A DNA stretch of 64,000 bases from contig JADNRY010000262.1 in the NCBI GenBank assembly GCA_015501585.1, forward strand, positions 1 through 64,000, read 5' to 3'. The notes under the pieces are model-generated. The model searched no databases and was not told the DNA's origin. It saw only the letters and a program-made list of their open reading frames with translations. The stretch is from Rhodocollybia butyracea. Lineage: Eukaryota; Basidiomycota; Agaricomycetes; Agaricales; Omphalotaceae. Both the position numbers and the translations under genes were made by a program. This document shows positions 1-64,000 of this stretch, in pieces (position 1 is the stretch's first letter; every line of letters starts with the position of its first letter).

Positions 1-2214
1 TTCTGAGTGGCCTCTGATTCCAACCACCAACCTTCACCAGCCCTGGTCCCTCACTGCCAAGCTCATAAGTAAAGATGTCCACGAGTCCGAGTTATCCGCA
101 GGTACTCGCAGGTATGACCGTGAGAATACTCGCAGGTATGTCTACCTGCGGATCCAGGTATCCGTTTCCCACGGATCCGTACAGGTCACGGGTATCGATC
201 CAAGCAAATTTGTGCTACCTGCAGGTATTTGTGGGGAGGGCAAGAATAAATTTTTTTCGCTCAAATAACAGCTGGAATATGCTCTCCACTATGCACTAGA
301 CCTTGTCTGAGCAGCTCATCTGTCCACCTAGCATGTAGCAAGTTCCAAGTGGCTATATGCACTGTTGTACACTATACAATCATGATGAATATAGTCCCTC
401 TTCAACTTCAGTGACTTGTATCACTCAAGGACCACTGTTCTCTACCCACATTGTACTCTATTCTACATACTAAGCACCTACTAAGTGTCTCACACTCATA
501 CCTTGCATGTAGTAGCCACTTCACTATTCTTGTAAGTACTAAATACTTGCAGGTATTCACAAGTAACTTGTGAGTACCTGTGTTCACTGGGATCCGCAAG
601 TACCCGCAGGTACCTGCGTTAAAATACCTGCGGATCCCGGTATCCGTTTCCCACGGATCCGTGCGGGTCACGGGTAGCCCCTTGGGCCCACAGGTACCTG
701 CGCAATGGATCCGGGTTTACCTGGATCCGGACTCGTGGACATCTTTTCTCATAACCTGTGTTAGAATAAGTGCACTAAGTATACAGCTCTGCTGGCATGT
801 AACCGGTTACATGGCAGAGCTGCATAGTGCACTTATTCTAACAGGCTGTCACTGACCATCACTGATCCTAGGCCTTCAGACTGTCTCGTACAAAATAATG
901 AAGGCAAGTTGGAGGCTCGAATGGTCAACCTGGTTACAACTTACAAGCACTTAGCAGTCCAAGCTGCATGTTCTAACCACTCTGCTATTAGCACCTGATA
1001 AACAAGTAATGTTTATTGTATGGTATCTGTACTGTCTGTGTAGTGTACTGACTAGCAGTTGCAGTATCTATCACAGTAACAATTACCAATGACTCTTGAT
1101 GTAACTGAACATTGGTGAGGATTCTGGCTGCCGTTGGTTTGACACTTGCACAAGTCAATGTTGTCAATGCTGTCAGCAAATATTGGTGTGTACTGGGACT
1201 TCCAGCGATTTGTGAAGCTGTTGGACTGACTGTCGCTGTTTTGCAGTCTAATCTGTCACATAGCATCACTCGCGATGTACTTACTCTGAGTGTGTTGTAA
1301 ATAATTTTCCTGGGCTTGTTTCGTGTATCAAATGCCTGGTGACTCAATTCCAAGTATCAGACTATAAAGATGCACTTCCCTGGGTGCCAATCACTTTGTC
1401 ATATGCTCCAATGAAAACCTAGTAGGGGGCAAATATGTATATTACTCTGAGTGTATGAGATGCTTGGAAAGTGTGTGAAACAGTTTCATTTTGGCACTGG
1501 GTAGAGTCAGAAGATTGACAAGATGTTGTATCCTGAGTTCCTCCTCTGCTGATTGGTTTTGGTGGCACATTACTTGCTGCACTCCAGGAAAAGGGATGCA
1601 GTGGATCTGGTTAAAGCAAGCCTGGTGTAGATGGCACACAAGTCTCCCACAAGATACAATTCCACACTGCTCTTGAAGGGCAAGATCAGCGACAACACCA
1701 ATGAGAATCAGCACCAATACCAGAGATTGTCAGTGAGAGTCAGGAGCAGGGGCCAGCCACAACCCACCAGCACTTGAGCCCAGCGGCCGCCGACAATTGC
1801 CAATGGTCATTGATGACCAGGATTGACTTTTCCTGGTCCACATATAAAACTCTGGAAGGAGCATGGTTTAGAGAGGTGTAGTGTGTGTTGAGTGCATTTT
1901 CAGCCATCATGTGACTCGGCTCTATTTTCCGGTGATCCGGCCCAAACAGAGTTTAACATTTTTAGCATGTAGGCAAAGGATTACGGCACGTGATGTAATT
2001 TTACTTGGCATTTCAAGGGGAAACCTTTAAAGTTTTCCCCAAAATTCAAAGTTTTATGGGGGGACCTTTTAAGTTTTCCGGGAAATTCAAAGTTTTACGG
2101 GGACATTTTGAAGTTTTCCGGGAAGACCAAAGTTTATGGGGGAGGCATTTTAAAGTTTTCCTGGCAGGTGAAAGTTTACAGGGGGCCTAATTTTTGTGCA
2201 ACTTGAACAGCATA
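1..2214. mobile_element. Foldback-type element C, copy 1 (left end outside window)
   Basis: This is the right part of a large non-coding element. It matches 45121-47117 almost base for base, apart from the MITE at 70-747 and a palindrome present only in the second copy. The right end is a 300-bp block of degenerate repeats of the type AAAGTTTTCCGGGAAATTC and AAAGTTTACGGGG, finishing at GAACAGCATA (2214). The complete second copy (43903-47117) begins with the inverse of this end. ORFs at 988-1353 and 1442-1717 are conserved between copies only because the DNA is; they have no recognisable domain. The superfamily is unassigned. Confidence 0.75.
70..747. mobile_element. hAT-like MITE V, copy 1 (678 bp)
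   Basis: The terminal inverted repeat begins TAAAGATGTCCACGAGTCC and returns inverted at 729-747. It is flanked by an 8-bp duplication, CTCATAAG (62-69) and CTCATAAC (748-755). The homologous locus at 45182-45190 lacks the element and has one copy of the target, so the boundaries are base-accurate. Eight-bp duplications and a TA-starting inverted repeat point to hAT transposition. The interior is non-coding, with repeated words around GGTACCTGC and CCCACGGATCC near both ends. Other copies or relatives lie at 34299, 43479 and 55225. Confidence 0.9.
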
Positions 2215-2301
2215 CATTTGTGGGGCAAGCTAACACTAATGTTTGGTACATACTTATGTGGGGCCAGCTAACCTTCCATCAGGACTTGACCCTGAACGCA
2301 G

Positions 2302-2308
2302 TATAAAA
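2302..2308 (+). promoter_or_regulatory. TATA box for the DUF6532 remnant
   Basis: TATAAAA lies 92 bp upstream of the likely start codon at 2400 and is followed by a pyrimidine-rich leader, as expected for a basidiomycete promoter. The gene downstream is broken, so this is a relic promoter at best. Confidence 0.5.
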
Positions 2309-2399
2309 AGGTGCGTGACCTCTTTGTTTGTTCTCTTTCTTTTGTTTCAACCACCACCGCTCTTTTATTTCTGTTTCTTATTTTGCTCTTAAACAAAAA

Positions 2400-5349
2400 A
2401 TGCCTGCATGTATGTTTTTTTTCATTCTGTGAGGTTGTTTCTATTACTAACTTCTCTTCACTTCAAGCTACTGCAAACAATAAAAAACCTGGTATGTATC
2501 ACTTGACACATTTTCTTTCCTTTTTCTCATTTGTTTGTAGCCCCTCGTTTGACTCGCTCTCAAGCTGCTGCCCCAACCCGCACAGCAGCTAATGGAAAGC
2601 CTGGCAGCAAGACTTTGAAGGTCAAGGCTCTGGCGCCAGTCACTGCATCTACTCAGGCCGAGCTTTGATCTGCATGAGTTCAGCAGAAGCAAAAGGCCAA
2701 GGCTGCCAAAAAAGCCCAAGAAGCCAAGGCACAAGGTATGTTTTCTTTTTTTGTTTTGTTGACCTCGCTAACAACCTTCAATGCTTCTTAGAGATTCATG
2801 AACATGCCAAGGCCATGCCCAAAGCTGAGCAAGATGACAATGAAGATGCGGACCCTGACTTTTATGGCCAGGGTGATGATGACCTTGATGGCCATCATAC
2901 TGGCATATCCCCTGCCCCTCTTGATCAGGGGGAGGGTCCTGATCTCTATGACCAGGATCCTGATGCAGTTGTCTTCAAGGATTCTCTCTGCGGTAGGTTC
3001 TTACTTCCTTTTCTTATATCTTTTGGTAAACTATGCTATATAGATGGTGGATATGGCTCTGACAATGAGCCCCGCTGCAATGAGGACAACGATGACAATA
3101 TGGGGGCTGCAATGGGCTATGCAAATGACAATGAGATGGATGTTGATGATGCACCTACCAACAATGCAAGTACCATTTTATTTATTTATTTATTTTGTGT
3201 TTCCTACCAAGAAGGCCATGGAGCATGCTCGCAAGAGGCTAGGACTTTCTAGCTCACCCTCCAGTGCCCAATCTGGCTGCTCTCGCTCTAGCCTCTCTTC
3301 AAACCTCATTACTCCTCCCAGTTGAAGGTTTAACGGCAAAATTACCAACAGTAACTTTATGCCAAATACCGTGCTAGTTGCTTTTGTGAGTGCTGTTTAT
3401 CTTTTGCAAGTCCATAGTTAGCTCACTTTGTTTGTGTTTCAGTTGGGTTATGCCAGAAGTGGTCTTTTCTCTGGTTTTATTAGCAAGGCCCGTGAATGGG
3501 TTCCTAGTTGCTTTGGCATCCCTGGTAAGATGGGCGCCTCTGCTGTCAAGGAGCTAGTCAGTTGGCTTCTTGAGGATGGGAGATTCAAGTATGGTGAGAT
3601 CGACATGCAGGTATTTATATTTCATGTCTTGACATTACCTTTTCTAATCTATCATTACAGGCTCGCGCCTATAATACCAAACTCCCCTTTGGTTGTGAAG
3701 GGATAGAACATATGCTCCGCCTAGAGGTCTTTAAATATTGAAGTATTCAAGGAGATTGTCAAGGCAGGGAAGATCACTGCCCCTACTACCCTTGCACTGA
3801 TGGTTACTTGTGTAAGTTTTCTTTTGTTGTTTAAACATTATACTTATGCTCTTTCATTGAACATGCTCTGGGGGAATATTCAGATGGTGTTTACAGACAT
3901 GCTGAATTTTCTGATTCTGCGAGGCCTAGGTATTTATTTATTCTCTTTCTTTTCTTATCATTCATTATTCATTATTTGTTTAGATATGTTTTTCACCATG
4001 AGAGCTTCAAGAAAATTGAAAAGGGCGCTCGCAACTGGGCCAATAACTTCTCCACTGACTTGTACAAGTTGATCATGTAAGTCACTAGCTGAGATCCTAT
4101 ACTCTAAATAAAGGCGGTTTAGGCGCTCAAATAATTTACATCAGCAGTTCCCGCGCAGCGGCTGCCCGGCACAACCTACTCCTGTTATTCCGGCGGACCG
4201 TTCGTTCAACTTAGAACTTTTTTCATATCAATGATCGCGTTGGATTGTGCAAGCAAATGAGAAATCTGCGTAGCGGCTGTACAAAACCGAAATTATGAAC
4301 ACTACTTATTTCCGCAACCTCAGCGGGTACCAGCAAAGCTGACAACCAGTCGATGCAAACATCTACTCTGTGGCGATGCATCCCATGGAGAATTCAGAGC
4401 CTAGAGGTTGTCCAAGCAATGCTGATCTCCAAACCTACTTAGCTTCTTCAGCCTGCCAGCCTGTGTCACGCCCAAGTGTCCTGCGGCTATCTGTCCACTT
4501 TCGTGTCCAGATCATGTTTAAAAAAGAGCGATTGGAAGAGAAGGACAGGAAAACTAATGTATCACAAGAGAGGAAAAATAAAAACCCATACTTAATTGAA
4601 GAGTCTCTGCCTTTTCTTTAAGTTTTACATTACTATAATACTACTGCTCAATTAATCAGGCAAGTGTTAGTGAAGATAAGTATATGATGTTGTATGTAGA
4701 TTTGAAGGGCCATACTTAAGTTGGGATGATTACACTCAAATTTTTAGAAATACTCCAGAACACTTACCCACTTTGGCCAAACTTTCGCTGAAACTTTGGA
4801 TGCTCAATTTTTCAATTCCAGAGTGATTTCAATGATGTCAATGTCCCTTGACCTGGAGGTACTTACTAGGTAGGCTTCTGCACTGTAATGTATGGGTCAG
4901 ATGAGTCATGACTCCCAATATCCATACTTATACCATATATGCTTTGAAGTGTTCAGTGCATGAGATCTCATGTTGAACCTCAGTGAATTGCACATGGAAT
5001 GCTTATGCCAATGGGTGCTCCAGCTGTATGGCATAAGCCATATCTTACAGTTACGGTGCAGATTCTACTCAAAGAGTCTGAATATATTAATCTCCAAATG
5101 GTTCCAATGAACCAACAATGAACTGTTGTGTCTGCCTCCCGTGACGTAGGCACGGGCTCTTGAAGCTTGTTAATGTATTATATTAATGTTTGCCATAGCA
5201 CCCAATCTAACAAATCATTCCTGCTGGATGTTGAGGCTGATGATATGGAGGAAGTTGATATTGCTGGTCTGGAAAGTGATGCCATTAATAGAGCTGGACC
5301 TGCTTCCCCCTTGCCTTCTTCCTCCCCTCCTCAATCTTCCCCTGTCTAG
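2400..5349 (+). pseudogene. DUF6532 domain protein remnant, copy 1
   Basis: Multi-exon basidiomycete gene. From the ATG at 2400 two short introns (GTATGT...AG) splice into a Ala/Lys-rich N-terminus. Next come an acidic segment (about 2790-3170), a Ser-rich segment with ARKRLGLSSSPSS (about 3210-3320), then the DUF6532 core: LGYARSGLFSGF (3440), AREWVPSCFGIPG, ARAYNTKLPFGCEGIEH (3661), EHALGEYSDGVYRHAEFSD (about 3858) and NWANNFSTDLYKLIM (about 4040). A GTAAGT donor follows at 4078, and an acidic/Ser-Pro C-terminus lies at 5215-5349. It is broken: two in-frame TGA codons near 2666 and 2678, a stop near 3323, a frameshift near 3730, and a 1.1-kb interruption before the last exon. The function of DUF6532 is unknown. 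A second copy lies on the minus strand at 47.4-48.7 kb. Confidence 0.72.
4079..5200. other. Non-coding interruption inside the DUF6532 remnant
   Basis: Begins as an intron (GTAAGT at 4078) but is 20 times longer than the usual 50-bp introns here, so at least one element probably inserted in it. No terminal repeats or coding similarity were recognised. The 83-codon ORF at 4370-4621 has no support. Confidence 0.4.
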
Positions 5350-5479
5350 GAAAATATCCACTGTTTATTTATTTTAAGGTAGAATGATCATCATAGTAGT
5401 AGCTAGTGATTCTGCAATATAATGTTGATTTTCACCCATTTTTTTATGATTACGCTCAGTATGGTTGTACTGTGTTGAG

Positions 5480-5940
5480 GGGAGTTAGGCATACTTGGAG
5501 TTTCTTTGCAGTACACTTAGGCAAACTCAAGGTATACTTTGAATATACTTAAGTAAACCTGAGGCAATTGTTCTAAACTTAAGTATGTCCAGGTGGACTT
5601 AAAAGTTTACTTCATGATGACTTGAGTGAAGTTAATATTAACTTGAGCAGAGTTGGTGTTAGCTTGAGTGGAGTTGGGGTTGACATAGGCAGACTTGAAA
5701 GTGACTTAGCTCCTACTTAGGACAGCTTCCAGCCTATAGCCAACTTCAACAACTTACATCTAGCTTAAGTAGACTTCAGGTAAACCTATCAGGCTTGGTT
5801 GATACTTTGGTAAACCTGGAGAGGTCCTGAGTGTCCTCAAGGGTGCACTCAACTCAACCTGGATAACTTACGTGTAACTTGGGTAAACCTAAGTGGACCT
5901 GGGGTCAACCTGAGTGAAGGAAACTTACAGACCTAGACTT
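5480..5940. repeat. Word-repeat region (ACTTAAG / GGTAAACCT)
   Basis: About 460 bp built from degenerate short words such as ACTTAAGT, AACTTGAG and GTAAACCTGAG in both orientations. The composition resembles the outer arms of the palindrome at 49517-52517, but no ends or target duplication were found. Probably a decayed relative. Confidence 0.4.
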
Positions 5941-5968
5941 TTGTGGCTTCAGTATCTTTATGAGCTTA

Positions 5969-6502
5969 GGGCCTGTTCGGCAACACGAATCTGGATTTTG
6001 TGTGATTTTGCCAGAGGCAAGATTTTGAAGACTTATATAAAATGTCCGGATCAGCTGGCCAGTCGCCATGACTCTGGAAATGTCATAAAATGATATAACT
6101 CCTGCCCTGACATGTCGGACGTTCCTTTCGCTGTCCCGCAAGTCGTCCCGACCACTCTCAATGATGCCACACAGTGACCAACATGTTCTGGTCATCATCT
6201 TTCAAGTTTAATGTAATTGTATATTATTTTTAAAGCAATTTTATTCCTCTATATTGTCTAAGCAAGTGAAACCTAAAGTAAAAACTACATTTGAGAGCGG
6301 CAGGCATGTCTGAGCATCGAGCGGGGTGTTGACCTCAACATGGAAGAAACGTCTGACAGGCTGTGACAGCATGCGCGTTTACACGGAGCGCTCAACTGGC
6401 TGATCCAAGTAATACTTACAAATGCTTGATGGCTTTTTTATATGGTGGCAATACCTGGCAAAATCCAAACAAAATCTGAGATTCGTGTTGCCGAACAGGC
6501 CC
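5969..6502. mobile_element. PIF/Harbinger-type MITE R, copy 2 (534 bp)
   Basis: Terminal inverted repeats GGGCCTGTTCGGCAACACGA...TCGTGTTGCCGAACAGGCCC, flanked by TTA (5966-5968 and 6503-6505). A 3-bp TTA/TAA target with GGGCC ends is typical of PIF/Harbinger MITEs. Two more copies (53675 and 59549) have exactly the same length. The conserved 77-97 codon ORF inside all three is not a transposase. Confidence 0.9.
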
Positions 6503-6784
6503 TTATATGCTTTCAAGCCACTTATGGTACCAGGGTTGACATAGATATGCTTGAGCCTGGGGGGTAGACCCCGTTGTCATCCGCTATTGTTTCCATTGTA
6601 AAATGTTTGTTTTATCCAATTATGTTCCTTCCTTCCAGCAACTGGATTTGTCCTTTTGTTACACAGCACAAGATTTGACCTTTTGCTTGTTTGTAATTTT
6701 TTGAGCACTGGACTTGTCCTTTAGCTTATTTTACCACAAATTCTTTCCTGAGTTGACTTGCTGTTAGTTTTCCTGATAAGTTTT

Positions 6785-9058
6785 TCCAACGTGCTCATCA
6801 TGATGATGGCACAAGTAACTTCAAACGCCATTGTGACTCATGTGGCAATGACGCCAATGCTGAGGCTGTTGGGCAGCTCACCATGCAAATGTTTGCTGGT
6901 GGTTCAACGGAAGACTCCGCCTCAACATCATTGAATGGTGTGTGTCAAAGCTTTTCTGTCACTGTTTGATTTTTTGAAGAGGGCTACGAACGCAAACAGG
7001 GCTGGTACTCTAATGGACTTGGGGAGCAATGAGGAGAACACTGAGGGAAGTTTGGTGGGGGATGATATTCCATTGGATGATGAGGTGCTTAAGGAAGACC
7101 CCCAGGATCGTGATGATGGCGACTGGCAGATCATTGAAGACCTCAGCAGCACTCTCACTAAAGTGAGTGCCTTAGATGAGCATGATCTTGTTATCAGCCA
7201 GACAACCATTCACAAGGTAGGTTCATTTCATCTGGAGATTGAAATTGATCTAAAATTTACTTTTATAGCTTCGCAAGTTGGGCAAACACTTTCGGAACCA
7301 TGACAGAATTCAACAAGAACTTGTTCAAACCTGTGCTGATACCAAAATCAAGCCCCAAAATCAAGTCATTGATTGTGCTGTTCAATTATGACCAGTGTTG
7401 GACCATGTCCTTAGCAAAGACAAACATAACAAGGGCAAGCTTAGCAAAGACAAACATAACAAGGGCAAGGATTGTATCGGCAAACTCAAGCTTTCATCGA
7501 CGGAGTGGCAGCTCTTGGAATATCTGAAGCCTATGCTTACAGTGGCGGCGCTTAATAATGCAATGCCGTAGTAGATTTACCGATAATTTGCTTTTATCTC
7601 ACTCAAAACCACATGAAATTGTTAGGTCCAAATTGTGAAAATAATCTATGGTATGGAAAGACTCTAATACAAAACTCAAATCATTCCCAAATATGGTAAT
7701 TCCATTAATATTGCCAACAACTGGAAATTTCCTGCAGGCCCATATCTCAGGGAGGAGATACCCAATTCAAAAATAGTGAAGGGTGGCCTAGTCTGTTTTT
7801 GAAGGGGCATTTGCCTACAATCATAATTTTCTCCTAAATTACATTTCCCTTTGTTTATTTCTGGGTGGATCTCAATATTCTTGCAATATTCAATAAAATA
7901 GGGTATATTGCCATAATCCCCGCATCTAATGGCATTTTAAAATGTGCATCAGATTCCTGAGATACTATAGATTATTTACACAACTTAGACCTAAGAATTT
8001 GCTCAAATTTTGAGAGACATACAAGGACTTCTTTGCATTGCATTATTAAGCGCCGCCACTGTAAGGTAACACTGTTTGTTTTGATCAGTTTACTTGAACT
8101 CATTGTCTCCGCAGAAATTTCAACATGTTACCACTTGGATGTCATATTCAACTCATCTTCTTGATGCGGACTGCATCCCACTAATAGATATGCTGCTCAA
8201 TCTGGACTTCCCACTATTATTTGTGCTTCCGCTCCGCCACTAAAGCATGAGCAATTCTCATTAAATACTACTCAAAGACGGATGAAATGTGCATGAGTAT
8301 GTTGCCTTGTATTTCTTTCGTTTTCCTTTCCTGATTGATTTTGATAGTGTTCCATCCAAAATACAAGTTGACATACTTTATCACTCAGCAGTGGGAACCA
8401 GAGTGGATTGAGACCGCACGTACTCTCATTTGCAATGAATGGAATGAGGTCTACAAACCTACTATCGATATTTCCTTCCTTCAGGAGTCTGACAAGACTG
8501 CTTCAACCGATGTCATCAGTTATTTCATGTCTTCTAGTGTTTTGTTACTGATATTGGCCAATACTTAGGATATGGATGACCTCTTTAAAGAAATCAATAA
8601 GTTTGGTCATACCAATGCAAGTACCAATGCAGAGGATGTACTCAAGTCCTATCTTTCCAGTCCCACTGATGCCGAGACTGATCCTGTCAAGTTCTGGGTC
8701 TCACGTCTTGATAGAACTGGTGATAAGGGTACACCGCGTGGAGCCCTGGCACGCATGGGCTTAGACTATCTTACTGCTCTAGGTATATTCTTTTCGATTT
8801 TGGTTCTGTTGTTGCTTTTTAGCGACATCCACTCATGTGGAACACCTTTTTTCCCATGGTGGAGGTCAAGTCACCGAGCGCCGTCACAATCTTTCTTTTC
8901 AATCATTGCGCTGTCTCATGGTGTTGCATTCTTGGTTACAAGCGGGGTTAGTTCCTGAGGATGAGGTTCTTGACTATTTCCGAGGCCTGAAGACCCGCCA
9001 CAGAGGCAAGACCCTTGCACAAGAAGAGGATGTGTATTCGGATGATGAATTCTTTTAA
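6785..9058 (+). pseudogene. hAT-family transposase remnant
   Basis: Pieces of a hAT transposase in correct order. A BED-type zinc finger (GTSNFKRHCDSC, about 6820) lies in exon 1; the N-terminal part of the catalytic domain is missing. An acidic linker (about 7015-7200) precedes an intron to LRKLGKHFRN (7270). The catalytic-domain tail continues from TEWQLLEYLKPML (7500), interrupted by a MITE at 7540-8061. A donor/acceptor pair (AAG|GTAACA ... CCGCAG) leads to KFQHVTTWM (8117) and VFHPKYKLTYF (8350). The hAT C-terminal dimerisation region follows: DPVKFWVS, LARMGLDYLTAL, then after a short intron ATSTHVEHLFSHGG and NLSFQSLRCLMVL (8770-8950), ending in an acidic tail. Several stops and frameshifts make it non-functional. 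Confidence 0.85.
7540..8061. mobile_element. TA-target MITE I, copy 1 (522 bp)
   Basis: Perfect 26-bp terminal inverted repeats starting CAGTGGCGGCGCTTAATAAT, flanked by TA (7538-7539 and 8062-8063). Removing it restores the exon end and GTAACA donor of the surrounding hAT transposase, which proves insertion. The TA duplication suggests Tc1/mariner-type mobilisation. Non-coding. A second, larger copy is at 60684-62101. Confidence 0.92.
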
Positions 9059-9111
9059 TTTCATATGCTGCATATATTAATTTTTGTACTTCATAATTGA
9101 TGTTTTTATTT

Positions 9112-9318
9112 GACCGGTATTCTCCGGTACCTGCTGGTATACTGGCCGGTTACCTGCATGTTACGGCTCTCCGGTACCGGCAGGTATACCTGCCGAAATA
9201 CCTGCGGGTTCCGGTACCTGTTCTCACGGGTCTTAATCAGGTTACAGGTCGACCTTTACACCTTCCGGTTACCTGTCCTCCCGGTTGCTGGTTACCGGGA
9301 CCGGGAGTTGTGTCCATC
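9112..9318. mobile_element. Degenerate V-like MITE (GGTACC-rich)
   Basis: About 200 bp dense in CCGGTACC, ACCTGC and CCGGTTACC words. It ends in the inverse of TAAGGATGGACACAACTCCC, similar to the TAAAGATGTCC end of family V. The left end is not recognisable. A relative with the same right end is at 62262-62440. Confidence 0.5.
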
Positions 9319-9545
9319 CTTAGACCTCATATCTATATACTTATGGGCACTAGAATAGTTGTTTTGCTCTCCTTTAAGCACCCAAGTACTCTCAGACTTC
9401 AGAACATGTTACATAGCCCTTAATGTACAGTTCACTCTAGCAGTATTATTAATAACATTATGAGATGCACAAAAGGAGTAATATTATCATGGAATGCACT
9501 CAATGGCCTTTGGACTTATTTCTTCAACACCATCATGTTCATGTA

Positions 9546-10500
9546 ATCAACTTTTGTCATGGACTTCACCCATAAATGGAGTGTGATGTTGGACACTGGC
9601 CCAATCCTGTTGTCACTTTTAAGTGTAAATAATTTTATGCTGGCCTTGGACTACATTTGGCATGTATAACAGTATTTCTGATTGCATTTAGATTATTTGA
9701 AACATTCATATTTCCTGGTACCAAGACCTGGCTGGTGGGATCTACAAAGGCTCCTTGACAAGGAATCTCTAGTCTCAGCAGTCCAGCAACTTATGCTTAG
9801 CAACAGTATGCCCATCCTTGAGTACTGGTGGACTGACTCAGCCATTACTGATTTGGTCATGAGTGCAAGCCCTTTATCCAACATGAGTGAAGATGATCAA
9901 GCTTACTGGAATTGGGCCAGTGATTATTGCTATCTTTGGAGATGCTTGTTATTCTATACTCAGTGAGCAGAAGGATTTGGCTTCAATGTGCCCAGCCAGT
10001 CATTATGTCTCCACACGGGGTGTAGACTGCAACTTCCAAAAGGGCACATTACTTAGAACATTGTTACCAGGCATGGAGTCAGACATGGTATCTGAAGGTT
10101 GGCAGGGAGCTTCAGTATACCTAAAAGCATCTACCTATCCATCAAGCAGTACAGTTCATGGACATGCATTTGCGAGGTATCTAATACCTTGTTCAACCGC
10201 ACTAACTACTTGTGTTGGATCCCAGGACTGACTGCCTGATTGAACACTCATCAGATTCCCTAACGGAAATCCCACAGAGTAAGCACCCAGGGCACTTGTC
10301 CTTTAATGTACAAAGATTGATGCACTAAAAGTGCACCGGAACTTTATACTTCTTAAGGCTTCCAGTAAGCGCTCATGCTAGTGAATCAAGCTCAAGAAAA
10401 GGTTCAATTTAATGGCCATGCCACAATTGTACTGGAGAACAAACACAATCCCCTATGATACATGCAGTAGAGGTGTACTGTGTAGCACATGTTGTGTGCA
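9546..10500. other. Stretch without recognised gene
   Basis: Interior of composite D. ORFs at 9682-9966 and 9887-10231 have no recognisable domain and overlap in different frames. No repeats clear enough to name. Confidence 0.4.
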
Positions 10501-10504
10501 TTAA

Positions 10505-10805
10505 ACCGTCATGTGACTCGGCGCTGTTTTCCGGTAATCCGGCCCGAACAGAGTTCAAAGTTTTCGGCATGTAATCAAAAGTTTTCCGGGAAATTCAAAG
10601 TTTTACGGGTGGGGACCTTTTAAGTTTTCCACAAAATTCAAAGTTTATGGGGAACTTTTTAAAGTTTTCTGGGCAATTCAAAGTTTTATGGGGGACCTTT
10701 TGAAGTTTTCCGGGAAGACCAAAGTTTATGGGGGGAGGCATTTTAAACTTTTCTGGGCAGCTGAAAGTTTATGGGGCCTAATTTTTGTGCACGTTGAACA
10801 GCATA
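10505..10805. mobile_element. Element C, copy 3 (right-end fragment)
   Basis: Starts at CGTCATGTGACTCGG, equivalent to about 1905 in copy 1, and runs through the AAAGTTTTCCGGG word array to GAACAGCATA (10805). The rest of the element is absent or unrecognisable to the left. Confidence 0.7.
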
Positions 10806-10917
10806 CGCTCCCACCCCCAATATCCTCCTCCAGATTGACCACAAGGAGATCATACAGGAGATTGATACATGGAACCCACTGAGTGGGCGCTTGACAATAT
10901 TTGCTGTGCAGTTGAGG

Positions 10918-12412
10918 GTGTATATGGCACAGCAGGCAAGGACCGTGGCAGTTGATCTGCAACTGCGTTTAATGCAGTGGAAAGGTGTTGCCCCAGGCAG
11001 TGGCCGGCAAAGCATATAACCGGTTCTTTCATTGAGTTCTTTCGTAATGTCCCTCGTAATGTAAAGTTAGTCATGACCTCGCACATGGTCATCTCGTACA
11101 TTGCATGACATCATAGCTAGCATTTGTAACGACATAAATCAGTCTCCCACTCACACACTTTGCCCTTGTACATGTTCTACTGCTGACATTCCCCAAGGCC
11201 GCTGGCAGTCATTTTGTAAATGCTTGTGTGGTTACATGCTCTAATTTTTTCCCGCCCTGTAAACCAAGCTGGTAATCAATCCCAAATCAATCTGTAATTT
11301 GTTGCTGGCCACAAGCTGGCCATGGACTAAGTTTGTTTGAGAAATGATATATGAGCCATATCATCATGTCTTCTATGTTCAAAATATTCACTTATGATGG
11401 CGTTGCACCCATAATCTGGCTCACACTACTACTACTACTACTACGATACTACCACATCAGCGGCGCCTTGAACATTGCATCTCTCAGGTATCTCTTTCAG
11501 GCATTTCCCAAAGATGCCATGACTCAACCAGGACTAGCAAGTGGACTGGAAGGGAATTGGAAGGGGGTCCCACACAGGGCTATTACTATACTTCCACCAT
11601 ACATACTAGGACCATACTAATTTGCATGTACTGACATGTTTCTCATTTTTCATGCTTACAGGATGCCTATGTACTAGTCAAAGTGTAAGGCTACTGCATC
11701 TGCAAAACCTGGGTTTTGATCAAAGCAGTTGTGTTCAGTTGCTATTCAGTCCAAAGCATCTCAGAGCAAGGGTACTTGCTGTAGAGCACTCTGAAGTGCT
11801 CTGGATTGCTTTGACAGCTTTGACAGCTTTGGAGCGCTCCAGAGTGCTCCAGAGCAGCCAACGCTTGTCCCAGGTTTTGCAGATGTGTTACTGTGCCGAT
11901 TAGTAGTAGAGGTTTTTATTTATATTAAATTATTATCTTTAATTTGCTTTCAGGCTATTCTCAGGGCCCTCAGTTGTTCATCAGGTACTTGTGGTCACTG
12001 GTTACTTTTAACTTGAGGGTAGGTCTCTATGTTCGTACACTTGACAGTACTTAGCAGCCTGACAATGTCTGGCCAGCTAAGCGTTGATCCCTTTAAAATG
12101 GTTCTGTATCTGAAGACTGGCATTATGCTGTATTACATTTAACGTAGGAACTTTTTGATGTTTTCCTCGCTTCTTGTTGTGTCCTGAGGGACACCAGCAG
12201 TCCGCAAGGACAAGGGAACCTAGCCCTCGGAGAAAGGATACGAAGATCGTAAAGGAGCGCCCGTGGGCGCTCCGTATCGGAGTTTACATTACATTACAAC
12301 AACTCAATGGACCGGTTATATGCTTTGCCGGCCACTGCCTAGGGCAACACCGTTCCACTGCGTTAAACACAGTTGCAAATCAACTGCCACGGTCCTTGCC
12401 CGCTGTGTGGGT
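10918..12412. repeat. Inverted repeat pair K (about 105 bp arms)
   Basis: The sequence from about 10918 to 11030 (GGCAAGGACCGTGGCAGTTG ... AAGCATATAACCGGT) returns inverted at about 12300-12412 at about 90% identity. The arms probably delimit a 1.5-kb non-autonomous element that itself contains element W. The exact ends and target duplication were not resolved. A CTA microsatellite lies at about 11431-11452. Confidence 0.5.
11697..11885. mobile_element. Palindromic element W (189 bp, CATC...GATG)
   Basis: Inverted ends CATCTGCAAAACCTGGG (11697) and CCCAGGTTTTGCAGATG (11885), flanked by TG (11695-11696 and 11886-11887). The interior is a broad palindrome of AGAGCACTC/GAGTGCTCT words. The CATC...GATG ends with a 2-bp duplication are the same arrangement as elements B and F. 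Confidence 0.65.
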
Positions 12413-12613
12413 TGAGATGTTGAAGATGTAGGCAGTATGGGGAACATCGGGGATGTAAGGGATGGGGGTGATGATAAGAAGGGAGATAGGGAAACGAGAG
12501 AAGCGAGAGAAGACAGGGACAAGACAATGCAGGGTCTTGCTCAGCTCACCCAGAATCTGCAAGAAACACAAGAGGTGGAAGGACCCCCCTTTGTCGCCAC
12601 TTATGCGAAGCCT

Positions 12614-13493
12614 CTTCAGCACAGATGAGCCAGAAGAACTCCTGCATGACTCACGAGTGGCCTGTTTAAATAATTGGCCCGCTTGCGATTACAAATGTCC
12701 TCTTGAGCATCATGGAGAATGTCAAACTCAGACTCAGAGAGATAGGTGAAGTCCAGGATATCCTCCAACTTACCAGTTTGGAATGTGGTTACCGCTGCCT
12801 GGATAGCCTCTGAGTGAGTTTTCATTGCGTAGGCAATGTGTTTATGAAGTTTATAGCCTAAGACATGTTGGGAGAAAGGAAAGGATCGACAATCTTACAG
12901 GGGAAGCTCGCCTGTGCCAGAGATGTTAGGTCTAGCCATCTCGAACATCTGTGCAATCAGCAGCTTCTCCAGGCTATCTAATGCCTTCCAATATGCTCCC
13001 TCCTTCACTGATTTCTTGGCTGCATTCCACTTCTCCCCTCCTTCAACCCAGTGTTTTTGAATCTCAACTTTCGACTCAAGGGCTTGGATGTCTGGGATGA
13101 GCTTCTCCTCATTCTCCTCCTCATGTCGACACTTTGTTTCCAATGAGTTGGTCTGATCCAGAGCTTGAACAGACATCTACGCAAGGTGAGCTTTAGCTAG
13201 ACACTCCCAACAGCTCTTCAACCCTTCCAGCTTCAGATAGTACTTGGACTCCATGCTTTGGAGGGGTAGTGCAGAGTCCCCAAAGGTACTTGCCCTCTTC
13301 CACTAGCCAGTCATAGAACACCTTTGTGCTGGTAATACCTGCGGCCTTCATTCGATCCCGGATGGTGTTTTTGGTACAGGGGATGCCGAGGGTTGGGCGG
13401 GCCTTGCAGGCCTTGCAGAGCTTGTCCTTCTCTTCCCGCTGCCAAGCCTCCTGATCTTAGCAGTAAAGTGTGGCAGAAGCAGCGCTGTTGCAA
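12614..13493 (-). pseudogene. KDZ transposase C-terminal remnant
   Basis: Read on the minus strand the order follows the C-terminal part of Kyakuja-Dileera-Zisupton transposases: MKAAGITSTKVFYDWLVEEG (about 13345), KYYLKLEGLKS, a coiled segment with ALESKVEIQKHW (about 13080), YWKALDSLEKLLIAQMFEMA (about 12990), then after a 60-bp intron YKLHKHIAYAMKTHSEAIQ and LDFTYLSESEFDILHDAQED (about 12740). The catalytic core is absent. A stop, a frameshift near 13240 and an altered splice donor show decay. The family match is from remembered conserved order, not a search. Confidence 0.78.
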
Positions 13494-14242
13494 AGCCCGC
13501 CATCAAAGTCACGCAACAGCTCAGGAAGCGCGTGGCGTTCAGGTCAAGGCCGTCACACTACGCCATGTCCGCAGCTCTCAGACTGTAGTTGCAAGCTAGC
13601 CGGCCGTAGCGCCTTGTACTGGTTGAAGTCGCGTGCGGTCTACGTTTCAGCTGATGTATTAGCTTTATTGTAATATTAACTTATTGGTACTGTATTATGA
13701 TATCATTGATAACTCTTGGGGGCAGCTGGACCACCCCCCGGCAGGTGCCAGGGCGCTTAAGCGGCAAGCCCGGCAGCATAGCTAAAACATACTTGCTATG
13801 TACATAAGTGACCAGAAACATGATGTTTGGCCAATCATGGCTGTAAAAGAGTGTATCTGAACTGGTCCTTCTGTGGAATTAAGGACTTGCTGAACATGAA
13901 CATGCTGGTGTTAATGAGATAAGTCCAAAGGTCACTCACTCCATGTTAATATTACTACTTTTGTACAGCTCATTATATTATTGATAATACTACTAGAGTG
14001 AACAGTACATTAAGGGCCATATAGCATGTTCTGAAGTCTGAGAGTGCTTGGGTGCTTGGGTGCTTAAAGGGGAGGAAAATACCTATACTAGTGCCCATAA
14101 TTATACAAATATGAGGCCTCAATCTGTTGCAGCAATGAAATAGTGAATTTTCCTTATTCGGTCATAATACAGCACTGGGAACCTTTTATCCTTCAGGTGA
14201 AAGGTGTATTGGATGCTAAATTTTATGTAGATTCCAGATATT

Positions 14243-14467
14243 AGTATGACTACCCAAGAAATTGTGTAAGTTGTAGCCAAATTACCAAATGTCCGGTCAC
14301 TTATGTACATAGCAAGTAGAGATGGTCTAGAAAGAGTAATTGGATACATAAGAATAGTATGACTACCCAAGAAATTGTGTAAGTTGTAGCCAAATTACCA
14401 AATGTCCGGTCACTTATGTACATAGCAAGTAGAGATGGTCTAGAAAGAGTAATTGGATACATAAGAA
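14243..14467. repeat. Perfect 113-bp tandem duplication
   Basis: The 113 bases from 14243 are repeated immediately from 14356 without a mismatch up to 14467. Part of the unit (GGTCACTTATGTACATAGCA) also occurs inverted at about 13791-13813. A recent duplication. Confidence 0.9.
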
Positions 14468-14864
14468 GGACCTGAAGTGAAATTAGAGCAATCCAATGGT
14501 GGGAAGGGGATAGATTGAATTTTTTTTCATGGCCCTGCTTCGAAGATTTTATGCTGTGGCTGTGCCAAAAACCTGGGCAGGGTCTGGCTAGGTACCTACT
14601 GGTACCTACAGTTATTCTAGCTATAAAGTAACCTCAAGGCTCAGACTACCACTATATAATGTTATAGTGTAAGTATAATAATACGAATCATATATCTACA
14701 TATGAGTTCCAAATTGGGACTTGATATGTACACATACCAATATTAGGGCTGTACAGTTGCATCAGTATCATAATCATGTATCCCAAGGTCTGGACTCTGA
14801 ATTGGCCTGATCCTGCAGGTACTGCTAGGAACATGTCAATTAAGGGCAAAGCGATGGAGTAGAT

Positions 14865-15010
14865 ACTAAAGATGGACATGAGTCTGGTTCTTACATAAGT
14901 ACTCGCAAGTAAGACCATGGGAATACTTCCAAGTATCTGACTTGCCAGTCAAAAATACTTGTTTCCCACAAGCCACCCACAAGTCACAAGTCAAGGTTTT
15001 GAAAATTCAC
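14865..15010. mobile_element. Degenerate V-like MITE
   Basis: Begins TAAAGATGGACATGAGTC, close to the V terminal repeat, followed by AAGTACTCGCAAGTA-type words and TTTCCCACAAG. No right end was found. Confidence 0.45.
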
Positions 15011-15086
15011 AAGTACATCAAAGACTGGCACACAGGCTTTAGATTGTAGACAGCTCACAACGCTTAGGCGCTAGAATGGATAACTC

Positions 15087-15650
15087 TAACATAACTTACC
15101 TCTGTCTTTGTACATACTGCAAATTATGAATATTTTTGTTCAATTCTTGTTCGGCAAAGGGAACCAAAATGAAATTGAAAAGTTTGTTTACATTTGCAGT
15201 GATCTGTAATATACAAAAGTAAGGGTATCGTGTTGCAACGTTGACAGCTTTATTGCTATCTGCAACATTATACAAAGTCTGAAACGCCTTATCTTTTTCG
15301 CCAGCTTGATCTAGTTTGTGGCCTAAACAAAGTTTACAAAAATCATATCTATACAACGACTCCCTTCGAAAAATTGGCCACCTCGGTGGTGTTTACCGAG
15401 CCTGCAAGTGTTATAATGTCTGACTAAGGTTTATATCCATTGTTACCTTTTTGTGATGGTATAATACTAACCCTTCGAAGTCACTGCGAACGAGTTTCAG
15501 TGAAGGTGCCGGCTCTATCATTAGCGCCTCCACATCGGCGTCGAACAGCACCAGTGTTGGAGTCAGTTACACCAGGCTCCATGACCAGGACAGTCATTGT
15601 GGTTACCTTTCCTTCCCGTAGTGTGGAAGAGATGCAGCTACAGAGGTGAT
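15087..15650 (-). other. Possible fragment of a spliced protein-coding gene
   Basis: On the minus strand, a 50-bp intron-like segment (GTAACA...TTGCAG) precedes an open stretch (about 15355-15096) containing GHKLDQAGEKDKAFQTLYNV, which looks protein-like. The exons cannot be joined in one frame and no family was recognised. Could be chance. Confidence 0.25.
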
Positions 15651-16116
15651 TGAGCATACAAAGTCTACAGCACCTATTGGCAGACTTAAGGGCAGTGGCT
15701 GCCTAGTAGATTGTGTATGTACCAGGGATATCATGAAATTTTAGACCATAGTAATGGTCTTCTAGATCCTATTTTCTGTGAAGATTGAATGGATTTCTTG
15801 AGCTTTGTGATTCAAGTTGGAATGATTGGTTCTTCCAAAATGATTGTCTTGGAAAACTGTTACACTACAAATGACTGTGTTCAAATAGTAGGCACTCTAA
15901 GTGATTGTGTTCCCAAGGCAATCTGTTATGACCCGGATCTAAATCCTATACACCCAATCTTTTTTCTTCTGTAACCAACTATGAACACTATCATTAATAC
16001 TTCTACTTAACATTTTACATTCATTAGTTATTCAACACCATTTGGGTTAATGCTGCACACATTCTTCCAGAACACCAGAATGATCTTTAACAGTCACTGC
16101 ACAGTCTGCACAGTCA

Positions 16117-16440
16117 TGACATCATTCTAGCTCCACAACTATGATGTCATCTTGCTACTCCACAATCATGATGTCATTCCACTGCTCCGCAGTTATGATA
16201 TCACATCACTGCTCCACAGCTATGACATCATTGCATAGCCTCTTTACATCAATGACTCAATATCAGTCATTGCACAGCCAGATATCTGAGTCAACTACGG
16301 TTCCGCATACATGACTCAATATTAGTCATTGCACAGCATTACATAGTCAGACTGACTCATCCGCAGTATTTCCGCAGTTATGACTCAAATCTAGTCATTC
16401 CGCAGCATTTCCTAACTAGTACACATTGCACAGTATATAA
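16117..16440 (+). promoter_or_regulatory. bZIP-site array and TATA box in the LTR
   Basis: Five CRE-like sites (TGACATCA at 16117 and 16223, TGATGTCA at 16142 and 16169, TGATATCA at 16196) are followed by five Gcn4/AP-1-like TGASTCA sites (16253, 16287, 16312, 16353, 16381), then TATATAA at 16434-16440. The order fits a U3 promoter whose transcript would run rightward. The array is conserved in copy 2, with TATATAA at 50042-50048. Binding is inferred from the motifs. Confidence 0.65.
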
Positions 16441-16541
16441 GTAGTCTAGATTTACCAATGTACGTTAGACGTATTATTTTTCTTAAATCCAAACCCCCAC
16501 TTGTTTGCTGTTATCACTTGTGTGAATCACCAGACCAACTC

Positions 16542-16987
16542 ATTGTATCTTGTTGAGCTATCTCCAAGCTACAATACACATTTATACATCTTGTTGAGCT
16601 AACTCCAAGTTGTATCCACTAACATTCACCTGTTGAGCTATCTCCTAGTGAATACTTCTTTAATTGCCACTTGTTGAGCTATCTCCGAGTTGCAACTTCC
16701 TATTACTTGTTGAGCTATCTCCAAGTATTAGACATCACACTCACTATTACTTGTTGAGCTATCTCCGAGTACTAGACACCACACTCACTATTACTTGTTG
16801 AGCTATCTCCGAGTACTAGACACCACACTCACTATTACTTGTTGAGCTATCTCCGAGTATTAGACACCACACTCACTACTACTTGTTGAGCCATCTCCAA
16901 GTATTAGTTCTGATTCATATTACTGCTTGTCGAGCCATCTCCGAGGGTAATCTTATTATTATTTGTCGAGCTATCTCCAAATAATAA
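16542..16987 (+). repeat. Tandem array of 11 stem-loops with a near-constant loop
   Basis: Eleven units, each with a 12-base loop of the type TTGAGCTATCTC between self-complementary arms. Arm pairs include ATTGTATCTTG/CAAGCTACAAT (unit 1), ATACATCTTG/CAAGTTGTAT (2), TTGCCACTTG/CGAGTTGCAA (4), CTATTACTTG/CAAGTATTAG (5) and TTATTATTTG/CAAATAATAA (11, perfect). The stem bases differ between units while pairing is kept with 0-2 mismatches or G-U pairs; units 3 and 10 are weaker. The array starts about 100 bp after the TATA box, so it should lie in the transcript leader. Confidence 0.85.
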
Positions 16988-17284
16988 CTTCTGTGAGTTT
17001 CGTATTACAAACTAGTTACTAACTTTACTTGAGCCTAGTTGTTTGAGTATATATTTTTTGCCTAGCGGTTTCATCAAACAGAAAGGCTTGCTCTATAATC
17101 TCCATTAATTTCTCTTATCATTTTTACTGCCGAGTTACGTACTGTGAAGGTTTGGACGAGACTATTGATCGAGTCATAACACAATCCAAATGATTCTCTT
17201 AATAGTTGGGCACTCTAAATGATTGTTTTTTCAAAAAGTGATTGTTTTTACTTTCCATAGTGAGGTATTGTAAATCAAGAAGAC

Positions 17285-18809
17285 CTACTTTATATTATTG
17301 AGTTCATGCACCTCTGATGCAGCCATCATAACATGATCCTCGGTTACAACAACTTGTTCTTCGGTGACAAAAATATAATTCGGAGGCACAACGATCTTCT
17401 GATGCTCTTTGGATTGTGGAAATATCTTCATTTGTTCAACTCTCAAGTAGAGGCGGCACGTGACGCAGTTGATCAATGCCCATGAAAAACTGTTGCAAAA
17501 TACGGGTTAAGTGAACTCTATTCAAGATGCAATCAAGTACTGACAAGAATCCAACAATCATGAACGCAGTCTGATGGAAGATCAGCATACAACCAGTCCC
17601 AGTATGTGCCACAGCTTACGTTGGGGAGAGCAGATAATACAAGATTGAGAACTCGGGCCACTGTCATGAGGATCAGTTATATATGTATAACTGCCCTATC
17701 GCAAATCCCAACACGCACAGAAAAGGGTCTGGAGACTAATGAGACTTAGCATTAGGCTAAACAGTGTTTCACTCACCATCAGGAGCATACCTCCATCCCG
17801 GTTGAAATCAGAAAGGAGTTTAACATGCACCGCTCGGGGCCGATTCACGGCATTGAGTAAGATCAAAGGGGCGAGATACAGGTCAAACGCTATCTAACAA
17901 ACTTGTCTTGTTATTGTTTCTGTCTAGATCGAATCCAGCAAACCTGCGAGGCCCATATGCCCGGCCAAAGCTTAGGCTTCTCACTGATAAGACATGTATG
18001 GTAGGGGGCGGGATCATAACTGATAGCATTCGGATTTGCTTTGTAGAATTTTGGTCAATTGTTTAGGACTTGGAATAATGGGCATACCAAGGATAGAATG
18101 AAGGCATGCAGCCGTAAACCCAACAGTAGCCCCGTACCCGAGCAAAAACCCAACCAACAAGAGATGAAGAATGGGTCTACGATGATCCCAAAGCACATAA
18201 ACGTGTTTGATCATCAGGACTTGAGTGAAGTGTGATCATATCAGTCGAGCTACACATGAGTGAAAAAAGACACATACATTGACACAACCCCAGAGTCAAT
18301 ACACCCAATATTGATTCAAAGATTACCCAGTCAGTGCAGCTGGAATAGATGAGGGAGAGTTATGATTTTCATTCTACTGTCTCACAACTTTGAAATGACA
18401 ATTAGTATCTGGAAAGCTTGAACACTGAATGACTCACTGTATTGGTAACATTTGTAGAGCCACCACTCATAACTAGAATGCAAGCAGTTAGAGATGGAGT
18501 CATCGACTGTGAGCCTCTTAAGACAAACCATATGCCCCCAGTATTTGACATCCCAAAACTCCATATCTCACAAACAGAAATATGAAATTGGGACCTGTCA
18601 TAGGCTTGGCCCAAATCAACTCGATCTCACTACCAATGGTAAGCAAATGATCATAAACAAGGATACCAATGCCTATTGCTAAGATCCAGGGTCAGATTCA
18701 AGGTCTGCTACAAGAAGTGGCACTGTATTGTACCTGTGAGATAGCGTTGCGCAAGAAGAGGAACAGCTACGCTGGGCGAGGTTAGGGTTTCCATTGATAC
18801 AATATCCAT
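17285..18809 (-). CDS. DUF6533-type multi-pass membrane protein
   Basis: Spliced host gene. The ATG at 18809 opens exon 1 (to 18734); exon 2 (18678-18529) carries the hallmark of the DUF6533 N-terminus, ILVYDHLLTIGSEIELIWA, then FLFVRYGVLGCQ. Later exons hold EWWLYKCYQYSESFS (about 18465), a transmembrane exon with HVYVLWDHRRPILHLLLVGF and LLGYGATVGFTAACL (about 18210-18060), FDLYLAPLILLNAVNRPRAV (about 17865) and a hydrophilic tail ending at the TAG at 17285. Introns are about 50-100 bp with GT-AG ends. Such proteins are basidiomycete-specific, probably seven-helix membrane proteins of unknown function. No stop was found inside the exons read; some internal junctions are approximate. Confidence 0.75.
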
Positions 18810-21635
18810 TGTAACAGACGTCCGGTTATTGGGGATAACAAGGGAGGCTCCAAATGCATATGGTATGTACGGAACTCTTTAAAAGAGTCAACATCGGGAA
18901 AGCATGTGAGCCTAATTCGGTAGCAATCTTGACCAGAACGCATTTGCTGTGCGCAGTCTTATGAAAAGCATCAAGGGGCTACCCCTCGGATCATTAACAC
19001 GCTGCTGAGGGGTCGAAGTCCGTAGCTAGGACCTCTATCAGTTAATATTACACTGCATGCGAAGCACCATAATTCTTTATGGAAACAGTACAATTATGTT
19101 AAACATCTATCGAACTTCATGCAAATGCTAATATTTCCACACAGGTTCAACATCATTTTACTATTTCCACACAAAATTATATTGATTTGCATGCAGTGTT
19201 ATGGGCAGTGAAAAATATTGTCACTTCGTCGAAACAAGTCTTTTCTATATCAGGTCAACCTTGCATGCTGAAGGCTTGTATTCCTATCCATAAACTATTT
19301 TGACTCTATTTGTTTATGAGCTTTAATGGACATGCAATGCAGGCCGAGGCGTGAAACACTTGAGCTCCTACATGCCCTTTTAGGCATTAACCTCCCAGTC
19401 AAATCCAGCATAACCCGCTTCTGGACTACGTGGATGGGAACTGGTAGTGCCATAACATGCTTCCCGCTTTGTATACCTACATAGCTCCGGCCATATATGA
19501 CCCAATTATAGGTGCTATATTGTTTGGGATGCTTTGATGTGAAGCTACCCAGCGGCTGCCACGAACAGGTAACTTTCCACAGATGCTCACTAAAGAGACT
19601 GAACTCATGATTGAAGCTTTGTTTTGTTACCTGATTGGTTCTGATCATTTTAAAATTTGTTATCGATTGCGTGGCCAAAGCCCACACATCGCCCACTCAG
19701 CCCCAGCCAGAGCTAACCAAGATTCTGAGCTCGGCTCTACTACAGGGCAAAGGCCGGGCTGAGGCTTAAACTGTAGCTCAATGCTCCACGCGCCACTTTT
19801 GGGTGTATATTAGTGAGTAAAACGCCCACAATTGTAACACTACCGACAAACACTCCCCACCAGCTTGGCAAATATTATTAAAAGGCTGGGTTCAGTTCGG
19901 GGATCGGTCTGAGTGATGGTACTAAGAATTTTACTGGCAAATGATGTGAGAGAAGTATTTAAAACTCCATTGGCTCTGAAAACCCCGGCTGACATTGTGA
20001 GCGTTAGAACAAAACACTATTTTGTGATTTGTTGCATTGGCGGGCCCGAAATGTACGCATTAGGTAGAGTCAGTAAAGGTTGATCTTATTATGGCTGATT
20101 GACAGATACAAGCGATTATAAATTAAACTCCTTATGGCCCAAAAACAACATCAGCAAGTTGGGAAGTGTATGGTGGTATGGTGTCATACATTCCATACAC
20201 TTTCCATACATGTATCACTACTACCCATACATCCATACCAAATTTTACATTCACTCACGTACCTTTCATACCAATTATTGACGTTCTCATATACAATATA
20301 ATCACACCAGATGATGTAGAGCAAAAGAGCTTCATTCACAATTCGTACGAACATATACTACCATAAAATAAACATACAGAGAACGTTCAACGTAGTAAAG
20401 GTCACTAAAACTTCAGTGAACACTGGCCGAGACTGTAGCTGCCGTCAACGAAACATCAACGAACCAGTAGTGACCAGTAATACAATATATGAGCTGCAAT
20501 AACGATGTACTCTGATTAGACAGGCTTTGGTTGCGAGTTAGTAGTCTGCAAAGAACATAATAAGAAAAAGAACGGAGAAGGAGGACAGTTGCAATGTACA
20601 TTTTGAGCCAAACATCGGAAGTCTGGACATGGAACAAGGTAGAAATGAGAGCAATGAACGTATAGGAGGAAACTGTAAACAGAACAAACGAGAATGCCAT
20701 GAGCACATAGTTACTTGTGAAATAACTCGTCCTCACTTTTTAAAAAAAAGCTCCGTTTCACGAGTCTCGCTACCTCATGAATCAAACTTGCTGCAGCCGA
20801 CTGTGATGATGATCAGGTTGCAACTGAGAAGTCGCGTTGAAAGAAAAAAGAAGCACAGTTGCTATCAGTAGTAAGTTGGCTAAGAGAGTCGAAATAAAAC
20901 CAGAGGGAGAAGTGCAGGTGAAAGTGGGAGGTAAGAGCAAATAAAAAATGGTGCCGTTATTCATGTCATGGATTGTGAGAATGATCACGGGGCTCTATAC
21001 AGCTCTCGGACTTCAACCTAACTTCGCGTGTCGTCTCTCAGAGACCGCTGTGAAAATATTCCACAAATACCATAATTTTGCTATCTATACCTAGTACGGT
21101 GAAGATCAGTGCTTGTATGGCACGATCACCTTGTATGGCACTCATGTAGATACTACTGTCTGCTTGCACCTAAATTTAGTGTTAAGGTGAAGTCCTACAT
21201 GTCGAAGCTTTATCTCGCTCTACATGATAAATCATGTATAAGCCTTATATGATTGCTAGCAACTTAGTGGCTCATTGTACAAATGGACTGAAGGTAGTCA
21301 CATACTCCCATGTAAGCCATACTTCGGATGAATTCCATACAATCAGTATGTATGGAGAATTTTCAATAAGCGCTGAAAATTGGTATGGCTGCCATACTGT
21401 CATGCCGCTCATGTGTCCCATACTTTTCCCAATTTGCTGATGAAGGTCATGTCTGGCCACAGTGGTCTGCTCACCCCATGGAAACAAAGACCAGATGTTG
21501 ATCTTTCTTTTCTGAACTCTGCCTATGGACTAACTAGCTATGTAATCATTCTCATGGCAATATATGGAGAATACAGATATGATAGCACACATGATACTCT
21601 CTGTGAGCCTTATTATTTCTGTTTTTTGTTAGGAT
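18810..21635. other. Intergenic region with weak ORFs
   Basis: Upstream of the DUF6533 gene. A 133-codon minus-strand ORF (19295-19696) and two hydrophobic minus-strand ORFs (20413-20736 and 20782-20988) have no recognised family. Region 20160-20280 is rich in CATAC/GTATGG words, a pattern that returns at about 21240-21430 and may be a decayed element. No named repeat or RNA gene was seen. Confidence 0.35.
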
Positions 21636-21639
21636 AGGG

Positions 21640-22090
21640 GTTAAGATTAGTGGCCTCTATGGGTTTGACCCGTGGGAATCCCCATATAACCCGGATCCGG
21701 CGGATCCATGTACCCATTCCCACGGGTCCACTGATCAGCCCGTTGTCAGGCACTATGCAGCCGTTTACAGCGGCTCCCACCGGCCCCCACCGCTGTATAG
21801 TGCCGGAAAGCGGCTTCCCGTGCATACACTTTTGCTGATTGGCAGGTCAGGTCACAGGTCACCCCTTGGGAATTTCTGGACCTGGGGTGACCTGTACCCA
21901 CTCATTATTTTTGGTAGGTTTTGATTACTATCTACTGTATATACTCATTGCAATAGATAAAGTTAGTTGTAAGTACAAGTACCCCCAAGTACCCACAGGT
22001 TGACCCGCACAAATACCTGCATAACCTGGATCCGCCGGATCCAGGTACCTGTTCCCACGGGTCCGGGTGGATAGCAAGTATACCTGCCCG
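21640..22090. mobile_element. Two degenerate V-like MITE fragments
   Basis: Two adjacent segments (about 21640-21900 and 21970-22085) contain CCCACGGGTCC, GGATCCGCCGGATCC and AAATACCTGC words typical of family V. No intact ends or target duplications were found. Confidence 0.45.
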
Positions 22091-24332
22091 GAAAGATTAA
22101 CTGTTTGGGCTCATCGCTTGCAGCAATGCATCCCGCAAGGCGCGCGACTCAACAACCACGCTGTTTCCAGTATCCTGCCTTGATTCAACAATACAAGTGG
22201 GTGGGGCAAAGGAATCTGGGCACGCAGAGATACCCAAATGTGATAGTAGGAGCATTGTGATGCATCAAGCGAATGCAGTTACCCTGAAATATGACCTGTA
22301 AAATCAGTGCTTACTGAAAAATGGAAAGTTTGTATGTGTGAGTCATCAAACAGGCAGGATTGCATTGAATGCATGTGAAATCAGCTGGGACAATTGAGTT
22401 GGGCTGCAGGTAGGGTGCTAGGATCTCCGCTTGCTGACAGAGACTCGAGAACAGAACCAATCCGGATGCCATGTGCTGGAGAGATGCCTACTTGTGCTTG
22501 TGTCCCAGCATCCACAACATCCTGCAACACTGGTAATATATCCGTGCTACTTGTTATACTAAGTGCATGGACTATTCATAAATATAAGTGACAGCGATGA
22601 TACAGACTTGTTAGTAAGTATAGTACTTAATAGGAGTGTCTATGGGTATCCTTATTGGACAAGAATAATTGTGTTTGGGCAGATCAAGAAATTCAGATAT
22701 CCACCATGATCATGATGAAAGATTGTAATTGTACAATGATCATGGAGCAAAATTTTAATTGAGTCATGATCACTATGATGGTTTGAGTTTTCCTTGTGAT
22801 CACTCGGGAAATCGGTAAAGCCATCTTGAAATTTACCTTATCCCCAAACTTGATGTTACAAAGTTCAAATTTTCAATCATAGTTGTGCTCAATGTATCCC
22901 TTTTCCGAGTTCTTACGTAAGTAAACTCGGCATTTCTAGAGAGGGGATTTCAAGCCATTTTTCACCTAACTTTCTAACTTTGCGGATCTCCATTAGGAAT
23001 TTTTGTGATGGTATCATATAACTTGTATTCTATTTTAATCTATTGTAATCTACCCTATTTTGTAATGTTTCACATCTGACATGTCATTTATAGTTTGAGT
23101 CGTATACTGGTACCACCAATCACCACTCGTGCACCCGCGGCTGCAGTTGGAACAGCAACAACTGCCGGGTGTTGAAAAGGACAGCCGGGGACAAGAGAGA
23201 TGCATGAATGTTAATGGCAGTGTATTAGAGTATTATTAATACTATGATCAAGTAATTATTGCTATTAGTAGTTGTGCTTTGTAATTATACATTGTAAATA
23301 CATTGTAGGCTGCCGTGCGACCTTTTGAAAGGCCGCCACGTGCGTACTTTTAGTACTGTTAATAATAGTTAATAGTAAATTACGTATTTGTAAGTATGTT
23401 CGCGATTATACTCGCCGAATATGGGTACTTCCGGGACCCATATTCACATTCAAGTGCCACTTGTGCGAGTGGTATACTTGTGATATAGATACACTTGTAC
23501 TCAACTGTTGAATGGCAGATAAGCTCAAGTATACTCATGGTAGCCTTGGTGAATATTGACACCCAGCCATCCATTATTGTTATCCCAATTGCGGAGGAGG
23601 ATCGATCCTCATCCACATAAGCAGCTTAATAGACTCTATGAGGGCAATTATTGCTGGGGCCGCATGATTAAATTGCTTACATGGATGAGGATTGATCCTC
23701 ATCCACATAAGCAACTTAATAAACCAAGGGGTATTCATAATCTTAAGGCCAGACATGACCTTGTTTTTCGGCCCCCCCCCTCCCCTCGCTCCTTATATAG
23801 AAAAATTATCCCACCCTAGTAGTCGGCATCACCGGCATGTAGTATTTGTCAGCGCCGGCACTACCTGGCATGCCACACCGCCGGCAGTGTAGGCATGTTT
23901 TGACAGTTACCTATCTGTGACATGAAGATTTGAGTGGTATTATAGCTATCAGTTGCGCAGTCAACTTTTTTGGCAGCAAGTTCAGAGTCATTAGTACCAT
24001 GTTCCGAGCCCATTAAGAAAAAACTTGGTTTTTGGCCTTTTCTGGCTACATTTTAGACTGGTTACACCCAAATATGTGTTAAAAGGCTACAAAAAGCCTT
24101 TGTGCATCATTTAATCACCATTAGAACACAGTTATGCAAGGTTGGAAGTTGGAACTTTTGGCCATAAGCCAACTTTAGACCCCCCCCCCCAAGGTCATGT
24201 CAGCGCTTAAATTTTTGAATACCCCTTGTAATAAACTCTATGGGTGGCACTTAAAGTACGGTGATAATTTCAGTGATCCAAATTTACAAATCCAAATAGT
24301 TATATAGTAGCCTGCCCAGGTCTGAATGCAGA
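22091..24332. other. Intergenic region with small palindromes
   Basis: No gene recognised. GGATGAGGATTGATCCTCATCC (around 23691-23712, one mismatched centre) is a near-perfect palindrome; a related half-copy with the same CCTCATCCACATAAGCA tail lies at about 23600-23628. Cytosine runs occur at about 23777 and 24181. The rest is AT-rich without visible structure. Confidence 0.4.
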
Positions 24333-26384
24333 TCACACGTATTGGACACCTTTCCTCTTTACTAGTGCTTGCCGCGCGACCACAAGACCAGATGTCCCTG
24401 CAAAAAGGGTTGTCTATAGATCAAGAGTTGTAAGAATGAAGATGAGCTCCATAGAGAATGACATACGCATGAGAATGTGAGTGGTCTCCACCACAGATCT
24501 CTTGGGGGGTCAAGGAGACTACCAGCAATTGGATTGCCAGTAAGGACTGCTACACCGATAAAAAGACATCCGATGCCCATACGGAGGCCAACATCATTTA
24601 GCGTTGGGCTTTGCGAAAATGCAGCAACTGCCGGTGTTGCAAGAGTGAGGAATGCTCCCGATACAAAGCCATAAGCAAGTGCAAAAATTGTGACACCAGC
24701 GGTAGTTTTAGCACCAAGGAGGGCCCACACAAGTCCTCCTGATAGGAGTCCACTGGGGATAATTACTAAGGTCACGAAGGGTAAGCTCAACAGGTTGCAG
24801 TGGAAATGAGTGGCGTTGACATTACCATTGAGGGACCCATATCTGTCGGCCACAAAATTCGGAGTAAATCGTCCTAAAGTTGCTCCAGCATTTAGTAGTG
24901 GAATCTGTGGAGGTGATCATAAGTAGCATGAGTATTCCAGATACTCCAAACGTGATGACCGCCGAGACTCACAGCCCAGGTTAAGAAGTTTGGACTAACC
25001 CCGTGCTCACCGGAGAACAATTGGAGATAGAAATCTATAGCGATTATCAATCCAGCACAAGAGCAAAATGACACCAGAAATACATGGGAAGAAGATGCCC
25101 CAAAATCCCAAAAACAGGCTGTTTTGAGTCAGTAATCAAAATGGGCGGCATTGCTGGTGGACATACCTAACATTTGTTATCCAATACGGAGAATCGTGCC
25201 AAATTTGCCCATGTCAACTGGTTCTCGGCGGATTCCAACAGCTTCCAGTAATAAATAAAAGATTCAATGGATTAAATTGAAAATTGGTTACCACGTGGCT
25301 TCATGATCAAATTTGCCGTAACAAGTTGACCAAGATTAATGAATGCAACAAAACTGGTGAAGTATAAGTCCGCCTTTTTATGGGCTATAGAATGCTTACC
25401 GAACAGCCCATGGGAACCCAAGGCCAGGTTTTCCAATGACGTGGTTGAGAAGGATAGGATAGATTACTGCCCCAAGAGCACCACCTGAAAAGAAACATCT
25501 CAAAATTATCGCAATGCAATACTTCAGATAAACATGCAGACTAGCAATAAGTATTCCCATCGCGACAGCTCTCTGCTTCCGGAAATATTGGGAAACAAGC
25601 CCCAGGGAGGGTAGCAGTAGGATACCCATTGCGATACCCATACCAACTCCTTGTGATAATATTACTTGATAAAAGTGTTGTGGTTGCGCAAGAGACAGCA
25701 TGAATGAGCTAAATTTCCTGTGATTTAGAATGATTCTATGGACATGAAGGGCACGGAACGGACGAGAAGAGTAAGAGAAGGCTTCCGGTGACCATTAGAG
25801 CATGGAAAAAGCCTTTATCAAAGAGCTTTCCAGAAATAGCACCAACAATGAACTGAAGAGCTAACGGGACAGATCCAATCCAGCTTATTTGTGAAGGAGT
25901 AAAATCGGACAGGAATTCCCGCTTGGACACATATGAGTACCATTTGCAATTAGTCAGCTATATGGTTAAGTACCGTGTAGAAATCCTGGTATACTGTCAA
26001 GGATCAGTTTAGCTGATATGTTGAGGACTTTTGCAAAAAAAAAAAAACCTCCAAAAGACTGGAATGTCGAGTTAATCAATTGAATGTGAGTACTCGAAGT
26101 GGGATCGGCTCGGCCTTTTACCTGAAGATTTCCAAAGGTTGCTACAAAGTTGGTTGTTAGCTATCCAAAGAAGCCAACCAGGTTTATGACATTACACATT
26201 AGTACCAAGGACCTGTAGCCGTGGTTATACGGTGTATCTGGAAAGATTGTTAAATGACTTACCCTCCTAAGACACCTAACCATCCTCGAAGAGTCCCTTC
26301 CGTGTGAGGTTCCTCAAAGTCAGAATGTTCTTCCAGTGACTTCTGCATTTCTGAGGCGGGGATTGAATGCCTTTCTGCAGACAT
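24333..26384 (-). CDS. MFS monocarboxylate-transporter-like permease
   Basis: Spliced host gene, about 12 exons. ATG at 26384; exon 1 ends at 26263 after GWLGVLGG and a GTAAGT donor. Three micro-exons follow: 26213-26197, 26141-26122 and 25985-25974. Exon 5 (25921-25764) has SDFTPSQISWIGSVPLALQF, then HFYQVILSQGVGMGIAMGIL (25708-25542), GGALGAVIYPILLNHVIGKP (25484-25400), FINLGQLVTANLIMKPR (25353-25292), a FWGIFFPYFYLQL junction, IPLLNAGATLGRFTPNFVAD and a C-terminus ending at 24333. This order is that of fungal MCH/monocarboxylate-type major facilitator transporters of the plasma membrane; the substrate is unknown. One exon around 25150-25250 could not be joined cleanly: either a missed intron or a 1-bp frameshift. 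The rest is open. Confidence 0.85.
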
Positions 26385-27193
26385 GTTGGCCGAATGTAGG
26401 TGAGAGGGATGGGAACGGATCTGTGGGTGGTGTGGTATTGGGAGTGTTTCTTAAATGATATGCAATGAGAAAACACATGCCTGGCAAGATCCGCTTCGCC
26501 TCTCAAAACAATGGCAAGCACTCTCAGCCGGCAGTGCAGATATCAAAGGTTAGGGCAATGAGGTGGAGTAAGTACTAGATGGTACATGTCATATCAATAA
26601 TCGGGTCATCTAAATCAAGGTCCACTTGATATGAATGACAGTTGGCTCACACGCGAATAGCAAGGCTGTTTAAGTTGAAAAGCATTGCGTTGGGCTTTTT
26701 TAAGGTTAAGAAAGATATGTAGCAACAACCGACAGACTCTAAGACTCACTCTCAGAGTCACGGCGTCCTGTAGTACACAGGATTCATTACGTCACAATTA
26801 GGTATTAATGTATGACTTATTTATCCCTTCAACCTGCGGGAGCGAATGACGTAATATGCTTGATGGCACACACGCTTTTTTTAGCCTTGCCTTAGCCCAA
26901 TTTCAAGACGAGGTGCAACGTCAATCTGGAAAGGTCTTTGGTGTGTTCTGGCTGCATCCTTCAATGAGGCATGTCCTCATGATAGTACATACTGGTGCCG
27001 CAAAGGCAATCTATTATGTACACATGAGAGCCAATGAGGTTGAAGCTCAGTCTCAACAGACGGGTCACTCTAGCCCGATATCTATGTTGATTGGGTGAGG
27101 AGTAGAACTTTAAGCATGGAGTTTAAGCATGCTCCCCACCCGTTTAATTGTGGTACAACTTTTGAAAATAGCTTAAGGAACTTCTTTCATGAT
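26385..27193. other. Upstream region of the transporter
   Basis: No clear gene. An 80-codon plus-strand ORF (26856-27098) starts 470 bp from the transporter start but has no recognised domain. Promoter elements were not identified with confidence. Confidence 0.35.
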
Positions 27194-27203
27194 CATGCTC
27201 CAC

Positions 27204-28022
27204 GGGCAAAGAATATTTACAGTCACCCCGCAGTAACGGTGACTCCGAGGCGACTGTGAATTTGATGAAAATTACTGCACCTTGTTGCAGTAAACTGCGA
27301 ATTTATTGAGCACTTGACCCAAACTAAGAGCTCATGTGATCTTAAGCTCTAATTTGCAACATTCCAGTGACCGAGACCTGTGGGAAGTCCAAATGCAAAC
27401 TCAGATTTGATCTTTTGTACAACAGAGTCTCACAGACCACTGTGGGTATCTCAAAGGTGACTGCAGGGTGACTGCAAATGTTATCAAGGTGACTGTAAAT
27501 ATCTCAAAGGTGACTGCAGGGTGACTGCAAAAAAACCAAAGGTGCCTGCTGGGTGACTGTAAATATTTTTCTTAACGGTGAATGCGCAAGTAACAAAGTA
27601 GCTACAGTATTTATACTATAGTAATATATTAATACAGCTATCAGAGTAAGTGGGAGTGGTTAATATTGAAGAGTTACAGATGCAAGTCTTCTCTAATTAG
27701 TCAAGGCCCCGGAAGGTCAAGGGTTGGTTGACCTGGAAACAGTTTGATGTCCTGCTGTTGTCGGTATTTAGCGTTACTATCTAAATACTAGAAAAGCCAT
27801 ATGTTGTAGTTATGAGTACATGTTATCGAGAAAGGTAATGGGTCATAACGGCGGGCCCTACGGATGCGAGCCTCAAATTAATTGGGTGACTGCATTTTGC
27901 CTTAGGGTGACTGCATGGTGACTGCTGGGTGACTGCTGGGTGACTGCTGGGTGACTGTTCTGGGTGACTGTTCTGGGTGACTGCAGGTGGCTGCTCCAAG
28001 GTGACTGTAAATGCTAATGGCC
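27204..28022. mobile_element. Mutator-like MITE L with GGTGACTG array (819 bp)
   Basis: Flanked by a perfect 10-bp duplication CATGCTCCAC (27194-27203 and 28023-28032), the length typical of Mutator-like elements. The imperfect terminal repeats share ATTTACAGTCACC. Both halves are built from many copies of GGTGACTG(C/T) or its inverse. No coding capacity is recognised. Confidence 0.8.
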
Positions 28023-28032
28023 CATGCTCCAC

Positions 28033-29429
28033 ATCAAGAAAAAGTGCCTGAGGCAAACTAGGTTTTGCATAATTCCTGGGCTGCTTCGAGGTATTTTAGG
28101 TTTGCCTGGGCATTATACCCTGATGCAGGGATGACATATTATCCAAGAACATAAACAGCAAAAAGGCCAAGTGGAGCACATTGCTTGCGCTGATTCCTTT
28201 ATGCAATGATTATATTGATTGACAACACTGGCAATGTCATGGCTTCAAGTTCATTGTATTGTTCGGAATTGTTCTATACTTCCAAGCACTGATTGCAGCC
28301 CAAATTAATCCGTAAACATAGTAGTGCTAGGGACGTTCACTCCTTACTATCACGTATCTAGTGCATATTGTCAGCCTCCTCTGTATCCGAACAGAATGCC
28401 CTCAGAGAGAATAGCACAACATAGGCACCTTTTTCCATGGTTAATGCACATGTTCGTAAGAGCAAAGCATAGTGGCTACCTACCATATAGTGATAGAGCA
28501 AACTGAAAACAGTTGACTGAACCAAATCTTTTATATTTCATGAGAGAATCAGCAGACCCACCATTTCAATAAATTCCACGGTCAAACCTGACGGGGGATC
28601 TGGAACAGTTTTGTGCATGATAGAATTGTTCTTGGAAGACATAACAATGCACAACAAGAAGGTGGTTAAAGGTAGATGTGGTTTTGAGAATATGTGATAT
28701 GTGGTGGTGTGTGCGATTGATACCAATAAATGGCTTGGCTCTCATTACCGCGATTCAATTTGAAGTCCTTTTTAGCTGGGCTATTATTCACCCGAAACCA
28801 TAGCGGCAATCTATCATGTTCATGATATAAATAAATGATGGCAGCAGATTGTGATGGTAAGTGAATAGGTTATGAGAAATCCGGTTATCTGTATATGCCC
28901 GATCATTTTGGCGTCGGCCAGTGAGATGTTTCTGCATGCTGGGAAAATAGAACAAATACTGTACAATTAACGACCGTAAGCTCAGTCCCCTGGAGCGCCA
29001 CGGGCTAAATTTGGGTCACATCTAGTTCAAGGTCGAAATTCTAGTGTTACGTCCTAGTTCAGGGCGCCGCTCATCAGCAAAAGGCAAAGTCATGTAAGTC
29101 ATGTATATTGGTAGGCAAAATGGACAATCCTGTAACACAGTGGGACATTATGTAGAAATTTTTTGTATTCTGTATCTTCATGTCAATCCATTAAACATTC
29201 TGTGAAATTTCAGCAATATGTCCATCCTGTAAATTTAGCTGGCATTCTGCAATTGTAAATACAGCCTGTATACTCATTCAAATGAGTGACAGACTAATAA
29301 AGCAACTACAGAATGAATAATCTCTTACATGGAAGCCAATCTGTGTTTGAAAGCACATACACTTACATCTGAGTACATTTATGAACAATTTGCTGCATTT
29401 AAAACATATTAAGTAACTGTAAGTAACGT
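28033..29429. other. Stretch without recognised gene
   Basis: AT-rich sequence between element L and the transposase pseudogene. ORFs of 60-62 codons are chance-sized. No repeats or RNA genes seen. Confidence 0.4.
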
Positions 29430-31205
29430 CTATAATGCACCATAGCCCTCTATGTCGTATGTCTCTACATCATAATTTACAAGATCCTCCCCGTTATCTG
29501 GCCCTATATCAGGGTCGTTGTCCCCATTGTTGTCCCCGATGTCTAGTTCTTCTTCCGAATCAAATTCATATCCATAGTCGGCAAGTTCATACTCATCACT
29601 TGCTTCCCCGCCTGAGTCTGCATCCATGTTCACAACCTCACCCATTAGTATATCCTCTGAATCTGAATCGGGGCTCAGGCTCGCCTTCCTCTGGAACAAC
29701 TGGAGTTTGTTGTATTTTTTGATATGCCGTACATTCGGAGCGATGGTCTAGACCAATACCCGGACAAAATCGCACCACCATATCCCTGTCAACAAATCTA
29801 ATGATAGGTATAAGATTCGTAGGTTTAAAACATCGGAAAAAATGAAAGAAAAAAAAACATACATGCCAACGTCGTAGCGTTTCCAGTCCTCATCCTTCTC
29901 AGATGTTTTCCGCGGGACCAAGGGTCCCATAATTTCTTTCGTTCTTCCAAGCACAAAGGCAGGAATGAGATGTACAGCCTGGATAACAACAGCGGGGTCA
30001 ACAAATCCAAACGCGCAAGACTCATCACCATCAACAAATCCAATGCGAGGGAGGCGCTTGGCCTTCCAACCAAACTTGTAAGTTGTATCCAAGTCAAACC
30101 ATCGTACCCAAAGGAAGTCCATTTGGCATGGTGGTTTGTCTCGATACTTGATGTTGATGTGGTAGATACCTAGCACGCGGGCATACCAGTAAGGATGACC
30201 AGTGGATCCATCAGCAAGGACCATGATGTCAGAGTGAGTACGGGGATTCAGGGAGTCCTGGCAGCGCCTGATATCATAGGAGGTGTAGTTGATACGAAGG
30301 ACTTTGTGCCGGTACATCCGATTCAAGCTAATTTTGATGGTGGCCCTATCTTTGCTACTGATATGCTCTAGTTCAGATGCACCAGAAAGTCAACAGTATA
30401 AGTGATTTAGAAGCTTTTTCAGAAATGACTGAAAACATAAATGAGCATCAACTTATGAAGATAGAAAAATCATGGCGCACTTTGGTGGCTGGATCACTAT
30501 GTGTGCTATTTTCAAACTGATATATATCAGACCAATTAGAGGTGTCTGTCCACATTTTGTACCGCTTTTCAGGCTCGACAGGATGCATAGTGTCAGAGTG
30601 TTCGAATGGTACCCTTGGATCAGTGGAAGGAGAGACAGCATGACCAGTGGCATCCTCAGTTTTCTCTTTCAGGCGCCGCTGGATCTGCTTGATTATTTGA
30701 ACACAGCGCTCCTGAGAGGTGACTTGGCGGGTGTAGGTAACAACCTTGTTAGTTCAGGCATAAAACCGTTTGATTCTACAATGTTCAAGTTCTCCCTGAT
30801 ATCCGGCATATCAGTAAATCATTAAAAAAGAAACTCAAGGTCACCGTTGCTGTGGAATAGTTGTCAGTGGTTCCGATACAGCGTATGTATTGAGCATAAT
30901 AGCCCATAGCATGTATCTTGTAGGTAGAAAGATTGAATAGCTTCACATGAGACCCAGCATCATTGGTAGCCTTTCGCTTTTTACCAGAGTCCTCTGCTTT
31001 GCTTTGGCGCCGTTGTCTCGCAGTTCTCTCTTTTGGAGTCTCTTTGGTTGTGTAGGCTGGTGCAACCTTGTTCTTGAATTTACGGAGGGATTTTCCAACA
31101 AATGTGGTATGATTGTTGAGCATGTCCAATGATAGGTTAGAATGAAGGCGGAATTTTGCAAAAGCTTCGAAGGCGTTCAAGTCGAACAAGAGATCTTGAA
31201 TGTCA

Positions 31206-31927
31206 GTAACCCGATTAGAGTAGTTTAACCAGAGGGCATTAAGATGAAATCTGGTTAAACCATCTTAAACCAGTTGGGTGAGGGTAGATGTACTGTAATC
31301 TGGTTAAACCCAGTTAAACCAGGTCAAAAATTAAGTTTAACCTGGTTAAACCAAGATAAACCTCATTCACCCCATCTGAATAAACATTTCAGTACTTGGT
31401 TAAAGTAGTATAGACATGATGCATCCTCATGATAAGGTTTTGGATTGTAGACAGCTCACAGGAATTTTCAATTTCCTTTTTTGGTATCCAAAATAGCAAG
31501 GGCAAGCCCCTGCACCCCATAGATATTCTCAACCCTAACCCTTAACTAGGTGCTTCCCATGTTTGGCAATGTCACAGACAGCTCCCCAATGTTAGGGTTA
31601 GCACTTCATGCTAACCCTAACGGGAGCTGCCTGCGACATTGCTTAATATGCCAAAAAGGAAACCGATGGTCTCCGTGAGCTGTTTACAATCCAAAAGCTT
31701 ATCATCAGGACTCTTGACTTCTATAGTATTTTATCCAAGTACTAGTGTATTCTATTGAAAGAGAAGTCAATGTTTAATCAAGTTTATCCTGGTCTAACCC
31801 AGTTTGACCATGATAAAATCAATTTTTCCTCAGTTAAACCCAGTTAAACTGAGTTTAACAAGATTAAATCATGCCCAATATTATTTCACTGGTTTAAGAT
31901 GGTTTAACCAAGCTCACCTTGCTTTAC
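31206..31927. mobile_element. Palindromic element M (722 bp, GGTTTAACC words)
   Basis: Inserted in the transposase pseudogene. TGAATGTCA is duplicated (31197-31205 and 31928-31936), and removing M rejoins the flanking coding sequence. Both subterminal regions are dense in CTGGTTTAAC/GTTAAACC words, with only a short terminal repeat (GTAA...TTAC). It contains element N. Confidence 0.75.
31430..31708. mobile_element. Palindromic element N inside M
   Basis: Long inverted ends (ATGATAAGGTTTTGGATTG ... CAATCCAAAAGCTTATCAT) extend inward through GACAGCTCAC. The centre is a second hairpin with GCAATGTC/GACATTGC and telomere-like CTAACCCTAAC in both orientations. A possible TCA duplication flanks TGATAAG...CTTATCA. 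A relic of one end occurs at about 15030-15056. Confidence 0.6.
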
Positions 31928-34145
31928 TGAATGTCATTGTCATAATATGGGAAAAGACCTTCAAAGACAGATAGGGAGCACTAGGAAAGGTTAAAAATAA
32001 GTGAACCATGTATCAAGAAGGTTACAAACTTGGAGAAAGTCCTCATAATCCCTGGCAGCTAAATTTCTCATCTCAGAAACATTTTTATGAATTTTTTGTA
32101 TTGTATCACGTCCAAATGTTTGTATACTGTGAAAGCTTGAGGAACCATAGCAAAAATGTATCTAGTGCATAACTTGTAATAACACTTACCATTCATTCAT
32201 GGTCTGGACTGAGCTACTACCAACAGAGTATAACATTCGGATCAGGTGGAGGAGAACTGCCTTCCAAGTTCCAAGGTCCACCTCATGTAGAACATCTGAT
32301 GCAAGCATGTTGTAAAAGTTGACACTGTACTTCAGAAAACAATCCGAAAATGTGTTCTAAAAGTCATTGTTAAGAGTTTCACATATAAGGACCAAGCACA
32401 TACTCTTTTTGGCACCCATGAAAAAGGCTGAAGAAGCATTTCAATGGCGTTACATGCAAGACTCTGGCCAGCATCAAAGATCCAGCGTCTAGCCATGTTG
32501 ATTGTGCTCTGGCCCTTCTTTGAGCCTTGGCGAGCATTGGTATGTTGGCGGTGGTGATCATTGACTGTACCAAGCTGATCAAGTTGTTCTTTTGGCGTTA
32601 GACAGTGGATACAAGGAAATTTTCCCAGGTTGCGAATGGAGGCCAATAAGACCCTAGGGAGGTTTAGTGCCAAGTTATAAGAAGATAGAAAAACATACTT
32701 TTCAGGATAGTCTGCGGAATAAGTAAAAATCCTTTGAACAATTCCATCAGAGCATTCGAGAACAATACCGTTCTCATAAGCATCCATGAAATCCTTGTCG
32801 AGAATCAGATTCCAGATACCTTGCAAGAGTTCACGTCACATGTGGGTAAGAACTGCATCTGTAGGAGCTTTCCCGTAATGTTCCTTGTAGAAATCGACAA
32901 AGTCATCTTTGAGCTAGGCCAAATGTAAGTATCAAATGACAAGAAAAAGATTGAAATTCTACTCACTTTGGGAATGTACACAATATGATGAGCAAATGCC
33001 GAAGGTTTTGATCTCTCATACTTCAACTGGTTGCCAAATTACAAATAAACTGGCCACATTGACTCGCCTCCCCAGGTACCAACTTGAGTAGCATCAGACC
33101 AAAGCATCATCCCCGCAACCCCAGTAGGAATCTGGAGTGTTTCAGCTCTCTTTTTTTGCTCTTGCCCAATACAAACATGCTCATCGATGAAAGTATCTGA
33201 ATTGTAAACTTTGCCATGCATCCGTATTGGCTTGTCATCAGATGAAGGATGTTCACGAAAGAGTTTGAAGGGAGTATGATGATAGGATTTGGATTCAGGA
33301 GATTGGAACACTGATTTGATAACTTCAACAGGTTTCCGGTAATAAATACCTTTGACTTCGAATACAGGTGCATCACCTTCCGCCTACTTGACCCCTACAC
33401 ATGGCACATGAATTTTGATCGAGCCCTGGACCCAACCATCTTCAGCCTGCAGCGGAAATGAATCATTGACATGATCATCCATCTCCCCCAGTACCTTTTT
33501 CGTACTAAAACCATCAAAGTGTTCCTGGCTAAAGTTTTCTGCAAGGATGACATTGTCTACTAAAGAGTCCAAGTCGGCAATAGACTTTGTGTGACTCCCA
33601 GTATGGAACCACTCCATCAAATGAAACACAGAGACATTTGCAAACAGAGCAAGGATGTTACAGACTTTATTCTTCACTGCAGTTCCAAAGGAAACCAAAG
33701 GATTCAATGCGTGGGGAACAAGCAAACCTGGGCCATCACAAATGTTCTCGATCAGAACCTCTTCATCTGGGATTGAGCTGGGAATTTCAGGATATGCACG
33801 AAAAAATCCAAACAAATCTGATTCTGTTAGTGTATTTTGAGCAGCAAGTTCTGGAGTGGGACTGGATTCTGGTGATGTAGAAGACACTGGTCGAGATGTG
33901 CAAGATTAGGCTCTGGAGACTCTGGGCGAGCTTCCACTTGAAAACTATTGGGCATTGCTCGAGAAAGGGTGGGAAGGAACCTTTTTCTTCCAGTTCAAGA
34001 AGGCTTTAGGGCCACAAGGGAAGATCCAGAGGTAGAAGGAGCTGCATTTAGAGGAAGATCAATCATATCTTCTTGGCCAAAGTTAACATTCTCAATTTCC
34101 GCCTGAAGAATGGGAGCCTGAAAGACTTGAGTACACATTTCTGTG

Positions 34146-36448
34146 CATCAGGAAAAGCCGTTTTTGCCCAGGTGACCCCAGAGTGGCCTAAAGCAAACTA
34201 GGTGACCTATGAATCCTATGGCATCCTAGGAATTTGGGCTCGTCCCTTGCCAGTCAAGGCTCTTGAGGATTCCCCAGGGTATCCTAGGGAATCCTAGGTA
34301 AAGATGTCCATGAGTCCGGATCCAGGTAAACCCGGATCCGTTGCGCAGGTACCTGTAGGCCCCAAGGGGCTACCCGTGACCCGCTATTTGGGTATTTACG
34401 TGTAGGTATGCGAAAGGTGCTAGAAAACAACCTAACAAAAACACTACCGCACCTAACCAGACTATCGATATGTAAGGGAGTGAGGGCGGGTTGTCAGAGA
34501 TTCCCCGAGGGAAAGTCTTGTAATATTGGATGTACGCGCGCGACTCCTCCAGGTTCAAGACTGTAGCGCTAACGTGGGTAACTAAGCTTAGACAACTCTT
34601 AGAACTAAGTCGAGAGAAGCCTAGTTGGGGTGTACGAGTGTACGAGGGAACCAGGTGTGTATGTCCAAATCAATTAACCAAAACCAAAACCAATACAACA
34701 AAACTAAGATTCTCCTAGGCAAACTCTGGCTCTAGCTAGAATAGTAATCTCGAGGTTTGTCAACAACCCTAGGCAAACTCTGGCACTAGCTGCTGTGACG
34801 CCGTAAAGTCCTCGACCAAACTCTGGGCCAAGCTACGATATTGTGAGTGAACTGAATCACTAGGAACTTGTACCACAATCTTAGTGGCTCGTCTAACTTT
34901 GTGAAGAAGTCAACTAAGGAACCCTCACTCTGGAGCCAAATAATCCCTTACTAGAAGCTACTAGATTTGAGTTGATCTGGAGTTCGAGAGAACTCTACAC
35001 ACTTAAATTCGATCAAGATATAAATGGGCTTTGCGAAGCGCGTGAAGTTTATTACTTTCTTAAGATAACCAAGTCCGGAGGCGTCACGCTACTGATCCTG
35101 TGGGGACGTTCTACAGAGCACTGGTCTTAGCAGTCAAGTCGAGGGCAAGAAACTTGTCTTATTGAATAAATATGTCTGGCTTATATACTGAGTAGAGAGA
35201 GTTTAATACAAAAAATAGATGAAACAGATATGGAGAGAGACGGAAAGAGAGTGGAACAGAGGAATCTGGCTCGGAAAGGAAACTCCAGCCTATATATGGT
35301 ACACACGATAAAGAAATAGTCCATTCTTGGGTATATATCAGAGGTAAAATATGATTTCGTGAGGATTAACATAGTTTTAAAGTGTTTTGATCCGAGCGAG
35401 GTTTCTCCAATTACTCCACAATTCTCCGGGGTCAGGAGTACCTTTACGCTTCATGATCACTTGCCGCCTGGTTTCCCTTGGGTGATTTTCATTCTATTCC
35501 TTGGATAGTTCTGTCCATCCTGAGTGTGATTAACATTCTCTCGAGAAGGCCTGTTGTCTAGCTTTCCAACAACACCACTTATGATAGCCTCGAGCAACTG
35601 CGCTGAGTATGTACAAGTGATTCCTGATAGTTGGCTTTAACGGATAAGACCTCCGTGTATGATTTCTAAGATCAAATGTTTCAATTTGCCAAGGCTATTC
35701 CGGCGCATAGCTTTCCATAGACCACTAAGCATGTTTCTACCGTCTTCACGGTTATAACCGGTGCCGCGAATAGACCTCTACGGTTTCCTCGGGATCGTTC
35801 TGGTCCATTGTTACGGACTGTAAAGTCCACATCTTAACATAGCTCATTGGGGGTCTTAGTGCAAGGGATGCCTTCCCTCATAATTCCTTCCCTCGAGTAA
35901 CACATTAGCTTAGTACTTATCCCGCTTCGAGATGTCCTGTAGTTTAGAGAGTATACACTCTTGGGTATAACTAGATTGACGATCTAGTGTTACATCTCCG
36001 GGCAGCCCAGGTGTCCTTGCTAGCTTGGCTCTAGGCTACGCTTGTGGGTGTACCTTCACGGCTTGCTGAGTATTATTGTTAAGTTCTTTGCCTCGGCAAC
36101 AGCTATCACGCTCGGGCTCCATATAACTCTCTTATTGCATTGTATAATGCGTACAAAATGTCAAAATGTACGGTTACACACCTTAGGCTGATATTAGGCC
36201 TAATATTGTGGACATCTTTGATCCTAGGAAGCCCCAGGAAAACTCCAGGACAACTTTGGGAACACCTGGGTAAACCTGGGCAGACCTAGGCTTGCCCTGG
36301 GTTTGCCTAGAATACCCTAGGAAATCCTCAAGAGCCTTGACTGGCAAGGGATGAGCCCAAATTCCTAGGATGCCATAGGATTCATAGGTCACCTAGTTTG
36401 CTTTAGGCCACTCTGGGGTCACCTAGGCAAAAATGGCTTTTCCTGATG
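34146..36448. mobile_element. Palindromic element B, copy 1 (CCTAGG words), split by a hAT-like element
   Basis: Ends CATCAGGAAAAGC (34146) and GCTTTTCCTGATG (36448), flanked by a 2-bp TG (34144-34145 and 36449-36450). The arms of about 150 bp are mutually inverted and contain GGTGACCCCAGAGTGGCC and repeated ATCCTAGG. Without the insertion at 34299-36220 and its duplication the element is 373 bp. Copies: 45335 and 61565. Confidence 0.85.
34299..36220. mobile_element. hAT-like element V, large copy (1922 bp)
   Basis: Begins TAAAGATGTCCATGAGTCC and ends GGACATCTTTG, flanked by ATCCTAGG (34291-34298 and 36221-36228). Element B copy 2 shows the uninterrupted target. The first 85 bp match family V, but the remaining 1.8 kb is unrelated and non-coding, with no transposase recognised. 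It may be a larger relative, or a MITE that acquired foreign DNA. Confidence 0.8.
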
Positions 36449-36450
36449 TG

Positions 36451-38805
36451 AAGCCTATCGATCCAAGTACAGATGAACCAATATGGGTCATCTGTGATGC
36501 CTCCATATCAGGAGTAGGTAGGATGTACAGCCAAGGCCCTACTTGGCAGATGTGTAGACCTGCCAGATTTATGTCCCCCAAATTCATAGCTGCACAACAT
36601 AATTATAGAGTCTTTGAATTGGAGACTCTTGCCATCCTTAAAGCTCTTCTCAAATGGGAAGATAAACTTCTTGGATATTGTATTCATGTGGTCACTGACC
36701 ACAAAGCATTAGAATTCCTCCTTACACAAAGGAAGCTCTCAAGTCATCAAGCACGCTGGATAGAATATCTATCCAGGTTTGACTTCAATATTGTTATATC
36801 AAAGGTATAACAAACAAAGTAGCGGAAGCTACTACGAGTCCAATATGCCTAATGAACATCATGAGGCACATGAATATGTCAATGCGGATATTTGCATTGA
36901 CTGAAATCTTGAAAATGTTCCGCAAGGAAGAATTGAAGAATTAGTTAGCGAGCATCTTGCTAACATGAATACTTGCCAAATTACTAGGCTTCTACAAAAG
37001 CAGAAGCCAGCAAATCCCATTGCAGAGACTGTAGAGTCTCACAACACTGAAGCAGCAGAATTACAATCTGCTGTTAAGGAAAAGGAACCAACAGTTCCTG
37101 TTCCCAATACTACTGAAGAAGATATTACTATCTTCAACTCTTGTGCAAGAGGTGAAGAACCTCTTACTAGTCACCCTGAAGGGGGTGGTTTTGTGAGGGG
37201 CGTTAAGTGTTGTTAGGCTAAGGATCCTTTATTCTTAAAGGTGCTCAATAATCCTGAGCACCATAAGCCATTCTCAGTCAAGAATGGCCTTATCTATACT
37301 GTAAACAGAGGCAAAGAAAAAGTTCTTTGCATTCCTAATGGTAAAACCGTTAAAGGACAGAGCCTGAGAGGTATAATCGCCAAACAAGCTCATGAAGTGT
37401 TAGGACACTTTGGAGGTCAAAGAACCTCCAATTACATCCATCAATGGTACTGGTGGCCAAGGGTCAACCATAACATTGAAAAACTTTGTAAGGCATGCAT
37501 TGAATGTCAATGCAGCAAAACTAGTAATAGGATGCCAACTGGCCTCCTACATACACCACCAATACCCATGAGACCATGGGAATCAATTGGAATGGACTTC
37601 ATGGGTCCATTCCCTGAATCACAAGGATACAACTACCTTTGGGTAGTCATCTGTCGATTAACTTCACAGGTACATGTAATACCTGTAAAGACAGCAATAA
37701 CTGCAATGCAGTTATCATGGATCTACATTAAGGAGATTGTAAGACTTCACAGATTACCAAAGTCTATAGTCTCTGATAGAGACCCGAAGTTTACCTCACA
37801 CTGGTGGCAGCTCAGTCACCCAACTTATTAGTCTTATTAGTCTACACTTTTGTTAAATTGACCTGACTAAAAAGAGTCAAAATCCCTGGCAAATCCAAGT
37901 TGCCTTGGTCATGTCCAGGGGGGCTTAGTCATGCCCAGGGAAGTAGGTCATGTCCAAGCAAGTAGGTCATGACCTGGTCCCCTGGGTCAAGTTGGTCATG
38001 ACCAGGGGTAGAATAGGGTATGCCCTGGGAGGGATAGGATACCTTGTGGGGGGGGACCTGTTGCAAGGGGTGTGGAACATCCAGGGTAGGAGTAGGGGAT
38101 GCAGTGGGAGTGACAGAGGGGGACTAGAGGGTGCTAAGGGACTCGGAGGAGTAGGGGATGCTTGGGAAGGGGTATAAAATGCTTTGGGAGAGATGTCAGC
38201 CTGCAGAGTAGAGTAAGATGCTGTGGGAGAGATGTCAGTTTGCACATGAAGTGTGGGGGAGTGTTCCAATGAGCTAATTGCAGGCACATGGGGCATTGGG
38301 GAGAGAAAAGAAGCTGCTGGCTCATGCTGACTTGAATCTGACCAAGGACAACTTGGACATGACCAGGGTTATTTGAACTTGCCGAGGGGGAGGGCTTCTA
38401 AGCTATTTCCCAAGTTCATTGGTCCATACCCCATTATTGAGGTACACAAGGACTCCTCAAATTATCGAGTAGGTCTGCCAACAGAGTTGGCTAAGCATGG
38501 AATTTATAACAATTTCCATGCAATTCTATTGCAAAAGATTCATCCGAACAGTGATGCACTCTTGCCTATGCATTCCGTTGCAGAACATACAACTTCAGAG
38601 AGCCTTCCACTGTGGAATGGCTCGTTGACAAGATAATCGACCATCATTGGAATGGTTCAAAACTCATGTTCCAAGTCAAATGGAACCTAGGCAATATCAC
38701 CACCGAAACCACAATGATTGTAAGGATCTAGCAGCTCTAGACAGATATCTAGAACTACAAGCAGTAGATGACTGGTGTCATCTACCGCGAATGCAGAATT
38801 AACAG
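36451..38805 (+). pseudogene. Ty3/gypsy RNaseH-integrase-chromodomain remnant
   Basis: 3' part of a chromovirus-type pol. RNaseH is at about 36451-36810 with EPIWVICDASISGVG, FELETLAILKALLKWEDKL and VVTDHKALEF. A spacer with frameshifts and a TAG at 37213 follows. Integrase is at 37241-37831: zinc-finger H(x4)H...CIEC (AHEVLGHFGG to ACIECQC), then the catalytic core with MDFMGPFP and VSDRDPKFTS. The rest of the core is lost where a foreign segment (37810-38370) begins. The integrase C-terminus is at 38373 (KLFPKFIGPYPIIEV) and a chromodomain-like end at about 38598 (EWLVDKIIDHHWNGSKL, QVKWNLGN), with a 1-bp frameshift near 38710. Reverse transcriptase, gag and LTRs were not found; element B abuts the 5' break. 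Confidence 0.88.
37810..38370. mobile_element. Insert O replacing part of the gypsy integrase
   Basis: GC-richer segment with inverted ends from 37884 (CCCTGG...TCCAAGTTG) to 38368 (CAACTTGGACATGACCAGGG) and repeated GGTCATG(T/A)CC words. It sits where about 150-200 integrase residues should be, so it replaced rather than simply interrupted them. No target duplication was found. Confidence 0.5.
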
Positions 38806-39007
38806 CGCTTAATTGCATAGTAACTATGCAAACTAGCGCTTAAATTCCAAGGAAGTATTACTTCCAAATTTAGGGATTGGATACTTTGATCTAAGATCAA
38901 TGTATGAGTGGCTGTGTAATAATATGACTGTAGCCAATTGCCTTGCCTCGAGGATGGTTAATAACATTAGGAATGTTATCCAACTTTGCCCCAACTCTTG
39001 ACCACCA
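38806..39007. other. Spacer between gypsy remnant and the next ORF
   Basis: Contains a short inverted repeat (AGCGCTTAATTGCATAG...CTATGCAAACTAGCGCTTAA). No LTR recognised. Confidence 0.35.
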
Positions 39008-39957
39008 TGTCTTCTGGCAATGCTAAAGACAAAATGCCTGTAAAATGAGCTACAAACAGTCAGAATGCATTGCAAAGTGACGGAAACAACAACGATGGGT
39101 CAAACAACGCCATCATGCATCCACCAGAATCATGCCACTTGCCATTCCCGGCCCAGATGCAATCACATCCAGGGCCTACATTCAACATGTTGGATAATAC
39201 CGCACATTCACGACTGGCTATGCCAATCAAGCACCGCAAGTAAGATGGACATTCCATCCAAACTTACATTGCATAGTGCATGGATCTGACGGGGTTAGCC
39301 CCGCATGCCCTGTACATAGGGCTTTTATCAACCACAGCCTACAAGCTGTTGGTAATGCCTATCAAAGTTGGACAGCGGCTAGTGAAGAACTGGTGCATTA
39401 TCATGCACACAGTATCAATCCTCCTGCTTAAGACTCTGAATCGGCGGTCAGTCTAGCTGTGGAGCTAGGCACTGCAAAACGAGAGATCAACAGTATCAGC
39501 CATTGTCTGCGTGACATGCAGCGCAACTACGATGATCTTCTACAAGGTCACTGTGCTCTGCAAGCAGAGTACAATAGAATGCGAGATGAAGTCAAAGACC
39601 TCAGATGAGAAGATGAGAGCTCTCCTCATTATGGAGATGCAAGCCATTCCAGCAAGCGTCATTGTGTCAAATAATTGCCCTTGGAAGAGAGCAAATACCC
39701 AGCGGATGAACCCCCTGGTGACAATTCTGGGCCTATGGACCAGGATCCTCCTACTGCACCAGTTCTCCCTCATCAGAGGGAAGATAGTGGCTACTTTGTG
39801 TCTGACTGTGGGGTCAGATATGGCATTGATGCCCACAACGCCGAGGCGAATGACAATTGTTGTTTATCTATCCCAATCTCCATGTCCAATGTGCAATCTG
39901 TCCAAATGGACAAGTCGCCAAGGGCACTTACTCCAACTAATCAGTTGGAGGTAATCT

Positions 39958-40174
39958 TGTAAACCAACTGTGCTGAAGGTTGGAAATCACTGAGATCACA
40001 ATGCGAACCAATTGTGAGCACCACGCTATATTTGACGAGCAGGAAGAGGCATACAAGAGTACAAGATAATGGTAGAGAACAACTAAGGAAAGTGTCACAG
40101 AGGTGACCAGTAATTAAAGTAGGTACACGTGACTAAGGTAACAATATGCAGTGTAGTAAACAAGAGTGTTTACA
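39958..40174 (-). repeat. 3' LTR of the gag-only element
   Basis: 217 bp, TG...CA with 7-bp inverted tips; about 95% identical to the other LTR by eye. Confidence 0.93.
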
Positions 40175-40441
40175 CTCTCACCCATCCAAGAACAGAGATA
40201 CACAGAAAGGGAAAAAAGGAACAGACAAAGATGATGAGTTTAATCAGAAGGAAGAGCCAACCAATATACATACACCCCACATGTGGAAATACATGAATAC
40301 CTGTCACGTCTACAACTGAAGAAAAATCACAACCAACAGAGTGAAACCGAAAACGCAAAAAGGCACCCCACACATGGAAATACCTCAAGATGCAACCAGA
40401 AGCAACCCAAGAATGCACAAAGGAACAAAGAAACAAAAATA

Positions 40442-41785
40442 TTAGTAAGAGTACAAACCAAAAACCCTATCATCCTCATCATCATCAATGGCTTCATTGT
40501 CAGATAGATCCAAATCATGGAAAACTGCGGTAATAGCACGAACAGCCACAGGATGAGATTGAGGGGTATGCAACCAGCCAACCAGAGAGTTATGGTAAAG
40601 ATTGGAATCAGAGGTATGGTGGACAACAGGCAATGAGCCATAAACCGAACTAACAGCAGGGGGAACAGACGCGACCATATCCGAGGTCACGGAAACAGTG
40701 AACCCAAACAAGTCAAAAACATCACCAGTGCTTTCAGAAGGGAACAAGGCAGCAACAACATTTTGGGCTGAAATACCACGGGAGGGATTACCTGGACAAT
40801 TGCGTGAGTAAGGATTTCCACTATGAGTCTTCCAGTCAGGGTCTTGTGGTGTACGACCACAGTTGAAACAACCACCCTTTGACCGCAGCTCATCACGCTC
40901 AGCAGCAGTGATAGGATGAGCAACAGAAGAAGCAGGTCGCGGGACACGCAGAGAAGGCAATGGCAAAGACATGGCTGGGTTAGGCGCCACAGATCCTGAA
41001 AAAGATGACTCAACTTCAAGAACAGCCCAAGTATTGATCAAGATTGAGATGAAGGCATCGAGAGTGGTGGTTTCAAGGTTGAAAGATGGAATTGCGCAAA
41101 CACAAAGACAAAGGGTTGGGTGGCAACAGAATAAAAGTGCACTTTTCATGAGGAAGCCAGACACATGGAAAGGCAAATTTTTGCCATACACATTGAGCAT
41201 TGCACACGAAGCCTGGAGATCAGTGAGGAATTTGGAAAAAGGACGACGGCCCTGTGCAATCGAGAAAAAAGATTGCAACACGTCAACGTTAGAGTCAGTT
41301 CCTAGGAATTGAGACTTGATGCAACCCTTGAACAATACCCAAGAAGTGTCCAGGAGGGAATCACACTCAGACCTCCAAAAGGCACTGAGTTTCATAGAAC
41401 CAGCATCAAACAAATCAGCAGCACACATAACCAATGTATGGTCCTTGAGGTCCACAGATGGGTTGAACATCTTGTAAAGTTCAAGCCTATCATCACACTT
41501 TGTCAACCAAGTATGAATTGAATCTGCAGTCAGCAGTTCCGAGAGCAAAGGAAAGCTCAAAACCTTGGATGAAGACATGGAAAAATGGTGAGCAGGAGTT
41601 GGCGAGTCTGATGTGTATGAACCGATGTCTGGATGCACAGATGATGATGGCGAATCCTGGGGAGATGGGACAGATGGGACAGACATTGTTGAACAACTGC
41701 GCAATGTCGGAGCAAGAGCAGGAAGAACAGGAAGGCTCTGTTCACGCTGTGTTTGGCGAGTAGAGCGCGAAGGTGCGGGAGGCAC
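40442..41785 (-). CDS. Gag-like protein with zinc knuckle
   Basis: Uninterrupted 447-codon ORF with its ATG 45 bp inside the 5' LTR. It has a Ser/Pro-rich N-terminus (residues 1-80), a retrotransposon gag-like helical core (about 85-290, with LTKCDDRLELYKMF and FWRSECDSLLDTSWVLFKGC), then a modified zinc knuckle near residue 310 with GGCFNCGRTPQD...H...NCPG. Spacing is C-x2-C-x11-H-x8-C, longer than the classical knuckle but like gag proteins of other Agaricomycete gypsy elements. The C-terminus ends in an acidic patch. No protease, reverse transcriptase or integrase. An intact gag in an element lacking pol suggests it must be mobilised in trans. Confidence 0.85.
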   Translation of the reverse strand: MPPAPSRSTRQTQREQSLPVLPALAPTLRSCSTMSVPSVPSPQDSPSSSVHPDIGSYTSDSPTPAHHFSMSSSKVLSFPLLSELLTADSIHTWLTKCDDRLELYKMFNPSVDLKDHTLVMCAADLFDAGSMKLSAFWRSECDSLLDTSWVLFKGCIKSQFLGTDSNVDVLQSFFSIAQGRRPFSKFLTDLQASCAMLNVYGKNLPFHVSGFLMKSALLFCCHPTLCLCVCAIPSFNLETTTLDAFISILINTWAVLEVESSFSGSVAPNPAMSLPLPSLRVPRPASSVAHPITAAERDELRSKGGCFNCGRTPQDPDWKTHSGNPYSRNCPGNPSRGISAQNVVAALFPSESTGDVFDLFGFTVSVTSDMVASVPPAVSSVYGSLPVVHHTSDSNLYHNSLVGWLHTPQSHPVAVRAITAVFHDLDLSDNEAIDDDEDDRVFGLYSY

Positions 41786-41829
41786 CAGACTGAAGAAAAC
41801 GATGTGGTGAAAAGATCACAAAAAAAAAG

Positions 41830-42046
41830 TGTAAACCAACTGTGCTGAAGGTCGGAAATCACTGAGATCACAATGCGAACCAATTGTGAGGACCACGCTA
41901 TATTTGATGAGTGGGAAGAGGCATACAAGAGTACAAGATAACAGTAGAGAACAACTAAGGAAAGTGTCACAGAGGTGACCAGTAATTAAAGTAGGTACAT
42001 GTGACTAAGGTAACAATATGCAGCATAGTAAACAAGAGTGTTTACA
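41830..42046 (-). repeat. 5' LTR of the gag-only element
   Basis: 217 bp, upstream of the gag ORF in its orientation. The differences to its partner suggest moderate age. Confidence 0.93.
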
Positions 42047-43177
42047 AATCTCATACCTAAGGTACCTTCGTGATCCTGTCCTTGCCCAGAGGTGTGGTGG
42101 TGTGGTGTACCCCACAGTGAACTCTGGAGGATTCAACATCTTCTTGCAAGTATAATGCGAGAGGTGAACAAGATCCCTCTATCCGAGAGATCAGAATGGC
42201 AGTGCTGCCTAGCTGCGAATTGGTTCATTGCCAATTTTGTACACAAATCAGCCATTCAAGCTCAAGAAAATCTTGAGCAAGACAATGTGGCTACTCCAAG
42301 CATGAAACCATGCAAGAATAAGAACAAAAGCAAGGGCAAAGCCCCAGCTCCCATGCAGATAGTTGTGGAAGGATCCCACAAAGCAACTGCCAACCCCAAT
42401 ATGTCTAGCATGTGCAACCCAATGCAGCTGTCCTCACCTGAGGAATGGGCGGCTTATCTTGCTAGCTCCTCTGAGGCTAAAACACCATTAGCTGGTGTAT
42501 ACTGGTGCTGCTCTGATAGAGCTATCAGTATGTGTGCTCTTCAAGGATGCCTATTGGTAATGTCTCGCAGGCCCACCATGCCTGCTAATACGCCACTTCA
42601 TGTCACTGTGGGATATTATTTGTTGGCAGCTGAAGTTATACTTTGGCCAAAATATTATAACAATTTGGTCACTAGTGGCCAAATTACTATTGCTACTGAG
42701 ACAACTGTCCCTCCAGTCGCGTTTGGTGACTCATTCAATGCCACCCTGTTGTCTGTGGCAAGGTTCTTTGTTGAACAAGGTCTGACTGTCACAGACATCG
42801 AGGACACAGTGTTTTACGCTGCCAACTGGGTATATTTGCATGTGCCAAGTAACTCAGACATAATATTTGCCGCTAATGCATTACATGCTAGCTTCACATC
42901 CAATGTATGCCTTCCATTAGGGTACAACAAAGACTACTGGGTCCCCGGGGTAGGAATTGTTCCTGGCCCCACACAAGTTATAAATGCAAAGATTCATAAC
43001 AACACTGTCTCAAATACAGCTTCATCCAGCAACACGGGGGCATCCGCAATGACAATGTCATCTGCACCTAATGCCACCCCTGTTGTAGCCAACAATTCAG
43101 CTGGCGCTGCACCTTCTGCTGCAGCGCCCACTACACCTATGTCTGCTGAAGCCATTCAGCAGATGGATGAGACATGA

Positions 43178-43478
43178 GTCTCGAAGGTTATGCCAACCTT
43201 CGAGGCGCCCCGCTTTATGCCAACGCTGGAGTCTCCTCTCCATCTTTACCATCACATCGCTTCTGTGAAGCTTGTGGTGCGGGAGAGGGTGTAACGGCTA
43301 TGCCGTTACTGGTACTAAGGCACTGCATCACTATTCATTTTCTATATACTGTCTACCGTACAACTTACATAAGTAAGTCTTCTTTTACACTGGTACATTA
43401 CATGCTATAAAGCTTGTCATGTTCTCCTGTGTGATTTAAGCAACCCCTCCCAGAGGCCTTACAAAAGCAAGTTGCAAC
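43178..43478. other. Spacer before MITE V copy 3
   Basis: No gene. Two short inverted repeats (CGAAGGTTATGCCAACCTTCG around 43180 and GTAACGGCTATGCCGTTAC around 43291) could form small hairpins. Confidence 0.4.
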
Positions 43479-44349
43479 TAAAGATGTCCACAAGTCCAAG
43501 TGCCACCCAAGTACCCGCAGGTAGGAGCCGTGGGAATACTCGCAGGTATCACTACCCGCGGATCCGGGTATCCGTTTCCCACGGATCACAGCGGGTCACG
43601 GGTATCACTTCAAAAAAATTAAGTTACTTCCAGGTACTTGCAAGAAGCCAAAAGCACCTTGTGGGAGGGCAATAATATATTTTTTCGCACAAATAAAGGC
43701 TGAAATATACTCTCCTCTATGCAATAGACTTTGTTTGAGCAGCTCATATGTCCACCTAGCATGTAGCAAGTTATAAGTGGCTATATGCACTATAGTACAC
43801 TATGATGATGAATATAGTCTCTCTTTAGCTTCTAGACTTGTATCAGTCAAGGACTACTGTTCTCTACCCACATCATGCTCTATTATATGCACTAGGCACC
43901 TATGTATGCTGTTCAAGTTGCACAAAAGTTACCCGCTGTAAACCTTGAATGTCCCCCGTAAACTTTCATTTTTTTGACCTGTAAACTTTCAACCTGGGAA
44001 ACTTTCATTTTCTGCCCCCATAAACTTTCGTTTTTTGCCCCCGTAAACTTTCATTTTTTTTGACTCGTAAACTTTCAATCTGGGAAACTTTCATTTTCTG
44101 CCCCGTAAACTTTCATTTTTTTTGCCACATAAATTTATCCCCGGAAAATTTGATTTTTTGCCTGTAAACTTTTAGTGGACCCATAACATTTCAGTCTTTG
44201 ATATTATCAAGTGGTTGCACTGACTTGAATTTCTACCTTGTAATCGTACTTAGGGATCTGCATCTGGTCCATATGCTTTTGAGTTATCAAGCCCTGAAGA
44301 TTCATGGGTTGAGTACTTGATTGTGGTGCTGCTCAATAGTGCTCCTTGC

Positions 44350-44615
44350 TCTCTGCAGCATCCACTACGGTTTTGTTATATTCCCAAGGTGCTCCCCTAA
44401 CTAAATTACAATTGGCTAAGGAAGAGAGGACCCTATATCATATATGTGGAATTGCTCTCTGTAGCCCCCACTACAATTTTGTTATATGCCCGGGGTGCTC
44501 GCCTAACTAGATTACACCCTTTTGGCTCAACTGGCCAAGGAACAGAGGACCCTATATCATATATGTGGAACTGCTCTCTGTATTGAATCTCCACTACAAT
44601 TTTATTGTATGCCCA
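44350..44615. repeat. Imperfect tandem duplication inside element C
   Basis: A unit of about 120 bp containing CACTACAATTTTGTTATATG and GGACCCTATATCATATATGT occurs twice in tandem, with a partial third start at about 44590. Confidence 0.65.
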
Positions 44616-45334
44616 CTACAAACTTTTGGCTCAACTGGCCAAATATGCATGGAAGCACACACACAACCGCCAGCTATACACAGATACTTTCCATGTGTAC
44701 AAACATGAATGGGCCTTGGAGTTGTTGACCCAAGAAGGTAGTGTGCAGGTGCATGATCTTGTTCTTGATTCTGGTGTGAAGCCTTCTGGAATAGGCTCAA
44801 GTGCATCCAAATATTGGCTGGAGTCTATAGTAAGTGTTGTATAGGATTTTTGGGCAGTCTCAAGTGCAAAACTAGATGGATGAATAACTAGGCATCCTGT
44901 AACCACCCTTGAGCTCAATTCTGTTCAAAGTGATTTAAAAATAATACAGCTTCAACCTGGAAGGACAGTATTATACCATGATGTGGCAAACTGGCCACAG
45001 TCTGTGACCTGTCAATGACCACTGACCCTTGCCAACTCCACTCTCTTTTGTTATGCCTATGGTAATCCACTACAATGACACTCAACAACCCTCAATGACC
45101 ATGAACCATTGCAGAAAATCTTCTGAGTGGCCTCTGATTCCAACCACCAACCTTCACCAGCCCTGGTCCCTCACTGCCAAGCTCATAAGCTGTGTTAGAA
45201 TAAGTCCACTAAGTATACAGGTCTGCCATGTAAAGGCTGTCACTGACCATCACTGATCCTAGGCCCTCAGACTGTCTCGTACAGAATAATGAAGGCAAGT
45301 TGGAGGCTCAAATGGTCAACCTGGTTACAACTTA

Positions 45335-45969
45335 CATCAGGAAAAGCTGTTTTTGCCTAGAACGGCAGCCAGAATCCTCACCAATGTTCACTTACATCAA
45401 GAGTCATTGGTAATTGTTACTGTGATAGATACTGCAACTGCTAGTCAGTACACTACACAGACAGTACAGATACCATATAATAAACATTACTTGTTTTTGC
45501 TTAGGTGACCCCAGATTGGCCTAAAGCAAACTAGGTGACCTATGAATCCTATGGCATCCCAGGAATTTGGGCTCATCCGTTGCCAGTCAAGGCTCTTGAG
45601 GATTCCCTAGGGTATCCTAGGCAAACCCAGGGCAAGCCTAGGTCTGCCCAGGTTTGCCCAGGTGTTCCCAAAGTTGTCCTGGAGTTTCCCTGGGGCTTCC
45701 TAGGATACCCTAGGATACCCTGGGGAATCCTCAAGAGCCTTGACTGGCAAGGGATGAGCCCAAATTCCTGGGATGCCATAGGATTCATAGGTCACCTAGT
45801 TTGCTTTAGGCCAATCTGGGGTCACCTAAGCAAAAACAAGTAATGTTTATTATATGGTATCTGTACTGTCTGTGTAGTGTACTGACTAGCAGTTGCAGTA
45901 TCTATCACAGTAACAATTACCAATGACTCTTGATGTAACTGAACATTGGTGAGGATTCTGGCTGCCGTT
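45335..45969. mobile_element. Palindromic element B, copy 2, with captured inverted flank
   Basis: CATCAGGAAAAGC at 45335 is followed not by the rest of the B arm but by a 140-bp inverted copy (45361-45500) of the sequence lying to its right (about 45836-45969). The B body then continues as a palindrome centred near 45665. Element C copy 1 shows the right flank is the original sequence. The right CCTGATG end is missing. Confidence 0.8.
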
Positions 45970-47379
45970 GGTTTGACACTTGCACAAGTCAATGTTGTCA
46001 ATGCTGTCAGCAAATATTGGTGTGTACTGGGACTTCCAGCGTTTTGTGAAGCTGTTGGACTGACTGTCACTGTTTTGCAGTCTAATCTGTCACATAGCAT
46101 CACTCGCGATGCACTTACTCTGAGTGCGTTGTAAATAATTTTCCTGGGCTCGTTTCGTGTATCAAATGCCTGGTGCCTCAATTCCAAGTATCAGACTATA
46201 AAGATGCACTTCCCTGGGTGCCAATCACTTTGTCATATGCTCCGATGAACACCTAGTAGGGGGCAAATATGTATATTACTCTGAGTGTATGAGATGCTTG
46301 GAAAGTGTGTGAAACAGTTTCATTTTGGCACTGGGTAGAGTCAGAAGATTGACAAGATGTTGTATCCTGAGTTCCTCCTCTGCTGATTGGTTTTGGTGGC
46401 ACATTACTTGCTGCACTCCAGGAAAAGGGATGCAGTGGATCTGGTTAAAGCAAGCCTGGTGTAGATGGCACACAAGTCTCCCACAAGATACAATTCCACA
46501 CTGCTCTTGAAGGGCATGATCAGCGACAACACCAATACCAGAGATTGTCAGCGAGAGTCAGCAGCAGGGGCCAGCCACAGCCCACCAGCACTTGAGCCCA
46601 GCGGCCGCCGACAATTGCCAATGGTCATTGATGACCAGGATTGACTTTTCCTGGTCCACATATAAAACTCTGGAAGGAGTGTGGTTTAGAGAGGTGTAGT
46701 GTGTGTTGTGCGCATTTTCAGCCATCATGTGACTTGGCTTTGTTTTCCGGTCATCCGGCCCAAACAGAGTTTAACGTTTTCAGCATGTAGACAAAGGATT
46801 ACGGCACGTGATGTAATTTTACCTGGCATTTCAAGGGGGAACCTTTTAAGTTTTGCCAAAAATTGAAAGTTTATGTAGGAACTTTTTAAATTTTATCCCA
46901 AAATTCAAAGTTTTACAGGGGGGACCTTTTAAGTTTTCCGGAAAATTCAAAGTTTACGGGGGAACTTTATAAAGTTTTCCGGGAAATTCAAAGTTTTACG
47001 GGGGACATTTTGAAGTTTTCTGGGAACACCAAAGTTTACAGGGGGAGGCATTTTAAAGTTTTCCGGGCAAGTGAAAGTTTACGGGGGGCCTAATTTTTGT
47101 GCAACTTGAACAGCATACCTACTGAGCATCTCACACTCATACCTTGCATGTAGTAACCATTTTATTATTAGTGTAAGTACTAAATACTTGCAAATACTCA
47201 CAAGTATCTTGTGTTGGCTGGGATCCACAAGTACCCACAAGTACTTGTGTTAAACTACCTGCGGATCCGGGTATCCGTCTCCCACGGATAAACACGGGTC
47301 ACGGGTAGCCCCTTGAGGCCCACAAGTACCCATGCAACAGATCCGGGTACTACTTGACCCGGACTTGTGGACATCTTTA

Positions 47380-48720
47380 GGACTCGCAACCCATTCCCTG
47401 GCTTTAGCCATGCAATTAGTAAAAGGACCACTGCGAGCGTAGCCTAACTGTAGTTAAATGAATGATGAATAATAACTATGGAAACAAGCTCAAATAAAGC
47501 ACTTACAAACTGAACCAGCTCATGCTGGGTGTCGACGCTTGCAAGAACCTGAGCAAATACATCTAACATATCTTCTTCACCCTTATAGTCCTTAACCAAG
47601 TCTTGAAGAATGTCCATGTTCTACCTGTGTTTGTCAGAAGGCAACGGCTGCTGAGATGAATAGTGAGACAGCAAGTCCTGGGCGTAAAGTGCTTTTTGGT
47701 GATCTTGCCACCATGTCAGCGAGTCGGCAGCATCAGCGCATCTGAAGAGATGCTAGAACGGGAGCAAGAACTGGGGAAACTTGCCAGACCAAGGCGCTGG
47801 CGTGGCCTGTGTATTGACTTCTTTGAAGGCATCAAAAGTGGAGAGGACACTTGAACCTAAGTTAATTGTAAGATTGTATGAATGTGTATACCAGGGGAGA
47901 AATACCTACCTGGTTCAGCAGTAAATCCACATCCATATCATCAGTGTCATTGTCTTGGCCAGCAACAACACCAGCAGGATCATTGTTGTTGTTGTTGTTG
48001 TCTTTGTTGCCACGCCTCTGGCTCTGACGGTGCTCATCATCAGAGCCACCACCTGAAGTCATACATAGATATAAGGTCAATAGTAAAGGAATAGAGAGGT
48101 ACATACCTTCAAATGTGTCCTTGAACAGGAGAGCATCTGGGTTCTTGTCAAGAGGACCATCCAAATCATCCCCGTCAAGGGGACCACCCAGCTCTTGGTC
48201 ATTTTCAAAGCCCTGCCAGGGCTTTCCCTCCTCACAAGAGAAGAAACAGGACATTGGTGATGGCCACCAAGTCCATCAAGGTCTTCTGTTGTCATCGTCT
48301 TTGTCATCTTTGCCTTGAGCCTTGCGCATGGCCCTAGTGCTCATTGAATGACTAGATATGGTAGTAGTTACCTTCATCTTTGGCTTGTTGAGCCTTTTTT
48401 TGAGCATCCTTCTGTTGTTGGAGCACCAGGGCCTTGAGGTTGACCTCATTCTTCTTGGCAGGAGCTCTGGGGGTAGGAGCCTTAGGACCATCCGACTGTG
48501 CCGCCGCTCTCCTCGTTTTTGGTCCAGAATTGGCGGCTGTGGCAGCAGCTCTGGTGTTCTTGATGCCTTAAAAAAGAGAAAAAGAAGGTGTAAAAAAAGT
48601 TAGCAAAGAGAAATGAGCTGCAATGCAAAGACAAGAACTCACTTTGAGAAGTAGCATTGGCAGTAGCAGCTTTAAGAAAGGATAAGCAGAGGAACTAAAC
48701 CCTAGGGAAAAAAAGAACTT
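47380..48720 (-). pseudogene. DUF6532 domain protein remnant, copy 2
   Basis: Homologous to the remnant at 2400-5349. On the minus strand: an Ala-rich N-terminus after AAATAANSGPKTRRA (about 48535), KALVLQQQKDAQKKAQQAKD, an acidic exon with NPDALLFKDTFEG (about 48130), a DDEHRQSQRRGNKD-type exon encoded by a (TTG)n tract, then QRLGLASFPSSCSRSS (about 47770), GGKITKKHF (about 47700), LQDLVKDYKGEEDMLDVFAQ (about 47600) and LGYARSGPFTNCMAKAREWV (about 47450). MITE V copy 3 then cuts it. A TGA near 47725 also breaks it. Confidence 0.65.
47981..48003. repeat. Trinucleotide (TTG)n microsatellite
   Basis: About six TTG units encoding an Asn run in the DUF6532 remnant on the minus strand. Confidence 0.85.
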
Positions 48721-49010
48721 ACCAGGAATTTTGAGTAGGTTGTGAGATGCAAAGAGCAGTTGTAAAAAAGAGCAAAAAAAGAGTAGAGGCAAGAAAGAGT
48801 CCAGGGTCACAGACGCACCTTTTATATGCCACCTCTTGGCAGCCAGATTGGTATCATTCTCATGTCTTGTGAAGTTGTGAAACACAATAATATTAAGAAG
48901 TAGAATTTAAAAAATACATGATTACAAAAAGTTGAGGGCAACACCATCCATCAGATCACAAGGTCAGGCCCTCTGGACATGGCCACAAAGCAAGAACATC
49001 ATACTTAAAG
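48721..49010. other. Upstream region of DUF6532 remnant 2
   Basis: Contains a TTTTTTGC/A-rich leader and probable relic promoter. No separate gene recognised. Confidence 0.35.
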
Positions 49011-49516
49011 TCAAAGGAAATGAGGCGTGATGGGAGCCCGTCTAAAGAAATTAGCAAATGCATAGATGTAGTACAAAGCAAGGTAGTATCCAGTGTTTTT
49101 CAGCTCCCGTGTTGCACAAACATGACTAGAACCCAACCTCTCCCCATCTCGGATGGTCTCCTTAGGCATGCAGGCATCTGAATGAGTCCATCCCCACATG
49201 ACTTGGGAGAACACACGGAGAGCTGCCTGGCAAACATGTGCATCTTGATGGCCAAAGGCAGGGAAACCATTGCTAAAGAGAGCATCTTCAATGATGAGAA
49301 TCCTATCGGCACGGCTGGACAAATCATATTCATTTTCAAATTCACCATCTTCTTCTGTGTCTTGTTGAGGTACTAACTTGTACAAGAACTTGTCCAAAAG
49401 AAGAAACTCTTGTTTGAAGGAGATGTTGTAGATCTCACAGAGTATCTGTCTTTGTGCATCGTCAGGAAGGCGATCCGAGTAGATGAATTCTTTCCAGTGG
49501 GCATCAACTTGTTCAA
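49011..49516 (-). pseudogene. C-terminal fragment of an unrecognised protein
   Basis: Open on the minus strand from the element F boundary to a TAG at 49011: HWKEFIYSDRLPDDAQRQIL, FLLLDKFLYKL, SQVMWGWTHSDACMPKE and YYLALYYIYAFANFFRRAP are protein-like and resemble C-terminal regions of Agaricomycete transposon-associated proteins. The N-terminal part is missing because element F lies at its start. Confidence 0.45.
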
Positions 49517-49531
49517 CATCAGAAAAAGTAC

Positions 49532-50746
49532 TGTTATGACCCGGATCTAAATCCTATACACCCAATCTTTTTTCTTCTGTAACCAACTATGAACACTATC
49601 ATTAATACTTCTACTTAACATTTTACATTCATTAGTTATTCAACACCATTTGGGTTAATGCTGCACACATTCTTCCAGAACACCAGAATGATCTTTAACA
49701 GTCACTGCACAGTCTGCACAGTCATGACATCATTCTAGCTCCACAACTATGATGTCATCTTGCTACTCCACAATCATGATGTCATTCCATTGCTCCGCAG
49801 TTATGATATCACATCACTGCTCCACAGCTATGACATCATTGTATAGCCTCTTTACATCAATGACTCAATATCAGTCATTGCACAGCCAGATATCTGAGTC
49901 AACTACGGTTCCGCATACATGACTCAATATTAGTCATTGCACAGCATTACATAGTCAGACTGACTCATCCGCAGTATTTCCGCAGTTATGACTCAAATCT
50001 AGTCATTCCGCAGCATTTCCTAACTAGTACACATTGCACAGTATATAAGTAGTCTAGATTTACCAATGTACGTTAGACGTATTATTTTCTTAAATCCAAA
50101 CCCCCACTTGTTTGCTGTTATCACTTGTGTGAATCACCAGACCAACTCATTGTATATTGTTGAGCTATCTCCAAGTTACAATACACATTTATACATCTTG
50201 TTGAGCTAACTCCAAGTTGTATCCACTAACATTCACCTGTTGAGCTATCTCCTAGTGAATACTTCTTTAATTGCCACTTGTTGAGCTATCTCCGAGTTGC
50301 AACTTCCTATTACTTGTTGAGCTATCTCCAAGTATTAGACATCACACTCACTATTACTTGTTGAGCTATCTCCGAGTACTAGACACCACACTCACTATTA
50401 CTTGTTGAGCTATCTCCGAGTACTAGACACCACACTCACTACTACTTGTTGAGCCATCTCCGAGTACTAGTTCTGATTCATATTACTGCTTGTTGAGCTA
50501 TCTCCGAGGGTAATCTTATTATTATTATTTGTCGAGCTATCTCCAAATAATAACTTCTGTGAGTTTTGTATTACAAACTAGTTACTAACTTTACTTGAGC
50601 CTAGTTGTTTGAGTATATATTTTTTGCCTAGCGGTTTCAACGAACGGAAAGGCTTGCTCTATAATCTCATTAATTTCTCTTATCATTTTTACTGCCAAGT
50701 TACGTACTGTGAAGGTTTGGACAAGACTATTGATCGAGTCATAACA
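49532..50746. mobile_element. Solo LTR, copy 2 (1215 bp)
   Basis: TGTTATGAC...GTCATAACA with target duplication AGTAC (49527-49531 and 50747-50751), inserted 15 bp inside element F. It carries the same bZIP-like array and TATATAA (50042-50048). The hairpin array (about 50149-50553) has 10 units instead of 11; the 43-bp length difference to copy 1 equals one unit. Confidence 0.93.
50149..50553 (+). repeat. Tandem array of 10 stem-loops, copy 2
   Basis: Same organisation as at 16542-16987. Unit 10 here has the standard loop TTGAGCTATCTC where copy 1 has a two-base variant. The last unit again pairs TTATTATTTG with CAAATAATAA. Confidence 0.85.
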
Positions 50747-50887
50747 AGTACCTATGAACTTGAGCCAACTCAGGTGAGCCTCAGGTCAACCAAGTTAGCT
50801 TAGGTTATCTTAAGTTGACTTGAGTTGAATTAAGTCAAGTTAAGAGTAACTTAAGTCAACTCAAGCCAAAAAAATCTCTGAACCTTG

Positions 50888-52151
50888 CACTGCGGCGTTT
50901 ACCCGATAATCCGGCCTGGAAAACATTGAGAAAATGGATTAAGTGTCAATACTCTTGGCTATTCCTGAGTGGAAATTTCTGAATAAGTACCAAAGCATTC
51001 TGTAATTATTACTCTAGACATAGTCAAGGATTTTTTAAACTAGTTCTTGCACAATCTTGAGATTATTACTTTAAATAAGTCTAGCTGGAAAACTATGAGT
51101 ATCCCACCCCAGATTATCTTGTAAGATTTCTTCATAAAATGACATAGATTATAGCAAGAATATTTAGAATAATCTTCACATAAATCTAGATTATTACTAC
51201 CAATGTTACCTAGAGCTTAGCCAGAGAATACCATGGGATTTTTGAAAAAAAATCATATAGTGGTAAGGGCCAGAAATTTGAAGATTTTATTGGAATAATC
51301 TGCGCGTGGAAAACATGAGGTTTTTTAAAATAAACTGGCTCGGATTATGCGTACCGGACGTCGAGATATCTAGACATCAAGACATCGATGATGTCTGGAC
51401 GCCGTGATGTGCTACTGTTGGAACATCTTGGACATCTTGGACATCAGGATGTGTGACGGGTGAGGAGAATCGGGATGTCGGAATTGACAGGGGATTGAAG
51501 GGCTTTTGTACATAGATATAATTATCAAGCTCCTATCTATTTTCCGTTTGATGCTGTAAGGTAAACACCCTTCAATCGCAACATCCCGACAACCCGACTC
51601 TCCCATACCATATAGCAGATGTCATACATCCCGACCTCCAAGACATTTTGACTGCAAAACATCCCGACGTCTCGATATCCGGTATGTATAATCTGAGCCA
51701 GTTCATTTTGAAAAACCTCATGTTTTCCACGCACAGATTATTCCAACAAAGTCTTTGATTTTCCGACCCGTGTTACTAGATGAATGTTTCCAATAATCTC
51801 ATGGTAATCTCATGGTAATCTCTGGGTGAAATTGGCGGAAATAGTGTAGATTTATGTGCAGATTGTTCTGAATATTCTTACTATAATGTATGTCACTTTA
51901 TGAAGAAATTTCATAATATATTCTGGGGTAGGATACTCATAGTTTTCCACAGGGAGTTTCTCAAAGTAATAATCTCAAACTTGTGCAAGAGCTAGTTTGA
52001 AAAATCTGTGAGTATGCCTACAGTAATAACCACTGAATGTGTTTGTACTTATTCAGAAAATTCCGTTCAGGAGTACCCGAGAGTATTGACACTTAATCCT
52101 TGCATTTTCTCAAAGTTTTCCGGGCTGGATTATCGGGTAAACCCCGCAGTG
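50888..52151. mobile_element. CACTG-ended palindromic element F2 (1264 bp)
   Basis: Ends CACTGCGGCGTTTACCCGAT and the inverse of CACTGCGGGGTTTACCCGAT, with a 3-bp duplication TTG (50885-50887 and 52152-52154). This is CACTA-superfamily structure. The arms of about 450 bp are inverted copies full of ATAATCT words; the centre (about 51350-51690) has GACATC/GGGATGTC words. Its removal restores the palindrome of element F. Non-coding. Confidence 0.85.
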
Positions 52152-52523
52152 TTGGATCAAGTCACTTAAGTTGCCTCAAGTCAACTTGGGATTCACTTCA
52201 AGTTAACTTCAGGTTAACTTTGGATTAACTTGAGTAGATTTGTCAACTTGAGGCTTGACAAATCTACTCAAGTTAATCCAAAGTTACTCAAGTTAATCCA
52301 AAGTTAACCTGAAGTTAACCTGAAGTGAATCCCAAGTTGACTTGAGGCAACTTAAGTGACTTGATCCAAGGTTCAGAGATTTTTTTGGCTTGAGTTGACT
52401 TAAGTTACTCTTAACTTGACTTAATTCAACTCAAGTCAACTTAAGATAACCTAAGCTAACTTGGTTGACCTGAGGCTCACCTGGGTTGGCTTGAGTCCAT
52501 AGGTACTTTTCCTGATGAAGATG

Positions 52524-54740
52524 AGAGCTCCCCTTGTTGCTGCTGGCAAGGATGGCATTTAAATGACCAGTGCAAATGGTGAAGTTCGACGTGTCCATCC
52601 CATCCTTGCCAGTTATGTTGCCGACCTCCCAGAACAATGCCTGGTAGTCTGCTGCAAGTACGGAACATGTCCTAAATGTAGAGTGTCTTCAGACAAACTA
52701 GGCGAGAAGGCTCCCTCTGAGAGGAGAATGCAGACATGGATGTTGGGGGTGATGAGCAAGGCACGTGAATCTGCTACATCAGGTGCTCAATACTTTGAGA
52801 CCTGTATGAACCAAGATGTTTCTGGTTATGTCTATCGCCCTTTCTGGGATGAGTTACCCCTCACCAATATCCACCTCAGCATTACTCCTGATGTCCACCA
52901 TCAGCTATATCAAAGTGTCCTCAGACACTTCATCACTTGGTGTCAAAAGGTCCTCAAGGATGACAAACTTGACTGTTGCATCTGCTGCTTACCTCCGTTG
53001 TCTGGTGTCTGTCACTTTTAAAAGGTATCTCAACTCTTACTCAGATTAGCGGTTCTGAGGACAAGAACATAGGCAAAATTCTTTTGGGATGCCTTCTTGG
53101 GTCCAATATGCCCAATGGTGCCTTGACTGCTGTTCATGCAATTCTTGATTTCATATATCTTGCCCAGTACTCCCATCATGACAATGCTACCCTTGAATAC
53201 ATGCAGGATGCCCTTAATACCTGGCATAAGCATAGAGATTGCTTTATTGCCTTGGAGATTTGCAAGCACCTAAAAATTCCAAAATTGCACTCACTTCAAC
53301 ACTACATCCAATCCATACACTTATTTGGCACTACTGATAATTACAAACACTGAGATGTTCGAACATCTCCATATTGATTTTGCAAAGAAAGGTTGGAGAG
53401 CATCTAATAAACGGGATGAGTTTCCCCAAATGACATGCTGGCTTTCTCAACAGGAGAATGTGCAGCCATTCAATCATGAGCTTTCTTGGATCTTAGATCA
53501 ACAAGCTCTTGCCGCATCATCTTTTTCTACAACCTCTTCTCCTCCCTTGTCTAAGCCATCTCCTCCACTCTCTATTCTCCTTCCCAAAGTCCCCACTGCT
53601 CCCAACAAACAACTTCAAGCCATCAAAAAAACACATCATGTCCCGTTATTCTCACAGCATCTCAAAATGCTTAAGGGCCTGTTTGGCAACACAAATCTGG
53701 ATTTTGTGTGATTTTGCCAGAGGCAAGATCTTGAAGACTTATATAAAATGTTCGGATCAGCTGGCCGGTTGCGATGACTCTGGAAATGTCATAAAATGAC
53801 ATAACTCCTGCCCTGACATGTTGGACATTCCTCTCGCTGTCCCGCAAGTCGTCCTGACCACTCTCAACAATGCCACCCAGTGACCAACATGTTCTGGTCA
53901 TCATCTTTCAAGTTTGATGTAATTGTATATTATTGTTAAAGTGATTTTATTCCTCTATATTGTCTAAGCAAGTGAAACCTAAAGTAAAAACTACATTTGA
54001 GAGCGGCGGGCATGTCTGAGCATTGAGTGGGGTGTTGACCTCAATGTGGAAGAAATGTCTGACAGGCTGTGACACCACACGCGTTTACACGGAGCGCTCA
54101 ACTGGCTGATCCGAGTAATACTTACAAATGCTTGATGGCTTTTTTATATGGTGGCAATACCTGGCAAAATCCCAACAAAATCTGAGATTCATGTTGCCGA
54201 ACAGGCCCTAAACCTGAAGCAACTAATGCTACAGTTCAAGCAGCTGTGACCCAGGATTTACCCTTTCAATGTTTGGATATTTATTACTTGTTCAAATTTG
54301 CGCCAGAGCAACTGGAAGAAGGTGTCAATATGAAGGACATCGTAAAAGCTTCACCATTAAATGGTGGTAGGTTCAACACAGTAATTTTTTTAAACCAGCA
54401 ATGAGGCTGAAAGTGTTGGCCTTGAAGGTGAGTGATGTATATTAATATTAATTGATTTTATGTCAATAACTATTGTCTATTCTCCAGGTACTCGAATAGG
54501 ACGTGTCAAGATTGTTTTTCATCTACCTACTGATTTATGTCTTATTGGCTCCCATAAGAGACCAGTGCCCAAGGTCTGGCCCCGAACTGCTCTTGCCTAC
54601 ATTCAATGGTTTACTGCACCAACGTTATCGGCAAATGCACACACCACTCACAACATGGCCTCTGTACAAAAACCTAAGCCAAATCGTTCTGATAACTCAC
54701 CTCCTTGGTCAATTATACCATTGTCCAACATACGCCATGT
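52524..54740 (+). pseudogene. Plavaka-type transposase remnant
   Basis: Collinear with Plavaka-family transposases of Agaricomycetes: RRVHPILASYVADLPEQCLV (52590), CKYGTCPKCRVS, YRPFWDELPLTNIHLSITPD (52833), VHHQLYQSVLRHFITWC, then in another frame DKNIGKILLGCLLG (53063), AILDFIYLAQYSHHD, FIALEICKHLKIPKLHSLQH (53252), a frameshift at about 53345, and HIDFAKKGWRASNKRDEFPQ (53370). A Ser/Pro linker is interrupted by MITE R (53675-54208). The C-terminus has RVKIVFHLPTDL and ALAYIQWFTAPTLSANAHTT (54490-54620) and SIIPLSNIRHV (54705), where direct repeat S1 begins. Frameshifts make it non-functional. Confidence 0.85.
53675..54208. mobile_element. PIF/Harbinger-type MITE R, copy 1 (534 bp)
   Basis: GGGCCTGTTTGGCAACACAA...GCCGAACAGGCCC with TAA on both sides (53672-53674 and 54209-54211), inserted in the Plavaka remnant. 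Confidence 0.9.
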
Positions 54741-54965
54741 CGTAGGTATGGGGACTCGGAGCCGTGAGGCTCCCTCAGGAGATTGGGAATACGAGTGCTC
54801 TCTATCACTATGTACTACTTGGCCTTTGTACCAGGCCTTATATACTACAGTACGGGTACTACTAGATATATCTACCGGGTCTGTAAGTAGCTGAGTAAGT
54901 AAATCAGTAAGCAACATCGGAGGAATATCAGTGCCGGATTGACATGACATCATCGTCGGATCGGT
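54741..54965. repeat. Direct repeat S1
   Basis: About 220 bp shared with 57168-57390 in the same orientation, at roughly 85-90% identity (GGAGCCGTGAGG ... GTGCCGGATTGACATGA). The two copies flank 2.2 kb containing a MITE. They could be degraded LTRs, but no TG...CA ends with target duplication were found. Confidence 0.55.
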
Positions 54966-55420
54966 AGCTAAAACACGCCAGTCTTGTATGCTTATAACAG
55001 ATTTCCGTAAAGCCAAAGCTTCATCTTTAATCTCTTCACAAGTTTTAGACACAGTTAATACATTTTTAGTAAATAATTGGTTATTTGTTTATACATACAA
55101 AACTATATACAAAGATCAGTAGTAATTCTAGTAGCAGTGAAGCGTTGGAGCGTTGTGAGACTTACTTGATTATGATGGTGTGAGATTACTTGGGTTTGGC
55201 CTTTGGCATAATGATTACTTGAGTTAGAGATGTCCACGAGTCCAGGTCTTCCAGGTACTTGCAGGTAAGACCCATGGGAAAACCCGCAAGTATGTGACTC
55301 ACGGATCATAGGATCTGTTTCCCACAGGTCTGGTGCATGTCACAAGTCAGACCTTGGGAAATTTCGGCTGACCCGCAATGTAACACTTCCGTGGGTCGAT
55401 CCATTGACCTCGCGGAAAAA

Positions 55421-55477
55421 TGGAACTAGCGGGGCTCGCACCCGCGCCTGCCGTGCTAACTACTACACTATAGTCCC
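55421..55477 (-). tRNA. tRNA-like sequence lacking the anticodon arm (pseudogene)
   Basis: Minus-strand 57-nt segment. The 7-bp acceptor stem pairs GGGACTA (55477) with TAGTTCC plus a discriminator A. The D-arm is GTGT-AGTAGTTA-GCAC with an A-box-like TAGTGTAGTAGTTAGCACG. A perfect 5-bp T-stem GCGGG/CCCGC closes the loop TGCGAGC, close to the B-box. Only 7 nt separate the D and T arms where anticodon arm and variable loop should be, so it cannot decode. It may be a tRNA-derived pol III relic such as a SINE head. Confidence 0.45.
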
Positions 55478-55569
55478 GTGTTACCGTAGTGTTTTCTAGG
55501 GACTAATGCCCAGAGTAGCCGGGTTAACACCTAACCCTGAGGATCTATCAACGGCCGGACTACGGGCCG

Positions 55570-56050
55570 TTACACACTCATATTGATTGTCTGAACCATT
55601 CTTGATGATTGTCCAGTTTACTCAAAAAGATTGTCTTATACCTTCATATTGACTGTCTGAACCAATCTTATTGATTGTCTAAATCACTTTTAAAGATTGT
55701 CTGAAGAACTCTAAACCACTTTTGATGATTGTCTGAACCACTCTTACTGATTGTCAAAACCTTTCAATATGATAGTATGAACCAGTCTAAATGATTGTCA
55801 AAAACACTCCAAATGATGGTATGAAACACTCAAATTGACTGTTCAGGACACTCAATATGATTGTTTTGGGAAATGGGCTGGATTGTTATGAGACAATCAT
55901 TAGGATTGTTCAGCAATCACTCTGAGTGCCTAGAACAATCATTTTGACTGTCTTGGACACTCTTTCTAAGTGTCTTGGACAATCATTCTGAGTGTGTGTA
56001 ATACTCATTTGGGGTGTCCTACACCATTGCTCTGGTGGTTTCCAAGTGCT
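55570..56050. repeat. Element T array, copy 2 (GATTGTCTGAACCACTC words)
   Basis: About 480 bp of degenerate tandem words, ATTGTCTGAACCACTCTTG-like at the left and GACACTCTTTCTAAGTGTCTTGG-like at the right, changing orientation in the middle. It shares words with 15780-15925 and 57985-58162. Confidence 0.5.
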
Positions 56051-57167
56051 TCTAAAGGGTCTTTCATAGCAATATAAGTATATTTACTACCTATATCTAC
56101 AAAAACTTGACCTGGTAGCTTGTTTGCACCCCAATGCTCACTCGAAAATAAGACAAATACACTTTGGAAAGAACACCCACCCCCTCTTTACACTTGAACA
56201 TTTGCTCCTGGCTACATCTAAAAGAAAGATCCATAGTCTCAAAAGCGAAAGAAGGACATGCTTACCTACAAGAGGCTAGGTTGGGGGTGCAGTGGGAAAC
56301 AGTTGGGGTGAGCAAGGCAAAGAAACAACTTATCTTGATATGGTAACTAGTCATTACAGCGTATACTTGAAAACTGGTCACAAGGCATCGGACCGTTACT
56401 TTCCGAGCGCCCAAGTAGAACAACCATGGAGAAGCAAATAAATAGGAACCGACCAGGATAGAAAGAGTGCGCAGAACTTACCGCTTGAACAATGGATCAT
56501 GCGGGATGTTGCGGGTGTGGACGGTGTGTTCATCATCCGGGGGACCGTGTCAGTAGGAGAGAAATCGGGACTAGTGATTGTGAATATAGTCCCTCTTTAG
56601 CTTCTAGACTTGTATCAGTCAAGGACTACTGTTCCCTGCCCAATCATGCTCTATTCTATGCACTAGGCACCTACTGAGTATCTCACACTCATACCTTGCA
56701 TGTAGTAACCATTTTATAACTATTGTAAGTACTAAATACTTGTGAGTACCTGTGCTGGCTGGGATCCGCAAGTACCCACAAGTACTTGTGTTAAACTACC
56801 TGCGGATCCGGGTATCCCGTTTCCCACGGATCCATACGGGTCACGGGTAGCCCCTTGAGGCCCACAAGTACCCGTGCAACAGATCCGGGTACTACTTGAC
56901 CCGGACTCGTGGACATCTTTACTTTGAGAGGATTTTCATAAAGAAATTTTTCTGTTGGAATTATCTGTGATGTCATGGCGTTTTACAGAAATCGTATGAC
57001 ATCATTGGGCATATGTATCTTCGGCCAAAGCAACTCATCGCACAGTGGTTGTGGAATGTATAACCCCCTCAGTCCTCAGAAGTGTACGAGACAAATGACT
57101 TGAATTAAATCAACTAAATACCTGTGGAACGTATAAGTAAGTCTACGTGTATAACTTGTCATATGTA

Positions 57168-57390
57168 TCCGGAGCCGTGAGGTTCCCGCAGGAGATTGGA
57201 GATATGAGTGCTCTACTATATGCTCTACTAGTATACTACTTGGCCTTTGTACCAAACTTTATATACTACAGTACAGGTACTACTAGATATATCTACCGGG
57301 TCTGTAAGTAGCTGAGTAAGTAAATCAGTAAGCAACGTCGGAGGAATATCAGTGCCGGATTGACATGATGTCATCATCGGCGCGGCAACT
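57168..57390. repeat. Direct repeat S2
   Basis: Second copy of the S repeat (see 54741-54965). It is followed at 57400-57440 by CTGTAGCGGCCAAAATTAAC, an inverse relic also present at 62455-62490. Confidence 0.55.
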
Positions 57391-57984
57391 ACAACGTAAG
57401 TACTTACTGTAGCGGCCAAAATTAACCGAACAGAGGGTTTCTCTATATTGTGAGCACTTGGAGATCTCAAAAAAAGTGGTGATCTGGAGTTTTTAGACCT
57501 TGTGAGTTCATATCTGAAGTCAGTTTGTTACCATATCTGGTAAATCCAAAGATATAGACCATTTTGTTGCAAAATTCCCAGGGGTGCTCTCCAAATATTG
57601 ATGTTTGGGAAAATTGGACAACACCATTGAAATCTGCATGAAATATAGTGTTGATTTCCATTTTATTTTATGAAAATTGGTCTGTGCAATGCTATACTAT
57701 CTTCCTTTGAAAAGTCCCATTTTTGCCAATTTTAGTTTTTACTTATATTGCAGGGTGCTTTGTAGTAACCTCAGACTGTTCACTTATCTCTGAGGTGACT
57801 AGGGGTAATACTTGTGCTAACAAGGTCTGTAGCTTAAGCTAATGTTAATTGAACTATCAACTCATTACATGGCAATTATGTTGTCCGATGCAGCCTCAGG
57901 CACCGCCCATGCTCTATTGGGTCATGTATGGACCAGGGATACCTATTACCCTAACATCAGTCACAATGATCGTCAGAAATCTGT
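57391..57984. other. Stretch without recognised gene
   Basis: AT-rich. The ORF beginning at 57842 has no recognised domain. Confidence 0.35.
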
Positions 57985-58162
57985 CACACTCCAAATGATT
58001 GCTCAAATAGGTGTTAATTTATTCAATCCTCAAAAACATGACTGTCTTTAAGAGTAGGTGCTCTAAATGCTTGTCTTAATTCTTGGCACTCTAAATAATT
58101 TTGGACACTCTAAATGATTGTCTCAGACAATCAAATTGACTGTTTTTACTTCCTGTAGTGCT
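57985..58162. repeat. Degenerate element T, copy 3
   Basis: CACTCCAAATGATTGCTC to TTTACTTCCTGTAGTG, with repeated CACTCTAAATGATTGTC words; ends like copy 1. Confidence 0.45.
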
Positions 58163-59548
58163 AAGCAAGATTTGAACTTGTTTGCGGAGCTTCCGTTTCA
58201 TAATATTTCACTACAGGATGATCTCGTTGACCGCATCCAGTCTATCATTGTATGGTCCGCCCTTTTGTGATATTTTCTCTTACTTCAGGTTCTTAGACTT
58301 GCCACCATTCAGCCCATATGCATTGTTGTTTCGCAGCCAATTGCAAGTTGGGGATCTGATGAATCGGTGTCTATATTTTTAAATTAGTGACATTTGGAAC
58401 ATCATTTGTCAAATTCTTACCTGGATTATTTCACCGTCGTCTTGCACCACAGGCCATCAAAGGTGAATACTGCTGGCATGGGTACCGGATAAACTGACAG
58501 CGGTGTAGATACCAGAAGGTTCTGGGAATGGTGTAATTGACCTCCATTGAACACCACATTACTATCTAGGCTGGGCTATAGAAAGCGATAATCTCTATAA
58601 GGCATATCCAGATTATTGCAGAGGTTCCTTTTCCAATTTCTGGAATGCTTGTGTCATGTATCCATGGAATGAAAAGCTTGGTGGCATCTATGTATCTGAA
58701 AGGCATGTACAGAGTCGGTTCATCTTATTAACTTGGAAGTATCAGCCATGTACAAGCTTGCCAGCCGCAATGTGCTTGGTGATACGGCCCAGAATTGTTT
58801 GGGCATAAACATGCAGTATATGTGTGTTTTTGGCACCAAGTCATGCTGTATTAGACATATGCACTGTACAAAGTATTCCAGAATCCGCCGTTACCGCGCG
58901 GCATCATTAAAAGACACAGATGTTAATTGTTGATGACATAAAAACTGAGTCTCGGCAACAGAACACAGTTGTAATCAATGATAGTGCAAAGAATACTGAA
59001 ACCCACCACAAATATGACTTATATTCAGACTATTGAAGCAATCCAAAGGGATTTTATTACAACTAGAAGACTACTAGACAGAAGGAACAAATATCAACGT
59101 TAAACGGTCCAAGCGGGACTTCCCATCAGAAATTGATGTGAGGAGATTAATACATCGCCGACCCCGAGGAGATTGATGCAAGGAGATTGATGTGCCGAGG
59201 TTCCGGGATCATTCCAAGATCATGCCGCGGCATCCCGCAAATTTAAGACAGCGCGTGAAATAAATATTTCATGAGCTATTTATTGAATAACAAGAGCATA
59301 TGTACTCCCGCACAACTCGTATGGTGTATTTACACTGTGCTATTGAAATACAGTATATAAGAAGGTGTTCCAGACGAAATGGAGGCAAGCACTTTCCTCC
59401 CCCCATTCCTGTTACAGGGTTGGTGTGGTTGGTTTGTGTCTTCTAGTGACAAGTGCACATTAAACAAGAGTACAAGTTAAATGAAATAAGAAAGTATAAA
59501 GAAAGAAAACCAAAGTCCTCAGCTACTACCTTATGCTCCAGAAAGTTA
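58163..59548. other. Stretch without recognised gene
   Basis: Short protein-like runs (for example DLNLFAELPFHNISLQDDLV at about 58170 and RGSFSNFWNACVMYPWNEKL at about 58620) suggest a decayed gene, but frames are broken and no family was recognised. A TATATAA at about 59354 has no obvious gene behind it. Confidence 0.3.
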
Positions 59549-60082
59549 GGGCCTGTTCGGCAACACGAATCTCAGATTTTGTTTGGATTTTGCCAGGTAT
59601 TGCCACCATATAAAAAAGCCATCAAGCATTTGTAAGTATTACTCGGATCAGCCAGTTGAGCGCTCCGTGTAAACGCGCATGCTGTCACAGCCTGTCAGAC
59701 ATTTCTTCCATGTTGAGGTCAACACCCCGCTCGATGCTCAGACATGCCCGCCGCTCTCATATGTAGTTTTTACTTTAGGTTTCACTTGCTTAGACAATAT
59801 AGAGGAACAAAATCGCTTTAACAATAATATACAATTACATTAAACTTGAAAGATGATGACCAGAACATGTTGGTCACTGGGTGGCATCATTGAGAGTGGT
59901 CGGGATGACTTGCGGGACAGCGAGAGGAACGTCCGACATGTCAGGGCAGGAGTTATGTCATTTTATGACATTTCCAGAGTCATGGCGACCGGCCAGCTGA
60001 TCCGAACATTTTATATAAGTCTTCAAAATCTTGCCTCTGGCAAAATCACACAAAATCCAGATTCGTGTTGCCGAACAGGCCC
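59549..60082. mobile_element. PIF/Harbinger-type MITE R, copy 3 (534 bp)
   Basis: GGGCCTGTTCGGCAACACGA ends with TTA on both sides (59546-59548 and 60083-60085). Inverted relative to the other two copies and identical to them in length. Confidence 0.9.
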
Positions 60083-60085
60083 TTA

Positions 60086-60681
60086 ATAGCAGTGAGAGTG
60101 TTGTGAGTAGCGCATACTCTCTCTGTCAATTGTACTTTTAGTGTAAAGTCCAAGTTCAGTCAATTGAAAGATAAAGATTAAAGCATGCCCGAGTTTGTTA
60201 GAATCTCGAGACAGAAAAACTATCACAACCTTGCAAATATGATGCTGATGTATGTACTTGCAATAAGAATTCTGACTTGTTCAATGATAACCCCCTTGAA
60301 CTCAGGTTAGTCTTTGGTGTGTATTGGTGTTGGTGTGAGGTATTCAGCTTCATAGTAGCATTTTATGCATAGCCCAGAGTCGGCATATCATTGGCCAGGG
60401 TAAGTCTTTATTTCTCATAATCTGTTATCATTATTTACCTTTTACTTTTCCAAGTTTCTGCTGATGACCAAAATTCAGAAGTCAATTTGGCAGACATGCC
60501 CCAATTGGATTGGAGTTAATTAGAATGTAATTAGTGGAAATGGTGAATATACATGTGCATAATGTACCCTAGAAGATGGAGTCCATATGGTAATTCTATA
60601 GGTATTGTTCATAGGTACTGCAAGGCAGCATACAAGCTATGTATTATAAGACTAATAGCGAATGGCATAATTGACTACATC
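60086..60681. other. Stretch without recognised gene
   Basis: AT-rich sequence between two MITEs; nothing identified. Confidence 0.35.
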
Positions 60682-60825
60682 TACAGTGGCGGCGCTTAAT
60701 AATGGAATACTGTAGTAGATTTACCCATAATTTGCTTTTATCTCACTCAAAACCACATGAAATTGTTAGGTCCAAATTGTGAAAATAATCTATGGTATGG
60801 AAAGACTCTAATACAAAACTCAAAC

Positions 60826-61477
60826 CAGAGGGACCGTTCGATGGGTCTCATTCAGGGTAAGCAGCTGTCACATCACCTGAGAGTCACTGCATCCCTATTC
60901 TGGATGCCGGATCTCCCGAATGATTCTAAAATAGAATAAAATTGATTACATGTAGCATTGAAGACTTGAAGTTGTTGGTCAAGCACTGTAATTTAAGCTC
61001 GCTTGCCAAGGTTGAGTCTGCCTATGGGAGACAAGTCAAGCACTGTCAGGAAACTGAGCCTGTACAGAACAAATGGGCTGTCCAAAATCGCAAAAGCTTA
61101 CAAGGAGCAAATGGTGCCGCATGAGCCTATCCGACCATACACTAGCCCGCAGCCGGACCTCATGCCTTGCAGTGAGCCATGTCCTGCCGTGTCGGTTTGC
61201 CGAATGGGAGATTTTCAAAGCCAATCGTTAGTTTGTTAGATTGAAAATGGTACAAAATAGGTAAAAGGTCAGTATTATAGTACCTATACCTGGATGCTCC
61301 GTAGTCCTGACCGCTTCTGCCCTTGCAGCTAGTAATATACAGTCCTACTTATAACTTAAAGCATTGGGCGGCAGCATCATCCGCTCTTGCTGTTCCAATG
61401 TAGTATCACAACTGACTCACCTGTAACATATTATGTTATGTTCCTGGATCAGAATGAGACCCATCAAACCCGGCCTC
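60826..61477. mobile_element. hAT-like MITE J (652 bp)
   Basis: Starts CAGAGGGACCGTTCGATGGG and ends with the inverse of GAGGCCGGGTTTGATGGG, flanked by ACTCAAAC (60818-60825 and 61478-61485). MITE I copy 1 shows the single target ACTCAAAT. An 8-bp duplication and CAGAG ends indicate hAT. A small ORF pair inside has no domain. Confidence 0.88.
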
Positions 61478-61564
61478 ACTCAAACCATTACCAAATATGG
61501 TAATTCTATTAATATTGCCAGACACTGGAAATTTTCTGCAGGCCCGTATCTCAGGGAGGAGACA

Positions 61565-61798
61565 CATCAGGCAAAGCTGTTTTTGCCTAGGTGACCCCAG
61601 AGTGGCCTAAAGCAAACTAGGTGACCTATGAACCCTATGGCATCCTAGGAATTTGGGGTCATCCCTTGCCAGTCAAGGCTCTGGAGGATTCCCTAGGGTA
61701 TCCTAGGCAGTTTAGGCAAATGCCATAGGATTCATAGGTCACCTAGTTTGCTTTAGGCCACTCTGGGGTCACCTAGGCAAAAATGGCTTTTCCTGATG
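61565..61798. mobile_element. Palindromic element B, copy 3 (234 bp deletion form)
   Basis: CATCAGGCAAAGC...GCTTTTCCTGATG with CA on both sides (61563-61564 and 61799-61800). The empty site in MITE I copy 1 has a single TA at that position. The centre and part of one arm are deleted. Confidence 0.88.
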
Positions 61799-62261
61799 CA
61801 CCCAATTCAAAAGTAGTGAAGGGTGGCCTAGTCTGTTTTTAAAGGGGCATTGGCCTACAATGACAATTTTCTCCTAAATTACATTTTCCCTTGTTTATTT
61901 CTGGGTGGATCTCAAAATTCTTGCAATATTTAATAAAATAGTCTATATTGCCACAACCCCAGTATTTAATGGCATTTGGAAATGTGCATCGGATTCTTGA
62001 GATAGTATAGATTATTTCCACAACTTGGACCTAAGAATTTGCTTTGACTTTGAGAGACATACAAGGACTTCGTTGCATTGCATCATTAAGCGCCGCCACT
62101 GTATACAAACCTGCATCGAGGCTGCGTCTAGTGTTTGAGGGTGAGTTTCAACATAGCATATATCGACAGTTCATCAATCAAATAGCAAGTGCATCTAGTC
62201 AACTCACATTACTGATTAGATATGACTCATAAGCGGTAATCTCGTTTCAACATTGTGTATT

Positions 62262-62440
62262 TGCCAGTCCGGGTTCCCAGTACCTGCCGGTTTTTGAAAA
62301 GTTTTGGAAGGTTGACCTGTGACCGGATGTAACCCATGGGATTCCGGTACCGGGACTCGCCGGTCACAGGCTACCAGGTATTCCCACGGGTTGCACCGGC
62401 CGGTACCGGAATGTGACTGGGACTCATGTCTATCCTTACA
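62262..62440. mobile_element. Degenerate V-like MITE
   Basis: CCGGTACCGG- and CCCACGGGTTGCACC-type words, ending in the inverse of TAAGGATAGACATGAGTCCC. Related to 9112-9318. Confidence 0.45.
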
Positions 62441-64000
62441 CAGTGTAGAGAAACAGGCTCTGTTTGGTTAATTTTGGCCGCTACAGTAAAACTAGACTTA
62501 CTAGTTTGGGATGCCTCTATAATGGATCTATCAAACTCTGGATGCAACCTAGTGTAACGTAGTGTTTTTCCATGCAGTGGCTGCATCCACTTGTGGGTGC
62601 CTCTAGTGGATCAAGATCACATGGTTGCATCCACTAAATAGTAGAACTTGTTGAAAAAAATTGCACAAAGTCAGTAACATAGAACAACGAGTACAGCGCT
62701 AATTTAAGCGCCCAAGAGTTGCTCAACATACTATCATTGTAAGTCTTTATTATATTATCATTTGTACTGACAAGGATGATCACTGACAAGTCATTTACTT
62801 TTGGGATGCATCCATCACACTGGGGGCATTTACCTTGGCATGTGAGTTGGCATGTGGATTTTTTGGTCAACTCAAACACGTAAATTTTTGGATCGCTGAA
62901 CCAAAGATCAGATCCGAGATCAAAAACTTCTGCCGAATTGCCACCAAAGTCAGCACTTTGAGAGTATACTGCTAATAGGCTGCTAGTCAAAGGATGTAAA
63001 AGTAGTAGGTAGCTGGTGTATATAATGCTTGGTGGTGGGCCCGCTACAAGCTAGTGCCCCCCAGGCCCCAGCTTGGCTGGAGCTACCCTCAGGGCTCAGA
63101 GGGGGGCAGCAAAGGGGCATAATCTTAAAAACTCAATTCTGACTCAATTTCTCACCTTTTTGTGGTCTAAATGTAGTTGACATGCCCAAAAATTGCCAGG
63201 CAACTGTAAATATCGAACCTTTCTTTGAAAACCATAAGCGCCTTAATCACTGGCAATCGCACCTTACGACGTTTAACATGCCAACTCACATGCCAAGGTA
63301 AATGCCCCGGTGTCAGAGAATGGTATCCTATTTTGAAAGTGAAAACAAGGAGAAAGAAATTATGGGGCAACTCAAGGTAAGCCTCCTCTTGCACGGGCCC
63401 TACCTACCCCTTTACCTACTAACCTTCCTTCAGAGCACAAAAGTTGGTGGCTGCTTTCTTTCAACCGTGCCTTCTAATCTTAGATTCACAGAAGCTGAAA
63501 TTAAAGTTTCCCCTCTCACGCATAGGTTATGATTTTCTTTCCAAAGAAACTAAGCCCGACAGCCGCAGACGCCAGGCAAGACTCCTGCGGTAGGTCCAAC
63601 TCCTTCTTGTTTAAGAAATATCCCAAATAGGTCAATCCGTAGAAGCGAACTTTGAAACCACTAAAAACCCGGTTGTGCTTGATTAAGCCTCCTGTGGTTA
63701 ATCTCTTCTATTCTGGTGGAAAGAGCTTGGCGCTAATCTAGGTCACGCTAAATGCTCTTAGTGCAGCTCTTTTAAGATAACTACCGGCGTACTCTACCTC
63801 CAAAGCTTCTCTATTTACCAGTCTCACAGGTATGGTAGTTATCTAGTATGTTTATCTAGTATATGAGACTGGTTTGCATTACAGTGAATTTCTGAGGACA
63901 TACGGGTTTTAAAATTGCCATAGGCAGAGCGAAAGTTGAGAGAGGCAACGACAGAACTGACATACACTGCAATGCAGAGAATTAACTCTTAGAAACAAGA
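62441..64000. other. Terminal stretch without recognised gene
   Basis: A relic GCTCTGTTTGGTTAATTTTG at about 62458 matches 57400-57440 inverted. CCTTGGCATGTGAGTTGGCA (about 62832) returns inverted at about 63279-63298. A minus-strand ORF (62634-62990) has a short cysteine cluster but no recognised family. Confidence 0.35.

Follow-up and report, generated by a model that had tools for sequence, protein, structure and literature searches.

Hairpins in a retroviral leader are familiar from HIV, where they make up TAR and the psi packaging region, and LTR elements that are non-autonomous and carry gag only have been described as TR-GAG. To our knowledge it is poorly understood by what means self-primed LTR elements select their genomic RNA and how the primer at the RNA 5' end is brought to a PBS hundreds of bases away. 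Tf1 and Tj1 are such self-primed elements, in which, as stated in the available parts of two papers, priming is by the 5' end of the RNA itself (PMC4600332, PMC10085805). In Tnt1 and in retroviruses tandem repeats of the LTR are located in U3 and act in transcription, according to the accessible part of the source (PMC3601003). Here we describe a family of fungal LTR elements with a row of tandem hairpins in what is predicted to be a self-primed leader.

The window, by which the whole analysed stretch of 64,000 nucleotides is meant (Rhodocollybia butyracea contig JADNRY010000262.1, positions 1 to 64,000, forward strand), contains two LTRs with such a row. The features are, all on the + strand:

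15924..17181, +, solo LTR 1 with the ends TGTTATGAC...GTCATAACA and a 5-bp target-site duplication CAATC on its flanks
16117..16387, +, part of U3 containing five sites each of TGAYRTCA and TGASTCA
16434..16441, +, TATA box TATATAAG (motif recognized by eye)
16468..16478, +, LTR 1, predicted start of the RNA with the self-primer GACGTATTATT, which matches the reverse complement of the 11-nt PBS of full-length elements without mismatch
16468..17181, +, R-U5 portion of the leader, without ATG (0 found, about 9.8 expected)
16542..16987, +, hairpin array of LTR 1, 11 units, loop cores starting at 16553, 16594, 16633, 16674, 16710, 16754, 16798, 16842, 16886, 16930 and 16966
49532..50746, +, solo LTR 2 with the same ends TGTTATGAC/GTCATAACA and a 5-bp target-site duplication AGTAC on its flanks
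50076..50086, +, predicted RNA start and self-primer of LTR 2
50149..50553, +, hairpin array of LTR 2, 10 units, loop cores starting at 50160, 50201, 50240, 50281, 50317, 50361, 50405, 50449, 50493 and 50532

Eleven units in the first and ten in the second copy had already been noticed in a sequence-only reading; both counts are correct, and the two LTRs, each of them solo, have the target-site duplications CAATC and AGTAC. With up to two mismatches allowed the loop occurs 25 times in the window (5.9 expected; maximum of 100 shuffles 13), and 21 of these 25 matches are array units. In the 95.6-Mb genome the exact loop was found 1949 times, as against 6 times for a reversed control. Upstream of the TATA box, the U3 stretch has five TGASTCA sites where a first-order model predicts 0.17 and five TGAYRTCA sites where it predicts 0.16. 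TGASTCA is an AP-1/Gcn4-like site, and the U3 promoter may be responsive to a bZIP factor. Elsewhere the window contains a perfect 113-bp tandem duplication (14242–14467), the integrase zinc-binding domain of another LTR element (37217–37831) and a Plavaka transposase fragment (52563–53021, E 3.8e-38), the latter being suggestive of a basidiomycete host.

Single units have stems of about 10 bp, in most cases with a mismatch or a bulge, and fold with about −6 to −10 kcal/mol; the 12-base loop is able to close further into a short inner stem with a tetraloop. The middle units 5–9 are, as had been noted, duplicates of each other, being 44 nt long and near-identical. For this reason only seven distinct classes, u1–u5 and the last two (p and z), were used in the statistics, the 44-nt duplicates being left out. 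When only the arms are shuffled, 0.2–2.2% of the versions fold as well as the real unit in five classes, the weakly folding units p and u3 being equalled by 34.9% and 7.8%, respectively. A comparison of positions 15900–17300 with Rfam 15 (4227 models) gave no matches at E up to 1. The loop contains AGCU and kissing between loops was therefore considered; this was rejected since the self-duplex of the loop is no better than that of 27% of shuffled loops.

The units analysed belong to 64 distinct arrays. These were taken from the copies that match this LTR best and from the contigs that came first in the list, for which reason old, divergent copies are under-represented. Genome searches with the LTR pieces before and after the array had initially given 356 and 366 candidates, and 40 from each search were scored. 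On average the seven classes share 91% identity in the loop. For the four inner stem positions the means are 86% and 76%, for the six outer arm positions only 40% and 37%, and for the flanks 44% and 37%. The outer arms have thus diverged about as far as their unconstrained neighbours. Nevertheless they pair: with matched outer arms 33 of 42 positions can form a pair, as compared to a mean of 23.0 when the arms are permuted between classes, and only 4 of the 5040 permutations, the true arrangement included, reach this value. If Watson-Crick pairs alone are counted (32 of 42 matched versus 18.6 permuted) or if a one-base bulge is allowed, the score is reached by the true arrangement only. The signal is confined to register 0; in each of six other registers of the 3' arm at least 1092 of the 5040 permutations reach the matched value. 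The proposal that the arms differ from unit to unit and yet stay complementary through selection on structure thus holds between units. Neutral divergence of one duplicated hairpin, which had been named as the finding that would speak against it, fails as an explanation because in that case matched and swapped arms should pair equally well.

It should be noted, however, that the support for the structure of the hairpin units, good as it is, comes from the comparison between units and not from within a unit. Covariation across independent genomic copies, which the sequence-only reading had led one to look for, was not seen: among the copies of any one unit no compensatory change is found in the 54 of the 64 arrays that were tabulated (ten with fewer than seven units or with other spacing were left out), because the copies are too alike. 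Among copies 3 of 60 loop sites, 11 of 100 stem sites and 8 of 35 spacer sites are variable, so that at this level the loop is not clearly more conserved than other sites. Taken together, the presence of one loop on differing but paired stems points to an RNA signal that has been kept by selection.

The position of the arrays is consistent with this. After the LTR, full-length copies have a T and then AATAATACGTC, which is the exact reverse complement of GACGTATTATT; all 11 bases of this PBS are complementary to a site 34 nt after the start of the TATA box at 16434, which is the predicted 5' end of the RNA. We predict the start at 16468 because this arrangement of PBS and self-primer is that of Tf1- and Tj1-like self-primed elements. 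Primer and PBS are 580–800 nt apart, and the array, from 16542 on, is located between them; the earlier statement that it lies in the leader just after a TATA box therefore agrees with the predicted start. From 16468 to the end of LTR 1 there is not a single ATG, as compared to 9.9 expected from shuffles (none of 2000 had so few) or 9.8 from a first-order model. The U3 of LTR 1 contains 15 ATG versus 6.4 expected, the last at 16458, and in LTR 2 the counts are the same (15 in U3, none after the predicted start). CAT, the reverse-strand equivalent of ATG, is not depleted after the predicted start (12 occurrences). In nine distinct full leaders of 610–829 nt an upstream ATG is absent in three; in the other six there is a single one, located 4 nt upstream of the start of gag. 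Depletion of ATG is expected for a 5' untranslated region that is scanned, and the ATG-free zone is therefore independent support for the predicted RNA start. Both this zone and the self-primer match make a transcript start downstream of the array, an outcome earlier named as refuting, unlikely.

Full-length elements in which gag directly follows the array-bearing LTR, also asked for by the sequence-only reading, do exist. In two of them (L085 and L010) a single frame of 749 amino acids with a CCHC motif (recognized by eye) begins directly after the LTR, and there is no pol-sized frame. A third, L009, has a longer internal part, likewise without pol, in which a retrotransposon gag domain is spread over two overlapping frames (of 350 and 796 amino acids, positions 1967–5372); in this copy, whose LTRs are identical, a frameshift, an intron or damage may be the cause. 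The LTR pairs differ at 0 of 1252 positions in L009, 0 of 1345 in L085, 0 of 1125 in L086 and 2 of 1169 in L010. As the pairs are identical or nearly so and the target-site duplications are perfect in three of these four elements (judged by eye), transposition must have been recent. Their arrays have 10 (L009), 13 (L085), 8 (L086) and 9 (L010) units. Two near-copies of the PBS are found in L085 in the 3' non-coding part (about 4400–4450), about 0.55–0.6 kb before the 3' LTR, and related places with 2 mismatches are present in other copies. L017 and L067 were at one time considered as a third type of element but proved to be deletion derivatives: in L017 (1400–1520) the PBS region has been fused to a unit from the array of a second LTR, and in L067 (1960–1995) gag has been fused to the end of U5.

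Thirty-two internal lengths were obtained by pairing 56 PBS places with 41 PPT/LTR places: 15 are 3.4–3.5 kb long, 5 are 4.1–4.2 kb, 4 are 4.9–5.1 kb, 1 is 6.0 kb, 4 are 7.8–8.8 kb and 3 are 9.47–9.50 kb. Domain content was read from pieces (L109 and L111) of one of the three 9.47–9.50-kb cases, C591. RVT_1, RT_RNaseH, Integrase_H2C2, SH3_Tf2-1 and Chromo score above the cut-off and rve just below it (32.1 versus 32.6 bits); reverse transcriptase, RNase H, integrase, the Tf2-1-like SH3 domain and the chromodomain are in open frame. In the leader of C591 the self-primer is the same, there are nine units, and ATG is absent from the predicted start to the PBS. Judged from these sequences, the array-bearing leader is common to a pol-bearing element and to gag-only elements, and the family is best read as a Tf1-like, self-primed chromovirus with non-autonomous gag-only relatives.

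The leader may have been exchanged between subfamilies. L009 and L085, which represent two gag subfamilies, share 69% identity in U3 and 79% over the first 900 nt of gag. In the leader their identity is 98.5%, taken over 680 aligned positions, with 136 columns of gaps that are mostly due to extra units. At the predicted start the differences vanish (0 of 70), and they climb again right after the PBS, so that the segment of high identity is the one copied as strong-stop DNA; in L031 a U3 of the L085 type is joined to an interior of the L009 type. For elements of fission yeast, exchange between co-packaged RNAs at strand transfer is proposed in the available part of the source (PMC4600332 / PMC10085805). 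The near-identity of the two leaders may accordingly result from strong-stop strand transfer between co-packaged RNAs rather than from selection, it being understood that selection on the leader would give high identity as well.

What is the array for? A constant loop, carried on diverged but paired stems and presented many times in an RNA that needs to be packaged, is best explained by a multivalent binding site, and we infer that the array is a cis-acting RNA element inside the self-priming leader, probably for packaging. This inference builds on arrays, arm complementarity, position, self-primer match and shared leader as they are read from the DNA, and on a start and a folding that are predicted; we give the whole account a chance somewhat below even, which is still the highest of all readings. 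The RNA would begin at 16468 and its first 11 bases would pair with the PBS 580–800 nt downstream. In favour of this, the primer is paired with the PBS at 11 of 11 bases in the minimum-energy folds of all nine distinct leaders, 74 of 86 hairpin units being formed (4 of 8 in one leader and 6 of 10 in another). Against it, the mean pairing probability of primer and PBS is 0.08 in one of the nine leaders and 0.68 in another when 60 coding bases are added. The near-constant loops would be bound by Gag or by a host RNA-binding protein and would thus mark the RNA as cargo for particles, and because the number of units is variable, avidity rather than exact geometry would matter. By keeping the long leader compact the hairpins may, in addition, let primer and PBS meet, and through the shared leader the gag-only elements would be able to draw in trans on proteins from the autonomous element. 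A bolder version, in which the copy-number-tolerant row with fixed loop and free stems in a shared self-priming leader is a new packaging code and cargo is chosen by loop multiplicity, appears to us tentative and rather unlikely.

The nearest rival is that the hairpins only shorten the path from primer to PBS and prevent competing pairing, the loop not being a protein site. Indeed, the array is situated between the two, and with 60 coding bases added the mean pairing probability of primer and PBS is at least 0.95 in seven of the nine leaders. Of the Tf1-type pretzel of three duplexes around the PBS, the central duplex is predicted in 9 of 9 minimum-energy folds; for the second there is a candidate, TCCAAACC/GGTTTGGA, found by eye only, and a third was not found in these leaders. 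A purely architectural aid, however, leaves a near-constant 12-base loop on diverging arms unexplained, and we consider it unlikely.

Equally unlikely in our view is that the RNA has no selected function at all, the array being a minisatellite that arose by template slippage and whose arms were matched during reverse transcription by hairpin-templated correction. Such quasi-palindrome correction is known in principle, the unit number varies from 4 to 13 among the 64 arrays, and the near-identical 44-nt units in the middle are recent duplicates. But correction of this type would not conserve the loop and the stems are not perfect, retaining G-U pairs and mismatches. The changes at paired positions that occur in several copies are 4 to G-U, 0 to A-C and 1 other, which also argues against it, the numbers being small, counted per haplotype and not independent (8, 3 and 3, respectively, for changes in a single copy).

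Translational control, in which the row of hairpins slows scanning and the RNA is shared out between translation and packaging, would fit a leader that is free of ATG and has units folding at −6 to −10 kcal/mol each; it does not need a constant loop, and its probability is in our estimate small. Considerably less probable still is an element acting at the level of DNA, whose inverted repeats would be bound by a host factor or form cruciforms. The arms are inverted repeats in the DNA, and the absolute local folding energies of the arrays are nearly equal on the + and − strands. Compared with shuffles, however, local folding (span 45) is better on the + strand (z −5.97 and −5.15; 0 of 200 shuffles as good) than on the − strand (z −2.53 and −2.65; 1 and 2 of 200). 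When the whole array is folded, z is −3.77 on the + strand and −1.45 on the − strand. Within this LTR a good z is not by itself exceptional, since part of U3 likewise beats its shuffles (z −3.08 and −3.57); the depletion of ATG is strand-specific too (0 ATG, 12 CAT), and the array lies exactly within the predicted transcript. Precursors of small RNAs are the least probable reading of all: nothing but the existence of hairpins favours them, and stems of about 10 bp are short for Dicer-type processing.

In this LTR evolution has set loop and stem apart in a natural series of paralogous hairpins, and since there are 8 to 13 units among the four elements with near-identical LTRs, loop number, loop sequence and stem identity are separately testable. 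The shared leader could be the tag by which gag-only elements use an autonomous partner.

Self-priming, gag-only elements and leader hairpins are already known kinds. The new feature is the row of covarying one-loop hairpins inside a self-primed leader, of which we found no example in the literature searched, in Rfam or in viral contigs. The literature search, from which no description of such an array emerged, is weak evidence of absence, most subscription journals having been outside its reach; in viral contigs the 16-base core gave 19 stretches with a single match each, none of them an array. With the LTR repeats of Tnt1 and of retroviruses, so far as the accessible text describes them, the array has in common that tandem repeats are present within an LTR, the difference being that the repeats here follow the predicted RNA start and are structured. 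With TAR and psi of HIV it shares hairpins in the R-U5 leader, and some of the units look like a stem that carries a pyrimidine bulge and a small loop, which is a resemblance only; here there are many near-copies with one loop and in variable number, and we know of no Tat-like partner. Elements of the TR-GAG type likewise have two LTRs around a gag-like frame without pol, whereas in the present case the host is a fungus and self-primer and array are shared with a pol-bearing element. Closest of all are the self-priming chromoviruses of the Tf1/sushi group (Tf1, Tj1), which, in the available parts of the papers describing them, have a PBS complementary to the RNA 5' end, an integrase with a Tf2-1-like SH3 domain and a chromodomain, and LTRs ending in CA (PMC10085805, PMC4600332); what sets the family described here apart from them, so far as those parts go, is that the 580–800 nt between primer and PBS are taken up by consecutive hairpins that all have one loop in common.
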